Source: Candidatus Eisenbacteria bacterium (GTDB lineage: Bacteria; Eisenbacteria; RBG-16-71-46). From it: 52,098 bases of DNA. The position numbers and the translations under genes were made by a program. The notes below the pieces were generated by a model. It made no database searches. It was given only the letters and a program-made list of their open reading frames with translations, and was not told where the DNA came from. Where the stretch lies: assembly GCA_013140805.1 (NCBI GenBank), contig JABFRW010000031.1, positions 1 through 52,098 on the forward strand. Reading direction: 5' to 3'. Shown here piece by piece: positions 1 through 52,098 of this stretch (position 1 is its first letter; every line of letters begins with the position of its first letter).

Positions 1-2296
1 GCACCGTGATCGTTCCCGTGGTCGCAAGCGTGCCGACGTTGGTCACGACGATGGTGTAGAGCCCGTTCTGACCGACCACGAAGTCAGCGGTGTGACGCTT
101 GTCGATCGCGAGGTCGGGCGACTGCGGGCCGCAGACCTTTAGCAGGTCGGTATCTCGGTCGTTGAGGCGATTGCGATCGCCGCCGCCGCTCACGGTTGCA
201 GCCGTCACCACGCTCGGCTGCGCCGCCTCGCCGACGAGCGCTTCGAACGTGAAGCCCAGCGAGTCGCCAGCCTCGAGAGGGCCAGGGTGCGTCGCGATCA
301 CCACTTGCCCGGCGTTCCCGATCGTCCACCCGCTGCCACTGCCGCTCACGAACATGAGTCCGGTCGGCAGCGTGTCTCGCACGGTGATCAAGCCGACCGT
401 CGGCCCGGTGCCGACGTTGAGGACGACGACGCGGAAGCGCGCGAGATCTCCGACGCACGGTTGATTCTCGTGAGTCAGTCGAATCGACAGGTCGGGCCTG
501 CCGCAGATGGGCTGCGAATCGCTATCCCGGTTGTTGTCATCGTTGGCGTCCCCGCCGCCGCTGACTGTCACCGTGGTCGTGACGCTCGGATATGCGGCGG
601 GGCCGACCAGGAGATAGAGCTGAAAGTCGAGCGTCGAGCCGGGGGGGATCGGCCCAGGATGCGAGGCGCGAACGACATTACCATCGACGCTGAACGTCCA
701 GCCGACTCCCGCGCCCCGGACGAACGAGAGTCCGGGCGGAAGGGTATCGACCACGACGATGCTTCCGGTCGTGGTAGCCGTGCCGCGATTCGTAACGCGA
801 ACCAGGTAGCGCGCTGTGTCGCCGACGCACGGCGAGTTCTTGTGCTTGATGTCGACGATCAGATCCGGCTTGCCGCCTTCGACCTTGACGCAGTCCTCGT
901 CGCGATCGTTCTTGCGATCGCAGTCGCCTCCACCGAAAACGGTGGCCGCGTTGCAGACTTCGGGCGCCGCGCCGGGTCCGACGGAGACGATCAGAGTGAA
1001 GCTCGCACTTGCTCCGGGATCGAGCGGTCCAGGGTACGTTGCGGTGACGATCTGGCCACTGTTCGTGAACGTCCAGCCGGCGCCGCTGGCACTCACGAAG
1101 GTGAGGGAGTTGGGCAGCGTGTCGCGGACCGTGATGGTGCCGGTCGTCGGCACGACCCCCTCATTCGAAACAACAATCGTGAATTGACCGTTCTCGCCGA
1201 CCCTGAAGTCCTCCGCGTGCTGCTTGTCGATTCTCAGGTCGGGCTTGCCGCATACGTCGAGCTTGTCGACGGCGCGGTTGTTCGCTGGGTTCCGGTCGCC
1301 GCCGCCCGACACGTTCACGACGTGCAGGACTTCGGGATACGCCCTCACGTCGACCGCGAGGTAGAGCGTGTAACTACGCGAGCTGCCGGGAGCGATCGGG
1401 CCTGGGTGGGTGGCACGGACGACCTGGCCGTCGACTTCGAAGCTCCAGCCCGAACCCGACCCGCGAACGAACGTCAGGCCGGCGGGGAGCGTGTCGAGGA
1501 CGGTGATGACTCCCGAGGTGGGCGAACTACCGCAGTTCTCGACCGTCACCAGGTACCGAGCGGTATCACCGACGCACGGGTGATTCTTCTGCTTCAGCGA
1601 AATCTTGAGGTCGGGGGTACCCCGAACGTCGACCTTGTCGGTGTCGCAGTTGTTGTCAGAATTGCAGTCGCCGCCACCCGAAATAGTCGCCGAGTTGATG
1701 ACTCGGGGAGCGGCGGAGGGACCGACCGCGACGACGAGAACCAGCACGGCGCTGTCTCCCCTCGCGATCGCCGAACCGAATCGGGCGGTGACCGTCCTGC
1801 CCGAGGTGGAGACGGTCCAACCGGAACCCGTTGCCGAGACAAACGTCAGCCCGGACGGCAGGGCGTCCACCAGGGTGATCGTTCCATTGCTCGCGGCGTC
1901 TCCGACGTTTCGGACCGCGAGCGTGAAGCTCGCGTTCTGCCCGACCTCGAAGTCGACGACATGCCGCTTGTCGATGCTGAGGTCGGGGAGGTGGGAGTTG
2001 TGTCCCGTGGTCTCCGCCGGGGAGGAGCTCAGGCCCGAGTCGGTCGTTTCGTCGCCTTGCGGCGAACTGGAAACAGCCGTCCAGTTATCGAACGACGGAC
2101 CAGGTTGGACGTCCGACCGGCCTGAAGCGCCAGACGAGTCCAAGTCCTCCGTCGCGAGCCGACAGGTCGCCCCGGGTACGCGCAGACTTGCCCGCGCCAC
2201 GGAGGTCGTGAGCGCGAAGATGAGAGCGAGAACCAGGGTCGTGACGATCGGAGACGTGCGCTGAAGCGCACGCGCGAAGCGGCGGAGGAATGACAT
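1..2296 (-). CDS. Secreted DUF11-repeat surface protein, C-terminus beyond the left edge (partial)
   Basis: The minus strand stays open from an ATG at 2296 to the window edge (about 765 codons). Residues 1-36 form a signal peptide: an Arg-rich start, a hydrophobic core (TLVLALIFALTT), then ARA. From about residue 104 come six tandem repeats of about 125 residues, the sixth cut by the edge. Each starts with PDL-(S/K/R)I and contains VGxxAxF/Y...V.N.G, then (T/S)G.I.V.DTLP.GL.FV.G.G.GW, and ends in a GGGD(x)N loop. This is the DUF11 (conserved repeat domain) beta-sandwich fold found in stalk-like surface proteins. Repeats 1, 3 and 6 start DKRH/DKQH-x-DF, whereas 2, 4 and 5 carry NxPCVGD with a cysteine. 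The ATG follows a C-rich stretch with no clear ribosome site, and an in-frame TTG four codons upstream is possible. The role is probably structural or adhesive. The long plus-strand frame opposite is a compositional shadow. Confidence 0.85.
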   Translation of the reverse strand, partial: MSFLRRFARALQRTSPIVTTLVLALIFALTTSVARASLRVPGATCRLATEDLDSSGASGRSDVQPGPSFDNWTAVSSSPQGDETTDSGLSSSPAETTGHNSHLPDLSIDKRHVVDFEVGQNASFTLAVRNVGDAASNGTITLVDALPSGLTFVSATGSGWTVSTSGRTVTARFGSAIARGDSAVLVLVVAVGPSAAPRVINSATISGGGDCNSDNNCDTDKVDVRGTPDLKISLKQKNHPCVGDTARYLVTVENCGSSPTSGVITVLDTLPAGLTFVRGSGSGWSFEVDGQVVRATHPGPIAPGSSRSYTLYLAVDVRAYPEVLHVVNVSGGGDRNPANNRAVDKLDVCGKPDLRIDKQHAEDFRVGENGQFTIVVSNEGVVPTTGTITVRDTLPNSLTFVSASGAGWTFTNSGQIVTATYPGPLDPGASASFTLIVSVGPGAAPEVCNAATVFGGGDCDRKNDRDEDCVKVEGGKPDLIVDIKHKNSPCVGDTARYLVRVTNRGTATTTGSIVVVDTLPPGLSFVRGAGVGWTFSVDGNVVRASHPGPIPPGSTLDFQLYLLVGPAAYPSVTTTVTVSGGGDANDDNNRDSDSQPICGRPDLSIRLTHENQPCVGDLARFRVVVLNVGTGPTVGLITVRDTLPTGLMFVSGSGSGWTIGNAGQVVIATHPGPLEAGDSLGFTFEALVGEAAQPSVVTAATVSGGGDRNRLNDRDTDLLKVCGPQSPDLAIDKRHTADFVVGQNGLYTIVVTNVGTLATTGTITV

Positions 2297-2568
2297 TGGG
2301 GGGGACAATCCTCGGCATCAAGCGGATGCGATCCACGAAGGAACCGCTGCAACGCTTGATGGGCGTGGGCCTTGCCGTGGCTGGTCTATCCGTCGATCAG
2401 CCTATTTGAGGACTGCAACTCCGCTTCGCTGCCGAATACTCTACCGAGAGGGGGCTGTCGGAGCAAGCCAGATGGAGAGAATCGTGAGGTCGGGGAAAAT
2501 GACTCGCAGTGCTAGGGTCGCTGCTCACCTGCACACCCACCGACTCAAACTCAATCCGGGGAGACGCC
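2297..2568. promoter_or_regulatory. Divergent intergenic region between the DUF11 protein and a lipoprotein
   Basis: This gap of about 270 bases separates the minus-strand DUF11 gene from the plus-strand lipoprotein and must hold both promoters. I see no convincing -35/-10 pair and no RNA gene. The lipoprotein's ribosome site (GGGGAG, 2559-2564) lies at its right end. Confidence 0.4.
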
Positions 2569-2928
2569 ATGACGCGCCTGCCGCTCCGAAGTGCCCTGCT
2601 GGGTGTCGCAATTCTGACCATCGTCCTGATGTCCGGCTGCAAGGGCGCCGCCGGCGTCACGACCATCAAGACCCTGCTCGACGACCCTTCACGATTCGAC
2701 AAACAGACGGTTCGCGTGGCGGGGAAAGTGACCCAATCGATCGGCGTGTTCGGATACGGCGCCTACGAGATCAACGACGGGACCGGGTCCATACCAGTGG
2801 TCAGCAAGGACAACGGAGCGCCTCGAGAGGGGGCCGACGTCGGAGTTCAGGGCGAGTTCCGCTCGGCGTTCACTCTCGGAACGAGAACGGTCGCAGCGAT
2901 CGTAGAGAAGAAGCGCTACACCCCCTGA
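2569..2928 (+). CDS. Small OB-fold-like lipoprotein
   Basis: A 119-residue protein from ATG 2569, preceded by GGGGAG five bases upstream. An in-frame start 60 bases earlier would put a charged stretch ahead of the signal peptide and is rejected. Residues 1-22 form a lipoprotein signal peptide (RSALLGVAILTIVLMSGC) whose lipobox LMSGC makes Cys22 the acylated residue. The mature part contains DDPSRFDKQTVRVAGKV...YEINDGTGSI and a short C-terminal beta segment. That pattern, a strand, then VxGKV, then a (D/N)GTG turn, is typical of periplasmic OB-fold proteins of the CcmE/tRNA-anticodon-like type. The ligand is unknown. It converges with the FeoB-associated gene, overlapping its 3' end by 13 bases, and nothing ties it to the iron operon. 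Confidence 0.75.
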   Translation: MTRLPLRSALLGVAILTIVLMSGCKGAAGVTTIKTLLDDPSRFDKQTVRVAGKVTQSIGVFGYGAYEINDGTGSIPVVSKDNGAPREGADVGVQGEFRSAFTLGTRTVAAIVEKKRYTP

Positions 2929-3185
2929 GGCGGAGGAGCGGCGGTCGGGGCTCCATCCGGATCTCGAACCGGCAGCCGGGGCCCGGCGATCGCGCCGGGC
3001 TCCGAGATCCCCACCAGAAAAGTGGCCTGGGGCGCGGGGCGCGCCGCCGATGAATCCTCAGCCGAGGGGCAACCTTCGCACGTCGCGTCAGTCGGCCGGC
3101 TCCGAAATCGGCGGCGGACCAGCCAGCCTGCGGCGAGCAGCGCAACGAGGGCGACCGTGGCGTCCTGGAGTCCGAAGGGGCTCAC
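2916..3185 (-). CDS. FeoB-associated Cys-rich membrane protein
   Basis: An 89-residue protein starting at GTG 3185, which shares the GTGA overlap with the feoB stop. The longer ATG-initiated frame would run through the end of feoB and is rejected. It has one N-terminal membrane helix (res 7-20, ATVALVALLAAGWL), then RRRFRSR and a CEGC cysteine pair. That is the layout of the small FeoB-associated Cys-rich proteins (Pfam FeoB_associated), which sit directly after feoB and are thought to help the transporter or bind iron at its cytoplasmic exit. The tail beyond res 45 is Pro/Ala-rich and longer than usual; it may be disordered, or the true stop may be blurred by the convergent neighbour. Coupled translation with feoB supports a role in ferrous iron uptake. 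Confidence 0.7.
   Translation of the reverse strand: MSPFGLQDATVALVALLAAGWLVRRRFRSRPTDATCEGCPSAEDSSAARPAPQATFLVGISEPGAIAGPRLPVRDPDGAPTAAPPPQGV
2978..3003. terminator. GC-rich hairpin between convergent genes
   Basis: GCCCGGCG (2981-2988) pairs with CGCCGGGC (2993-3000) around an ATCG loop, and the stem extends three more pairs including one G-U. It lies 50 bases after the stop of the plus-strand lipoprotein, so it could terminate that transcript, but there is no T-run. It is also inside the 3' coding part of the FeoB-associated gene. Confidence 0.35.
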
Positions 3186-5368
3186 GCCGGGAATCCCAGC
3201 AGGCGGCCGCCCTGGTAGACAGCGAATGAGGCCAGCCACGCCAGGGCGTTCATCATGACCAGCATGAAGATCGGCCAGCGCCACGAGTTGGTCTCCCGCT
3301 TCACCACGGCGACCGTGGACATGCACTGGCAGGCGAGCACGAAGAACACCATGAGACTCACCCCCATGAGCGGCGAGTAGGCCGGGCGCCCGGTCCGAGC
3401 ATCGCTCGCGTTGCGAATCTGATCGCGCAGGCTCTCGGACGATTCGTCGGCATCCCCGAGTTGGAAGACCGTCGCCATGGTCGAGACCATCACCTCCCGC
3501 GCGGCGAAGGACGTCACGAGTCCGATGCCGATCCGCCAGTCGAAACCGAGCGGTGCGATTGCGGGCTCGAGGAACCGCCCCACTCTGCCCGCGAACGAGT
3601 TCTCGAGCGCCACGCCCGCCATACGTCGCTCCAGCGCGCGTGCGCCCGCAACGTCACCGGCAGTCTCGGCGGCGGAAATCTGGGCGGAGAGACTCGAGAT
3701 CTCCGGGCCGCCGCGCGGGTAGGACGCGAGAAACCAGAGCACCACTGAAACCGCGAGAATCACCGAGCCCGCCTTGCGCACGAACAGCACGCAGCGCTCG
3801 CGAACCGTCGCGAGTACGGAACGCCACGAGGGCATGCGATAGGGCGGCAGCTCCATCACGTAGAGGGGATTGCCCCCTCGCAGCACGGTGCGTTTGAGAA
3901 TCGCGGCGACCACGATGGCTGCGAGAACGCCGAGGAGATACATCGAGAACAGGGTCAGGCCTGCGAGCGTCACCGGACCGACCCAGCGATGGGGAATGAA
4001 CGCGCCGATCAGCAATGCGTAGACCGGCAGGCGGGCACTGCACGACATGAACGGGGCGACCATGATGGTTGCGAGTCGATCGCGCCGGTTGTCGATCGTG
4101 CGAGTCGCCATCACGCCGGGGATCGCGCAGGCGAACGACGAAAGCATCGGGATGAACGCCCGGCCGGAAAGGCCGACCCGTCCCATCAGTCGATCCATGA
4201 TGAACGCCGCCCGCGCCATGTAGCCGCTGTCCTCGAGCACGCTGATGAACAAGAAGAGAATCGCGATCTGCGGAATGAACGTGAGCGTGGTGCCGACGCC
4301 CGCGATGACGCCATCGACGAGCAGCGAGCGAAGCGGCCCGGCGGGCAACAGGCTGCTCACCAGCAGCGAGAATCGCCCGACCAGCGCGTCGATCAGATCC
4401 ATTCCGGGTTGGGCCCAAGCGAACACCGATTGAAATGCCGCACCCATGAGGAGCACGAAGATCACGGGACCGAAGATCCGGTGGGTGAGCACTCGATCCA
4501 CGCGTTCACGAGTTCGATCGCGAATCGCCCCCTGCTGAACCGTCGCGCGCTGAACGATCTCGTGAATCGCTTCGTAGCGACCCTCGACCTCGTCGGAGCG
4601 CCACGCAGGGGATTGGATGTCCAGTCGCCGCGCGAGCGTGCGGGCATCGTCCAGGACGTCCGCGGGGGCGTGGCGGGCGAGGGCATCGTCTTCGCCGTCG
4701 TCGAGCAGCAGCGCGAGTGCCAGATCGTGACGGGCGCGTTCGGGGAGCTCGGGGTGTCGGGGCAACCGCGATGCGAGTCGCTGGAGCACCCGCTCGAGGT
4801 GCGGTGGCCACTGCCGAAAGCGTCTCGCGGAGGGCTCGACCTCGCGATCCATGAGTCGCCGCAGACTTCCGAGACCCTCGCCACGCGCAGCCGCGATGCC
4901 GACCACTGGTACGCCGAGCTCCCGCTCGAGCGCCGCTTCGTCGATCAGAAGACCCTGGGCGCGCGCTGCGTCCATCATGTTGAGCGCCAGTACCAGCGGT
5001 CGCCCCAGCTCGATCACCTGAAGGGCCAGGTACAGGTGGCGGCCGAGGTTCGTGACATCGACGACGAAGATGATCAGGTCCGGTGGGGGCGTATCGTCCT
5101 GAAGCCCGAGCAGGACGTCTCGCACGATCATCTCGTCCGGCGAGTTGGGTTGCAGGCTGTAACTGCCCGGCAGGTCGAGAATCTGAACGCTGCGACCGGA
5201 AGGAAGTTCGCAGCGGCCGGTCTTCTTCTCGACCGTCACACCGGGGTAGTTGCCGACTTTCTGGCGAAGGCCAGTCAGTTGATTGAACAACGTCGATTTG
5301 CCGGCGTTCGGATTTCCGAGGATCGCAACCGTGCGGAGCGCCGTTTGCAGTTCAGTGACTCGCGACAT
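3182..5368 (-). CDS. feoB: Ferrous iron transport protein B
   Basis: A 728-residue inner-membrane Fe(II) transporter with a cytosolic G-protein domain. G1 is GNPNAGKS (res 18-25), followed by the switch-I motif PGVTVEKKTG, G3 DLPGS and G4 NMMD. A helical region that acts as the GDP-dissociation-inhibitor domain follows (about res 170-270). The membrane core has two gate motifs, one around GYMARAAFIMDRLMG and SFACAIPGVMATRTI. Length fits the family (about 700-780). The start overlaps the feoA end by 17 bases, and the stop is coupled by GTGA to the FeoB-associated gene. This is a translationally coupled regulator-feoA-feoB-accessory operon, probably controlled by the DtxR-type protein at its head. 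Confidence 0.97.
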   Translation of the reverse strand: MSRVTELQTALRTVAILGNPNAGKSTLFNQLTGLRQKVGNYPGVTVEKKTGRCELPSGRSVQILDLPGSYSLQPNSPDEMIVRDVLLGLQDDTPPPDLIIFVVDVTNLGRHLYLALQVIELGRPLVLALNMMDAARAQGLLIDEAALERELGVPVVGIAAARGEGLGSLRRLMDREVEPSARRFRQWPPHLERVLQRLASRLPRHPELPERARHDLALALLLDDGEDDALARHAPADVLDDARTLARRLDIQSPAWRSDEVEGRYEAIHEIVQRATVQQGAIRDRTRERVDRVLTHRIFGPVIFVLLMGAAFQSVFAWAQPGMDLIDALVGRFSLLVSSLLPAGPLRSLLVDGVIAGVGTTLTFIPQIAILFLFISVLEDSGYMARAAFIMDRLMGRVGLSGRAFIPMLSSFACAIPGVMATRTIDNRRDRLATIMVAPFMSCSARLPVYALLIGAFIPHRWVGPVTLAGLTLFSMYLLGVLAAIVVAAILKRTVLRGGNPLYVMELPPYRMPSWRSVLATVRERCVLFVRKAGSVILAVSVVLWFLASYPRGGPEISSLSAQISAAETAGDVAGARALERRMAGVALENSFAGRVGRFLEPAIAPLGFDWRIGIGLVTSFAAREVMVSTMATVFQLGDADESSESLRDQIRNASDARTGRPAYSPLMGVSLMVFFVLACQCMSTVAVVKRETNSWRWPIFMLVMMNALAWLASFAVYQGGRLLGFPA

Positions 5369-5612
5369 GAATACGGCTCGCCTCCGAGAGTCGCAGAGAG
5401 AGATGGATCCCGCGGGCCGCGACCTCGATCGGGTCGCCCATCGGAGCGCGCCGCACCAGAGTGAGGACGGTGCCCGGCACCAGCCCGAGTTCCATCAGTC
5501 GACGCACGAGGCTGGGCTCGCCATCGATACGAAGGATCGTGGCCGGTTCCCCGGGCTCCAGCCGATCGGCCGTCATGTCCTCGGGCAATTCGGTTCTGCC
5601 GTGGTCGCTCAC
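5352..5612 (-). CDS. feoA: Ferrous iron transport protein A
   Basis: An 86-residue SH3-like protein required for FeoB activity. It shows the family pattern DRLEPGEPATILRI-DGEPSLVRRLMELGLVPGT-VLTLVRRAPMGDPIEV. The Leu-x-x-LGL turn and the PxGDPIEV signature are characteristic. It starts at ATG 5612 within the ATGA overlap with the upstream regulator and ends inside the feoB start. In many DtxR-type regulators this domain is fused to the C-terminus, but here it is a separate gene directly after a regulator that lacks it. Confidence 0.95.
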   Translation of the reverse strand: MSDHGRTELPEDMTADRLEPGEPATILRIDGEPSLVRRLMELGLVPGTVLTLVRRAPMGDPIEVAARGIHLSLRLSEASRIHVASH

Positions 5613-6160
5613 GCGTGCTGCCCGGCCTCACCGACCTCGCGCACCAGCGACTCGTGCAGGCAGGTGGGACCGCAGGACCGACAGCTGCGCGCGCCATGAT
5701 CGTTGCAAGCGCTGGGCGTTTCGCGATAGGCGGCCATGAACTCGCGAACCGCCGGATGTTCGGAACGCATGAAGTTCGTGAGGCGCAGCAGCTCGATCGA
5801 GACTTCCGGACTCACGAGATGCTCGATCATGCAGGCATCCTCATTCGCGACCGGTTCCGCGATCCCGAGAATCTCGGTGAGGAACAACGTGAGGACCCTG
5901 CGACTCGACTCGGTGCGATCGGCGAGGAGTTCACCGCTGGGGGTCAGTTCGACACTTCCATAACGCTCGTGTGCCACCAGACCCCGTGCCTGCAGGGAGC
6001 GAAGCATCGAGGTCACGCCACTCTTCGAAACTCCGAGGTGCTCGGCGATGTCGCCCACCCGAGCGTGTCCCTTGCCGCGCTTGAGTGTTGCGACGGCTTG
6101 AAGATAATGCGCCATCGAGTGCGAGACTTCCTGCTCACCGAATCGCTTCCACGTTTCCAT
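5609..6160 (-). CDS. DtxR/MntR-family metal-dependent repressor with a Cys-rich tail
   Basis: A 183-residue iron- or manganese-sensing transcription factor at the head of the feo operon. The N-terminal winged helix (res 14-70) includes VGDIAEHLGVSKSGVTSMLRSL as recognition helix and ERYGSVELTPSGE as wing. The dimerisation and metal-binding domain contains DACMIEHLVS, matching the Cys-x-x-Glu-His ligands of DtxR. After about res 140, where relatives have linker and SH3 domain, it ends in CNDHGARSCRSCGPTC, a four-cysteine cluster that could bind iron or an Fe-S centre. ATG 6160 was chosen because GAGG lies nine bases upstream and the homologous region starts there; the longer frame to 6199 adds unrelated residues. 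It probably represses feo when iron is plentiful. Confidence 0.9.
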   Translation of the reverse strand: METWKRFGEQEVSHSMAHYLQAVATLKRGKGHARVGDIAEHLGVSKSGVTSMLRSLQARGLVAHERYGSVELTPSGELLADRTESSRRVLTLFLTEILGIAEPVANEDACMIEHLVSPEVSIELLRLTNFMRSEHPAVREFMAAYRETPSACNDHGARSCRSCGPTCLHESLVREVGEAGQHA

Positions 6161-6226
6161 CGAGTCGCACCTCGCATTCGGAGTCGCACGGCGCCACATC
6201 GAAGATCGAGGGCCGAGAAAGAGAGA

Positions 6227-6252
6227 GTTGAGCAGTGTTGAGGCAACTTAAC
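6227..6252. promoter_or_regulatory. Candidate DtxR-type operator: three phased half-sites
   Basis: GTTGAG (6227-6232), GTTGAG (6237-6242) and CTTAAC (6247-6252, the reverse complement of GTTAAG) are spaced exactly ten bases apart. The last two form an imperfect palindrome. Half-sites of the GTTAGG/GTTAAG kind are typical of DtxR/IdeR operators. The block lies between the divergent metal regulator and the SCO1-like gene, overlapping the first codons of the latter if its GTG start is correct. Confidence 0.35.
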
Positions 6253-7284
6253 TTGTCTGAGAGGTCCCTGCAATGGGCTCGCCTCTGCGTGTCACTTGCG
6301 GCGCTCCTCGCGCTGTCCGGTTGTGCTTCTCGTCCCTCGTCGACGCCATTCAACGGGCATGTCGTGGAGGGACGGTCGGTGCCATCCGCGGGAATGATGG
6401 AAGCGCTCGCCGAGGGTGCGGCTCGACCCTTCGATCTGCGTCCATCGTCCGGCCGTTTCCTGATCGTGTTCTTCGGATTCGTGAACTGCCCCGACATCTG
6501 CCCGACGACACTCGCGGATGTCCGACATGCCCTGGCTCGACTCCCTGCCGGGCGCGAGCGGGTCGAACTCGCGTTCATCACGGTCGATCTGGCTCGAGAC
6601 TCCTTGCCGGTGCTCGCGCCTTACGTCGTGTCATTCGTCGCGAACGGTCATGCGCTGCGTCCTGAATCGCCGCGTGCTCTGGCCGAGGCCGAGTCGGCGT
6701 TCGGAGCGTCCTCGGTCGTGACGCGAAGTCCGCGCGGCGTGCTCGAGGTGAGCCACACCGGTTCTTGCTACCTCGTGAACGATCACGGCGATGTCGTTCT
6801 CGAGTGGGAGCACGGAACGACACCCGACGCGATGGCGAGCGATCTCATGCGGATGCTCGGCGCCCGCTCGAAGGCTTCGATCGGCAGCGGCCAGGGTTCG
6901 ATTGCTCTACCAAAGCGCAAGTCTCCGGAGGCGACTTCAGCGTGGGCGAGGAGCACGGCTCCGAACGCGGCCCATGGCGCGGTCTACTTGTCGCTCTCCT
7001 CGAGGCTGCCCGATGAGCTGCTCGGGGTGGAGGTGCCAAAACGCGTTGCGAGTCGTGCGGAGTTTCATGAGGCGACGCGCGACGCGGAAGGACGCGTGGG
7101 CATGAGGCGGCGCGCTTCCATCCACCTGCGCGCGGGCGATCGCGTTTCATTCGAGCCCGGAGGAATGCACGTGATGCTGCTCAATCTGGTGCGGCCGCTC
7201 GTGGCTGGAGACACCTTTGCGCTCACCTTGCGCTACCGCTACGGCGCGACACAGCGCGTACCCGTGACGGTGCAGGACCCGTGA
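6235..7284 (+). CDS. SCO1-PCu(A)C fusion copper chaperone lipoprotein
   Basis: A 349-residue periplasmic copper chaperone. A lipoprotein signal (ARLCVSLAALLALSGC) is followed by a SCO1/SenC thioredoxin-like domain (about res 50-205) with the copper ligands in GFVNCPDICPTTL (CxxxC) and a later His in VSHTGSCYLVNDHGDV. A low-complexity linker leads to a C-terminal PCu(A)C (DUF461) domain (about res 240-345): AEFHEATRD...GRVGMRR...FEPGGMHVMLLNL...GDTFALTL. This carries the family's H..M..HxM copper ligands. SCO1 and PCu(A)C proteins normally work as partners to load the CuA site of cytochrome c oxidase; here they are one polypeptide. The start is uncertain: GTG 6235 or TTG 6253 (GAGG nine bases upstream) both give a good signal peptide. 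Confidence 0.92.
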   Translation: MLRQLNLSERSLQWARLCVSLAALLALSGCASRPSSTPFNGHVVEGRSVPSAGMMEALAEGAARPFDLRPSSGRFLIVFFGFVNCPDICPTTLADVRHALARLPAGRERVELAFITVDLARDSLPVLAPYVVSFVANGHALRPESPRALAEAESAFGASSVVTRSPRGVLEVSHTGSCYLVNDHGDVVLEWEHGTTPDAMASDLMRMLGARSKASIGSGQGSIALPKRKSPEATSAWARSTAPNAAHGAVYLSLSSRLPDELLGVEVPKRVASRAEFHEATRDAEGRVGMRRRASIHLRAGDRVSFEPGGMHVMLLNLVRPLVAGDTFALTLRYRYGATQRVPVTVQDP

Positions 7285-7287
7285 AAA

Positions 7288-7314
7288 CGCCGGGCTCGAA
7301 TCACGAGCCCGGCG
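7288..7314. terminator. Intrinsic-terminator-like hairpin between convergent genes
   Basis: An 11-bp perfect stem, CGCCGGGCTCG (7288-7298) with CGAGCCCGGCG (7304-7314), around a five-base loop AATCA. It starts four bases after the SCO1-PCu(A)C stop. Read on the minus strand it is followed by TTTT, so it best fits a rho-independent terminator for the minus-strand lipoprotein gene and may serve both directions. Confidence 0.75.
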
Positions 7315-7343
7315 CTGTGCTCTCGATCGGGATCCGACGGCGA

Positions 7344-7910
7344 CTACGGTCCGACGTCGACGGTCACGACGAACGATGCACTCAGGACATCCACGTTGTA
7401 CGTCCCGGTGCTGCCGAACACGTAAAGCTCGAACAGCCCATCGCCCTCCAGCTCGTTGACGACAGGATCCGTCGACCCCCCGAACGAGGCGAACAGCCAG
7501 CCGAGGGGATTGCGACTCCACTCGATCGACTTGGTCTCGTTGGCGGCGAGCGTCAACGTCATGAGCTTGACGCCGCCGGCCGTCACTACATCGGCCTTGT
7601 CCACCAGCAGCGTCGGCGAGCCAGGATCCTGAACGATCCACACCTCGGCTTCGACGGGCGTTGCCAGGTTGTTGCGAACGTCGCCGAGCAGGGTGTACTC
7701 CTCGACCGCCTTGATCTTGTCCTGATTGTCGGCGTACTCGCTGCTCTCTTCCGCGAGGTCCACGAAGAAGCCGGCCGCCGGATTTCCGTTCACGGCCGAG
7801 AGATTGTCGAGGTTGACGGAGAACAGCTTGATCGCGCGAAGGCATCCGGTGTTCAACAGCAGGGTCAGCGCGAGGCCGACGAGCACGAACAACTTCTGAC
7901 GTCGAATCAT
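7344..7910 (-). CDS. LEA14-like lipoprotein of unknown function
   Basis: A 188-residue protein with an N-terminal lipoprotein signal peptide (KLFVLVGLALTLLLNTGC, lipobox LNTGC). The mature protein is beta-strand-rich. It contains VRNNLATPVEAEVWIVQDPGS and an AANETKSIEWSRN segment, reminiscent of beta-sandwich LEA14-like or immunoglobulin-like folds, but I cannot assign a family. It lies 12 bases downstream of the beta-barrel gene at 7923 and is surely co-transcribed with it. A lipoprotein/barrel pair suggests a small outer-membrane assembly; function unknown. Confidence 0.7.
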   Translation of the reverse strand: MIRRQKLFVLVGLALTLLLNTGCLRAIKLFSVNLDNLSAVNGNPAAGFFVDLAEESSEYADNQDKIKAVEEYTLLGDVRNNLATPVEAEVWIVQDPGSPTLLVDKADVVTAGGVKLMTLTLAANETKSIEWSRNPLGWLFASFGGSTDPVVNELEGDGLFELYVFGSTGTYNVDVLSASFVVTVDVGP

Positions 7911-7922
7911 GTGCGGCCTCCT

Positions 7923-8465
7923 TTATTGTCCGAAGGGGAAGAGATCGTACGAGACGCCGACGGTCACATTGCCGAACATCCGACCGCGCTCGTCCTTGAT
8001 CAATGACTGACCCTCACCGCGCAGGTGGAGGCGGACCTTCTCGACCGGCGAGACGCCGAGTCCGAGTCCGAAATTGAAACCAGTCAGCTCGAGATCCTCG
8101 GATCCCTCTCGGCTCAGAGTGCTCATCGACAGTCCGCCGAACGGGTAGAACTGAATCTTGTCGCCGAACGTCAGGAGCAGATTAGCGCCGAAGCCGGTGG
8201 CCTCGAATCCGTCCCGCGTGTACTGGATGCCACCGATTTCCTGATCGGCGTCACCCGCTTGCGTCATCGCGAAGAACGGCTCGACGGTGAACATCGGCGC
8301 CAGACGAACCGGCACCCTCAGGCCGAAGATCGGGCCCTGCCCGTTGTCGTCTTGAGCAATCGGAATGCTGAGGCCGCCGTAGGCACCGATTCCGATCATT
8401 CCCGCCTGGGCGAGACACGGCATCAGCGCGGCGAGTACCACCGCCGACCATGACCAACGCTTCAT
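7923..8465 (-). CDS. Outer-membrane beta-barrel protein
   Basis: A 180-residue protein with a Sec signal peptide (res 1-21, ending CLAQA). Alternating amphipathic strands follow: IGIGAYGGLSIPI, PIFGLRVPVRLAPMFTVEPFFAM, GFGANLLLTF, IQFYPFGGLSM, NFGLGLGVSPV and NVTVGVSYDLFPF. That pattern and length fit an eight-stranded OmpA/OmpW-like barrel, with the short N-terminal GAYGGLSIP typical of outer-membrane beta-barrel (OMP_b-brl) proteins. It is the first gene of a two-gene unit with the lipoprotein at 7344. The conserved acidic loop QDDNGQG follows the first strand. Confidence 0.8.
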   Translation of the reverse strand: MKRWSWSAVVLAALMPCLAQAGMIGIGAYGGLSIPIAQDDNGQGPIFGLRVPVRLAPMFTVEPFFAMTQAGDADQEIGGIQYTRDGFEATGFGANLLLTFGDKIQFYPFGGLSMSTLSREGSEDLELTGFNFGLGLGVSPVEKVRLHLRGEGQSLIKDERGRMFGNVTVGVSYDLFPFGQ

Positions 8466-8880
8466 CTACTTCCTCCTCGGAGTCGGTTCGCGGCGGCTTG
8501 GCGCGAACACACACGAAAGCAACCACAGCACGCGGGCGCGCCCGCGTGAGGGCAGGAATCACTCTGGCTCCATCCGTGATGGAGGAATCTTCAAGCCCGA
8601 GATCCGGCGAGAGTTGGGATCCCGCGGCCGCCTTGAAATCACACCCGGCGGCGGCGCGCTCGAAGACGCGGCCAGCGCGGGGATTCTAGTGCCGGAGTCC
8701 CGGACCTGCTCGCAGTATTCGTGATTGCACTCATCGCTTTGTCACAATACGAGTTGAGCGATGCACTTCATGCTCCTGTTGAGGTGGCGGGCGCCCCGCG
8801 AGGCGGTTGCTGGTGCGCCGCAGTCGCCCTAGACTGCGTCACTGGCAGTCTCGGATACGCATCAAGACACGGAGGTCCGT
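8466..8880. other. Divergent intergenic region with no gene seen
   Basis: About 415 bases separate the minus-strand barrel gene and the plus-strand surface protein. Short open frames here have no ribosome site or recognisable content. The right part holds the competing hairpins at 8819-8850 and the ribosome site GGAGG (8871-8875). No clear -10/-35 pair was seen; TTGTCA near 8739 is a possible -35. Confidence 0.5.
8819..8850 (+). promoter_or_regulatory. Mutually exclusive hairpins in the leader of the 8881 gene
   Basis: Three segments lie in a row: CGCAGTC (8819-8825), GACTGCG (8832-8838) and GCAGTC (8845-8850). The middle one can pair with the left (7 bp, 6-base loop) or the right (6 bp, 7-base loop), but not both. 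The right-hand arm ends 30 bases before the start codon. This is the layout of an attenuator or translational switch, though chance is possible in GC-rich DNA. Confidence 0.4.
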
Positions 8881-9927
8881 ATGCGTCGAACATGGCGATG
8901 GATGGCATCACTCGCCGGTGCACTCACCCTGGCGCCCGAAGCATTCTCGGGCACCTTGACGATCTCACCGCCGTCGGTGGCGTTCGGGAGTGTATCGATC
9001 TCGGGGCCGCTCGCGTCGACTTCGGTGACGATCACGAATCACGGCAGCGCGACGATCATTCTTGGATTCATCTCCGGAAGCGGTTGCTCGGAGTTCACGG
9101 CGGATGCTTTCTTCGAAGGCCTTCCCGTCACGCCGAAGACGCCTGCGTTTCTGACCGACGGACAATCGTTCAACGTCAACGTCAGCTACGATCCCGTGAA
9201 CCGCGGCGCGGATGCCTGCACATTCACGCTCGAGGATGGCAATGCGGCGGTGGATGCGTTCGGCGTCAGCGGTACCGGAGTGGCGCCGCTGTTGATCGTG
9301 ACCGTTCCAACGCCACCGAACGCATTGACGTTTGCGAATCAGGCCTGGGATACCGGCACCGGCGAGACCAAGAACATCCTGATTCAGAACAACGGCAGCG
9401 AGGCGATCGGGTCGACGAATCTGATTCGAACGCTCAACGCCGGCCTCGACTACGCACTCGGAGCGACATCGTTTCCGATCTCGCCGGGCGACACGGCGCT
9501 GGTTCCGGTGATCTTCAATCCGATCGCAGTGGGCGTGCGGAACGATGTGCTGACACTCGCGCTCGACAGCGATCTGCCCGGCGATCCCGACCGAACGGTG
9601 AATCTGAACGGCATCGGAACTTCTCAGACCGCCGATGTCGGAGAGGACGCTTCGGCGACGCGACTCCGTGGCGTCCATCCGTCGCCGACCCGCGGCCCGC
9701 TGGCGATCGAGTATTCGATTGCACGACCGGGTCGCGTCGACCTGCAGGTCTGCGATCTTTCGGGGCGCGTCGTGGGGCGATCGACTTCGATCGAGTCCGT
9801 TGCCGGGGTACGCACGGTCACCTGGCGGGAAGGCGTCGAGTGGTCGCCGAAGGCAGGCGTGTACTTCGTTCGGCTTGCGCTTGACGGTCGCGTATTGGGG
9901 ACTCGGCGTGTGGTCGTCATCCGCTAG
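8881..9927 (+). CDS. Secreted choice-of-anchor-D protein with FlgD/T9SS-type C-terminal tail
   Basis: A 348-residue exported protein with ribosome site GGAGG five bases upstream of ATG 8881. A signal peptide (res 1-23, SLAGALTLAPEAFSG) is followed by two Ig-like modules of the choice-of-anchor-D / abnormal-spindle (ASH) type. The first (about res 25-138) contains PPSVAFGSVSISGP...STSVTITNHGS; the second (about 140-245) contains LTFANQAWDTGTGETKNILIQNNGS. A C-terminal beta-sandwich (res 260-348) contains HPSPTRGPLAIEYSIARPG, DLSGRVV and KAGVYFVRL, the FlgD-Ig / type IX-like sorting module. Such proteins end up on the surface or are secreted. The similar tail on the metalloprotease at 36881 suggests a shared export route. 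Ligand unknown. Confidence 0.85.
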   Translation: MRRTWRWMASLAGALTLAPEAFSGTLTISPPSVAFGSVSISGPLASTSVTITNHGSATIILGFISGSGCSEFTADAFFEGLPVTPKTPAFLTDGQSFNVNVSYDPVNRGADACTFTLEDGNAAVDAFGVSGTGVAPLLIVTVPTPPNALTFANQAWDTGTGETKNILIQNNGSEAIGSTNLIRTLNAGLDYALGATSFPISPGDTALVPVIFNPIAVGVRNDVLTLALDSDLPGDPDRTVNLNGIGTSQTADVGEDASATRLRGVHPSPTRGPLAIEYSIARPGRVDLQVCDLSGRVVGRSTSIESVAGVRTVTWREGVEWSPKAGVYFVRLALDGRVLGTRRVVVIR

Positions 9928-9984
9928 TCGGCGGTCGGAAGGGCGGCCGCGCGAGCCGGCGTGACCGCCCACACCTGCGACTCG

Positions 9985-10890
9985 TCAAGTCTCGCGAATG
10001 AACGTCCCGTCGCGAAGTTCCGCGATGGCCTGCTGCAGCTCGGATTTCGTGTTCATCACGATCGGTCCGTACCACGCCACCGGTTCTTCGATCGGTTTGC
10101 CGGACACGAGCAGGAATCGGATCCCGTGCTCCCCGGCCTGCACGGTCACCTCATCGCCACGATCGAACACCACGAGCGAACGGTCGCCGGTCTGCTCACG
10201 CAGAAGGGTTTCGGTCGGGCCGGGTTGCTCAGTGAGCACGCCGAGAGGCGGGGAGGCGTCTCGAAACGAGCCGCTGCCCTCGAAGACGTAGGCGAACGCG
10301 CTCCGATTCATCTCCACCGGGAGCGTCTTGCGTCGTCCCGCCGGCACCCACACGTCGAGATAGCTCGGGTCCGCAGCGATTCCGTCGACGGGTCCCCGAC
10401 GACCCCAGAAACTTCCGCACACGACGCGCACGCGAGTGCCGTCATCGTCCGTGATGACCGGAATTTCGCTGCCGACGACATCCTGGTAGCGGGGAGCCGT
10501 GAGCTTGAGCGAAGCGGGAAGGTTCGCCCACAACTGGAATCCGTGCATGCGTCCCGTGGAGTCGCCCTGCGGCATTTCCTGGTGCAGGATGCCGCGACCG
10601 GCCGTCATCCACTGAACGTCGCCGGCGCCGAGTGTCCCCTGGTTGCCGAGGCTGTCGCCATGCGAGACCGACCCCGAGAGCACGTAGGTGATGGTTTCGA
10701 TGCCACGATGAGGATGCCACGGAAAGCCGGCGATGTAGTCCACCGGGCGCTCATTGCGAAAGTCATCGAACAGCAGGAACGGATCAGTCTCGGTCGTATC
10801 TCCGAAGCCAAATGCTCGACGCAGTTTGACTCCGGCGCCCTCGAGCGTCGGCTGAGACTCGACGATGCGTTTGACGGGCCGGATCGACAT
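9985..10890 (-). CDS. Pirin-family bicupin protein
   Basis: A 301-residue cytoplasmic protein of the pirin (YhhW-like) family, whose members bind a metal and some of which oxidise quercetin. The N-terminal cupin holds the metal-site signature GFPWHPHRGIETITYVLSG (two His), with SHGDS and the later AGRGILHQEM (His and Glu). The C-terminal pirin domain continues to res 300. The conserved LLFDDFRNE segment precedes the His motif, and length fits the family (about 230-300). It stands alone: the mod operon ends 135 bases upstream on the same strand, and the surface-protein gene converges from the other side. The physiological substrate cannot be told from sequence. Confidence 0.93.
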   Translation of the reverse strand: MSIRPVKRIVESQPTLEGAGVKLRRAFGFGDTTETDPFLLFDDFRNERPVDYIAGFPWHPHRGIETITYVLSGSVSHGDSLGNQGTLGAGDVQWMTAGRGILHQEMPQGDSTGRMHGFQLWANLPASLKLTAPRYQDVVGSEIPVITDDDGTRVRVVCGSFWGRRGPVDGIAADPSYLDVWVPAGRRKTLPVEMNRSAFAYVFEGSGSFRDASPPLGVLTEQPGPTETLLREQTGDRSLVVFDRGDEVTVQAGEHGIRFLLVSGKPIEEPVAWYGPIVMNTKSELQQAIAELRDGTFIRET

Positions 10891-11025
10891 GACGCCTCCA
10901 GGGTGGGGCGGGACCGCGTGCGGCCCAAATGGCCGATGAGGCTGAGATGCTTCACGAGGTCAATGGATCGACGGAGTCACGACGTGCTGACGCCTTGCTG
11001 ACATTCGAACTCGAGAGCCGTGACG

Positions 11026-12105
11026 TCAGGGTTCGGGCAGGACTTCGACGCCGGTGGCCTTGAACGACGCGAAGGCGTGTACGCCGGGGCGAAGTCCGAG
11101 TTCAGCGATCGCCGAGGCCGTGACCTGAGCCGCAAGCGGGGGGCGACTGTCGAGCATGACTCGAACCCGATCCCCCTTCGGAGGTTCGGGAATCAGCTCG
11201 GTCACTGCGCCTTCCATGATGTTCCGCGCGCTGCCGACCGGCGGGGTCACCGACAGGACGATGTCGTGCGGATGAACGACGAGCTGAACGCGACCGGTTC
11301 GTCCCGGATCCGGGACCGTGAGCGTGGAATCGCCTAAGTTCACGGTGGCGAGTCCGTCGGGATTCGAGTGCGTCAGTTCGCCGCTGAATAGATTCACTCC
11401 GAGAAATGCTGCGACGTACTGCGAGCGCGGATGTCGTACGAATGCCTCGCGGGTGCCGGTCTGAGTGATGCGCCCGCCTTCGAACACGGCAATGCGATGG
11501 CCGAGCGCAAGCGCTTCGGCGGGGTGATGCGTGACGAGGAGCGTGACGCATGCGAGTCCATCGAGAACTCGCTTGAGCTCACCTCGCACCGTGCGACGTG
11601 TCCCGACATCGAGCGCCGAGAGCGGTTCGTCGAGGAGCAAGACCGCAGGGTCCAGGATCAGCGCGCGGGCGAGCGCCACTCGTTGCTGCTGCCCGCCCGA
11701 GAGCTGTGCCGGCCGTCGATCGAGAAGCGCCGACAATTCGAACCGCTCGCTGATCTGGCGAGTGCGGTCCCGTACTTCGCGTGCTCCCACTCCGGATGCG
11801 CGAAGCCCGAACGCGATGTTCCCGAAGGCGTCGAGATGCGGAAACAGGGCGAGGTCCTGCGGGAGGTAGCCGACCGAGCGCGATTCCGGGGCGACGAACT
11901 GCCGTGTCTCCGAGTCGGACAGGACGACCTCATCGAGCACGATGCGCCCCGCATCGGGTTCGATGATGCCGGCGACCAATCGCAGGAGCGTGCTCTTTCC
12001 AGAGCCACTCTCGCCGACCAGCACCGTGATCTCTCCCGGGAGTGCGGTGAGCGAGGCGTCGAGCTGAAAGCTACCGAGCCGCCGTCGTACCTCGAGCTGG
12101 AGCAA
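11026..12105 (-). CDS. modC: Molybdate ABC transporter ATP-binding protein
   Basis: A 359-residue ATPase that powers molybdate uptake. It shows Walker A GESGSGKST (res 31-39), the Q-loop region YLPQDLALFPHL, signature [15 protein letters not shown] and Walker B AVLLLDEPLSALD. A C-terminal Mop/TOBE-type oxyanion-binding domain (about res 290-355) contains ARNIMEGAVTELIPEP...RVMLDSRPPLAAQVT...AELGLRPG, the mark of ModC as opposed to other importers. It starts at TTG 12105, with GGGGGG about eight bases upstream. The 35-base overlap with modB shows translational coupling. It is the last gene of the operon. Confidence 0.92.
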   Translation of the reverse strand: MLQLEVRRRLGSFQLDASLTALPGEITVLVGESGSGKSTLLRLVAGIIEPDAGRIVLDEVVLSDSETRQFVAPESRSVGYLPQDLALFPHLDAFGNIAFGLRASGVGAREVRDRTRQISERFELSALLDRRPAQLSGGQQQRVALARALILDPAVLLLDEPLSALDVGTRRTVRGELKRVLDGLACVTLLVTHHPAEALALGHRIAVFEGGRITQTGTREAFVRHPRSQYVAAFLGVNLFSGELTHSNPDGLATVNLGDSTLTVPDPGRTGRVQLVVHPHDIVLSVTPPVGSARNIMEGAVTELIPEPPKGDRVRVMLDSRPPLAAQVTASAIAELGLRPGVHAFASFKATGVEVLPEP

Positions 12106-12937
12106 ACGAGCGATCCCCCCACCAGCCTGCGGGTGCTGAGCGCAAACCGAGCAGCAGGATGAACGAGAAGGCGAGCAGAAGAATCGAGAGGACGACCGCC
12201 GTGTCGAGGTCCGACTGCAGCTCGAGATAGACCGCCAGCGGCATGGTCTGTGTCACGCCCGGCAGATTTCCGGCGAACGTGATGGTCGCGCCGAATTCAC
12301 CCAGCGAACGAGCGGCGCTCATGGCGACACCCGCGATCAGAGACGGCAGGGAGAGCGGCACCATGACGCGGAAGAATCGCCGCGCTTCGGAGGCCCCCAA
12401 TGTGGCGGCAACCTCGAGCAGTCGCGGGTCCACGCGGGCGAAACCCGCGCGAGCGGGCGAGACGAAGAACGGTGCCGCCATGAAAATCTGGGCGAGCACC
12501 ACGGCGAGTGTCGTGAAGGGAATCGCAACACCGATTCCGCTCAGCAGGTGGCCCGCGAGTCCCATGCGTCCGAAGGCCAACAGGAGCGCGAAGCCGGCCA
12601 CCGTGGGGGGCAGCACCATCGGCAGGTCGATCAGGACTTCGAGCAGGCGCTTGCCCGGAAATTCTCGGGTTGCGAGCAGATACGCGGTGGGGAGTCCCAG
12701 CACCACGACGATCGCGGTCGCGGCGAAGCTCGTCAGCAGGCTGAGTTTCAGTGCCGCCTGCACCGATGGTTCGGCGAGTCGCTGCAGGATGAGGCCGGGG
12801 GAGACTCGCGCGAGCAGGCCGATGAATGGCAGGGCGAGAAATGCCGTCAGCACCAGAACGCCCGCGAGCGCGAGGCCGGGAAGGAGCGGCGGCGCGGGCC
12901 GGCGCTTCGGTCGTCCGGAGGTAATGGTCGGGCTCAC
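12071..12937 (-). CDS. modB: Molybdate ABC transporter permease
   Basis: A 288-residue inner-membrane permease with about six membrane helices, for example PGLALAGVLVLTAFLALPFIGLLA and SLLTSFAATAIVVVLGLPTAYLL. The cytoplasmic EAA-type loop, EVAATLGASEARRFFRVMVPLSLP, is the ATPase docking site. LPMVLPPTVAGFALLLAFG is typical of ModB/CysT permeases. It starts at GTG 12937 in a GTGA overlap with modA and overlaps modC at its end. The order modA-modB-modC is the standard molybdate operon. Confidence 0.94.
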   Translation of the reverse strand: MSPTITSGRPKRRPAPPLLPGLALAGVLVLTAFLALPFIGLLARVSPGLILQRLAEPSVQAALKLSLLTSFAATAIVVVLGLPTAYLLATREFPGKRLLEVLIDLPMVLPPTVAGFALLLAFGRMGLAGHLLSGIGVAIPFTTLAVVLAQIFMAAPFFVSPARAGFARVDPRLLEVAATLGASEARRFFRVMVPLSLPSLIAGVAMSAARSLGEFGATITFAGNLPGVTQTMPLAVYLELQSDLDTAVVLSILLLAFSFILLLGLRSAPAGWWGDRSFAPARGTTAAR

Positions 12938-13749
12938 GGCGCCGCGACGACCGGGATCATCCCGCGCTCTGCAAGGATGCGTTGCCCTTCGGGCGACCTC
13001 ACCAGTTCGACGAAGGCTCGCGACAGCTCGGGAGCTCGCGTGCCTGCGAGTACCGCGATCGGATAGAGCGTCAAGACGTTTGCGGAGTCGGGAATCTCGA
13101 ACGTTCGAACGAATCGCGACAGCGCCGGCGTCACATCCGAACGATAGACGATGCCCGCATCGGCCTCTCCGAGCTGGACCTTGCCGACCACCGCCTTCAC
13201 GTTTTCCTCTTCAGAGACCACATTCGCGAGGACACGGCGTGCGAAGTCGGGATCGAACCCCGTGACGCTCGCCAGATTGCGGAGCATCTCCCGGCCATAG
13301 CGGCCGACCGGGACCGATTCCGCACCCATGACCAGCTTGATTCCGCGTCGCGCCAAGTCCTGAAGTCGCGCGATGCGCGCGGGATTGGTTCGCGGCACGA
13401 TGACGACCAGTCGATTACGCGCGAAGTGTGCGGGCGTCCCCATCACCAGCCCGACCTGTCGAACGTGGTCCATCCAGCGTTCGTCGGCGGAGGCGAAGAC
13501 GTCGGCAATCGCGCCCTGCTCGAGTTGCGCAGCGAGCTGCTGTGAGCCGGCGAGATTCAGCTGAACTCGAACTGCGGGATTCACGTCTTCGAAATGTCGC
13601 GCCAGTTCGCCGAACGACTCTGCGAGTGACGCCGCTGCGAAGACGCGGAGCGCGTTCCGCGGCACGCGTTCCGCGATTGCGTCACCGGGATTGAGGACCA
13701 TCGCGCACCACGCCACCAGCAGCGCTCTCACGGTCGGTTGCCAGTCCAC
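12934..13749 (-). CDS. modA: Molybdate-binding periplasmic protein
   Basis: A 271-residue substrate-binding protein. A signal peptide (RALLVAWCAMVLNPGDAIA) precedes the ModA fold: LRVFAAASLAESFGELARHFE (the first anion-binding loop AAASL), LAGSQQLAAQLEQGAIADVFASAD, NRLVVIVP and GRYGREML. Later come EEENVKAVVGKVQLGEADAGIVYRSDV and a C-terminal ELSRAFVELVRSPEGQRIL. GTG 13749 is preferred, because AAGGAG lies eight bases upstream; GTG 13755 overlaps the regulator stop but leaves only two bases. The mature protein binds molybdate or tungstate and delivers it to ModBC. Confidence 0.93.
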   Translation of the reverse strand: MDWQPTVRALLVAWCAMVLNPGDAIAERVPRNALRVFAAASLAESFGELARHFEDVNPAVRVQLNLAGSQQLAAQLEQGAIADVFASADERWMDHVRQVGLVMGTPAHFARNRLVVIVPRTNPARIARLQDLARRGIKLVMGAESVPVGRYGREMLRNLASVTGFDPDFARRVLANVVSEEENVKAVVGKVQLGEADAGIVYRSDVTPALSRFVRTFEIPDSANVLTLYPIAVLAGTRAPELSRAFVELVRSPEGQRILAERGMIPVVAAP

Positions 13750-13751
13750 CG

Positions 13752-14150
13752 TCACGACTCCTTTCGGTGCTTGCCGACGATGACCTCGGTGGCCTTGATC
13801 ACGGCGAAGGCCTCGTCCCCAATGCGGAGGTCCATCGATTCGGCGGAGGAACGCGTGATCACGGCAACCAGTTCCTGATCGCCGATCCGTACGGTGACCT
13901 CGGCCATCAGTCCGTCGGTTCGAAGCGTTGAGATGCGACCGCGCAGGCGGTTTCGTGCGCTGATCGAGAATGAGTCAGGCGCGGGTGTGGATTCGGAGAG
14001 GCCGAGCAATCGCTCCAACTGATCGCGATGGAACAGCCACTTTCGTCCCACGCGAACGGCAGGGAGTTTTCCCTTTCGAGCAAGGCTCTGAACGCGTCGA
14101 ACATCCAGGTGAAGCAGGGCCGCGGCCTCGCGTACGTCGAGAGTGTTCAG
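13752..14150 (-). CDS. HTH-Mop molybdate-responsive regulator, non-AUG start
   Basis: About 132 residues. The N-terminus is an excisionase-type helix-turn-helix (res 1-50): LDVREAAALLHLDVRRVQSLARKGKLPAVRVGRKWLFHRDQLERLL. The C-terminus (res 66-130) is a Mop-type molybdopterin/oxyanion-binding domain: SARNRLRGRISTLRTDGLMAEV...ELVAVITRSSAESMDLRIGDEAFAVIKATEVIV. This is the layout of small ModE-like regulators that head molybdate operons. The frame has no ATG, GTG or TTG near the domain start; CTG 14150, with GGAG ten bases upstream, is the best candidate, and the next ATG (14435) would add a proline- and arginine-rich stretch crossing the porin gene. It probably senses molybdate and controls the operon and the divergent porin. 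The stop overlaps the alternative modA start. Confidence 0.8.
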   Translation of the reverse strand: MNTLDVREAAALLHLDVRRVQSLARKGKLPAVRVGRKWLFHRDQLERLLGLSESTPAPDSFSISARNRLRGRISTLRTDGLMAEVTVRIGDQELVAVITRSSAESMDLRIGDEAFAVIKATEVIVGKHRKES

Positions 14151-14208
14151 GGTGGTAATTCTCCGGTGGAGCTTGGGATAAGTGATGCTAATGTGCTCAC
14201 CGTCTGGT

Positions 14209-14237
14209 TGCGACAGTATATTGCAGTACTTAGCGCA
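14209..14237. promoter_or_regulatory. Candidate operator between the mod operon and the porin
   Basis: An imperfect inverted repeat lies here: TGCG (14209-14212) with GTA (14216-14218) on the left, and TAC (14227-14229) with CGCA (14234-14237) on the right, around an AT-rich centre. Within it TATATT (14217-14222) on the plus strand and TATACT on the minus strand resemble -10 boxes, although matching -35 boxes are weak. The position between divergent promoters suits the Mop-domain regulator. Confidence 0.35.
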
Positions 14238-14281
14238 CTGCCGGCAAGGGGTGACTTCAGGTTCAGAACGGGGGGATCGAC

Positions 14282-15235
14282 GTGTCCAAAGGGGCTTGGC
14301 CGCTCGCCGTGGCACTGATGTTGGTTGTCGGATTTCACCGTTGCGACGCGTAGACACCGGCGGTGCAGCTGCCCCGCATCGGCGGCTACATTCAGTTGCG
14401 GGAGGTCGCGCAGGAGCGCGTGGGGCTGACGGCATCCCTGAATCGCGCGCGGATCTCCGTCGATGGCAACGCGGCGAGCGGATTTTCGTATCGACTGCTT
14501 GCCGAGTTCGAGGCTTCCGCGGGAGCCCGAAACCCGGCCATGGTCAGTCTGCGCGAAGCGATCGTCAGATGGTCGCGAGGATCGTTCGGCCTCACCGCAG
14601 GTCAGTTCAAGACCCCGTTCAGTCGCGAGTACCTGCTGCCGGTGCCGGTGCTCGAGACTCCCGACTTCGCCGCGGTGGTGGACTCGCTCGCACCGCGCTG
14701 TGACGTCGGATTGATGGGCGAATACGCCTTTGGACCGTTTGCGACGCTCTCGCTCGGCGTCTTCAACGGAGAGGGCCAGAACGCGATCGCCAACCGCGAC
14801 TCCCTGGTGCTCGCGGTGGCACGGATCGTCGCACGGCCGGTGGCGCAGGTCGGGCTGGGTGCGAGTTTCGCGCGCGACGGTCCCGACAGCTTGCGGTGGG
14901 GTATCGAGGCGAATATCGAACAGCAGGGGGGCCTGTTGCGCGGCGAGTACATCCTTCGACATCGCCGCGGTCGCGCGCACGATCGGGACGACTTCGGCTG
15001 GTACCTGCTGGCGGCCTATCGCGTCGTGCCGCAGCTCCAACTGGTCGCCCGAGCGGAACGTTTCGAGCGACCTGCCTTCGGACCCACGCGACGAGTCGAG
15101 GCCGCGACGCTCGGAGGCATCGTCGAGCTGGTTCCGAATCGCATTCGACTGCTGGTCGATGGAGTGCGTCGCCGTACCGGCGCCCAGAGGAATCGATCCG
15201 ACGTCCTCATCGCGCAGCTGCAGGCACGCTTCTGA
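14282..15235 (+). pseudogene. Porin O/P-like outer-membrane porin interrupted by an amber codon
   Basis: The frame opens at GTG 14282 with GGGGGGA upstream and encodes a signal peptide (GAWPLAVALMLVVGF...CDA). Codon 24 (14351-14353) is TAG. The same frame then continues without interruption for 294 codons with a porin-type barrel: IGGYIQLREVAQ, LNRARISVDGN, YRLLAEFEAS, GLTAGQFKTPFSREYL, and a C-terminal aromatic tail QARF. GQFKTPFSRE is the hallmark of the phosphate-selective porin O/P-like family. CAG in place of TAG would give a normal cleavage site DAQTP, so a single C-to-T change (real mutation, sequencing error or suppressed stop) explains it. GTG 14363 could restart translation, but the product would lack a signal peptide. 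The divergent mod operon hints at an anion substrate. Confidence 0.75.
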
Positions 15236-15245
15236 TGCGAGACGC

Positions 15246-16667
15246 TTACGCGCTCTCGGCCGCGAGCTGGCCGGAAGTGCCGTTGCCGGCCGCAGCGGAC
15301 TCGCCGTGTCCGCGAGGATCGGCCAGCTCGTAGGCGTTGAGTCGGTTGTAGAGCGTCTTGAGGCTGACGCCGAGGATCTTGGCCGCCCGCCGCTTGTCTC
15401 CTTTGAGCTGGTCGAGGGTCGCGAAGATCAACCGTCGCTCGACCTCCTCGATCGATGCGCCCACCCGCACCTCGAGCGTCGGCCCATGGGTCGCGTGCCG
15501 GTCGATCGGAGCCGACGCGGGCAGCGACTCGGGTCGAATCACACCATCCGAGAGGATGACCGCGCGTTCGACCGCATTGCGAAGCTCGCGCACGTTGCCT
15601 GGCCAGGCATAGTTCGTGAGGCGCTCAGTCGCTTCCGAGCTCCAACGACACTCGACGCCATGGCGCTCCGTGGCTTCCGCGAGGAACTGGTTCGCCAGCA
15701 TGACCAGGTCCTCCCCGCGATCGCGCAGCGGCGGAAGCTGGATCGGAAAGACGTTGAGTCGGTAGTAGAGGTCCTCGCGAAGCGCACGCGCTTTGATGGC
15801 CTCGAGGGGATCCTGATTCGTGGCGGCGATCACCCGCACGTCGACTGGAATCACCTCGGACGAGCCGACGCGGGTGATGGTGCCGGTCTCGAGCACGCGC
15901 AGGAGTTTGACCTGAAGTTCGATCGGCATCTCCGTGACTTCGTCGAGAAACAGCGTTCCGCCGTTGGCTTCCTCGAAGTGGCCTCGCCGCTCCCGATCGG
16001 CGCTCGTAAAGCTGCCCTTCTGGTGTCCGAACAACTCGCTCTCCATGAGCGACGGAGCGATCGCGCCGCAATTGACGGCCAGGAACCGTGCGGCCTTGCG
16101 GGAGCCCATGCGATGAATCGTCTCCGCCACGACTTCCTTCCCGGTGCCGCTTTCCCCTGTGATGAGTACGCTCGCATTGGTGCGCGTGACGCGGTCGATC
16201 AGGTCGAACACACGCTGCATTGCGGGAGAGTGGCCCACCAATCGTCCGAAGCGTCCGAGATCCCGCAGCTCGTGCTTGAGTCCGCGAATCTCCGTCTTGA
16301 GCTCGCGCGTTCGAGTCACGTTGGCGAAGATCGCCCGCAGGCGCGAGCGTTCGACCGGCTTCACGAGATAGTCGGTCGCTCCGTGCCGAAGCGCCTCGAT
16401 CGCGGATGGCACGCTGGCGTTCCCCGTGATCACGACCAGTTCCGACTGGGCGGCGACCGCTTCGTCCTTGAGCAGGGAGGCGCCATCGCCGTCCGGGAGG
16501 CCCAGATCGACGAGCACCACGTCGGGCGTAGACTCGGCAAGCAGTCGCTTCGCGTCCTCGAGACTGCCGGCCTCGCGAATCGAGTGACCCTCACGGTTCA
16601 ACAGCAACGCGAGACTGCTGCGAAACTCTTCGTCGTCATCGACGATCAATACCGAGACGGGCGCCAT
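15246..16667 (-). CDS. NtrC-family sigma-54-dependent response regulator
   Basis: A 473-residue transcription activator. The receiver domain (res 1-115) has VLIVDDDEEF and phospho-acceptor Asp in VDLGLPDGDG (about res 54). The AAA+ domain (about 140-375) has Walker A GESGTGKE (about 172), Walker B GGTLFLDEV and the R-finger region. The sigma-54 contact loop reads GSFTSA where most members have GAFTGA. A Fis-type helix-turn-helix follows (about 405-445): GDKRRAAKILGVSLKTLYNRLNAY. ATG 16667 opens at the receiver domain; the longer frame adds unrelated residues. It lies downstream of a kinase and a receiver protein, and candidate -24/-12 promoters stand before nearby genes. It converges with the porin, 10 bases apart. 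Confidence 0.95.
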   Translation of the reverse strand: MAPVSVLIVDDDEEFRSSLALLLNREGHSIREAGSLEDAKRLLAESTPDVVLVDLGLPDGDGASLLKDEAVAAQSELVVITGNASVPSAIEALRHGATDYLVKPVERSRLRAIFANVTRTRELKTEIRGLKHELRDLGRFGRLVGHSPAMQRVFDLIDRVTRTNASVLITGESGTGKEVVAETIHRMGSRKAARFLAVNCGAIAPSLMESELFGHQKGSFTSADRERRGHFEEANGGTLFLDEVTEMPIELQVKLLRVLETGTITRVGSSEVIPVDVRVIAATNQDPLEAIKARALREDLYYRLNVFPIQLPPLRDRGEDLVMLANQFLAEATERHGVECRWSSEATERLTNYAWPGNVRELRNAVERAVILSDGVIRPESLPASAPIDRHATHGPTLEVRVGASIEEVERRLIFATLDQLKGDKRRAAKILGVSLKTLYNRLNAYELADPRGHGESAAAGNGTSGQLAAESA

Positions 16668-16681
16668 GGTGTGTCTCCGAG

Positions 16682-17125
16682 TTACTCGGACCGGGCCGAG
16701 TGATTCAATTGAGTCCAGTAGCGAGCGACATCGGCGACGTAACTGCCGGGGCCGCGGGGGTCGAATCGCTTCAGCACGAAACTGTTCGCGCCCAATGCGT
16801 AGCACCGCGCCGCATCGTCTGGGCGATCCGAGGACGACATGACGACGATCGGGATCATTCTGGTCCGCCGTGCCTCGCGAATGCGGTGGATGACGTCCCA
16901 GCCGCTCATCGAAGGCATGCGCAAATCCAGGATGATCAGCTCGACGTCGCGGGCGCGCGGGGATGCACCTGCCTCGTCCTCGAGTCCGAGCGTGCGAAGC
17001 GCCTCGAGCCCGTCGTGCGCGACCACCACGTCGGCCCGCACGCCCTCTCGTTGGATGGCGCGGCGCGCCACCATGAGGAAATCATCGTCGTCGTCGACGA
17101 GCAGAATGATCGGCTGTGGTTTCAT
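16682..17125 (-). CDS. Single-domain response regulator (Rcp1-like)
   Basis: A 147-residue stand-alone receiver. It shows PIILLVDDDDDFLMVARRAI (acidic pocket), phospho-acceptor Asp in IILDLRMPSMSGWDV (about res 63), IVVMSSSDRPDD (Thr/Ser position) and NSFVLKRFDP (Lys). The short helix after the Asp and the long alpha-4 region resemble Rcp1-type receivers that pair with multi-domain kinases. ATG 17125 shares ATGA with the kinase stop, so the pair is translationally coupled. With no output domain it probably acts as a phosphate relay or sink between the kinase and the NtrC-type regulator 14 bases downstream. Confidence 0.92.
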   Translation of the reverse strand: MKPQPIILLVDDDDDFLMVARRAIQREGVRADVVVAHDGLEALRTLGLEDEAGASPRARDVELIILDLRMPSMSGWDVIHRIREARRTRMIPIVVMSSSDRPDDAARCYALGANSFVLKRFDPRGPGSYVADVARYWTQLNHSARSE

Positions 17126-18819
17126 GAGTGCTCTGGCGCACCGGGCAACACGAAGTAGAACTTCGCGCCGCCTGCGCCGTTGCTTTCGGCCCAGATGCGC
17201 CCCGACAGGCGACGTACGCTCTTTGCGACGATCGCGAGCCCGAGCCCTGAACCCTGGTATTCCTTGGTCGAATGCAACTTGCGAAATGGTTCGAACAGGC
17301 TGTCTGCCGCATCGGGATCGAATCCGATGCCATTGTCGGAGACCACGTAGGTGTTCTCCGTCTCGCCCCGCTCGGCTCGCACGACCACGGTCGGCGTCGG
17401 TTGATCGCGCGTGAACTTGATCGCATTGCTGAAGAGATTCTCGAAGATGCTTTCGAGCAGTTCCGGATCGCCCATCGCCGGAGGCAATTCCGCCAGCTCG
17501 AAACGCACCGGGCCCGAAACCACCGGACCCGAGGACACGACCGCGAATGACTCGCGGGCGATCTGCGTCATGTCCAGCCGAACTCTGGAGACCTGGCGCC
17601 CGCCAATCCACGCGAACTGAGTGAGTCGATCGAGGAGTCGTGTTGCGCTGTCACCGGCCGTTCGGATGCGAAGCAGCAGGCGATGACCCTCCGGATCGAG
17701 ACGTTCGCGATAGTCTTCTTCGATCACGGCGGCGAGATTCTGAATCGCGCCGATGGGCGAGCGCAGATCGTGAGAGATCGAGTGCGTGAACGCCTCCAAC
17801 TCGATGACGGCCTCACGCAACTCGCCGGTGCGCTGTTCGACTCGCAGCTCCAGATCATCGTTGAGCTGACGAAGCGCCTGGTCGCGGGTCGACAGCGAGG
17901 CGAGCTGAACGCCCAGTTCCTCGTTCGACTCGCGCAGGGCCCGCGAGTAGTCGTGCAGCCGCAGCATCTGGAATCCGATCGCGAACGACGCCAGTGACAA
18001 CAGGAATCCCGTGAGCAACAGGAACGAAGGCCATTGTGACGCGACGCTCGCCATGAATTCGCGGGTCGGCTCGTATTCGATCGTCCAGTCCGAGCCCAGA
18101 ATCGTCGTGAACTCCATCGAGCGACGCAACCACGGCGGGACCCCGGGCGCCGCGGTAGCGGAATGAAACACCTCGCTGCCCGATGCGGTTCGAACGCGAA
18201 AGGAGACGAGCGGAGAGGCCGAGGCACCCAGCTGCGTGAACAACGCGCGTGGACTCAGAGTCGCGACAGCCACTCCGAGACTGTCGGCGGGCGTGCGGAC
18301 CGCAAGGAGATACGTCAATTCCTGGCTGGTCGTGTCGGTGCGTGCAGCTTCGGGAGTGGGCCGGCGCAAGTGGGTCGCCGCGAGCGTGAGTTGCTCGGTG
18401 CTGAGAGACACGAGTGTCGTGTCGCGCGATGCGAACCGATTGAGGGTTCCCATCGAATCGACCCACCCGACCGAAACCACGCTCGGATGAGTCGCGAGGA
18501 ACAGCTCGATCTCGAACGCCCACTTACCCTGCTCGGGAACGCCGAGAATTCGCCACATGTCGGCGAGCGCACGAAAGTCCCACAGATCACGTCGAACGAT
18601 TTCGTAGACGCGTCCGCGATGGGACTTGGCGAGGCTCGACATCAAGCTGGACTGCTGAGCTTGCGCGGCCTCGCGTGCCCGCCACCATGCCACGCCGGTC
18701 GTGCCGATCCCGATGACACCGATGAGAATCGGCAGGAACATCCCGGTGCGCGTCCAGGCTCTTCGGACCCGTGCCATGGAGTCACGTGAGAGTCGGGAGA
18801 GCGCGGGGTCGTCCATCAT
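17122..18819 (-). CDS. Membrane sensor histidine kinase with periplasmic sensor domain
   Basis: A 565-residue kinase. ATG 18819 has GGAG six bases upstream; the start at 18849 would place that ribosome site inside the gene. Two membrane helices (about res 27-46 and 260-285) flank a periplasmic segment of about 210 residues with a CHASE-like or other extracellular sensor fold that I cannot name. A coiled-coil linker (LRESNEELGVQLASLSTRDQA) leads to HisKA with phospho-His in SHDLRSPIG (about res 355). The ATPase domain has an N-box (NLFSNAIKFT), DNGIGFDP and GSGLGLAI. It heads a kinase-receiver-NtrC operon, and the beta-barrel and YtxH genes lie on its other side. Confidence 0.93.
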   Translation of the reverse strand: MMDDPALSRLSRDSMARVRRAWTRTGMFLPILIGVIGIGTTGVAWWRAREAAQAQQSSLMSSLAKSHRGRVYEIVRRDLWDFRALADMWRILGVPEQGKWAFEIELFLATHPSVVSVGWVDSMGTLNRFASRDTTLVSLSTEQLTLAATHLRRPTPEAARTDTTSQELTYLLAVRTPADSLGVAVATLSPRALFTQLGASASPLVSFRVRTASGSEVFHSATAAPGVPPWLRRSMEFTTILGSDWTIEYEPTREFMASVASQWPSFLLLTGFLLSLASFAIGFQMLRLHDYSRALRESNEELGVQLASLSTRDQALRQLNDDLELRVEQRTGELREAVIELEAFTHSISHDLRSPIGAIQNLAAVIEEDYRERLDPEGHRLLLRIRTAGDSATRLLDRLTQFAWIGGRQVSRVRLDMTQIARESFAVVSSGPVVSGPVRFELAELPPAMGDPELLESIFENLFSNAIKFTRDQPTPTVVVRAERGETENTYVVSDNGIGFDPDAADSLFEPFRKLHSTKEYQGSGLGLAIVAKSVRRLSGRIWAESNGAGGAKFYFVLPGAPEHS

Positions 18820-18984
18820 GTGAGGCTCCAAGGGCACGCCCCATGCCACGACGGCCGGGTAGAGAACAGCCGTCGGATTCCGAGGTTTCTTGGGGGTCTG
18901 TGGAGAAATCCCCCGCGATAGACCGACATCGATGCGACGGAGATTGTAAATCCTACGCGCCCCCGCGCAAGGGCTGCAAAGACT

Positions 18985-19014
18985 GGCCCCGCCGGGACCG
19001 AGCCAGGCGGGGCC
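18985..19014 (-). terminator. Rho-independent-like terminator of the beta-barrel gene
   Basis: GGCCCCGCC (18985-18993) pairs with GGCGGGGCC (19006-19014), a 9-bp perfect stem with a 12-base loop. It lies 30 bases downstream of the minus-strand stop at 19044. On that strand the stem is followed by AGTCTTTG, a weak T-rich stretch. Confidence 0.6.
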
Positions 19015-19043
19015 GAGTCAGTCGAATCGCGTCTGCGGTCCCC

Positions 19044-19622
19044 TTAGAAGTTGAAACCGAGCCCCGCCGATAGTGACCAGAAGTCAGGGTCGAAGGTCTC
19101 CGGTACCAGGCGGCTGTCCTGGTCCTGCATCATCACGTAACGGCCGTGAACGTCGAGTGTCGCCGCCGGCGCGATCGGGAATCGCAACCCGCCGCCGACG
19201 TGGACGCCGAAGTCCTGGCGGGTCTCGTCCTGCAGGAGCGGCACGCGATCCTGATCGAAGTCGAAGGTGGTGTAGTACCAACCCACCCCCGCTCCTGCGT
19301 AGAGCACCGGGATCGGCGTGAGCCACAGCGACGCGGTCACCGGCCACATCCGCTGACGCAGCACTCCATCGAAGCGCTCCTCGGTGCGGTAAGTGATCCC
19401 GATTTCGGGTGTGATGGGCCCGAAGTTCTGTCGGAGCGCCAGGCCGACGAGCACACGCGCGCTCTCGTCACCTTCGTCCACGGCATTGGTCATGCCGATC
19501 GAGGGAATGATCTCGGTGGCCCGCGCAAGTGAACCTACGAGAGTCAAAGAGATCACCAGCGCCGTACCGATGGCGGATCTGCTGAGCAGCTCCAGATTCG
19601 TGAGGGGTCGTATGCGATGCAT
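19044..19622 (-). CDS. Outer-membrane beta-barrel protein of the sigma-54 module
   Basis: A 192-residue protein with a signal peptide (AIGTALVISLTLVGSLARA). ATG 19622 has AAGGAG seven bases upstream; the longer frame starting at 20357 is a shadow. The mature part has barrel strands: ESARVLVGLALRQNF, GPITPEIGITYRTEERF, PVTASLWLTPIPVLYAGAGVGWYYTTF, QDFGVHVGGGLRFPIAP, TLDVHGRYVMM and a C-terminal WSLSAGLGFNF ending in Phe as needed for BAM insertion. Its length fits an eight-stranded OmpA-like or OMP_b-brl barrel. A -24/-12 sequence TGGCATGTCGATTGC (19690-19676) lies so that the transcript would start about 40 bases before the ATG. Confidence 0.83.
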   Translation of the reverse strand: MHRIRPLTNLELLSRSAIGTALVISLTLVGSLARATEIIPSIGMTNAVDEGDESARVLVGLALRQNFGPITPEIGITYRTEERFDGVLRQRMWPVTASLWLTPIPVLYAGAGVGWYYTTFDFDQDRVPLLQDETRQDFGVHVGGGLRFPIAPAATLDVHGRYVMMQDQDSRLVPETFDPDFWSLSAGLGFNF

Positions 19623-19675
19623 GGTTGAACTCCTTGGCAGTTCAGGGAGGTTGCGGTGGGGTACACGAGCTAAGC

Positions 19676-19690
19676 GCAATCGACATGCCA
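19676..19690 (-). promoter_or_regulatory. Sigma-54 (-24/-12) promoter candidate for the beta-barrel gene
   Basis: On the minus strand the sequence is TGGCATGTCGATTGC, compared with the consensus TGGCACG-N4-TTGC. GG and GC are 10 bases apart as required, and only one conserved position differs (T for C). The predicted start is about 19665, 43 bases ahead of ATG 19622, leaving room for the ribosome site. Confidence 0.6.
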
Positions 19691-19844
19691 CGCGCCGAAC
19701 TCGTTGCGGCACTGCCCGGCTGACCTGGGCATGACGCGTGAGACCCCCATTTCTGCGCCTCGTGACACCCGTTCTTACAAGAGAGTCGGCTGTCGAACAC
19801 CTCTCAATCGCCGTAGTTCCCTTGATTTCAACGGATATGGGTCG

Positions 19845-19859
19845 TGGCCCCGAGATTGC
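19845..19859 (+). promoter_or_regulatory. Sigma-54 (-24/-12) promoter candidate for the YtxH gene
   Basis: TGGCCCCGAGATTGC matches TGGC, then C, then TTGC, with GG-N10-GC spacing. Two conserved positions differ. The predicted start is near 19871, leaving a leader of about 120 bases before ATG 19992. Confidence 0.5.
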
Positions 19860-19991
19860 AGTACGACACCGTGCAGTCATTCGTCGCCGATCGATGTCCA
19901 ATTCATGCCTTCGCTGCATCGTGGTGGTGACCCTCGCGCAGGTCGCGAAAGTCATCAGCACCGTGCGACTCACTCTGAAAGGAATGACGTC

Positions 19992-20297
19992 ATGTCTGAC
20001 TTCAATGATCGCAATGGCGAGATGATCCTGGGATTCGTGCTCGGGGCAGTAGTCGGCGCAGGCGTCGCATTGCTCGTGTCGCCTTCGAACGGAGCCGAGA
20101 ATCGGAAGTTGCTCCGTGACAAGGCTCGCGACTGGAGCGGAGAGCTTCGCGATCGCGTCTCCGACCTGAAGAACGGTGCGAAGCGAATCGCCGACGAAGT
20201 GGAGCCGGGACTCGAGAGCGCGGCACAGGCCGGACGCGAATTGCTCTCGAAGGCGCGCTCGACGGTGAAGTCGACGACGGGGACCGAATCGGTCTGA
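19992..20297 (+). CDS. YtxH-like membrane-anchored stress protein
   Basis: A 101-residue protein with AAAGGA upstream of ATG 19992. One N-terminal membrane helix (res 11-31, MILGFVLGAVVGAGVALLVSP) is followed by SNGAENRKLLRDKARDWSGEL and an amphipathic alpha-helical tail. This is the YtxH family (Pfam YtxH), small proteins seen in stress regulons in many phyla, with unknown biochemical role. It is preceded by a candidate sigma-54 promoter and followed by a hairpin terminator, so it is a single-gene unit. A 10-base palindrome, ATGACGTCAT (19984-19993), lies across the start codon; whether it matters is unclear. Confidence 0.82.
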   Translation: MSDFNDRNGEMILGFVLGAVVGAGVALLVSPSNGAENRKLLRDKARDWSGELRDRVSDLKNGAKRIADEVEPGLESAAQAGRELLSKARSTVKSTTGTESV

Positions 20298-20345
20298 CGA
20301 ATCCGAGTGTGAAGATTGCTCGGCTGGGGAGTCCGAGCATGCGGG

Positions 20346-20380
20346 GGGCCGCGTCACGGAACTGGCGCGGCCCTTTCGTT
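20346..20380 (+). terminator. Rho-independent terminator between YtxH and the lipid kinase gene
   Basis: GGGCCGCG (20346-20353) pairs with CGCGGCCC (20366-20373), 8 bp with a 12-base loop, followed directly by TTTCGTTTT. That is a typical intrinsic terminator for the plus-strand YtxH transcript, 50 bases after its stop. Confidence 0.75.
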
Positions 20381-20381
20381 T

Positions 20382-22142
20382 TCAGAAAGCGAATTCGACC
20401 AGGCGATGCAGGAGCAGCCGAAACAGCACCGCGAGCCCCATGCCCCCGGCCGCACCAATCAATACGTCACTGGGATAGTGAACGCCGAGGTAAACCCGCG
20501 AGAATCCGACCACCGTCGCGACGGCGAACAACCACGGTGACCATCCCGGTGCGTGCGCCGACATCAGCAGTGCCCCCGCGAACGCCGCCGCCGAGTGTCC
20601 GGACGGGAACGAGAAGTCGCGCGGCCGCGGTCCGAGGACTCTCACTTCGACGAAGGCCACGAACGGCCGTCGTCGCCGGAACAGGCGTTTGAGCGGATAG
20701 TTCATGGTCAGCATGGTCAGCCACAGTACCGGGAGCATTTCGGCCGCGGCGCGCACCCCCTGCGCGGGACTGCGGACGACCAGAATGAGCGCGGCGACGG
20801 CCCAACCCTCTCCGTAGTGCATGAGACGCGAGGTCCAGATGAGCAGCGAGTCCCACGGAGGGCCGAACGCGAGGCGATTGAGTCGAATGTAGATCGCGGC
20901 GTCGAGCGCACTGAGTGCCGCGATGGGATGCCGGGCCATTCCGTGCAGAACCCAGGTCTTCGAATGCTGAGCCACCATCGCGCTCAGATCCTCGGCCAAC
21001 GTCGCGGCAGCCGGAGTGGTGGGGACCACGCCGTTTGCGGCGAGGGGAGCGGACTCCGCGGTCGCACTGGAGACTTCGCGCGGAATGTCGGCCGTGCCCG
21101 CCACGTCGGGATGATCCTCGAGTGTCGCTCCGGACTTCGGAACCACGACGCGAATCGCACGCGGAACTACCGTCAGCGTGATCGGGGTCGTGCCGATCAG
21201 CTCGCCGTCACCCTGGACCGCCACACTGCGACGGGTGTCGATCGTGAGCGAGTCGCGAACCGGGTAGTAGCTGGTGTTGTTGTCGCGGCGATGTCGACCC
21301 GTGAGAATCCGCCAGAATACAGTTGCGCCCCCGAGCCATCCGCGCAGGTCGAACAGGCACAGATCCACCTCGCCATCCGCTGGATCGACGCCGGGGCCGT
21401 AAGAAAAGGGCGGTGCTCCCGCACTCCCGGCATTCGCAACGATGAGCTGCCAGGCCCGTGCCTTGAGCGCGGCTCCGTCGATGCTCAATCGAAAGTGAAT
21501 GCTTCGGAATGAAGCCGCCTGACGAATGAATGCCAGCAGATAGGCGAGCCGGCCGTACCGCTCCTGCTGCGCGCGGCGGGTGTCGGAGATCATCAGTGCG
21601 TCCGCCCCGATTCCGAGCTGTGTCAGGATCAGTCGCTCCCCGACTTTCATGGCGTCCAGTTCGAGGGTCGTCTGCGATTCCACGGCGAGCGCGATTGCCT
21701 CGGGAACGGTGGTGGGAATGCCGAGCTCGCGCGCCAGCACGTTCGCGGTTCCGGTCGGAATGATCGCGAGCGCCGTGCGGCTTCGCGATCGAGCACACAT
21801 GCAGCTCGCAACCAGGCCGATGGTTCCGTCTCCGCCGGCCGCGATGACCCGGTCACAGCCGTCTCGCAGTGCGCGCCGGACGGTGGTGGCGAGAGAGCGG
21901 CTACCGGCCGCGCCGGGTTCGATTCGCACGATCCGGAATCGCAGTCGCTGTCGAAGCAGCGCGGCGCGAACCGCGGTGTGAAGTGTGTTGCCGTCGGTGC
22001 GCGCGGAAGCGGGATTGAGCACCACGAGCACATCCGTACCTCGCGAATCACGAGGCCTCTGGCCGCGCGGCGCCGAACGCGACGGCGTGGCCCCGGTGCC
22101 GCCGGAGCCACGCCTGCGTGTCGCGACCTGCCGAATGTTCAT
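20382..22142 (-). CDS. Lipid kinase (DAGK)-PAP2 phosphatase fusion membrane protein
   Basis: A 586-residue fusion. The N-terminal part (about res 36-345) is a diacylglycerol-kinase-like / YegS-type lipid kinase: VLVVLNPASA, AAGGDGTIGLVA (nucleotide-binding GGDGT, about res 104), PTGTANVLARELGIP and VQGDGE. The C-terminal part (about 390-586) is a PAP2-type membrane phosphatase with the three motifs KRLFRRRRPF, FPSGHS and SRVYLGVHYPSD, plus about five membrane helices. One enzyme may therefore make and remove a lipid phosphate, acting on diacylglycerol, undecaprenol or a sphingoid base. It lies 23 bases downstream of the BON protein on the same strand and is probably co-transcribed with it. 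Confidence 0.92.
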   Translation of the reverse strand: MNIRQVATRRRGSGGTGATPSRSAPRGQRPRDSRGTDVLVVLNPASARTDGNTLHTAVRAALLRQRLRFRIVRIEPGAAGSRSLATTVRRALRDGCDRVIAAGGDGTIGLVASCMCARSRSRTALAIIPTGTANVLARELGIPTTVPEAIALAVESQTTLELDAMKVGERLILTQLGIGADALMISDTRRAQQERYGRLAYLLAFIRQAASFRSIHFRLSIDGAALKARAWQLIVANAGSAGAPPFSYGPGVDPADGEVDLCLFDLRGWLGGATVFWRILTGRHRRDNNTSYYPVRDSLTIDTRRSVAVQGDGELIGTTPITLTVVPRAIRVVVPKSGATLEDHPDVAGTADIPREVSSATAESAPLAANGVVPTTPAAATLAEDLSAMVAQHSKTWVLHGMARHPIAALSALDAAIYIRLNRLAFGPPWDSLLIWTSRLMHYGEGWAVAALILVVRSPAQGVRAAAEMLPVLWLTMLTMNYPLKRLFRRRRPFVAFVEVRVLGPRPRDFSFPSGHSAAAFAGALLMSAHAPGWSPWLFAVATVVGFSRVYLGVHYPSDVLIGAAGGMGLAVLFRLLLHRLVEFAF

Positions 22143-22165
22143 GCCGTTGCCGGTGAGTGGGAAGG

Positions 22166-23212
22166 TCAGTCGCGGCTCGCGCGGCCTTCCTCTCGCCGCA
22201 TATCGTCCTTCACACCACTCACTCCGGGGGTCGAGCGCGCGATCAGGAGTGCCTCGTAGCGATCCCCGAGCTTGCTGTAGGTGCCGGTGAGACGCGCAAC
22301 CGCCGCCTTCACTTCGACCGAGACGTTCGCCCCTTCGAGTCTGGCGTCTGTGATGCGGGTCCGAATCGACTTCTCGAGTTCGGAGTCGTCCGCCGTGGCT
22401 CGCGCCTGCATCGTCGGCGGGACGATCTGGAGCTCGTCCTTGGCATCCTTTCCACCCGACACGTCCTTCGCGATCTGCAGCGCCTTGTCCTTCACGCTCT
22501 GGCTCGGGACCACCCCGAAGAGAATGACCTGGCCACGATGCGTGTCGACATTGATGTCGCTGGCCGGAATGTCCGAATCGAAGATGAATCGCGTCTTGGT
22601 TTCGGTCGTGATCCAGGCATCGGAGACCGGGTTCCCGGGGGATGGCGGGTTCTTCTCATCCCAGATTTCACGGTCGGCGAAGCGATCCGGACTCTTGATC
22701 TCGGAGGCGAGACGCTTCACGCCGCCAACCTGGGCCGCAGTCTCGAGCGCCCGCAGGTGATCCGCGAGGGTCTCCGCATTTCCTGCGAGCAACACGAGGC
22801 CCTTGTTGACCGACTTGACGCTCACCTGGCTGTCGTCGAGTTCGTGTTCGTTCTTGAGCGCGGTCGCGACCGCATCCTTGAGGTTGGCGTCGCTCTCGTT
22901 CACGACCTTGCGATCCTTCGACGAAACGACCTGCAGCAGATTGCGAACCGAACGCACTCCGCCGACGCGGCCGGCGACGACCGCGGCATTCGATTGTTCC
23001 TGCCTGGTCGCGACCTTGCCGTGCAGCGTCACGCGCCCGTCGAAGGTGTCGACGTCGATCGGGAGGCCGGAGACTTCACTCGAGGTCATCAGCGCAATCT
23101 TGACCTTGGCGGTCACCCAGGGATCGGGCGCCGCTGAACTGCTAGCCGCCCAACCGAGAGCGACGGTGACAACGGCACATCGCAGCAGTGAAACCATCAG
23201 GCTGCGCTTCAT
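22166..23212 (-). CDS. Secreted protein with four BON domains
   Basis: A 348-residue exported protein with signal peptide RCAVVTVALGWAASSSA and AGGAGG five bases before ATG 23212. Four BON domains of about 65-70 residues follow: DPWVTAKVKIALMTSS (about res 28), SDANLKDAVATALKN (about 103), SDAWITTETKTRFIFDSDIPA (about 194) and DSELEKSIRTRI (about 274). Each has the hallmark (V/I).V....G.V.L.G.V.....A...A....GV..V.N.L. BON domains bind membranes or phospholipids and occur in envelope-stress proteins such as OsmY. Four copies in one chain is more than the usual one to three. It lies in an operon with the lipid kinase-PAP2 fusion, under a candidate sigma-54 promoter at 23369-23383. Confidence 0.9.
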   Translation of the reverse strand: MKRSLMVSLLRCAVVTVALGWAASSSAAPDPWVTAKVKIALMTSSEVSGLPIDVDTFDGRVTLHGKVATRQEQSNAAVVAGRVGGVRSVRNLLQVVSSKDRKVVNESDANLKDAVATALKNEHELDDSQVSVKSVNKGLVLLAGNAETLADHLRALETAAQVGGVKRLASEIKSPDRFADREIWDEKNPPSPGNPVSDAWITTETKTRFIFDSDIPASDINVDTHRGQVILFGVVPSQSVKDKALQIAKDVSGGKDAKDELQIVPPTMQARATADDSELEKSIRTRITDARLEGANVSVEVKAAVARLTGTYSKLGDRYEALLIARSTPGVSGVKDDMRREEGRASRD

Positions 23213-23368
23213 GGGTTCCTCCTGAATCAGCGGCCACGAGGGCCGGGAGAAAGTCGGTGAAATAAACGCGGCTGGTGCTTCGATCGCCCATCGCGCCGAA
23301 GCGTCCTGGGTTGACTGCACACCCACCGTGAGCAGTCGGTCCGAAGCATCCAGCCGGGTCTGACAAGC

Positions 23369-23383
23369 GCACCTTCCATGCCA
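23369..23383 (-). promoter_or_regulatory. Sigma-54 (-24/-12) promoter candidate for the BON / lipid kinase operon
   Basis: The minus-strand sequence is TGGCATGGAAGGTGC, with GG-N10-GC spacing and a -24 half identical to the site before the beta-barrel gene (TGGCATG). The -12 half has GTGC rather than TTGC. The predicted start is near 23358, about 145 bases before ATG 23212. Confidence 0.5.
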
Positions 23384-23565
23384 ACCGTGGTTCGCAGCGA
23401 AGTCGCGGTAAACACGAGCTCGAGGCGTCGGCATCCCGCGATCGAGCGCCGCAGGGATGTAACAGGTGCCATCGGATTTGTAGTCTCTACTCCGCGAGCT
23501 CCGCACCTGGCCCTCACCGAATGCCAGACGCTGTATCACCCCGCGTTGCTCAAGGATGCCGCCCG

Positions 23566-23709
23566 ATGAGTCACGAGGCGGCGCACGTGATCCTCGAACG
23601 GGAATGCGGGGTTGGGCTCGACAGCGACTGCATCGAGGGATTGCTCGCCGCGCTGACAACATGGAAAGACGGAGAGCAGATTGCGAATCCGGAACAGCGC
23701 GCTGCCTAA
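23566..23709 (+). pseudogene. Possible HD-GYP C-terminal remnant or small ORF
   Basis: A 47-residue frame from ATG 23566 with AAGGA nine bases upstream: SHEAAHVILERECGVGLDSD, then IEGLLAALTTW. The pattern, xHEAAxxIL..(E)xG..LDxDxxxxLLxxL, resembles the last helices of HD-GYP phosphodiesterases (HEEA..IL....G..FDP.LV.A.L). No HD or GYP motif lies upstream in any frame, so it is either a decayed fragment or a chance resemblance. Confidence 0.25.
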
Positions 23710-23731
23710 GCCTGACGATTCGACGACGTGA

Positions 23732-23763
23732 CGAAGCCCCCGGTCCGGGGACCGGGGGCTTCG
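23732..23763 (-). terminator. Strong hairpin terminator of the M16 peptidase gene
   Basis: A 15-bp perfect stem, CGAAGCCCCCGGTCC (23732-23746) with GGACCGGGGGCTTCG (23749-23763), has only a two-base GG between the arms (so the real loop is larger). It lies 20 bases after the stop of the minus-strand peptidase. There is no T-run; it may act on both strands. Confidence 0.6.
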
Positions 23764-23783
23764 AGCCACTCGCTGCGTGACGC

Positions 23784-26606
23784 TCAGGGTCGAATCGGTT
23801 CGCCGCCCTGTGAGTTCCGGGTCGTGACGACTCCGAGTCCGAGACGTACGAGTGCGGGCTCGATCGACTTGCGGTCGCCGACCGCAATCACGCGCATCGC
23901 ATCCGGGTCGAGGACCCGCTGTGTCGCTTCGAACACCGACGCCGGAGTGAGCGAAGCAAGCCGCTCCGGCATCTTCGCGTAGTAGTCCAACGACTGGTCG
24001 TAGAGGAACAGCCAGCTGACGGTGCCGGAGACGTCCGCCGCGGTCTCGAACAATGCGGGCAGGCCGCGAGCGATGGACTCGCGCGCCAGCTCGAGTTCGG
24101 CGGTGGACATTGGCCTGGCCTTCATGCCGGCCACTTCGAGCATGATCTCGCGAAGGGCGGGGGCCGTGGCATCTCCTCGGACCATGGCACCGACGACCAG
24201 TGGGGCCACGCCGCGGTTCTCCCGAATGAACGAGAACGCGCCGTACGAGTAGCCGTGCTTCTCGCGCAGATTGATGTTGACGCGGCTCGAGACCAGCCCG
24301 CCGAGCACCTGGTTCATGATGTTGAGTTTTTCGTAGTCGGGATCCGAGCGCGCGACCGCCGGCTGCGCGCACACCAGCGCGGTCTGTGAAGCGCCGGGAA
24401 GATCGACAACGGTGATGCGTACGTCCGTCGGCTCGCCGGCACCGGGCGCCGGGGATTGCGGCGCATCGCCGCTCCAGCTCCCGAAAGCGCCGCGAGCCAG
24501 TCGCCGCGCCTCGGACTCCGTGAGGTCTCCGGCGAGTACCAGCGCCGCATTGCGGGGCGAGTACGAGCCTCGGTAGAACGCTTCGAGGTCCTCGCGCCGG
24601 ATTGCCTTCAACGCGTCGGACGACCCCAGCGACAGATGTCCGTAGGGGTGCGCCTGGCCGAACACACAGCGCGCCATGACCCGCATCGCAGTCTGCATCG
24701 GCTGCGATTCCTGTTCGACCAGGGCGGTGAGCCGGTCGTTGCGCACCCGATCGACTTCGCCGGCGGGGAAGGTCGGCGAGGTCACCACGTCGGCCATGAT
24801 GCCGAGTGCGGCCGCAGCCTGACCCTTGAGTGAACTCACCGAGGCGACGCTGCCGTCGGTGTAGGCGATGGTGCCGAGGCTGGCACCCAGGGCCTCGAGT
24901 TCGCGTGCGATTCCGAGCGCATCGCGCTTGCCCGCACCTTCATCGAGCATCGACGCCGTGAAGCCGGCGAGGCCGGGTTGGGCCGTCGGGTCTGCGGCGC
25001 TTCCTGAACGCACGACCAGTTCGGCTGCGACGACCGGCAGTCCGTGCTGTTCGACGAGCAGCACCGTGAGGCCGTTTTCGAGTTGGAACTGCAGTGGCGC
25101 CGGCAAGGGCGTGGTCGAGAGCGCGCCGGCTTTCGGGCGTTCGTTGCGCCACGGTTCCGCCGACACAATGGTTTGATCGCTCTTCGCTGGTGCCGCGGGC
25201 GTCGGAGGTCCGGGAGGAAGTCGTTTCTCGCCTGGAATGCAGTGAATGACGACGCGGCGGTCGCGAGCGAGCTGTTCGGTCACGAAGCGCTTCACTCCAC
25301 TCGCGGTGACGGCGTCGAGACGCTCGAGATCCTTCTGAAGGAATCCCGGGTCCTGAACGTACTGGTTGTAGCGATTGAAGGCATTCGCGACTCCGTCGAG
25401 CCCGCCGACGTGCTGCAGCTGTTCGACCATCTGCGAATAGAGCGCGGTCTTGGCTGCGCGCAGCTCGGCTGCGCTCGGTCCCTCCGAGGCAAAGCGCCCC
25501 AGCTCGCCATCGAACTGCTGCTCCAACTCGGCCGCGGAGTGCCCTGGTTTTGCCGTCAGGGTGACCTCGAACACCGACCCGAGGCTCAGCGACTGCTGCG
25601 AAGCACTGACACTCTGAGCGATCTTCTGATCGTAGACGAGTGACCGATAGAGCCTGCTCGACTTGCCGCCTCCGAGCAGCCGCGCAGTGACGATCGCCTC
25701 GGCGTCGCCGGGCTGGAATGCATTCGGCGTGATCCAGCCCATCAGCACTTTCGGCAATTCGATCCGATCCGGAACCGTGTCACGCACCTCGGATGTGATC
25801 ACCGGCGCCTTCGCGGTCGGGACCGCAACCTCGGGGCCTCGCGCAAGGGTGCCGAAATACTTATCGACCCACTGCTTGGTCTGCGCGACGTCGATGTCGC
25901 CGACGATTGCGAGGCTCGCATTGTTGGGCCCGTAGAAGCTGCGGAAAAATTCACGCACGTCCTCGAGCTTCGCGGCCTGAATGTCGTCATGGGAGCCGAT
26001 CACCCATGCGTAGTACGGATGCTCCTTCGGGAACAACCGTTGGAACAATCGCTCCTCTGCGAGCTGGTACGGGGTGTTCTCGACGGCTTCACGACGTTCG
26101 TTGCGCACCACGTCCTGCTGATTCGCGAGGCTTGCAGCGTCCAGCCGATCGAGCAGGAAGCCCATGCGGTCACTCTCGAGCCACAGTGCCAGCTCGAGCT
26201 GATTCGAAGGCACGTCCTCGAGATAGTTGGTGCGATCGAAGTCCGTCGTGGCGTTCACGAATGAGGATCCCGCACCCTCGAGGATCGCAAAGTACTGATC
26301 TTCCGGAACATGCCCCGAGGCCTGGAACATCATGTGTTCGAACAGATGAGCGAACCCGGTTCGGCCCGCGGCTTCGTTCGCCGGTCCGACGTGGTACCAG
26401 AGGTTGACCGCGGCGATCGGTAGCCGCGCATCGCGACGCAGGATCACTTCGAGACCATTCGGCAAGGTGTACGTTTCGAACGCGAGAGCGACGTGAGGCG
26501 GTCCGCTGCTCGGTGCCGGGTCGCAACCGGCGAACGCGGCGATGCAACCGATCAAGAGGGCCGCGCGAGTGAAACGAGCCACGGAGATAGGCAACGATGC
26601 AGGCAT
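23784..26606 (-). CDS. M16-family zinc metallopeptidase lipoprotein (two-domain)
   Basis: A 940-residue periplasmic peptidase. A lipoprotein signal ends in FAGC (acylated Cys28). The first M16 domain (about res 45-270) has the inverted zinc motif HLFEH (about res 85) and the distal glutamate in NERREAVENTPYQLAEERL, so it should be catalytic. The second M16 half (about 510-720) begins PLPAPLQFQLENGLTVLLVE and lacks a zinc motif. The C-terminal M16_C parts (ADVVTSPTFPAGEVDRVRND and others) complete the typical pitrilysin-like clam. Length agrees with single-chain zinc peptidases of Gram-negative envelopes. It lies divergent from an M13 peptidase 319 bases away and probably degrades periplasmic or imported peptides. 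Confidence 0.93.
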   Translation of the reverse strand: MPASLPISVARFTRAALLIGCIAAFAGCDPAPSSGPPHVALAFETYTLPNGLEVILRRDARLPIAAVNLWYHVGPANEAAGRTGFAHLFEHMMFQASGHVPEDQYFAILEGAGSSFVNATTDFDRTNYLEDVPSNQLELALWLESDRMGFLLDRLDAASLANQQDVVRNERREAVENTPYQLAEERLFQRLFPKEHPYYAWVIGSHDDIQAAKLEDVREFFRSFYGPNNASLAIVGDIDVAQTKQWVDKYFGTLARGPEVAVPTAKAPVITSEVRDTVPDRIELPKVLMGWITPNAFQPGDAEAIVTARLLGGGKSSRLYRSLVYDQKIAQSVSASQQSLSLGSVFEVTLTAKPGHSAAELEQQFDGELGRFASEGPSAAELRAAKTALYSQMVEQLQHVGGLDGVANAFNRYNQYVQDPGFLQKDLERLDAVTASGVKRFVTEQLARDRRVVIHCIPGEKRLPPGPPTPAAPAKSDQTIVSAEPWRNERPKAGALSTTPLPAPLQFQLENGLTVLLVEQHGLPVVAAELVVRSGSAADPTAQPGLAGFTASMLDEGAGKRDALGIARELEALGASLGTIAYTDGSVASVSSLKGQAAAALGIMADVVTSPTFPAGEVDRVRNDRLTALVEQESQPMQTAMRVMARCVFGQAHPYGHLSLGSSDALKAIRREDLEAFYRGSYSPRNAALVLAGDLTESEARRLARGAFGSWSGDAPQSPAPGAGEPTDVRITVVDLPGASQTALVCAQPAVARSDPDYEKLNIMNQVLGGLVSSRVNINLREKHGYSYGAFSFIRENRGVAPLVVGAMVRGDATAPALREIMLEVAGMKARPMSTAELELARESIARGLPALFETAADVSGTVSWLFLYDQSLDYYAKMPERLASLTPASVFEATQRVLDPDAMRVIAVGDRKSIEPALVRLGLGVVTTRNSQGGEPIRP

Positions 26607-26925
26607 GAGAGGTCTCCAGGAAGTGCGGGGTGATCACGAGCCCGCAGTTTCGCCCCTCCGCCGAACGCGCGACAACCTCACCTGCCGGGCGCGGCGGCAG
26701 GGCGACAGGCGCAGGCAAGCGCAGGTTGCGCGCCGTGATTCGCGACCTCTCACGCTCGCCGGCCGTTTTCCGACTTCGGTCGCGAATCCACCGCACTTGT
26801 GACGGCGTGCGCGAGGTGACGGCCTGACGTGCGGCTATGCTGAGGATCGAAGGGGTACGGAGGGGGCTGCGCCGCGTCGCTCGATCCGAGCGCGAGGAAG
26901 CCGGCCGTCACGACGAAAGGGCGCC
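26607..26925. other. Divergent intergenic region between two metallopeptidases
   Basis: About 320 bases. Short frames here are shadows. AAAGGG (26916-26921) is the ribosome site of the plus-strand M13 gene. TATGCT near 26836 could be a -10 box for that gene, but no good -35 lies at the right distance. Nothing else recognisable. Confidence 0.4.
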
Positions 26926-28998
26926 ATGACATCGGAGTCGAAGTCGAAGCCTGTCGGATGGAGTGCGTGCGTCGCGGCAGCGGCCGTGATGCTGCTGGGT
27001 GCGGTTGCGATCCATGGGGCGTCCGCCGCGACGTCGAGCCAGGATCTTCTGGCGGCCAATCGCGACACCACGGTGTCTCCCGCACACGACTTCTTTCAGT
27101 ACGCCAATGGTGGCTGGCTCGCACGGCATCCCATTCCCGCCAGTGAATCGGCGTGGGGAATCGGCAATCAGGTCAATGAGGAGCTCTACCTTCGCAAGCG
27201 CTCGATCAGCGAGACGGCCGCCGGTGCAGGCGCGGTGCCCGGCTCCGATTCACAGAAGATCGGCGACTTCTGGCTTGCGGCGATGGACACGCTTCGCACT
27301 GATCAGCTTGGCGCGGCCCCGCTCGAACGCGAACTGAGACGCATCGACGCAATACGCTCTGGTGTCGAAGTGGTCGAGGTCGCCGCGTTCCTCAATCGCC
27401 AGGGAGCCGGGTGCCTGTGGTCATTCGGCATCGGCCAGGACGATATGCGCAGCGATGTGATCGCGGTGTTCGTATCGCAGGGTGGCCTCGGACTACCCGA
27501 TCGCGACTACTACTTCAATCCCGAGGCCGGAGTCGTCAGGGCTCGCACCGAATACCCCAAACACGTCGCGCGCATGCTCGAGTTGGCCGGTGCAGAACCA
27601 GGCGAAGCGCAGCGTGGAGCGGCCGCGGTGCTGAGTTTCGAGACTGCACTCGCCACGGCGAGCCGCAAGCTCGAGGATCGACGCGACCCCTACAAGAACT
27701 ACAACAAACGAAGCGTCGCGGAAGTCGCATCGAGGCTCACTCCGCACATCGCATGGCGATCGATCCTCGATGGCTACGGGCTCTCGAAAGTCGACACCCT
27801 GATCATTCGCCAACCGGAGTTCCTGACCGCGCTGGACAGCCTCGTCATGGCGACGCCGGTTGCGGATCTCCGGCACTACCTTCGCTACCAGCTGCTTTCG
27901 ACGTACGCGCCTTATCTTGGCCACGCACTCGACCAGCAGAACTTTGCGTTCTACGGCACGATCCTCGACGGGCGCACGACTCAGCGCCCCCACTGGAAAC
28001 GCGCCCTCGACGCGCAGGAGGACGCGCTCGGCATGGTGATGGGGAAGCTGTTCGTGAGCGCCTATTTTCCGCCACGAACCAAGGCTCGTTACGACAAGCT
28101 CGTGGAAGTCATCCGTGACAGCTATCGGGAGCGCATCGCAGGGCTCGAGTGGATGAGCGCGGTGACCAAACGGCGAGCGACCGAGAAGCTGGATCGCATG
28201 ACGAAGAAGGTCGGATATCCGGCGCGATGGAAGGACTTCTCGACGCTGAGAATCAACCGCGACTCCTATGCCGCCAACGTTCGGGCGGGAATCGTGTGGC
28301 AGTTCGACGATGCCGTCAGCAAGTTCGGAAAACCGGTGGACCGCACCGAGTGGGTCATGACTCCTCAGACATACAACGCGTACTACAACGCATCGAACAA
28401 TGAGATCGTACTGCCGGCGGGCATCTTTCTGATTCCCGGCCTCAAGGACGACGAAGCCGACGACGCGCTGGTCTATGGCTACGCGGGCGCGTCGACCATC
28501 GGCCACGAGATCACCCACGGCTTCGACGACGACGGACGTCAGTACGACGTGGCCGGCAATCTCTCGAACTGGTGGACGGCGGCCGACGAGAGCAGTTTCA
28601 AGGCGCGCGCCGAAGTGATGTCGCGGCAGTTCGATCTCTACGAACCGCTACCGGGCCTGCACATCAACGGGCGAGCGTCGCTGGGAGAGAACCTCGCCGA
28701 CTTCGGCGGGGTAGTGCTGGGGCTGCAGGCGTTCAAGAAGACGCGTCAGTATCGTGAGGGGAAATCGATCGGCGGTCTCACGCCCGTTCAGCGCTACTTT
28801 CTCGGCTACGCGCTCGGTTGGATGTCGCATCAACGAGAGGAACGCCTGAGGGCTCGGCTTCTCAGCGACGTGCACGCGCCCGCCAAGTGGCGAGTGCTGG
28901 GGCCGATGGCGAATCTGCCGGAGTTCTACGAGGCATTCGGGATTCGGGAGGGCGACCCGATGTGGCGCCCCGCCGAAGCCCGCGTTCGGGTGTGGTGA
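26926..28998 (+). CDS. M13-family (neprilysin/PepO-like) zinc metallopeptidase
   Basis: A 690-residue secreted peptidase. A signal peptide (CVAAAAVMLLGAVAIHGASA) is followed by the M13 N-terminal lobe starting SPAHDFFQYANGGWLARHPIP. The catalytic lobe has NAYYNASNNEIVLPAGI (substrate-binding NAYY), zinc motif HEITHGFDDDGRQYD (HExxH, about res 527) and ENLADFGG (third ligand Glu, about 588). Length fits bacterial PepO (about 630-690). These enzymes cut short peptides in the periplasm or outside the cell. ATG 26926 has AAAGGG upstream. It is followed 26 bases later by the oxidoreductase gene, which may be co-transcribed. Confidence 0.96.
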   Translation: MTSESKSKPVGWSACVAAAAVMLLGAVAIHGASAATSSQDLLAANRDTTVSPAHDFFQYANGGWLARHPIPASESAWGIGNQVNEELYLRKRSISETAAGAGAVPGSDSQKIGDFWLAAMDTLRTDQLGAAPLERELRRIDAIRSGVEVVEVAAFLNRQGAGCLWSFGIGQDDMRSDVIAVFVSQGGLGLPDRDYYFNPEAGVVRARTEYPKHVARMLELAGAEPGEAQRGAAAVLSFETALATASRKLEDRRDPYKNYNKRSVAEVASRLTPHIAWRSILDGYGLSKVDTLIIRQPEFLTALDSLVMATPVADLRHYLRYQLLSTYAPYLGHALDQQNFAFYGTILDGRTTQRPHWKRALDAQEDALGMVMGKLFVSAYFPPRTKARYDKLVEVIRDSYRERIAGLEWMSAVTKRRATEKLDRMTKKVGYPARWKDFSTLRINRDSYAANVRAGIVWQFDDAVSKFGKPVDRTEWVMTPQTYNAYYNASNNEIVLPAGIFLIPGLKDDEADDALVYGYAGASTIGHEITHGFDDDGRQYDVAGNLSNWWTAADESSFKARAEVMSRQFDLYEPLPGLHINGRASLGENLADFGGVVLGLQAFKKTRQYREGKSIGGLTPVQRYFLGYALGWMSHQREERLRARLLSDVHAPAKWRVLGPMANLPEFYEAFGIREGDPMWRPAEARVRVW

Positions 28999-29024
28999 AC
29001 GGCACGGAGTAGAGTGCGAGTCCT

Positions 29025-30284
29025 ATGGTCGGGACTCGTGCCTCAACGATCGTGCTCGGCGCCGGGCTCCAGGGCGCCGGGGTTGCCCTGGAGCTCGCAC
29101 GTCGCGGACTTCCGAGCACCTTGATCGAACGTGACGCTTGCGCCATTCATCGGGCGAGCCTTCGCAACGAAGGCAAGATTCACCTCGGATTCATCTACGC
29201 AAACGATCGCTCACTCGCAACCGCCGATCTGCAGCTCGAGGGCGCGTTGCGGTTTCGTCGCATCGTTGCGAGCTGGATGAACGGATCCGACGACTGGCTC
29301 GAACGCTCGACGCCGTTTCAGTATCTCGTCGCCGCGGACTCGGTCGTCGCGGCGCATGACCTGGCTTCCCACTACGCCGCGGTCGAGGCGCGCCATCACG
29401 AGTGGCTGCGAGGGGACGAGGGGCTCGATTACCTCGGCCTTCGGCTCGATCAGCTGGTACGTCCGCTCGCCGCTACGGAGCTGGCCGCCTTCTTCGAACC
29501 GAGCCGACTCGAAGCGGGTTTCGCGACCGCGGAGCTCGCAATCGACACCGACGTGCTGGCCATGCACGTTCGACGCTCACTCGCCGACTCCCCGCTCGTG
29601 ACGTTCCTGCCCGCGCACCTCGCTCGCTCGATCACGCGCGGTCGCCACGGCTTTCGCGTCGAGGGAGAGAGCCCGAGCGGGACGTGGCGGATCGACTCGG
29701 AGCAGGTCGTGAACGCGACTTGGGAGCACCGCCTCGCGTTCGATCGCCAGCTCGGCGTCGCGCCGCCCGCGGATCTGCTCCATCGCCTCAAGTATCGCGT
29801 GATCGCGCAATTGCCGACACGACTGCACGGCGCGCCTTCGGTCTCGATGGTGCTGGGACGCTACGGAGACATCGTCGTTCGCCGCGGTGGTGCCGCCTTC
29901 CTCTCGTGGTATCCGGCGGGGCTGCGCGGCTGGAGCCACGAACTCGTTCCCCCGGAGGATTGGGACGCACCGTGCCGCGGCGAGACTCCGACGGCGCTCG
30001 CGAATGAGATCCGCGATCAGATTCTCGCGGGAATCGATGCCTGGTTTCCCGGTGTCGCTGACTCCGAGACGTTGCGGGTCGACGCGGGCGCAATCGTCGC
30101 GATCGGCCGCAGCGACGTGGACGACGCCGCGAGCGCGCTGCACGATCGCACCCGCATCGGAGTCGAGTCTGACGATGGCTACCATTCGGTGAATACCGGC
30201 AAGCTGACCACTGCGCCGCTGTTCGCCGTCGAGGTCGCGAACCGCGTTGAGGCGCGGACACGCCGCGGCGCCGGGTCGCAATGA
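29025..30284 (+). CDS. FAD-dependent oxidoreductase (DAO-like)
   Basis: A 419-residue flavoprotein. The N-terminal FAD fold has TIVLGAGLQGAGVALELARRG (GxGxxG variant) followed by the acidic end of strand 2, TLIERDA. The RNEGKIHLGFIYAND segment and the later VVNATWEHRL (ATG-like) and YHSVNTGKLTTAPLFAVE resemble the D-amino-acid oxidase / glycine-oxidase superfamily, with no membrane segment. The conserved Asn-Glu-Gly-Lys-Ile-His block suggests a defined subfamily, but I cannot name the substrate. The stop overlaps the following glycosyltransferase by ATGA, implying coupled translation and perhaps joint modification of a sugar or polysaccharide. Confidence 0.85.
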   Translation: MVGTRASTIVLGAGLQGAGVALELARRGLPSTLIERDACAIHRASLRNEGKIHLGFIYANDRSLATADLQLEGALRFRRIVASWMNGSDDWLERSTPFQYLVAADSVVAAHDLASHYAAVEARHHEWLRGDEGLDYLGLRLDQLVRPLAATELAAFFEPSRLEAGFATAELAIDTDVLAMHVRRSLADSPLVTFLPAHLARSITRGRHGFRVEGESPSGTWRIDSEQVVNATWEHRLAFDRQLGVAPPADLLHRLKYRVIAQLPTRLHGAPSVSMVLGRYGDIVVRRGGAAFLSWYPAGLRGWSHELVPPEDWDAPCRGETPTALANEIRDQILAGIDAWFPGVADSETLRVDAGAIVAIGRSDVDDAASALHDRTRIGVESDDGYHSVNTGKLTTAPLFAVEVANRVEARTRRGAGSQ

Positions 30285-31180
30285 CGGACATCGGCGTCCG
30301 GCCGCGCGTGGTGGCACTGATTCCCACCTGGAGCGCCGAGGAGTTCATCGAGCAGACGCTCGAGACGCTGGCCCGGCAGACCTATCCGAACGTCGAGTTC
30401 CTGATCTCGGACGACGCGTCACCTGACGCAACCGCTGCGATCTGCGAGCGATTCGCGGCACGCGACCCACGCTTTCGGGTGATGCGTCAGGCTCGCAATC
30501 TGGGCTGGGTCGGAAACGTGAACGCGCTGCTGGAGGCGGCACGGGCTGACTATCTGACCTTTGCCTTTCAGGACGACCTGCCCGCGCCGACCTACATCGA
30601 AGAGTGCGTCGCCGCACTCGAGTCACATCCGACCGCGATTCTCGCCTACTCGGACGTGGAGTTGATCGAGCAGGATGGCAGCCGCACGGAGAAGCGCTAC
30701 CTGGCACTCGAGCGAGCGACGAGCCGCGCGGAGCGGGCGCGTTCGATCGCACGCATCGAAGGATCGTGGTGGATTCCGAATCGCGGCGTGTTTCGAGCGA
30801 GCGCCGCCACCACCATCGGGGGCCTCAGGCGCCACCGCGGTGGCGAATTCTCGGCCGATTGGCCGTGGCTGATTCACATGAGCCTGCTCGGAGAATTCGT
30901 ACGGGTGCCCGGTCCGCTCGTCACGAAGATCTACCAGGCACGCAGTCTGTCGCGGAGCTGGGACTTCGGAGTGCGGTCGTGGAGTGCCGTGACGGAGTCG
31001 GCGCTCGCGACAGTGTGGGAGAGCGGGATCACCACTCGCGAAAAGTGGTCCGTCTCGCTGGCGCTCACGGACGTGGTGCGAAATCGGATGTGGCGCAAGG
31101 TTCGCCGAGCGGCGGGAAGCGCTCTGCGTCGACTCGGACTGCGCCCCGCGGCGCCGGTTCCCGAACAGCTCGGCAGATGA
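30281..31180 (+). CDS. Glycosyltransferase family 2
   Basis: A 299-residue GT-A enzyme. VVALIPTWSAEEFIEQTLETL starts the nucleotide-binding fold, and LISDDASPDATAAICERF (SDD-type) and RNLGWVGNVNALLEAARADYL continue it. The metal-binding acidic motif is FAFQDDLPAP (DD). Toward the C-terminus ADWPWLIHMSLLGEFVRV matches the W.W..E/D-type catalytic loop region. It has no membrane helix. It probably transfers a sugar to a surface glycan. ATG 30281 lies inside the oxidoreductase stop (ATGA), so both are made together. The gene is in the same polysaccharide-minded stretch as the epimerase and glucan synthase further right. Confidence 0.9.
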   Translation: MTDIGVRPRVVALIPTWSAEEFIEQTLETLARQTYPNVEFLISDDASPDATAAICERFAARDPRFRVMRQARNLGWVGNVNALLEAARADYLTFAFQDDLPAPTYIEECVAALESHPTAILAYSDVELIEQDGSRTEKRYLALERATSRAERARSIARIEGSWWIPNRGVFRASAATTIGGLRRHRGGEFSADWPWLIHMSLLGEFVRVPGPLVTKIYQARSLSRSWDFGVRSWSAVTESALATVWESGITTREKWSVSLALTDVVRNRMWRKVRRAAGSALRRLGLRPAAPVPEQLGR

Positions 31181-31234
31181 GTGCAGGTAGCACGCGGGTG
31201 ATTGCCGCGGCGCACGTGTGTCGCGTCCGCATCA

Positions 31235-31720
31235 TCAGTGGTGAAACCAGTCCTTGAGGCCGTGCCCACCGTGCCCGGGCTCACGCATGCCGACCGACTT
31301 CAGCTTGAAGGGCGTGCGATCTTCGACCGTGAAGATGAATTCGTGCGAGGTGGCGTCGGACGCGAGCAGTTTGACCGTGATCCGATACGGAGTCGACTCG
31401 ACCACCGATCCCAGCACCAGCTTTCCGAATCGTTCCCGAAGATTGCGATAGCTCTCGACGCGGGCCTCGACGCCCTTTGCCTTGATGCTCTCCCTGGCGA
31501 GCTCACGCGTATTGAATTCACGCATGGCCGCCTCGCCGGTCGAGAACGCGCGCACCCAGCGGCGGCCGCGCTCTGCGGCACGTGTGTCCGGCCAGCCCTC
31601 GCGATCCTCGATGGCTGACGTCACGGCCTTGCCGGAGGTCGAAGGCGGTGCAGCGGCCACTGCCGCGACGCCGAGGCACTGCAGTGACAGGACCAGAGCC
31701 GTGAAGCGAATGCATCTCAT
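31235..31720 (-). CDS. Secreted NTF2-like protein of unknown function
   Basis: A 161-residue exported protein. ATG 31720 has GGAGG seven bases upstream, and the signal peptide is RFTALVLSLQCLGVAAVAAA. The mature part, AERGRRWVRAFSTGEAAMREF...VESYRNLRERFGKLVLGSVVES, then VKLLASDATSHEFIFTVED, resembles the cone-shaped NTF2-like/SnoaL domain that often accompanies serine hydrolases (a W..AFxxGD pattern and a final strand pair). No active site is visible. It ends in a His-rich GHGGHGLKDWFHH. It lies 60 bases downstream of the ABC permease on the same strand and is probably part of that operon. Confidence 0.65.
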   Translation of the reverse strand: MRCIRFTALVLSLQCLGVAAVAAAPPSTSGKAVTSAIEDREGWPDTRAAERGRRWVRAFSTGEAAMREFNTRELARESIKAKGVEARVESYRNLRERFGKLVLGSVVESTPYRITVKLLASDATSHEFIFTVEDRTPFKLKSVGMREPGHGGHGLKDWFHH

Positions 31721-31780
31721 GATCGATCCTCCGTGTTGAGCGGTCGGCGATCGCATCGAGTGATCGCCAAGGATGGCGGG

Positions 31781-34177
31781 TCAGGCATGGGTCAGGGCCT
31801 CTCTCACCGTGAGCCGGGCGGCACGGCGAGCCGGATAGAAGCTGCTCAGCGACGCGACGACGAGCAGCAGCAGCAACCACCACAGCGGCGCGACGAGCGA
31901 CAGGTGGAAGTTCAGCGGGGACTTGAAAAAGATGTTTCCGCATGCGGCCTCGAGCACATAGCTGATCGGCGCCGCCAGCAGCATCGCGAAGACCCAGCTG
32001 ATGACTGCGACCAGAAGGCTCTCGAACCAGACGTGTCGCGCGATGGTCGAGGGCGTGGCGCCGATCGTGCCGAGAATGCCGAACTCCCGAGTGCGCTGAA
32101 CGACCTGGAGCGTCATCGAGGAGGCGAGGCCGAGGCCGCCCACCAGCACCACGACCAGCGATGCCATCGTCAGAACACTCAGGATGATCACGAGGTGATC
32201 GAGGATGCCCTGTCGTACGTCCAGCATGCGGTGCATCCCGGCGACCTCGATGCCGTGACTCTCGGCGGCACTTTCGATGCTGCGCGCGACGCTTCGCTGA
32301 GTGGCGTCGTCATGCGCGCGGGTGACGACCTGAATCAGTCGCACCAGGGAATCCGGTTGCCCGATCGCGTCGCGAACCAGCTCGCGCGGCGCATAGACGG
32401 TCGCCATCGGCGTGAGTTCCTTGACGATGCCGACGATCGGCAACTCCAGTGTGCGGCCGGCGAGTCGGAGTCGCACCTGATCTCCGATCTGCAGGCCGGG
32501 ATGGCGCGCGAGCACGCCGTTGTTGACGACGGCCGCGAGCGAGTCGCCGGACTCCAGCCACCGCCCGGCCACCAGCGGGAGCGCCAGCATCGTCGAGCCG
32601 GCGGGAAGTCCGAGAAGCGCGAGTGTCGATCCGGGTACTCCGCTCGGGCCGATCAGATAGGGCCCGGCTCCGAGCCAGAACTCGACGCGCTCGATGAGCG
32701 GAAGTTCCCCAAGCAGGGTGCGAACTCGTTCGACCGAGGTGGGGCGCGCAAGCCGGAGCGCCAGGTCGTAGCGCCGCACTCGAAAATCATCATTCACCGC
32801 TCGCGTCCACGCTTCGGCCACATTGAGCGCGGAGATGAAGGCCGCGCCACCGATCGCCAGCATGCCCAGTGTCAGGGCGAGACGGCCTCGCTGAACGAGG
32901 GTGCCGCGCATCGAGAGCAGAAAGGCCCTAGGCAACCAGGTGCTGCGCATCAGCCATCGATCCGAGCGGCGGGTTCCGAACGGCCTCCGACCCGGAGCGT
33001 CATTCAGCGCCTCGAGAACGGTGATGCGGGCGGCGCGCTGCACCGGGACCCACGCGATGAGCAGCGGGATCAGCACGCCGACGCCGATCTCGATCGCGAT
33101 CACCCAGTAGGGGAAGGGTGCACGCGAGATGTCGGCGTTGAGCACTCCGGCAGCGAAGCTGGCGTAGGCCCTTCCGACCACGATGCCGAGCGGGACGCCG
33201 ACCGCGAGCGAGCCTAGGGCCAGCACGGCGACCTCTCCGAGGTAGAGGCCGGCGATCTGTCGGGAAGTTGCGCCGATCGCTTTCATGACACCGATCTGGC
33301 GGAGCTGCTCGCTCATGTGGGCGTGCACCATCGAGGTCACCAGCACGGCGCTAAGCCCGAAGCTCAGGATGCCGAACGCGAGGAGCAGGTAGAGGAACGC
33401 CTGCATCTGATCGGCGTGAGGATGGCGCCCGAGAGTCGGAATCGTGACACGTTCGACGGTGCGCCCGCTCCGTTCGAGCAGCGCCTTGACCGAATCGGCG
33501 ACCTCACGGACGTAGCCTTCGTCGAGCGGGTGCTCGGCGACGACGATGCGCAGCTGCGAGGACTCGCCGTGCGTCCGGCCGCGTACCGCCGAGTCCCAGC
33601 CGACAAAGCCCGGCACCATGTGTTCCATCCAGGCGGGCGGCAGGCCCTCGGCATGAACCGTCCCCGCGACCGTCAGCGAGACCTGGTCGCCTCCGTCGAG
33701 ACGAATCGCCACGGAGTCTCCGATCGCGGCCTTCGCAACCTGGAGCGCGCTGCGCTCGAGCAGGACCTCGCCCGCCGCGGGCGGCCAGCGTCCCTGGTCG
33801 CGACGAAAGGTGTCGATGCGTAGTCGATCGAAGTCGCGCACCACCTGAAGGATGGCGGGAATCCATTCGTCGGGGCCGACCCGGATCCGCGCGATCACGA
33901 GCGGACGAGCTTCCGCGAGCGCGACGCCGCGAAGCGCACCGACCGCGGCGATCAGCGCATCGTCGAGGGAGTCGACCACGAAGGTCGCCGAGGCCGGCTG
34001 GGTGCGGCTGTACATGGCGCCCAGTTCCGGCTGCAGCACCGCGTACTTGTAGAGCATGACGCCGATCTGAAAGATCCCGGCGGCGAGCGCCAGCATCACC
34101 AGCACCGAGCGCCCGCGTCGTCCGAACAAATCCCGCCACACCTTTTTCCATCGCGGCGCACTCACGAGGCGACGCAT
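31781..34177 (-). CDS. FtsX/MacB-type ABC transporter permease
   Basis: A 798-residue permease with two FtsX units in one chain. The first membrane helix ([20 protein letters not shown]) is followed by a large periplasmic domain of the MacB_PCD type (about res 50-260). Helices containing [20 protein letters not shown] and [19 protein letters not shown] come next, then a second periplasmic domain (about 440-640). Near the C-terminus are [24 protein letters not shown] (a cytoplasmic FtsX signature) and [28 protein letters not shown]. Such permeases work by mechanotransmission and export lipoproteins, peptides or antimicrobials. It overlaps the ATPase by 16 bases and has no membrane-fusion partner in the window. 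Confidence 0.9.
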
Positions 34178-34827
34178 CCGTCGGCCAGCGTCAGGGTACG
34201 ACCGACCCCCGATACGGCCTCGCGCTCGTGCGTGACCACCACCATGGTCTTTCCAGCCTCCACGAGGTCTCGGAACAGGCCGAAGATCGCGGCGCTGGTC
34301 GCCGAATCGAGATTCCCCGTCGGTTCGTCCGCGAGGATCAGAGGAGGGTCGTTCGCGAGCGCACGCGCGATCGCGACACGCTGCTGCTGCCCGCCGGATA
34401 GCGCCGCCGGAAGCTTGTCCGCCTGATCCGAGACGCCGACGCGGCTCAGCAACTCGAGGGCGCGCGCGCGCCGCATGCCGCCCGGATGCGTGCCGGCGAA
34501 GTCCATGGGCAGCATTACGTTTTCTGCCACCGTGAGCGTCGGCAGGAGCTGGAAGAACTGGAAGACCACCCCCACCGTCCGCCCTCGCCAGCGCGCGAGG
34601 TGATCATTCGAGAGCTGGTGAATCGAATTGCCTCCGATCGAGACGGTTCCGGACGTCGGTCGATCGAGGCCCGCCATCAGATTGAGGAGTGTCGACTTTC
34701 CGCTCCCGGATCGGCCGACGATCGCCATGAACTCCCCGGCCCGGACCTCGAGCGTGACGCCGCTCAATGCCTGAAACTTGCCAGCCGGCGTCACGAACTG
34801 ACGGGTGAGGTCGCGAACGGCGATCAC
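34162..34827 (-). CDS. ABC transporter ATP-binding protein (LolD/MacB-type)
   Basis: A 221-residue ATPase. GTG 34827 is preferred over the ATG at 34890, because GGAGGA lies five bases upstream and the homologous region starts at [11 protein letters not shown]. It shows Walker [10 protein letters not shown], the Q-loop [12 protein letters not shown], signature [15 protein letters not shown], Walker [13 protein letters not shown] and the H-loop VTHE. The tri-residue EPTGNLD and length (about 220) match the LolD/MacB/FtsE group. It forms an exporter with the FtsX-type permease downstream. A LytS/LytTR pair is transcribed away from it, 178 bases upstream, and could control it. Confidence 0.95.
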
Positions 34828-35005
34828 GGTGTTCCTCCACGAAAGGGATGCCTTCGCGCGCATCGGTCGACGCGTGGTGGCGTCGCTCAAAGTGATGGCC
34901 TCTGCCGGCTGCGGCTACTGCGTCGGGATGGGCGGGATCGGCACGGGGACGAGCGGGATTGCGACCGCGCGGTGCGGATCGGCACCGATGCTAGGATCGG
35001 GTTGC

Positions 35006-36118
35006 ATGCGTCAACCCCTTCGCACCACCGCCACGGCGCTGTCCATTGCCGCGCTGCTCGCGTTACTCGAGCTCTTCCGCACCACGCTGACCCGCATCCT
35101 CGAGGGCAACCCGGCGACCGGTCCCGAGTTTCTGCATCGCGTGATTCCGATGTGGGTCACCGTGGTGATCGCCTCGCCGTGGTGTGCGTTCATGACCTCA
35201 CGCTTCCCGTTCCGGCCGGGCCGCACCGCCCGCACCCTGTTCGCCCACTTCGGAGGCGCGGGTGTGTTCGTGGCGCTGCATCTGAGCCTGATTCTGCTGT
35301 TCCACTGGGTGATGGCGAATGCGCGATTCGGTTCCAACGCGATCGTGGATCTGCCGACCGGCCATCGATTGCTCCACATGTATGCGTTCTACGTCGGGAT
35401 GGAAATGAGCGTCTACGCCGCGATCGTCATGGTGCTGTTGCTTCTGCAGGCGCGTCGCGAGGCCGCCGAGCGCGAAGTCGCAACCGCCCGCCTGGCACAG
35501 TCCGTCACCGCCGCGCGGCTCGAAAGCCTTCAGGCGCAGATTCATCCGCACTTCCTGTTCAACACGCTCAATACCCTCGCGGTGCTGGCGCGCCGCGGTG
35601 ACGGCCCGGCGGTCGATCGGGCGATCGGCGACCTCGGCGCGATGCTTCGAGCTTCGTTCGAATCGCCGGGCCGCCACGAACTCTCGCTCGCCGAAGAGAT
35701 CGCATTCGTCGAACGCTACTTGAGTCTTCAGCGGCTCCGCTTCCCCGACCGACTGGCGGTCGACCTGCAGATCGACGCGGAGACACTCGACGCCCGCGTT
35801 CCGGCCTTGCTCGTGCAACCCCTGGTGGAGAATGCCCTGGAGCATGGGCTCGCGACCGCCCGCGGAGGGCGGTTGCGTATCTCGGCGCGGCGCGACGCCG
35901 GGGTGCTGCAGATCGAGGTCGCGGATGACGGACCCGGATTCGGCGCCGCGATGGCCGCCGACGCGAGTGGGATCGGGCTCGCAAACATCCGCGAACGGCT
36001 GCAACTCCTCTACGGGGCGGCCGGGGAACTCACGTGTGGGGACGCGCCCGCAGGCGGGGGAAGGGTGCGCGTTCGCATTCCGTGGCGCACCGTCGATCGC
36101 ACGGAGATTGCGACGTGA
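35006..36118 (+). CDS. LytS/YehU-type sensor histidine kinase
   Basis: A 370-residue kinase of the HPK7/His_kinase family. ATG 35006 opens directly before four membrane helices (AALLALLELFRTTLTRIL..., MWVTVVIASPWCAFMTS, FVALHLSLILLFHWVMA, AAIVMVLLLL). The longer frame starting at 34805 adds a glycine-rich, non-conserved stretch. The histidine box is QIHPHFLFNTLNTL (about res 180), with the family's typical PHFLFN. The ATPase domain has NALEHGL, DDGPGFG and GIGLANIRERL. The stop overlaps the regulator start by GTGA. It has no large extracellular domain, so it may sense the membrane or the divergent ABC exporter. LytS/LytTR pairs next to exporters often respond to peptides or cell-wall stress. 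Confidence 0.93.
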   Translation: MRQPLRTTATALSIAALLALLELFRTTLTRILEGNPATGPEFLHRVIPMWVTVVIASPWCAFMTSRFPFRPGRTARTLFAHFGGAGVFVALHLSLILLFHWVMANARFGSNAIVDLPTGHRLLHMYAFYVGMEMSVYAAIVMVLLLLQARREAAEREVATARLAQSVTAARLESLQAQIHPHFLFNTLNTLAVLARRGDGPAVDRAIGDLGAMLRASFESPGRHELSLAEEIAFVERYLSLQRLRFPDRLAVDLQIDAETLDARVPALLVQPLVENALEHGLATARGGRLRISARRDAGVLQIEVADDGPGFGAAMAADASGIGLANIRERLQLLYGAAGELTCGDAPAGGGRVRVRIPWRTVDRTEIAT

Positions 36119-36876
36119 TCCGGGTCGCGATCGTCGACGACGAACCGGTTGCCCGCGAAGGACTGCGGCTGTGGCTGGCCAGCGAGCCCGACGTGCGGAT
36201 CGTCGGCGAAGCCGGCACGCCCGCGGATGCGACTCGCATGGTGCTACGTGAGCAGCCGGACCTGCTGTTCCTCGACGTGCAGATGCCGGAGGGAGATGGA
36301 TTCGACGTGATCGAAGCCGTGGGTGGCGAACATCTTCCCGAAGTCGTGTTCGTGACCGCTCACGAGCGCCACGCGTTGCGAGCGTTCGATCTCGCCGCAG
36401 TCGACTTTCTGCTCAAACCGGTACGCGAAGAGCGATTTCGCCAGGCACTCGAACGCGCCCGTCTCGAACTGGCACGCGGGGAAGCGCGTGAGGGACCGGG
36501 GCGACTTTCTGCGCTGCTCGACCACGTTCGAGGAGCGGCCACGGCCGATGGCCGACGTCAGATTCATCGCTTCGCGGTGCGAACCCGCGATCGATTCGTG
36601 ATCGTGCCCGCCATGGAAGTGCGCTGGATCGGCGCAGCATCGAACTACGCGGAACTGCACCTGCAAGGGCACTCGCACCTGGTGCGCACGACACTCTCGG
36701 ACTTGGAGCGCGGACTCGATCCGGAACGATTCGCGCGCATTCATCGCGGTACGATCGTGCGCGTCGACTGTGTTCGTGAAGTGATTCCAGCCAGCCACGG
36801 CGACTACGACGTGGTGCTGGACGACGGCACCACGCTCAAACTGAGCCGCCGCTTTCGTTCGAGGCTGCTGGCCTGA
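36115..36876 (+). CDS. LytTR-family response regulator
   Basis: A 253-residue regulator starting at GTG 36115 in the GTGA overlap with the kinase. The receiver (res 1-115) has VAIVDDEPVAREGL, phospho-Asp in LFLDVQMPEGDG (about res 53), VTAHE and LLKPV. The DNA-binding LytTR domain (about 145-250) contains IVPAMEVRWIGAASNYAELH, LVRTTLSDLERGLDPERFARIHRG and a final LDDGTTLKLSRRFRSRLL. It binds direct repeats upstream of its targets; I cannot identify a site here. It converges with the metalloprotease gene, four bases apart, with no terminator between. Confidence 0.95.
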   Translation: MIRVAIVDDEPVAREGLRLWLASEPDVRIVGEAGTPADATRMVLREQPDLLFLDVQMPEGDGFDVIEAVGGEHLPEVVFVTAHERHALRAFDLAAVDFLLKPVREERFRQALERARLELARGEAREGPGRLSALLDHVRGAATADGRRQIHRFAVRTRDRFVIVPAMEVRWIGAASNYAELHLQGHSHLVRTTLSDLERGLDPERFARIHRGTIVRVDCVREVIPASHGDYDVVLDDGTTLKLSRRFRSRLLA

Positions 36877-36880
36877 CGAC

Positions 36881-39800
36881 CTACTGAACGAATGCGACCT
36901 TGCAGGAACGCGTTTCGCCTGCGCGCGCGAGTCGCAACAGGTAGACGCCCTGAGGCAACACGCGTTCGGGGAGGAGACTGACCTGGTGAGTGCCGGCACC
37001 GAGGCCACCCACCGAGCGACCGGCGAGGCGACGGCCCGCGAGATCGAGCAGCTCGAGTGTGGCCGGCGCTCCGTCCGGCAGCGAGATCGCAACCGTCAGT
37101 TGCCGCCGAGCGGGGTTCGGCCACGCGCCGGCGAGCGCAAGTCGCGGTCGCGGTGGCGTCGGAGCCGCGACCGCGGCCGGCGAAACGATGGTGAACGTCG
37201 TGTCGCTCGCGTCGGATCGACTCGCGAACACGGCATCGACCACACGGACGCGGGCCGAACTGGTGAACGGCTCCGTCACGGTCCACGGAAAGGAGGTGCC
37301 GATCAGGTGTTCGGCGATGCGCTGCCAGTTGACGCCGCCATCTCTCGAAACTTCGAGATGGACCGCAACCACGCCCGGGCCCAGTGCCCACTGGATCTCG
37401 CGCTCCTCGCCCGTCAGCCACACTTCGCCGCCGTCGGGCTGCACGAGCGCGAGGCTCGGAGTCAGAGTCGGCAGGCATGAGGCTTCGAGCAGGTTCACAC
37501 TCGAACTCGAGGCGTTGACCGACACGACATCGGTCGCGCCGTCCTCATCGAAGTCTCCCACCTGCGTGTTGCGAGGAGGGCCGGTCGTCGCAAACGTGGT
37601 GGGGGCGTCGAACGAGCCGTCGCCGACGCTTGCGGAGCCGCCGCCGACCAGGATCGATACGCTTCGCGCCGACGTGTTGTTGGCGACCACCAGATCGACG
37701 ATGCCGTCTCCACTCCAGTCGGCGACCTTCACGCCGTAGGGCGCATCGTTGGCCGGGAAGCTGCCGCCCGCGACGAACGCTCCGGTTCCGATGCCGCCGT
37801 TCCCCTGACCGATCAGGATCGAGATGTTGTTCGATGTGATGTTTCCGATCGCCAGATCGACGATGCCGTCCGCGTCGAAGTCGGACGCGGCGATGCTGAA
37901 GGGCGTCACGCCGCACGGGTAGGTGGTGCCGGGCCCGAACGTGCCGTTGCCCTTACCACCGGTACCAGCGCCCCGATACACACGGGCGCCAGGATCGTGG
38001 GCGATCGCGAGGTCCCAGATGCCGTCCTCGTCGAAGTCCGCGACCTGGACGGCGCGCGGTGAAATGAGATCCGTGAGCGTCGGCCCGACGCTGAACGTGC
38101 CATTGCCGACCCCGGACGCTCCATTGCCGAACAGGAGGGTCGCGGTGCTCGCGCCTCCCACCGCGACCAGATCGAGAATGCCGTCCTCATTGAAGTCGCC
38201 CTTGGCGAGGTCCATGGGCGCGCTCACGCCGGACACCGTCGAGCTCGACATGAATTGTCCATTGCCGATCCCGGCGCTGCCCTTGCCGAACAGGATCGAC
38301 ACGTTCGAGCTTCCATTGTTGCCGATTGCGAGATCGGCGATGCCGTCTCCGTTCCAGTCCCCGCTCACCGCACACGAGGGCAACGCTCCGGCGAAATAGG
38401 TGAGCGGAGAGGCGAATGATCCGGCACCGACTCCGCCGACTCCCTCGCCCAACAGGACCGAGACCGTGCCGTCCACGAAGTTCGGAGTCGCGAGGTCCTC
38501 GATTCCGTCCTCATTGAAGTCGCCTCGCGTCGCAGCGATCGGTCCACCGCCGGTCGGAAATGAGCTGGCGGTTGCGAGTCCGCACGCCGTGACCTTCAGC
38601 TCGCCACTGAATTGCGAGGAATCGGCTGCTCCGATCGAACGGACGCGGTAGAAATAGGTGCCGAATCCCTCGTCCGTGAAACCGAGAGAGCTCGTGCTGC
38701 CGCGCTTCGGGCTTGCGACGTCCAGCTGATAGCGGCTGCGGTGCACGTCGTAGGACGTCACGCCGCTCGTGGTGCCCGGCGTCCAGCTCAATTGGACTCC
38801 GGTCGAGGTCGGAGTACCGATCAGCTCCGTGGGGGGCTGCAGCGCCACGACGGTTTCGCACGTCGCATCCTCGGCCGCCATGCGCATTACGGTCTTGCAT
38901 GCCGGATGGAAATCGAGCCGGATGTTACTGATCCCCGCAGACAGCAGGTGGCAGTAACTCATGATCGTCCCCTTGTCGGGGGGCACACGAGGTGAAGCCG
39001 AATTACAGGAGCCCTCCGCGGTGTTGCAAGTGTCGAGCAGGGCGCCGACCGGGACGAAGCCGCCCGCCTGCCAATCGCAGCTGTGTGTGTGTGGCGAGCC
39101 GAAGTTGTGACCCAGTTCGTGGGCGATGACCTCGATGTCCCAGGTGGTCGCGTTGTTCGGATAGGTGTAGTTGCCGTCGATCGCACTCACTCCGTATCCG
39201 AAAGAACCACACAGGACATCGAGATACGCGATGCCGCCACCCAGATTGCGACCCGATACCAGGTGCGCGAGCGAGCGGCTGACACCGCTGCGATTGGCGT
39301 TCCAGTAGTTCCGGAACTGCGGGAGCTGTGCCTGGGTCGTGCTGGCCGTGTAAGGATCGTTCGAGTCGGTCCAAAAGTTGAGATACGGAAAGATCAAATT
39401 GCAGTTCACGTCTCGTTCGTAGATCAGTGAAATGGTACCGAGCACGACGAGCATGTAGCGCGCTGCAGCGGTGGGCTCGCCGCCGAGCTTCGCGAACATC
39501 TCGAAGTCGCAATCCACCGCGATCTTCAATTGCAGGCGACTGCTGGTCGCCAGCGCCTCGGCGCCGGGAAGTCGCAATCGATCACGCCCCGCTCGGGCGG
39601 GATCTCGGAGCGCTCGCTCGGCGTCGGCGCCCTCGACGCCACACTGCCAGCGCGCCGCGCTGAGGGACTCATCACGAGTGTCGTCGGCCAGTACCAGCTG
39701 CGGCGCGGCTCCCGCAACGGTCGCTCCGAGCGGCGCCAGCACCCTGCGGCGCCCGTTGGACTCGAAGGTGCCGTTGACTCCCGTCGGCGACATGGCAATC

Positions 39801-40204
39801 ACGGCCCAGGAATCCGCATCTCCATCGACCTGGCCGCGAAACAACGAAACGTTCGCGCCCGCCGGACGAGTGCCGGTCGCGCCGCTCAACGTCACCTGCC
39901 CGCCGCCCAATACATCGAATGGTTTCAACACGAGACGCACTTCGCCGGCATTCGTCGGCAGGCTCAGCCGACCGCCTCCGGCGCCTCGAAACGCGGTCAG
40001 CTCGGCAAGATCCAGATTCAGAATCGTGACGTCTCGACCGTTCGACTCGGCGTCCGCAGCGAGACGAGTTCGGCTCGCCGGCGCGGCGCGCGAGAACACC
40101 GGCGCGCCGGACGCTTCGCGGCCGAGCACTCCGATCAACAGGGGCACGGCCAGCAGAGTGCCGAAGCCCAGAGACAGCAAATGATGCGAGAGATTCCGGC
40201 GCAT
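36881..40204 (-). CDS. Secreted reprolysin-like metalloprotease with FG-GAP repeats and a FlgD-type tail
   Basis: A 1107-residue exported protease. ATG 40204 has AGGTCAC upstream and is followed by the hydrophobic core of a signal peptide (LLSLGFGTLLAVPLLIGVLG). A pro-region leads to the catalytic domain (about res 230-450), with zinc motif HELGHNFGSPHTH (about res 368) and IMSYCH, the M12B/reprolysin-type HExxHxxGxxH plus a Met-turn. A fibronectin-III-like module (about 460-545) precedes seven calcium-binding FG-GAP/VCBS units with GDFNEDGIEDL-type loops about 54 residues apart. A KPC-like Ig segment and a C-terminal sorting sandwich (PNPARRQLTV...GVYLLRLA) finish the protein. It probably acts on extracellular proteins. 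It lies 63 bases downstream of the glucan synthase. Confidence 0.93.
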   Translation of the reverse strand: MRRNLSHHLLSLGFGTLLAVPLLIGVLGREASGAPVFSRAAPASRTRLAADAESNGRDVTILNLDLAELTAFRGAGGGRLSLPTNAGEVRLVLKPFDVLGGGQVTLSGATGTRPAGANVSLFRGQVDGDADSWAVIAMSPTGVNGTFESNGRRRVLAPLGATVAGAAPQLVLADDTRDESLSAARWQCGVEGADAERALRDPARAGRDRLRLPGAEALATSSRLQLKIAVDCDFEMFAKLGGEPTAAARYMLVVLGTISLIYERDVNCNLIFPYLNFWTDSNDPYTASTTQAQLPQFRNYWNANRSGVSRSLAHLVSGRNLGGGIAYLDVLCGSFGYGVSAIDGNYTYPNNATTWDIEVIAHELGHNFGSPHTHSCDWQAGGFVPVGALLDTCNTAEGSCNSASPRVPPDKGTIMSYCHLLSAGISNIRLDFHPACKTVMRMAAEDATCETVVALQPPTELIGTPTSTGVQLSWTPGTTSGVTSYDVHRSRYQLDVASPKRGSTSSLGFTDEGFGTYFYRVRSIGAADSSQFSGELKVTACGLATASSFPTGGGPIAATRGDFNEDGIEDLATPNFVDGTVSVLLGEGVGGVGAGSFASPLTYFAGALPSCAVSGDWNGDGIADLAIGNNGSSNVSILFGKGSAGIGNGQFMSSSTVSGVSAPMDLAKGDFNEDGILDLVAVGGASTATLLFGNGASGVGNGTFSVGPTLTDLISPRAVQVADFDEDGIWDLAIAHDPGARVYRGAGTGGKGNGTFGPGTTYPCGVTPFSIAASDFDADGIVDLAIGNITSNNISILIGQGNGGIGTGAFVAGGSFPANDAPYGVKVADWSGDGIVDLVVANNTSARSVSILVGGGSASVGDGSFDAPTTFATTGPPRNTQVGDFDEDGATDVVSVNASSSSVNLLEASCLPTLTPSLALVQPDGGEVWLTGEEREIQWALGPGVVAVHLEVSRDGGVNWQRIAEHLIGTSFPWTVTEPFTSSARVRVVDAVFASRSDASDTTFTIVSPAAVAAPTPPRPRLALAGAWPNPARRQLTVAISLPDGAPATLELLDLAGRRLAGRSVGGLGAGTHQVSLLPERVLPQGVYLLRLARAGETRSCKVAFVQ

Positions 40205-40267
40205 GTGACCTGACCTCGGGTGTCGCAGCCTCGGAGCGAATCTCATAGCCCGCTTCGCGGTGACCGA

Positions 40268-43200
40268 CTATACACTTCCTACCGGGACCGGCTCTCCCAA
40301 AACGACACGGACGTGGTGAGTTCGACCATCCGAAACCAGCGGGATCGCGGCTGCGTTCACCGCGACGCCGTCCAACTCGACCTCCGCGACTCCGCGGTTG
40401 CGGTGTGCCGGGTTCTCGACGCGAATGTCGTAGCGGGCCGTGCCGTACCGCCACTCGACCGAGAAGCCGTCCCACGCGGCTGGAATGCACGGAGCGATGG
40501 CGAATGCTGAGCCCCGGCGTTCGATGCCGAGAATCGACTCGAGCCCGAGGCGATACATCCACGCCGCGGAGCCGGTGTACCAGGTCCAGCCCCCGCGGCC
40601 CATGTGGGAGGGATGCGTGTAGACGTCGGCGGCAACCACGTACGGCTCGACTTTGTAGCGATCGACGTCGGCCCGGGTGCGCGTGTGATTGATCGGATTG
40701 ATCATGTGGAACAGTTCGACGGCCTCGTCGCCGCTGCCAAGGCGCGCCATCGCCATCACCGTCCACAAGGCGGCGTGTGTGTACTGTCCGCCGTTCTCGC
40801 GTACTCCGGGCAGATACCCCTTGATGTAACCGGGGTCGAGCGGCGCGCGGTCGAACGGCGGCGTGAGGAGCTGAATCACACCGGCGTCACGCCGCAACAA
40901 CTGCATGCGCACGGCATCCATCGCGCGTTCCGCGCGGCGAGTGGGAGCGGTGCCCGAGAGCGCTGCCCAACTCTGCGAAATGGCGTCGATCCGGCACTCC
41001 GCCGACTGCGCGGAACCGAGCGGGGAGCCATCATCGAAGTACGCGCGCCGATACCACTCGCCATCCCAGGCCTGCTCGAGTGCGCGGCCGAGCAATTCGC
41101 ACTCTCCGCGCCATCTCACCGCTCGTTCGGCGTCTCCGCGCGCTTCAGCGACGGCCGCGAACTCACGCAGGACCCGTGACAGGAACCAGCCGAGCCAAAC
41201 GCTCTCGCCGCGGCCACGATGCCCGACGCGATTCATGCCGTCGTTCCAGTCCCCGCTACCGATCAGGGGCAGGCCGTGTGCGCCCATGGTAAGGCTACGC
41301 TCGATCGCGCGCACACAGTGTTCGTAGAGCGAACCGCTCTGCGCGGATCGCTCGGGCTGTCCATAAGCATCCGGCTCACCCGCTCCGAGCGGCGGCGCTT
41401 CGAGAAACGCGATCCGTTCGTCGAGCACCGCAGGATCGTCCACGGTGGCGAGGTAATGGGAAACCGCGAACGGAAGCCACAGCCGATCGTCGGAGCAATG
41501 GGTCCGAACGCCTCGCCCCGAGTGGTCGTGCCACCAATGTTGCACGTCACCCTCGACAAACTGACGCGCGGCGGCGCGCAGGAGGTGGGCCCGCAACAGC
41601 TCGGGACCGGCGAACGTGAACGCCATCAGGTCCTGAAGCTGGTCGCGGAAGCCGAACGCTCCGCCCGGTTGATGGAAGCCGGTGCGTCCCCACACCCGTG
41701 AGCCCAGCGACTGATAGAGCAACCACCGATTCATCAACAGATCGAAGGAATCGTCTGGAGTTCGAACCTGGATGGTGTCGAGAATCTCGTCCCATGCGCG
41801 GCCGACCTGCGCGAGCACCTCTACCGCAGCGGCGGGGGTTGCGAAGCGACGCGCGAGATCCATCGCGCGCTCCCGAGATGGAGCCTGACCGAGCGACAGT
41901 ACGACTTGCTTCGACTCGCCCGGGGCGAGCGCCACCGGTACCTGGAGCGCCGCGCACGGGTCGAGGCCAGCGCCGAATCGTTCACCCAATCGCTCACGCG
42001 TAAGGGCGGCGGGCCGTTGCAGCGAGCCGTTGCGGCCGAGGAATTCGAGGCGATCGCCGGTCGCGGAGGTGGCGGCGGGATGCGAGGCTGCGAAGGCCAC
42101 CCGACTCGCGAAGTCGGTGTTGTAGGGATTGCGAGCCAGGATCACCCCGCTTTCCCGATCGCGTTCGGTGATCACGAAGCGCTGCTCGCCCGCCCGCGGT
42201 GGGCACAGTGCCCACTCGTTGTACGCGAACACGGCCACCTTGCGCGCGGACGCGCCGTGGTTGGTGAGCGTGATGAGCGTGAGTTTGAGCGACTCGGTCG
42301 GGTGCACGAACACTTCCGTTGTGCACTCGATTCCGCGTTCGCGATGGGCGAAACGGGTCACCCCCGCGCCATGTCGCGTGACCCAGCGCCCACCCTGAGG
42401 CGAGCGTGGAAGCGGGCCAGGAGTGGCGCCCCAAACGCGGCCCGAGTCCTCGTCCCGCAGGAAGATCGCTTCACCGCTGAACTCGCTGACGGGATCGTTT
42501 CCGAACGGCGTGAGGCGATTCTCCCGACTGTTCTCGGCCCACGTCCACGCGGCACCGGTCGCACCGACCACGGTGCCGAAGTTCGGATTGGCGATGACGT
42601 TGACCCACGGCAAAGGCGTGTCGGCATCGCCGGACAACACCACCGCATACTCGCGACCGTTCGCGACGAATCCGCCCAATTCGTTCGAGTGCGACAAGAC
42701 CGGCGCCTCGATCTCGGTGTCCGATTCCACCGGCGTCGACTCTTCCGCCTTCGCTGCGAACTTGACGCGGGGCAGCGTGGGGATCGGACGCGGCAGATCG
42801 AGCTGATCGGCCAGCTCGCCGAGTTCTCCGCTCAGTACCGCGCGAGCCGAGGCCATGAGCAGAATGCGCTGCGCGTCGGACATGCCGTCGCCCCGCAGCA
42901 GATAGACGCCGCCCGGGCGATGCTTCCACGCCGCCCACGGGCCGTTCTCCAGCAGCTCCTGCAAGCGCTCGTGCATCTCGTCCAGGTAGCTCACCGGATG
43001 ATCGTTCAGAATGACCAAATCGGCGTTGAGGCCCTTGAGTCGCCAGTACTCCTGAGCTCTCAACACCTGCCGCACCAGTCCGAGATCGTTCTCCTCGACG
43101 ACACGCGCCAGCAGGATCGGAAGATCGCCCGAGATCTCATGGGCCCACAGTCCCGACTGCCCGAGCGTATTGGCCTCGAGAAAGGTCGGTGCCGCACGCA

Positions 43201-46200
43201 GCGACGCATCGGTCCACAGCACTCGCGAAGCCAGTCGTTCGTAGAGTTGCGCTTCATCGGTCGAGAGCCCGAGATGTCGGAGTCGCATCTGGGTCTGGGT
43301 CGTCGCGAGTGCAAACGTTCGTGATGCCGACGCGGAATCGTCGTACTTCTCCGCCAGGGCGATCGCGGCGGCATGGCTGAGCGCCACACCGGTCGCGAAC
43401 GAGAGTCGCACCTGTCCACCGGGAGCGATTCGGACGCGACGCCTCAGGCTCAGCACCGGATCGAGCACCGCGCCAGTCGTTCCAGACAACGGCCGGCCGT
43501 CGAGCGCCTGTGGATTCGCCGGTGTGCGGCCGCGACCGACGAAGCGCGAGCGATCGGTTTCCCATTCGACCGCGCCATGCACACCGCCTTCGGCGCTGAG
43601 CACATGTACGGCCCACGGTGCCGGTTCGTCGGGCGAGCGGGGCCGTCTTCCGCACAGGATCGCGCCGCACTCCGGCCGATACTCGGTCTCGAGGAACAGC
43701 TTGAGGAAGGTCGGATGCGCGAGGTCCTCGGAAGGAGGTGCGAGCACCACCTCGACGAGGCTCGTGATCTCGATCTCGCGCAGCCGATCCGTCGTGTTGA
43801 CGAGCGAAATGCGTCGTACTTCGACGTCGTCCTCCGGGGACACCGTAATCTCGAGGTGCGTCACGATCCCGTCGTCGGAGCGGTGGAACACCGCTTCGTC
43901 GGCGAGGAAGCGCACCTCATAGCGTTCGGGTTCTCGACACACCGGCTGATACGCGGCGGACCACAGCAGGCCGCTGCGCACGTCCCGCAGGTAGATGAAG
44001 TGGCTGCCCGCGTCGCACGTCGCGTCCTCGCGCTGTCGCGTCACGGAACGCCCGCGCCAGCTGCTCGCTCCGCCACCGGCGTGCGTCACGACCGCCGTGT
44101 ACTGGCCGTTCGAGAGGAAGTGCGCGCTCGGGAAACTGGTGTGCGGTGACCGGAATCGTCGCGGTGCCGCCTCGAGCGTGGGGGGCCCGACGCGTGTGGA
44201 CTCTGCGGGGCGAGGTCGCGTGACCGGTACGTAGCGCGGCACGCGCTCCTGCAACAGCGGCTCGGTGACCTGTACGCGCGGATCCGAGTGGAAGCGGCGC
44301 ACCATCGGGCTGCCGAGTACCGCGTTGGTGAGCGCGACCAGGCTCATGCCTTGATGATGCGCGAAGAACGCGCGCACCAGACGGACACGATCCGTCACGG
44401 CGGCGGCGTGGGGCGTGTCGACGGGACGCTGACGAGGCGTGAAGTCGAGCGCTTCGTAGAAGCCGAACGATCGCTGAGCACCCTCGCGCGCCAGCCTTCG
44501 GAAGTTCGCGGCGGCCGCCGCGGGATCCACCATCGCCGCGAGCGCGGTCGCGTACGGCGCGATGACGAGGTCCTCCGCCAGACCGCGCTTGAGCGCCAGT
44601 CCCGGGACACCGAACGCCTTGTACTGGTAGTTGCCGTGCTGGTCCACCAGATCGAACGCCGATTCGGAGATGCCCCACGGCACGCGCTGTGATTGGGCAT
44701 AGGCGATCTGCGCGCGCAGCACCGCACGGTGCGTGTTCTCGAGCAGCGTGTCCGGGTGATTGCGCATGATGAGCAGCGGCATCAGGTACTCGAACATCGA
44801 TCCGCTCCACGAAACCAGTGCCGCACGCCCTTCGACGCTCAGGAGTGCGCGTGACAGGCGGAACCAGTGCTCCTGCGGGACCTCGTCACGCGCGATCGCG
44901 ATGAAGCTCGCGAGTCGCGCCTCGGAAGCGAGCAGGTCGTAGAACGACGCGTCTCGCCGCCCCGGGCCGTCCGCAGTCGCGAGCCGGAAACCGATCGAGA
45001 ACATGCCGCGCGGGCGATCGTAGAGAAACTTCCAGCTCATCCGGTCGACCAGCGCATCACACCGCGCCGCGAGTGCTTCGAGCCGTTCGCGTACCGCGCC
45101 GCCCGCACCCGGCGGTTCGAGGCAGCGCTCGATCGCTTCGTGGAGCGAAGCACCCCACTCCGCGATCTGGTCCCGCGTCGAACCCGGAACGCCCCAGCGC
45201 ACCACTTCGTCGAGCGCCGCGGTCAACTCGCGATCGAATGACCTCAGTTCTGCGGAGTGCGACGTCGTTCGATGCGCCTCCGCGTCGTGGGTGAGGCGCT
45301 GCTGGAGCGTGTAGACGATCCCCAGCGCAGTGCTGCTCGACTGCAGCGCCGCCTTCACGCCTTGCGACTCGCGCCGCAGCGAGGTGAGCAGTTCGACCAG
45401 CACCCCAGCACCATCCGCAGCGCCCGATCGCACGCGCTCCTCGTCGTCGGCGCCATCGCCCAGCATGCGAAGGCCGGCGGCCAGCGTCATGAGCGCACCG
45501 GCGAGATTGCCGCTGTCGACGGTCGAGACGTAGCGCGGCAACAGCGGAGCGAGGTTTTCGGTGTCGTACCAGTTGAGGATGTGCCCTTCGTGACTCTCGA
45601 GGCTCTCGACCGTTCCGAGCATGCGCTCGAGCCGCTCGATCAGTTGGGCCGTGCGCACATAGCCGAGGTCGTGTGCGGCCAGCGTCGAAAGAAGGCCCAT
45701 CCCGATGTTGGTCGGTGAAGTGCGGTGGGCAATGCGAGGCTCGCGATCCTCCTGGGTGTTGTCGGGCGGCAACCAGTGATCGCGCTCGTGCAGGAAGCGA
45801 TCGAACCAGTGCCAGGTGCGACGTGCGATGCGTCGCAACAGCGCGATATCCTCCGGGCTGGGAGCGAGTCGCCGCGGTACGACCGGCCGACTCAACCACC
45901 ACGCGACGAGCGGCGAGCCGAGCCACAGCAGCAGAAATGGCAGGGCCGCCGGGAGCGCGCTGGCTCGCAACGGTAGGAGGCCGAGCAACGCCACCATCGC
46001 GACCGCCGGCCCGGCCCACATCTCGGCGACGAAAGCGCGCCGTCCCTCGCGGGCCAGAAGATGCGCCGCGCGCGCGGCGGTCGTCGCGGCGGTTTCCCAC
46101 TCGAGCAGACGACGCTGCGTGATCACCATTCGAATCAGCGTCAGGGCGATCGCGTGCAGCATTTCGTAGGCGTGATACGCGAGCAGCGCGATCTCGAGCA

Positions 46201-48847
46201 GGACTTGTGCACCGGCCGTCTGGAACTCCGCCCAGACGTCGTGCAGGAATACGCCGAGAGGCTGCTGCGGCCGAGGACCGCGAATGAAGTGCAATCCGAC
46301 CGGGAACATCGGGAAGGCGAGCACTGCGAGTGCCGCGAGCGTCCACGGCAGGGGAGAGCCCGGCATCCAGGTCCACGCGGAGGCCAGAAACGCAAGCATC
46401 GCCGGAGCCTCGAGACTGCGTCTCAGGTTGTCGAGGATCTTCCAGCGGCTGATGAGTGGCAGGCGGCTGCGTTCGAGCCCGCGACGCGTCGGAACCACCG
46501 GCAGCAGCCACAACAGGATCTGCCAGTCGCCGCGGACCCACCGATGCTGACGCCGCGCGTGCGCCAGGACGCTGGAGGGGAAGTCGTCGACCAGCTCGAC
46601 GTCCGACACCAGCGCGCAACGCGCATACAGACCCTCGAACAGATCGTGCGAGAGAATCGCGTTCTCCGGCACTCGCCCTTCGAGTGCGGCGGCGAACGCA
46701 TCGACGTCGTAGAGGCCCTTGCCGGTGAAGGTGCCCTCGCCGAACAAGTCCTGGTAGGTGTCCGAGACTGCGGTGGTGTAGGGATCGATCCCGGTGTGTC
46801 CTGCATAGACTCGCGCGAACAGGGATCCCGCGGCGCTCGCCATCGTGACGCTCACGCGCGGCTGCAGCATGCCGTATCCCCGCACCACACGGCGCAGGGC
46901 GGGATCGAACACGGCGCGATTGAGCGGATGCTCGATCACGCCGATCAACTGACGCGCGGAATCGCGCGGCAGCCGCGTGTCGCTGTCGAGCGTGATGCAG
47001 TAGCGCACCTGGGGGAGGATCGAGAGCTCGCCGCGCGTGATCACGAAGCTGGTGTCCGTCGCTCCCCGCAGCAGGCGATTGAATTCCTCGAGCTTCCCAC
47101 GCTTTCGCTCCCAGCCCATCCACACGCCTTCACTCGCGTTCCACCTTCTCGCGCGATGGAACAGGTAGAAGCGGTCACTTCGGCCCGCCCCGTAGCGGAC
47201 GTTCAGCGCCTCGATGCCGGCGATGGCCGCTTCGAGCGTCTCCTGTTCGCCCGCGAGGTGTTCGGCGTCGGCGTCGGCGAAATCGGTCAGCAGCGCGAAG
47301 TGAATACTCGGATCGTTGTTCCCGAGCGCGTGCACCTCGAGATGCTCGACCAGCGCGCGCGCCCCGTCGACCGAGGCGAGCAGGGTCGGGACCACCACCA
47401 TCGTGCGGGCCGAGACGGGAATGCCATCACGAAGGTCGAGACGCGGGAGGCGTCGCGGTTTGACGATGCGATGCACGACGCGATGAACGGTCGCGACCGC
47501 GAAGCTCGCGGCCGGCAGCAATGCGATCGCGGCCACCCACGCGAAGCTCGAGGTGGCGGCGCCCTGTGCTTGGGCGCCCCAGACGGCGAGCGCGACTCCC
47601 AGCAGGGTCAACGAGGCGACGGTTCCGAGATAGAACGTCGTCGCGTGCCCGAAAATCGCGCGAGTGAATCGGAGGCGAAGTCGTGGTGCGTGCGCAACAT
47701 CGACCTCGAAGCCGCGCCGCCCGCCACCGATCAGGTGATAGCCGACGTGGGCGGCGAGTGATCCGAAGCCATTGGCTTCCGCGGCCTCGCGGGAGCTCTC
47801 GATCGCACGCAGCGCGACGCGAACCTGAGCTTCGCCGGTCGGTTCGGCCAACTCCTCGACGGCGTGCCGGTAGCGGTCGCGGCTCGTGAAGTCCATGCGG
47901 CCATAGGTGCCGTTCGGATCCCGCATGAGGATTTGTTCGATGAGGCTGACGCTCTCGAAGTATTGATTCCAGTCGAGCGTCGCGCACAGCCGCAGGCTCG
48001 TGATGCAATTGCCCATCGACACGCTGCCCATCGCCTGTCGCTGATGCTCGGCTCGCACGGCCTCTTCGACGGTGACGCCGCCCCGGCCGAGCCGCTCTTC
48101 CAGCTGCGATCGAAGCTCGGCCGCCGCCGCGCCGTACTCGCGCATCCGCTGCAGCAGCTGATCGACGAACGCGACATGGAGCTGCCGTGGCAGCGGGGCA
48201 GGCCGTTCGGATCCGTGATGACGCTCAAATGCCGCGAAGTGCCGGTCCGCGCTTCGGCGTCCGTCACGGCTCTCCAGCAGTTCCTCAGCCAATCGTCGCA
48301 AGTGGCCGATCAGGGCCATCTTGAGCATGCTCGGCCACGCCCACAGTTCGCCGATGCTGATGCTTGCAACGGTCTGAAACGCATTCATGAAGCGATCGAG
48401 CCGGCGGGCGTCGAGTCGCGCGTCGCTGTACCGCAGCAACTCGACCGCCATGGCGAAGATGCGAGCCATTCCCGCGCGATCACGGGCCGCGAGCTTGGGC
48501 AGTTCCTGGTAGTAGCGAGTCGGGAGGTGGTGGCGGATCTCGCGGATCTCGCCCTCGATGAGATGGAAGTTGTCCAGCAACCACTCGGCGCCCGGCGCGA
48601 TCGCCTCGCCATGTCGCACGTCGGCGGCGATTCGGCGATAGGCATCGCGCAGCACCCGAGCATCGGCATCGAGTTGCCGCAGCAGCAAGGGCCCGCGCCG
48701 CGGATGGCGCGACAACGTGAACCCGGCCGCCAGTGCGCGGGCGCGTTCTTCGAGGCGCTCGACGCCGAGCAGCTCCCCGTGAAGGGGGCTCGAGTCGAGA
48801 CCGATCGGACGAAGGTGAGGCTCGCTCGTTGCAGGGCTCGCTGCCAA
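40268..48847 (-). CDS. ndvB: Cyclic beta-1,2-glucan synthase (NdvB/ChvB type)
   Basis: A 2859-residue inner-membrane enzyme. It makes cyclic beta-1,2-glucan from UDP-glucose and exports it with help from a transporter. TTG 48847 is preferred (AAGGAG nine bases upstream); a TTG at 48964 would overlap the divergent epimerase. In order: an N-terminal region (res 1-420), membrane helices (about 430-510), a GT84 transferase (about 475-800) with [10 protein letters not shown] (DxD-type) and QHRWVRGDW (QxxRW), further helices (about 820-975), a glycoamylase-like segment (about 1005-1480, with [12 protein letters not shown]) and two phosphorylase-like N-terminal sandwiches. A GH94 cellobiose-phosphorylase-like domain follows, whose [13 protein letters not shown] (about 2535) holds the catalytic Asp, and this part sets ring size. 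Length agrees with Agrobacterium/Rhizobium ChvB/NdvB (about 2830). No NdvA exporter is seen here. Confidence 0.95.
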
Positions 48848-48963
48848 CGGTGTGCGCTCCTTCCGCGAGATGACCGTGGTGGGCACGGCCGCAGGATTGA
48901 GGCCTGCGCATACTATCAGGCCGGCTTCGTCGACGGGCCAGCGGTGTGGCAACATGCACGGCA

Positions 48964-50013
48964 ATGAACGACGCTCCGCTCATCTTGGTCACTGGTGGCT
49001 CGGGCTTCAACGGCATCAATCTGATCCGCCATCTGCTCGAGCGCGGCTACCGAGTGCGCTCGCTCGACCTGCTGTCGTTCGACTACGTCGATTGTCGCGA
49101 TCGCATCGAGGCGATCCAGGGCGACATTCGCGACCGCGAGACCGTCGAGTCCGCTATGCGCGGAGTTCGACTGGTCGTGCACTGCGCCATGGCGCTGCCG
49201 CTCTACCCCTCGCACGAAATCCTCACCACCGGGATCGACGGCACGCGTCGGCTGCTCGAGAGCGCGGAACGGAATCGAGTCGAGCGCTTCGTCCACATCT
49301 CATCGACTGCGGTCTACGGGATTCCGGACCACCATCCACTGCTCGAGACGGATCGACTCGATGGCGTGGGTCCCTACGGCAAGGCCAAGGTCGAAGCCGA
49401 GTCGGTGTGCCACGAGTTTCGCGCCCGGGGGATGTGCGTCCCGATTCTGCGCCCCAAGAGCTTCATCGGGCCCGAGCGACTCGGCGTATTCGCGCTGTTA
49501 TACGACTGGGCGCAGGAAGGGCGCAGCTTCCCGATGATCGGAAACGGGAAGAATCGCTATCAGCTGCTCGACGTCGCCGACTTGTGTCAGGCCATCGAGC
49601 GCTGCCTGACGCTCGATACCGCGATCGTCAACGACACCTTCAACATCGGTGCGCGGGAGTTCCTGACCATGCGCGAGGACTACCAGGCGGTGCTCGACCG
49701 CGCGGGGTTCGGCAAGCGGGTGCGCGGATTCCCGTCCGCTCCGCTGATCTGGACGTTGCGGGTCCTCGACGCGCTGCGACTCTCTCCGCTCTACAAATGG
49801 GTGTACGAGACCGCCAGTAAGGACTCGTTCGTCTCGATCGAGAAGGCCGAGCGACTGTTGGGCTATCGATCTCAGTACTCCAACCGGCAGGCGCTGGTTC
49901 GCAACTTCGAGTGGTATCTGGCTCACCGAAGCGAGTTCGCCAACCGCTCGGGAGTCTCACACCGGGTGCCGTGGAAACAGGGCGCGCTCGGAATCGCCAG
50001 GCTGTTCTTCTAG
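48964..50013 (+). CDS. NAD-dependent epimerase/dehydratase (extended SDR)
   Basis: A 349-residue nucleotide-sugar-type reductase/epimerase. [26 protein letters not shown] gives the Rossmann TGxxGxxG loop (res 10-17), then IQGDIRD, SSTAVYG (catalytic Ser/Thr region) and YGKAK (Tyr-x-x-x-Lys, about res 138). ATG 48964 is preferred to 48946, which adds a non-conserved start. There is no strong ribosome site. Extended SDRs of this kind convert or oxidise NDP-sugars or sterol-like substrates; the C-terminal substrate pocket ([12 protein letters not shown]) does not tell which. It lies divergent from the cyclic glucan synthase and upstream of a MATE transporter, a natural set for surface-glycan or secreted-product chemistry. 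Confidence 0.9.
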
Positions 50014-50026
50014 CGGAGTCCGGCTC

Positions 50027-51409
50027 TTGAAAGATCTCACCACAGGTTCGGTGACGCGGCATCTGCTGCAGACCAGCGGCTTCATGCTCGTCACCATGCT
50101 GTTTCAGACGCTCTACTTCCTCGTCGATCTGTACTGGGTGGGGAGGCTCGGCAAGGAAGCCGTGGCCGGCGTCGGAGTGGCGGGCAATCTCATGTTCGTC
50201 GTGCTCGCGATGACTCAGATGCTGGGGGTGGGGACCACCACGCTGATCTCGCATGCAGCCGGGCGCAAGGAACCCGATCGAGCGCTGTTGGTCTTCAACC
50301 AGTCGCAGGTGCTGTCGGTGTTCGTCGGCATCGCCTTCTTCTCAATCGCCATGCTGGGGCGTGGCGTGTACGTCGACAATCTGAGCGCCGATGCCGAGAC
50401 CGCGCGCCTCGCGGACGAGTACCTGCGGTGGTTCATCCCCGCGACCGCACTCCAGTTCGCCATGGTGTCGATGGCTGCCGCACTGCGCGGCACCGGCAAC
50501 TTCATGCCCGGCATGATCGTTCAGTCGGCGACCGTGGTGCTCAACATGATCCTCGCGCCGTTTCTGATCTTCGGCTGGTTCACGGATCGACCCATGGGTG
50601 TGGCCGGGGCGGCGCTGGCGACACTGATTGCGATCGCGATCGGAACCGCGTGGCTGCTGACCTACTTCATTCCGCGCGAGTCCTACTTGCGCTTCATGCG
50701 TGCCGATTGGAAGCCGCAGCTGGCCCTGTGGGGACAGTTGCTCAAGATCGGGCTTCCGGCCGGCGCCGAGTTCGCACTCATGGCCGTCTATCTATTCGTC
50801 ATCTATGCGATCAGCCGCCCGTTCGGTGCCGCCGCTCAGGCCGGGTTCGGGATCGGAATGCGCGTGATGCAGGCCGGCTTCATGCCCGTCGTGGCACTCG
50901 GCTTCTCGGTCGCCCCGGTGGCGGGACAGAACTTCGGCGCACATCATCTGAATCGGGTGCGCGAAGTGTTTCGCTCGGCGGTGTTGCTCTCGATCGCCGT
51001 GATGGCCGTGTTCGCGCTGCTGTGCCATGTCGCGCCGGCCGCCATGATCCGGTTGTTCTCATCCGACCCGCAGGTCGTCGCGGTGGGAGACGAGTACCTG
51101 CGCATCGTGTCGTGGAATTTCGTGGCGGCCGGCATCGTGTTCGTGGTTTCGAGCATGTTCCAGGCGCTCGGCAACACGATTCCATCGTTGATCAGCTCGT
51201 TCGTACGATTGCTGGTGCTCGTGGTGCCGGGCCTCCTGTTGTCTCGCATGGACGGGTTCCAGCTCTACTGGATCTGGTACCTCTCGGTCGCCGCGGTGAC
51301 GGTGCAGATGATCCTCAGTTTGCTGTTGCTGCGTCGTGAATTCGTGCGCAAACTCTCCAGTCCCGTCAACGTGCCGTCGCCCGTGATCCCGATCGCCGCG
51401 GGTTCATGA
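50027..51409 (+). CDS. MATE-family multidrug/polysaccharide-precursor exporter
   Basis: A 460-residue membrane transporter. TTG 50027 has GGAG eight bases upstream and no ATG is nearby. It carries two MatE halves with about twelve helices: TSGFMLVTMLFQTLYFLVDLYWVGRLG, AVAGVGVAGNLMFVVLAMTQMLGVGTTTLIS, and in the second half AEFALMAVYLFVIYAI and GAAAQAGFGIGMRVMQAGFMPVVAL. VAPVAGQNFGA is the conserved Q-N/F-G turn of the family. It exports cationic compounds in exchange for Na+ or H+. The stop overlaps the next gene by ATGA, giving an epimerase-MATE-TPR operon. Confidence 0.94.
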   Translation: MKDLTTGSVTRHLLQTSGFMLVTMLFQTLYFLVDLYWVGRLGKEAVAGVGVAGNLMFVVLAMTQMLGVGTTTLISHAAGRKEPDRALLVFNQSQVLSVFVGIAFFSIAMLGRGVYVDNLSADAETARLADEYLRWFIPATALQFAMVSMAAALRGTGNFMPGMIVQSATVVLNMILAPFLIFGWFTDRPMGVAGAALATLIAIAIGTAWLLTYFIPRESYLRFMRADWKPQLALWGQLLKIGLPAGAEFALMAVYLFVIYAISRPFGAAAQAGFGIGMRVMQAGFMPVVALGFSVAPVAGQNFGAHHLNRVREVFRSAVLLSIAVMAVFALLCHVAPAAMIRLFSSDPQVVAVGDEYLRIVSWNFVAAGIVFVVSSMFQALGNTIPSLISSFVRLLVLVVPGLLLSRMDGFQLYWIWYLSVAAVTVQMILSLLLLRREFVRKLSSPVNVPSPVIPIAAGS

Positions 51410-52098
51410 CGCGCGCCGCGCTCGCAATCTTCACGTATGCGCTGCTCCAGGGCGCCGCCACCGTCCCGGTGGCCGCTCGAGCCGCGACTCGCTCCGTCGC
51501 GGTCGCGCTGCCCGACACCGGACTGTTCTCCCCAGTCGCCGCTCAGCTCGAAGCTCAACGGGCACTGCTGGCGGCCCTGCCCGCCGTCCGACCGAGCCCG
51601 GAGCGCGTGTGGCTGCTTCTGGACTCCGGACAGCCCGATCAGGCCGCGCGCGAAGCCACCAGGCTGGGAGTCGAGGACGAGGCGTCCGTTGTCGCGCGCG
51701 CCCGCGCACGGCTCGCGATCCAGGACTTCACGGCGCTCGAACCGCTCATGGCGCGACTTGCGGACTTCGATTCACCGGACGCGCGGGACACTCGATACGC
51801 GTGGGAGCGCGCGCGCGATGCGTCGGCGGCCATCGACTCGCTCACCCGGACGCGGCTCGCGGGCGGGGATTCTGGCGTAGTACCGGAACTGCTCGCGGCC
51901 GGGCGGCTAGCACACGAAATGCTGGAGCACGCGCGCGCCGAATCTCTGTTCGACCGCGCCCTCGGGGCGCTGCCGACGGGCGACTCCTCATCGATCCGTC
52001 GCGCTCGGGCCGCAGCGCGCCTGGGTCGAGCACTGGTGATGCAGAAACGCCGTGAGTGGGATGCATCACTCGCCGAACTCGAGCGGACCCTCGATGAC
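51406..52098 (+). CDS. Secreted helical-repeat (TPR-like) protein, C-terminus beyond the right edge (partial)
   Basis: An open frame from ATG 51406 (ATGA overlap with the MATE gene) to the window end, 231 residues visible. A signal peptide (AALAIFTYALLQGAATVPVAARA) is followed by an Ala/Arg/Leu-rich all-helical protein. Helices such as PERVWLLLDSGQPDQAAREATRL, LLAAGRLAHEMLEHARAESLFDRALGALP and KRREWDASLAELERTL have TPR-like A/G/L spacing. It may be a periplasmic scaffold or the N-terminus of an envelope protease; the edge prevents a better call. Co-transcription with the epimerase and MATE genes suggests a periplasmic or outer-membrane role. Confidence 0.7.
   Translation, partial: MTRAALAIFTYALLQGAATVPVAARAATRSVAVALPDTGLFSPVAAQLEAQRALLAALPAVRPSPERVWLLLDSGQPDQAAREATRLGVEDEASVVARARARLAIQDFTALEPLMARLADFDSPDARDTRYAWERARDASAAIDSLTRTRLAGGDSGVVPELLAAGRLAHEMLEHARAESLFDRALGALPTGDSSSIRRARAAARLGRALVMQKRREWDASLAELERTLDD

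Follow-up and report, generated by a model that had tools for sequence, protein, structure and literature searches.

A gene encoding a porin of the OprO/OprP type, divergent from the molybdate uptake genes of a Candidatus Eisenbacteria-like metagenome assembly, is interrupted by an in-frame amber codon in the cleavage region of its signal-peptide-like leader. The stop is rather probably a genuine and very young nonsense lesion in a gene of the molybdate locus, either a mutation fixed recently or a polymorphism among strains that the consensus happened to capture. The window analysed here, contig C31 with a length of 52,098 nucleotides, belongs to a 3.8-Mb draft of 215 contigs that is about 96% complete.

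Frame of the interrupted porin gene

The first-pass annotation had described a ribosome site, a GTG start, a signal peptide and a porin barrel in one frame, interrupted only by TAG and open for 294 codons thereafter. Translation of positions 14282-15247 gives VSKGAWPLAVALMLVVGFHRCDA*TPAVQLPRIGGYIQLRE...AQLQARF* (asterisks mark stops), and the common frame of GTG, leader, TAG and barrel was confirmed by this translation together with a chance test for the leader. A ribosome site is present ('GGGGGGA', 6 nt before GTG 14282), but it is a weak one, and the frame downstream of TAG is open as described, but for 293 codons plus a stop. The features of the locus are as follows:

11026-12105, minus strand: modC/wtpC-like ATPase (WtpC 280 bits, ModC 251 bits; below the curated cut-offs of both)
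12071-12937, minus strand: modB, molybdate permease, ends in TAG (TIGR02141, 216 bits against a cut-off of 182.6)
12934-13755, minus strand: modA, molybdate-binding protein (TIGR01256, 129 bits against a cut-off of 62.5)
13752-14150, minus strand: modE-like regulator, HTH_17/excisionase-type HTH plus Mop/TOBE domain (Pfam, NCBIfam)
14151-14281, no strand: divergent promoter region, intergenic between modE and the porin gene
14282-14350, plus strand: signal-peptide-like porin leader of 23 codons with GTG start, VSKGAWPLAVALMLVVGFHRCDA (translation, hydropathy and chance test, signal peptides of relatives at the same place)
14351-14353, plus strand: in-frame TAG (amber) in the signal-peptide cleavage region (sequence)
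14354-15235, plus strand: porin body, OprO/OprP type, 16 strands, 293 codons plus TGA (Pfam, PDB match, AlphaFold, fold match)
14363-14365, plus strand: GTG, the sole canonical in-frame start close after TAG, without ribosome site or signal peptide (ORF list, sequence)

The leader resembles a signal peptide, in having a lysine, a core of hydrophobic residues and, ahead of TAG, a small residue. For the chance test, every stop in the six frames of the window with 150 or more open codons behind it (n = 147) was examined for a start codon 15 to 35 codons upstream that opens an in-frame leader of equal hydrophobicity. Only two stops passed: the porin TAG and the stop at 31783, where a long gene terminates. 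The interruption of the porin frame is therefore considered real and more than a product of chance. By its codon-position GC (0.73/0.50/0.78) the porin body resembles real genes, and the next in-frame stop is the TGA at 15233-15235.

The part after TAG matches the Pfam family Porin_O_P (PF07396; E = 3.3e-16, 60 bits against a curated cut-off of 20.9), six further matches of which are found in the genome, and Porin O in the PDB (E = 4e-10). Its AlphaFold model is a 16-strand barrel (pLDDT 79, pTM 0.74), for which OprP (2o4v) is the best fold match in the PDB, with 17% identity over the fold match. The barrel starts about 7 residues past TAG; the entire barrel is thus encoded after the stop and the export signal alone before it. 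The open reading frame that automatic gene callers would report is the one of 290 amino acids from GTG 14363.

Two other gene products of the window were observed aside from the porin locus. A very large protein of 2898 amino acids with GH94/glucoamylase domains (40268-48964), cyclic glucan synthase-like, terminates in TAG, and a choice-of-anchor D protein (8881-9927) terminates with a weak sorting domain of the type IX secretion system (T9SS type A).

Relatives of the porin and the molybdate locus

In four genomes of the same family, orthologues of the porin with 51 to 58% identity were found, none of them with a stop and all with a signal peptide in frame. The Gemmatimonadales homologues L009, L010 and L012 have their signal peptide in frame, too, and in every complete relative it is located where the leader sits in the window and shares the frame of the barrel. 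No relative closer than 58% identity was detected in searches at genus, class and phylum level. Six relatives are invariant at 53 alignment columns; the window porin agrees with them in 52 of these and deviates in one, while the same test applied to each relative in turn gave 5 to 12 deviations. As judged from this alignment, the porin body shows no sign of decay. Because of this agreement the stop must be either very young or false, and the earlier view of a very recent event is borne out by the conserved body and the intact relatives.

The residue at the position of the stop lies within a linker that is variable among relatives. It had been proposed that TAG replaced CAG, which would restore a 'DAQTP' cleavage site. 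Glutamine just past the presumed cleavage site is found in L009, L010 and L012, which fits the proposal, but in none of the four same-family orthologues; a glutamine as the original residue is, on the alignment, plausible and not established.

The porin gene is divergent from modE-modA-modB-modC (window 11026-15235). The order of porin, regulator, modA, modB and ATPase is kept in G001, G018 and the Gemmatimonadales locus L012, and in G013, G005 and L009 the porin adjoins the same regulator; among the locus entries, the full arrangement is seen in L090, L092 and L012, and regulator plus porin only in L091, L093 and L009. Given this conserved divergent pairing with mod genes, the porin is probably linked to molybdate, and its neighbourhood places it, again probably, in a molybdate or tungstate uptake locus. 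From its conserved pairing with modABC and a ModE-like regulator, the protein is a candidate for an oxyanion porin that serves molybdate or tungstate specifically; this OprO/OprP-type candidate is conserved in Eisenbacteria and Gemmatimonadales. A literature search for porins associated with mod genes returned nothing specific; PF07396 porins have been described under Fur, not ModE (PMC545781). In the divergent region between modE and the porin, a scan for sigma-70 consensus promoters and terminators found none, and a palindrome search of the intergenic regions yielded neither a strong palindrome nor a shared operator.

A second anomaly concerns the start of the modE-like gene. In the alignment, the gene has CTG (14150-14148, minus strand) where G001, G018, G005, L012 and L009 have an ATG start, and no in-frame ATG, GTG or TTG is found between residue 41 of the long modE open reading frame and the HTH domain. 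Starts further upstream (GTG 14315 and beyond) were judged unlikely; GTG 14315 is not preceded by a ribosome site, and the extended frame, which lacks homology, would span the intergenic region and reach into the porin leader. Translation in bacteria can be initiated at CTG, though this is rare, and the modE anomaly may therefore be harmless. The porin TAG and the modE CTG are 201 nt apart and flank one promoter region. Such paired anomalies in start regions suggest that the locus is being switched off or that the consensus is locally poor.

Termination at TAG and origin of the stop

A suppressor that reads the amber codon, and the use of TAG inside other genes, had been raised in the first-pass annotation. 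Neither was borne out by the genome. A gene for release factor RF1 was found (497.7 bits), and its frame is intact. Rfam detected 42 tRNA genes, all of which were typed for their anticodon, and CUA was found in 0 of the 42, in a genome about 96% complete in which a few of the expected tRNAs are missing; a suppressor encoded in the missing part is conceivable. Pyrrolysine synthetase (PylS) was not found in a genome search. Among 123 conserved-domain matches genome-wide (60 ABC-ATPase and 63 response-regulator), none contains an in-frame TAG and one weak match contains TGA. TAG serves as terminator of modB and of the GH94, reprolysin/FG-GAP and epimerase genes in the window, and in G013, G018 and G005 the porin gene likewise terminates in TAG. 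The organism uses the standard code with working termination machinery. A literature search on stop-codon recoding in Eisenbacteria returned nothing relevant, and the data have some value as clear evidence against a recoding of TAG in the lineage. Elsewhere in this genome (G000, C112:5620-5781 and 5849-6115), a response-regulator domain is apparently split, with its parts in two adjacent frames and a TGA in frame; it is possibly a broken gene or an assembly error.

That TAG encodes an amino acid in this lineage, an idea for which only the open frame speaks, is refuted for practical purposes by RF1, the lack of a CUA tRNA and of in-frame TAG in the 123 domains, and the TAG-terminated genes of the window and of the three relatives. 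The same findings, together with the lack of PylS, speak against a suppressor tRNA as well. Useful decoding of the codon by a suppressor or near-cognate tRNA, with the porin made at a reduced level, is quite improbable: the frame is open and under constraint on either side of TAG, and in-frame stops under purifying selection are reported to be widespread in bacteria, where they probably lower expression (PMC7918605), but the stop is conserved in no relative, and readthrough above the level of leakage is unlikely. Very improbable is also a true start at GTG 14363, with the product exported in another way or serving another role and the 23-codon upstream frame acting as a leader peptide. This GTG is in frame and yields the 290-residue product, but no ribosome site precedes it, the complete relatives all have their signal peptide in the barrel frame, and a barrel beginning so close to TAG would be expected to be stranded without one; such a start, which had been considered with a different export route, is unlikely to yield a working porin.

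The main rival to a real lesion is an error of consensus or assembly, whereby the porin is intact in the organism and the TAG, perhaps also the modE CTG, is a wrong base due to thin or strain-mixed coverage. This appears possible, though rather unlikely. The low divergence of the porin body fits such an error as well as it fits a young mutation, the relatives' porins are intact, the genome is a draft in 215 contigs, and two anomalies so close together hint at a locally poor consensus. On the other hand, broken frames are rare in the assembly (the single TGA, in a weak match, among the 123 conserved-domain matches), and no further lesion was seen in the porin gene, modE, modA or modB. That the TAG and the CTG are matched translational down-settings, selected to lower the output of porin and regulator with both genes kept, is highly doubtful.

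With a genuine young lesion, the preferred explanation, ribosomes would start at GTG 14282 and terminate once 23 residues have been made. Reinitiation at GTG 14363, 10 nt past TAG, would be weak if it occurs at all. Because the restarted barrel would be without export signal, the outer membrane would receive little or no porin. Molybdate could cross via other outer-membrane pores, and the six further Porin_O_P matches could cover for the loss. The CTG at the modE start suggests that both genes of the divergent pair may be losing translation or have it reduced, and the lesion is possibly part of a decaying locus.

Comparison with known systems

With the phosphate-selective porins OprO and OprP (PF07396; PDB 4rjw, 2o4v), the window porin shares the sequence family, the 16-strand barrel and the best fold match. 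It is shorter, however (293 versus about 411 residues), adjoins a molybdate operon instead of phosphate genes, and is broken by TAG. The locus resembles ModE-modABC uptake loci in its Mop-domain regulator and its modA, modB and modC genes, whereas the regulator combines an excisionase-type HTH with one Mop domain in place of the ModE HTH with two Mop domains, and the conserved locus includes a divergent porin gene.

The stop itself is an ordinary kind of case, since short-lived nonsense alleles occur in bacteria and wrong bases in draft assemblies. In-frame stops are common in conserved bacterial genes, and most of them persist no longer than polymorphisms do (PMC7918605). The window porin is similar to the in-frame stop alleles of Belinky et al. 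2021 (PMC7918605) in having a single stop, with TAG among the types, a frame that is undamaged and under constraint before and after it, and intact relatives. In contrast to those stops, each of which occurs in at least two related genomes, the one in the window is found in one assembly only, and it is located within the export signal, so that the expected loss is nearly complete.
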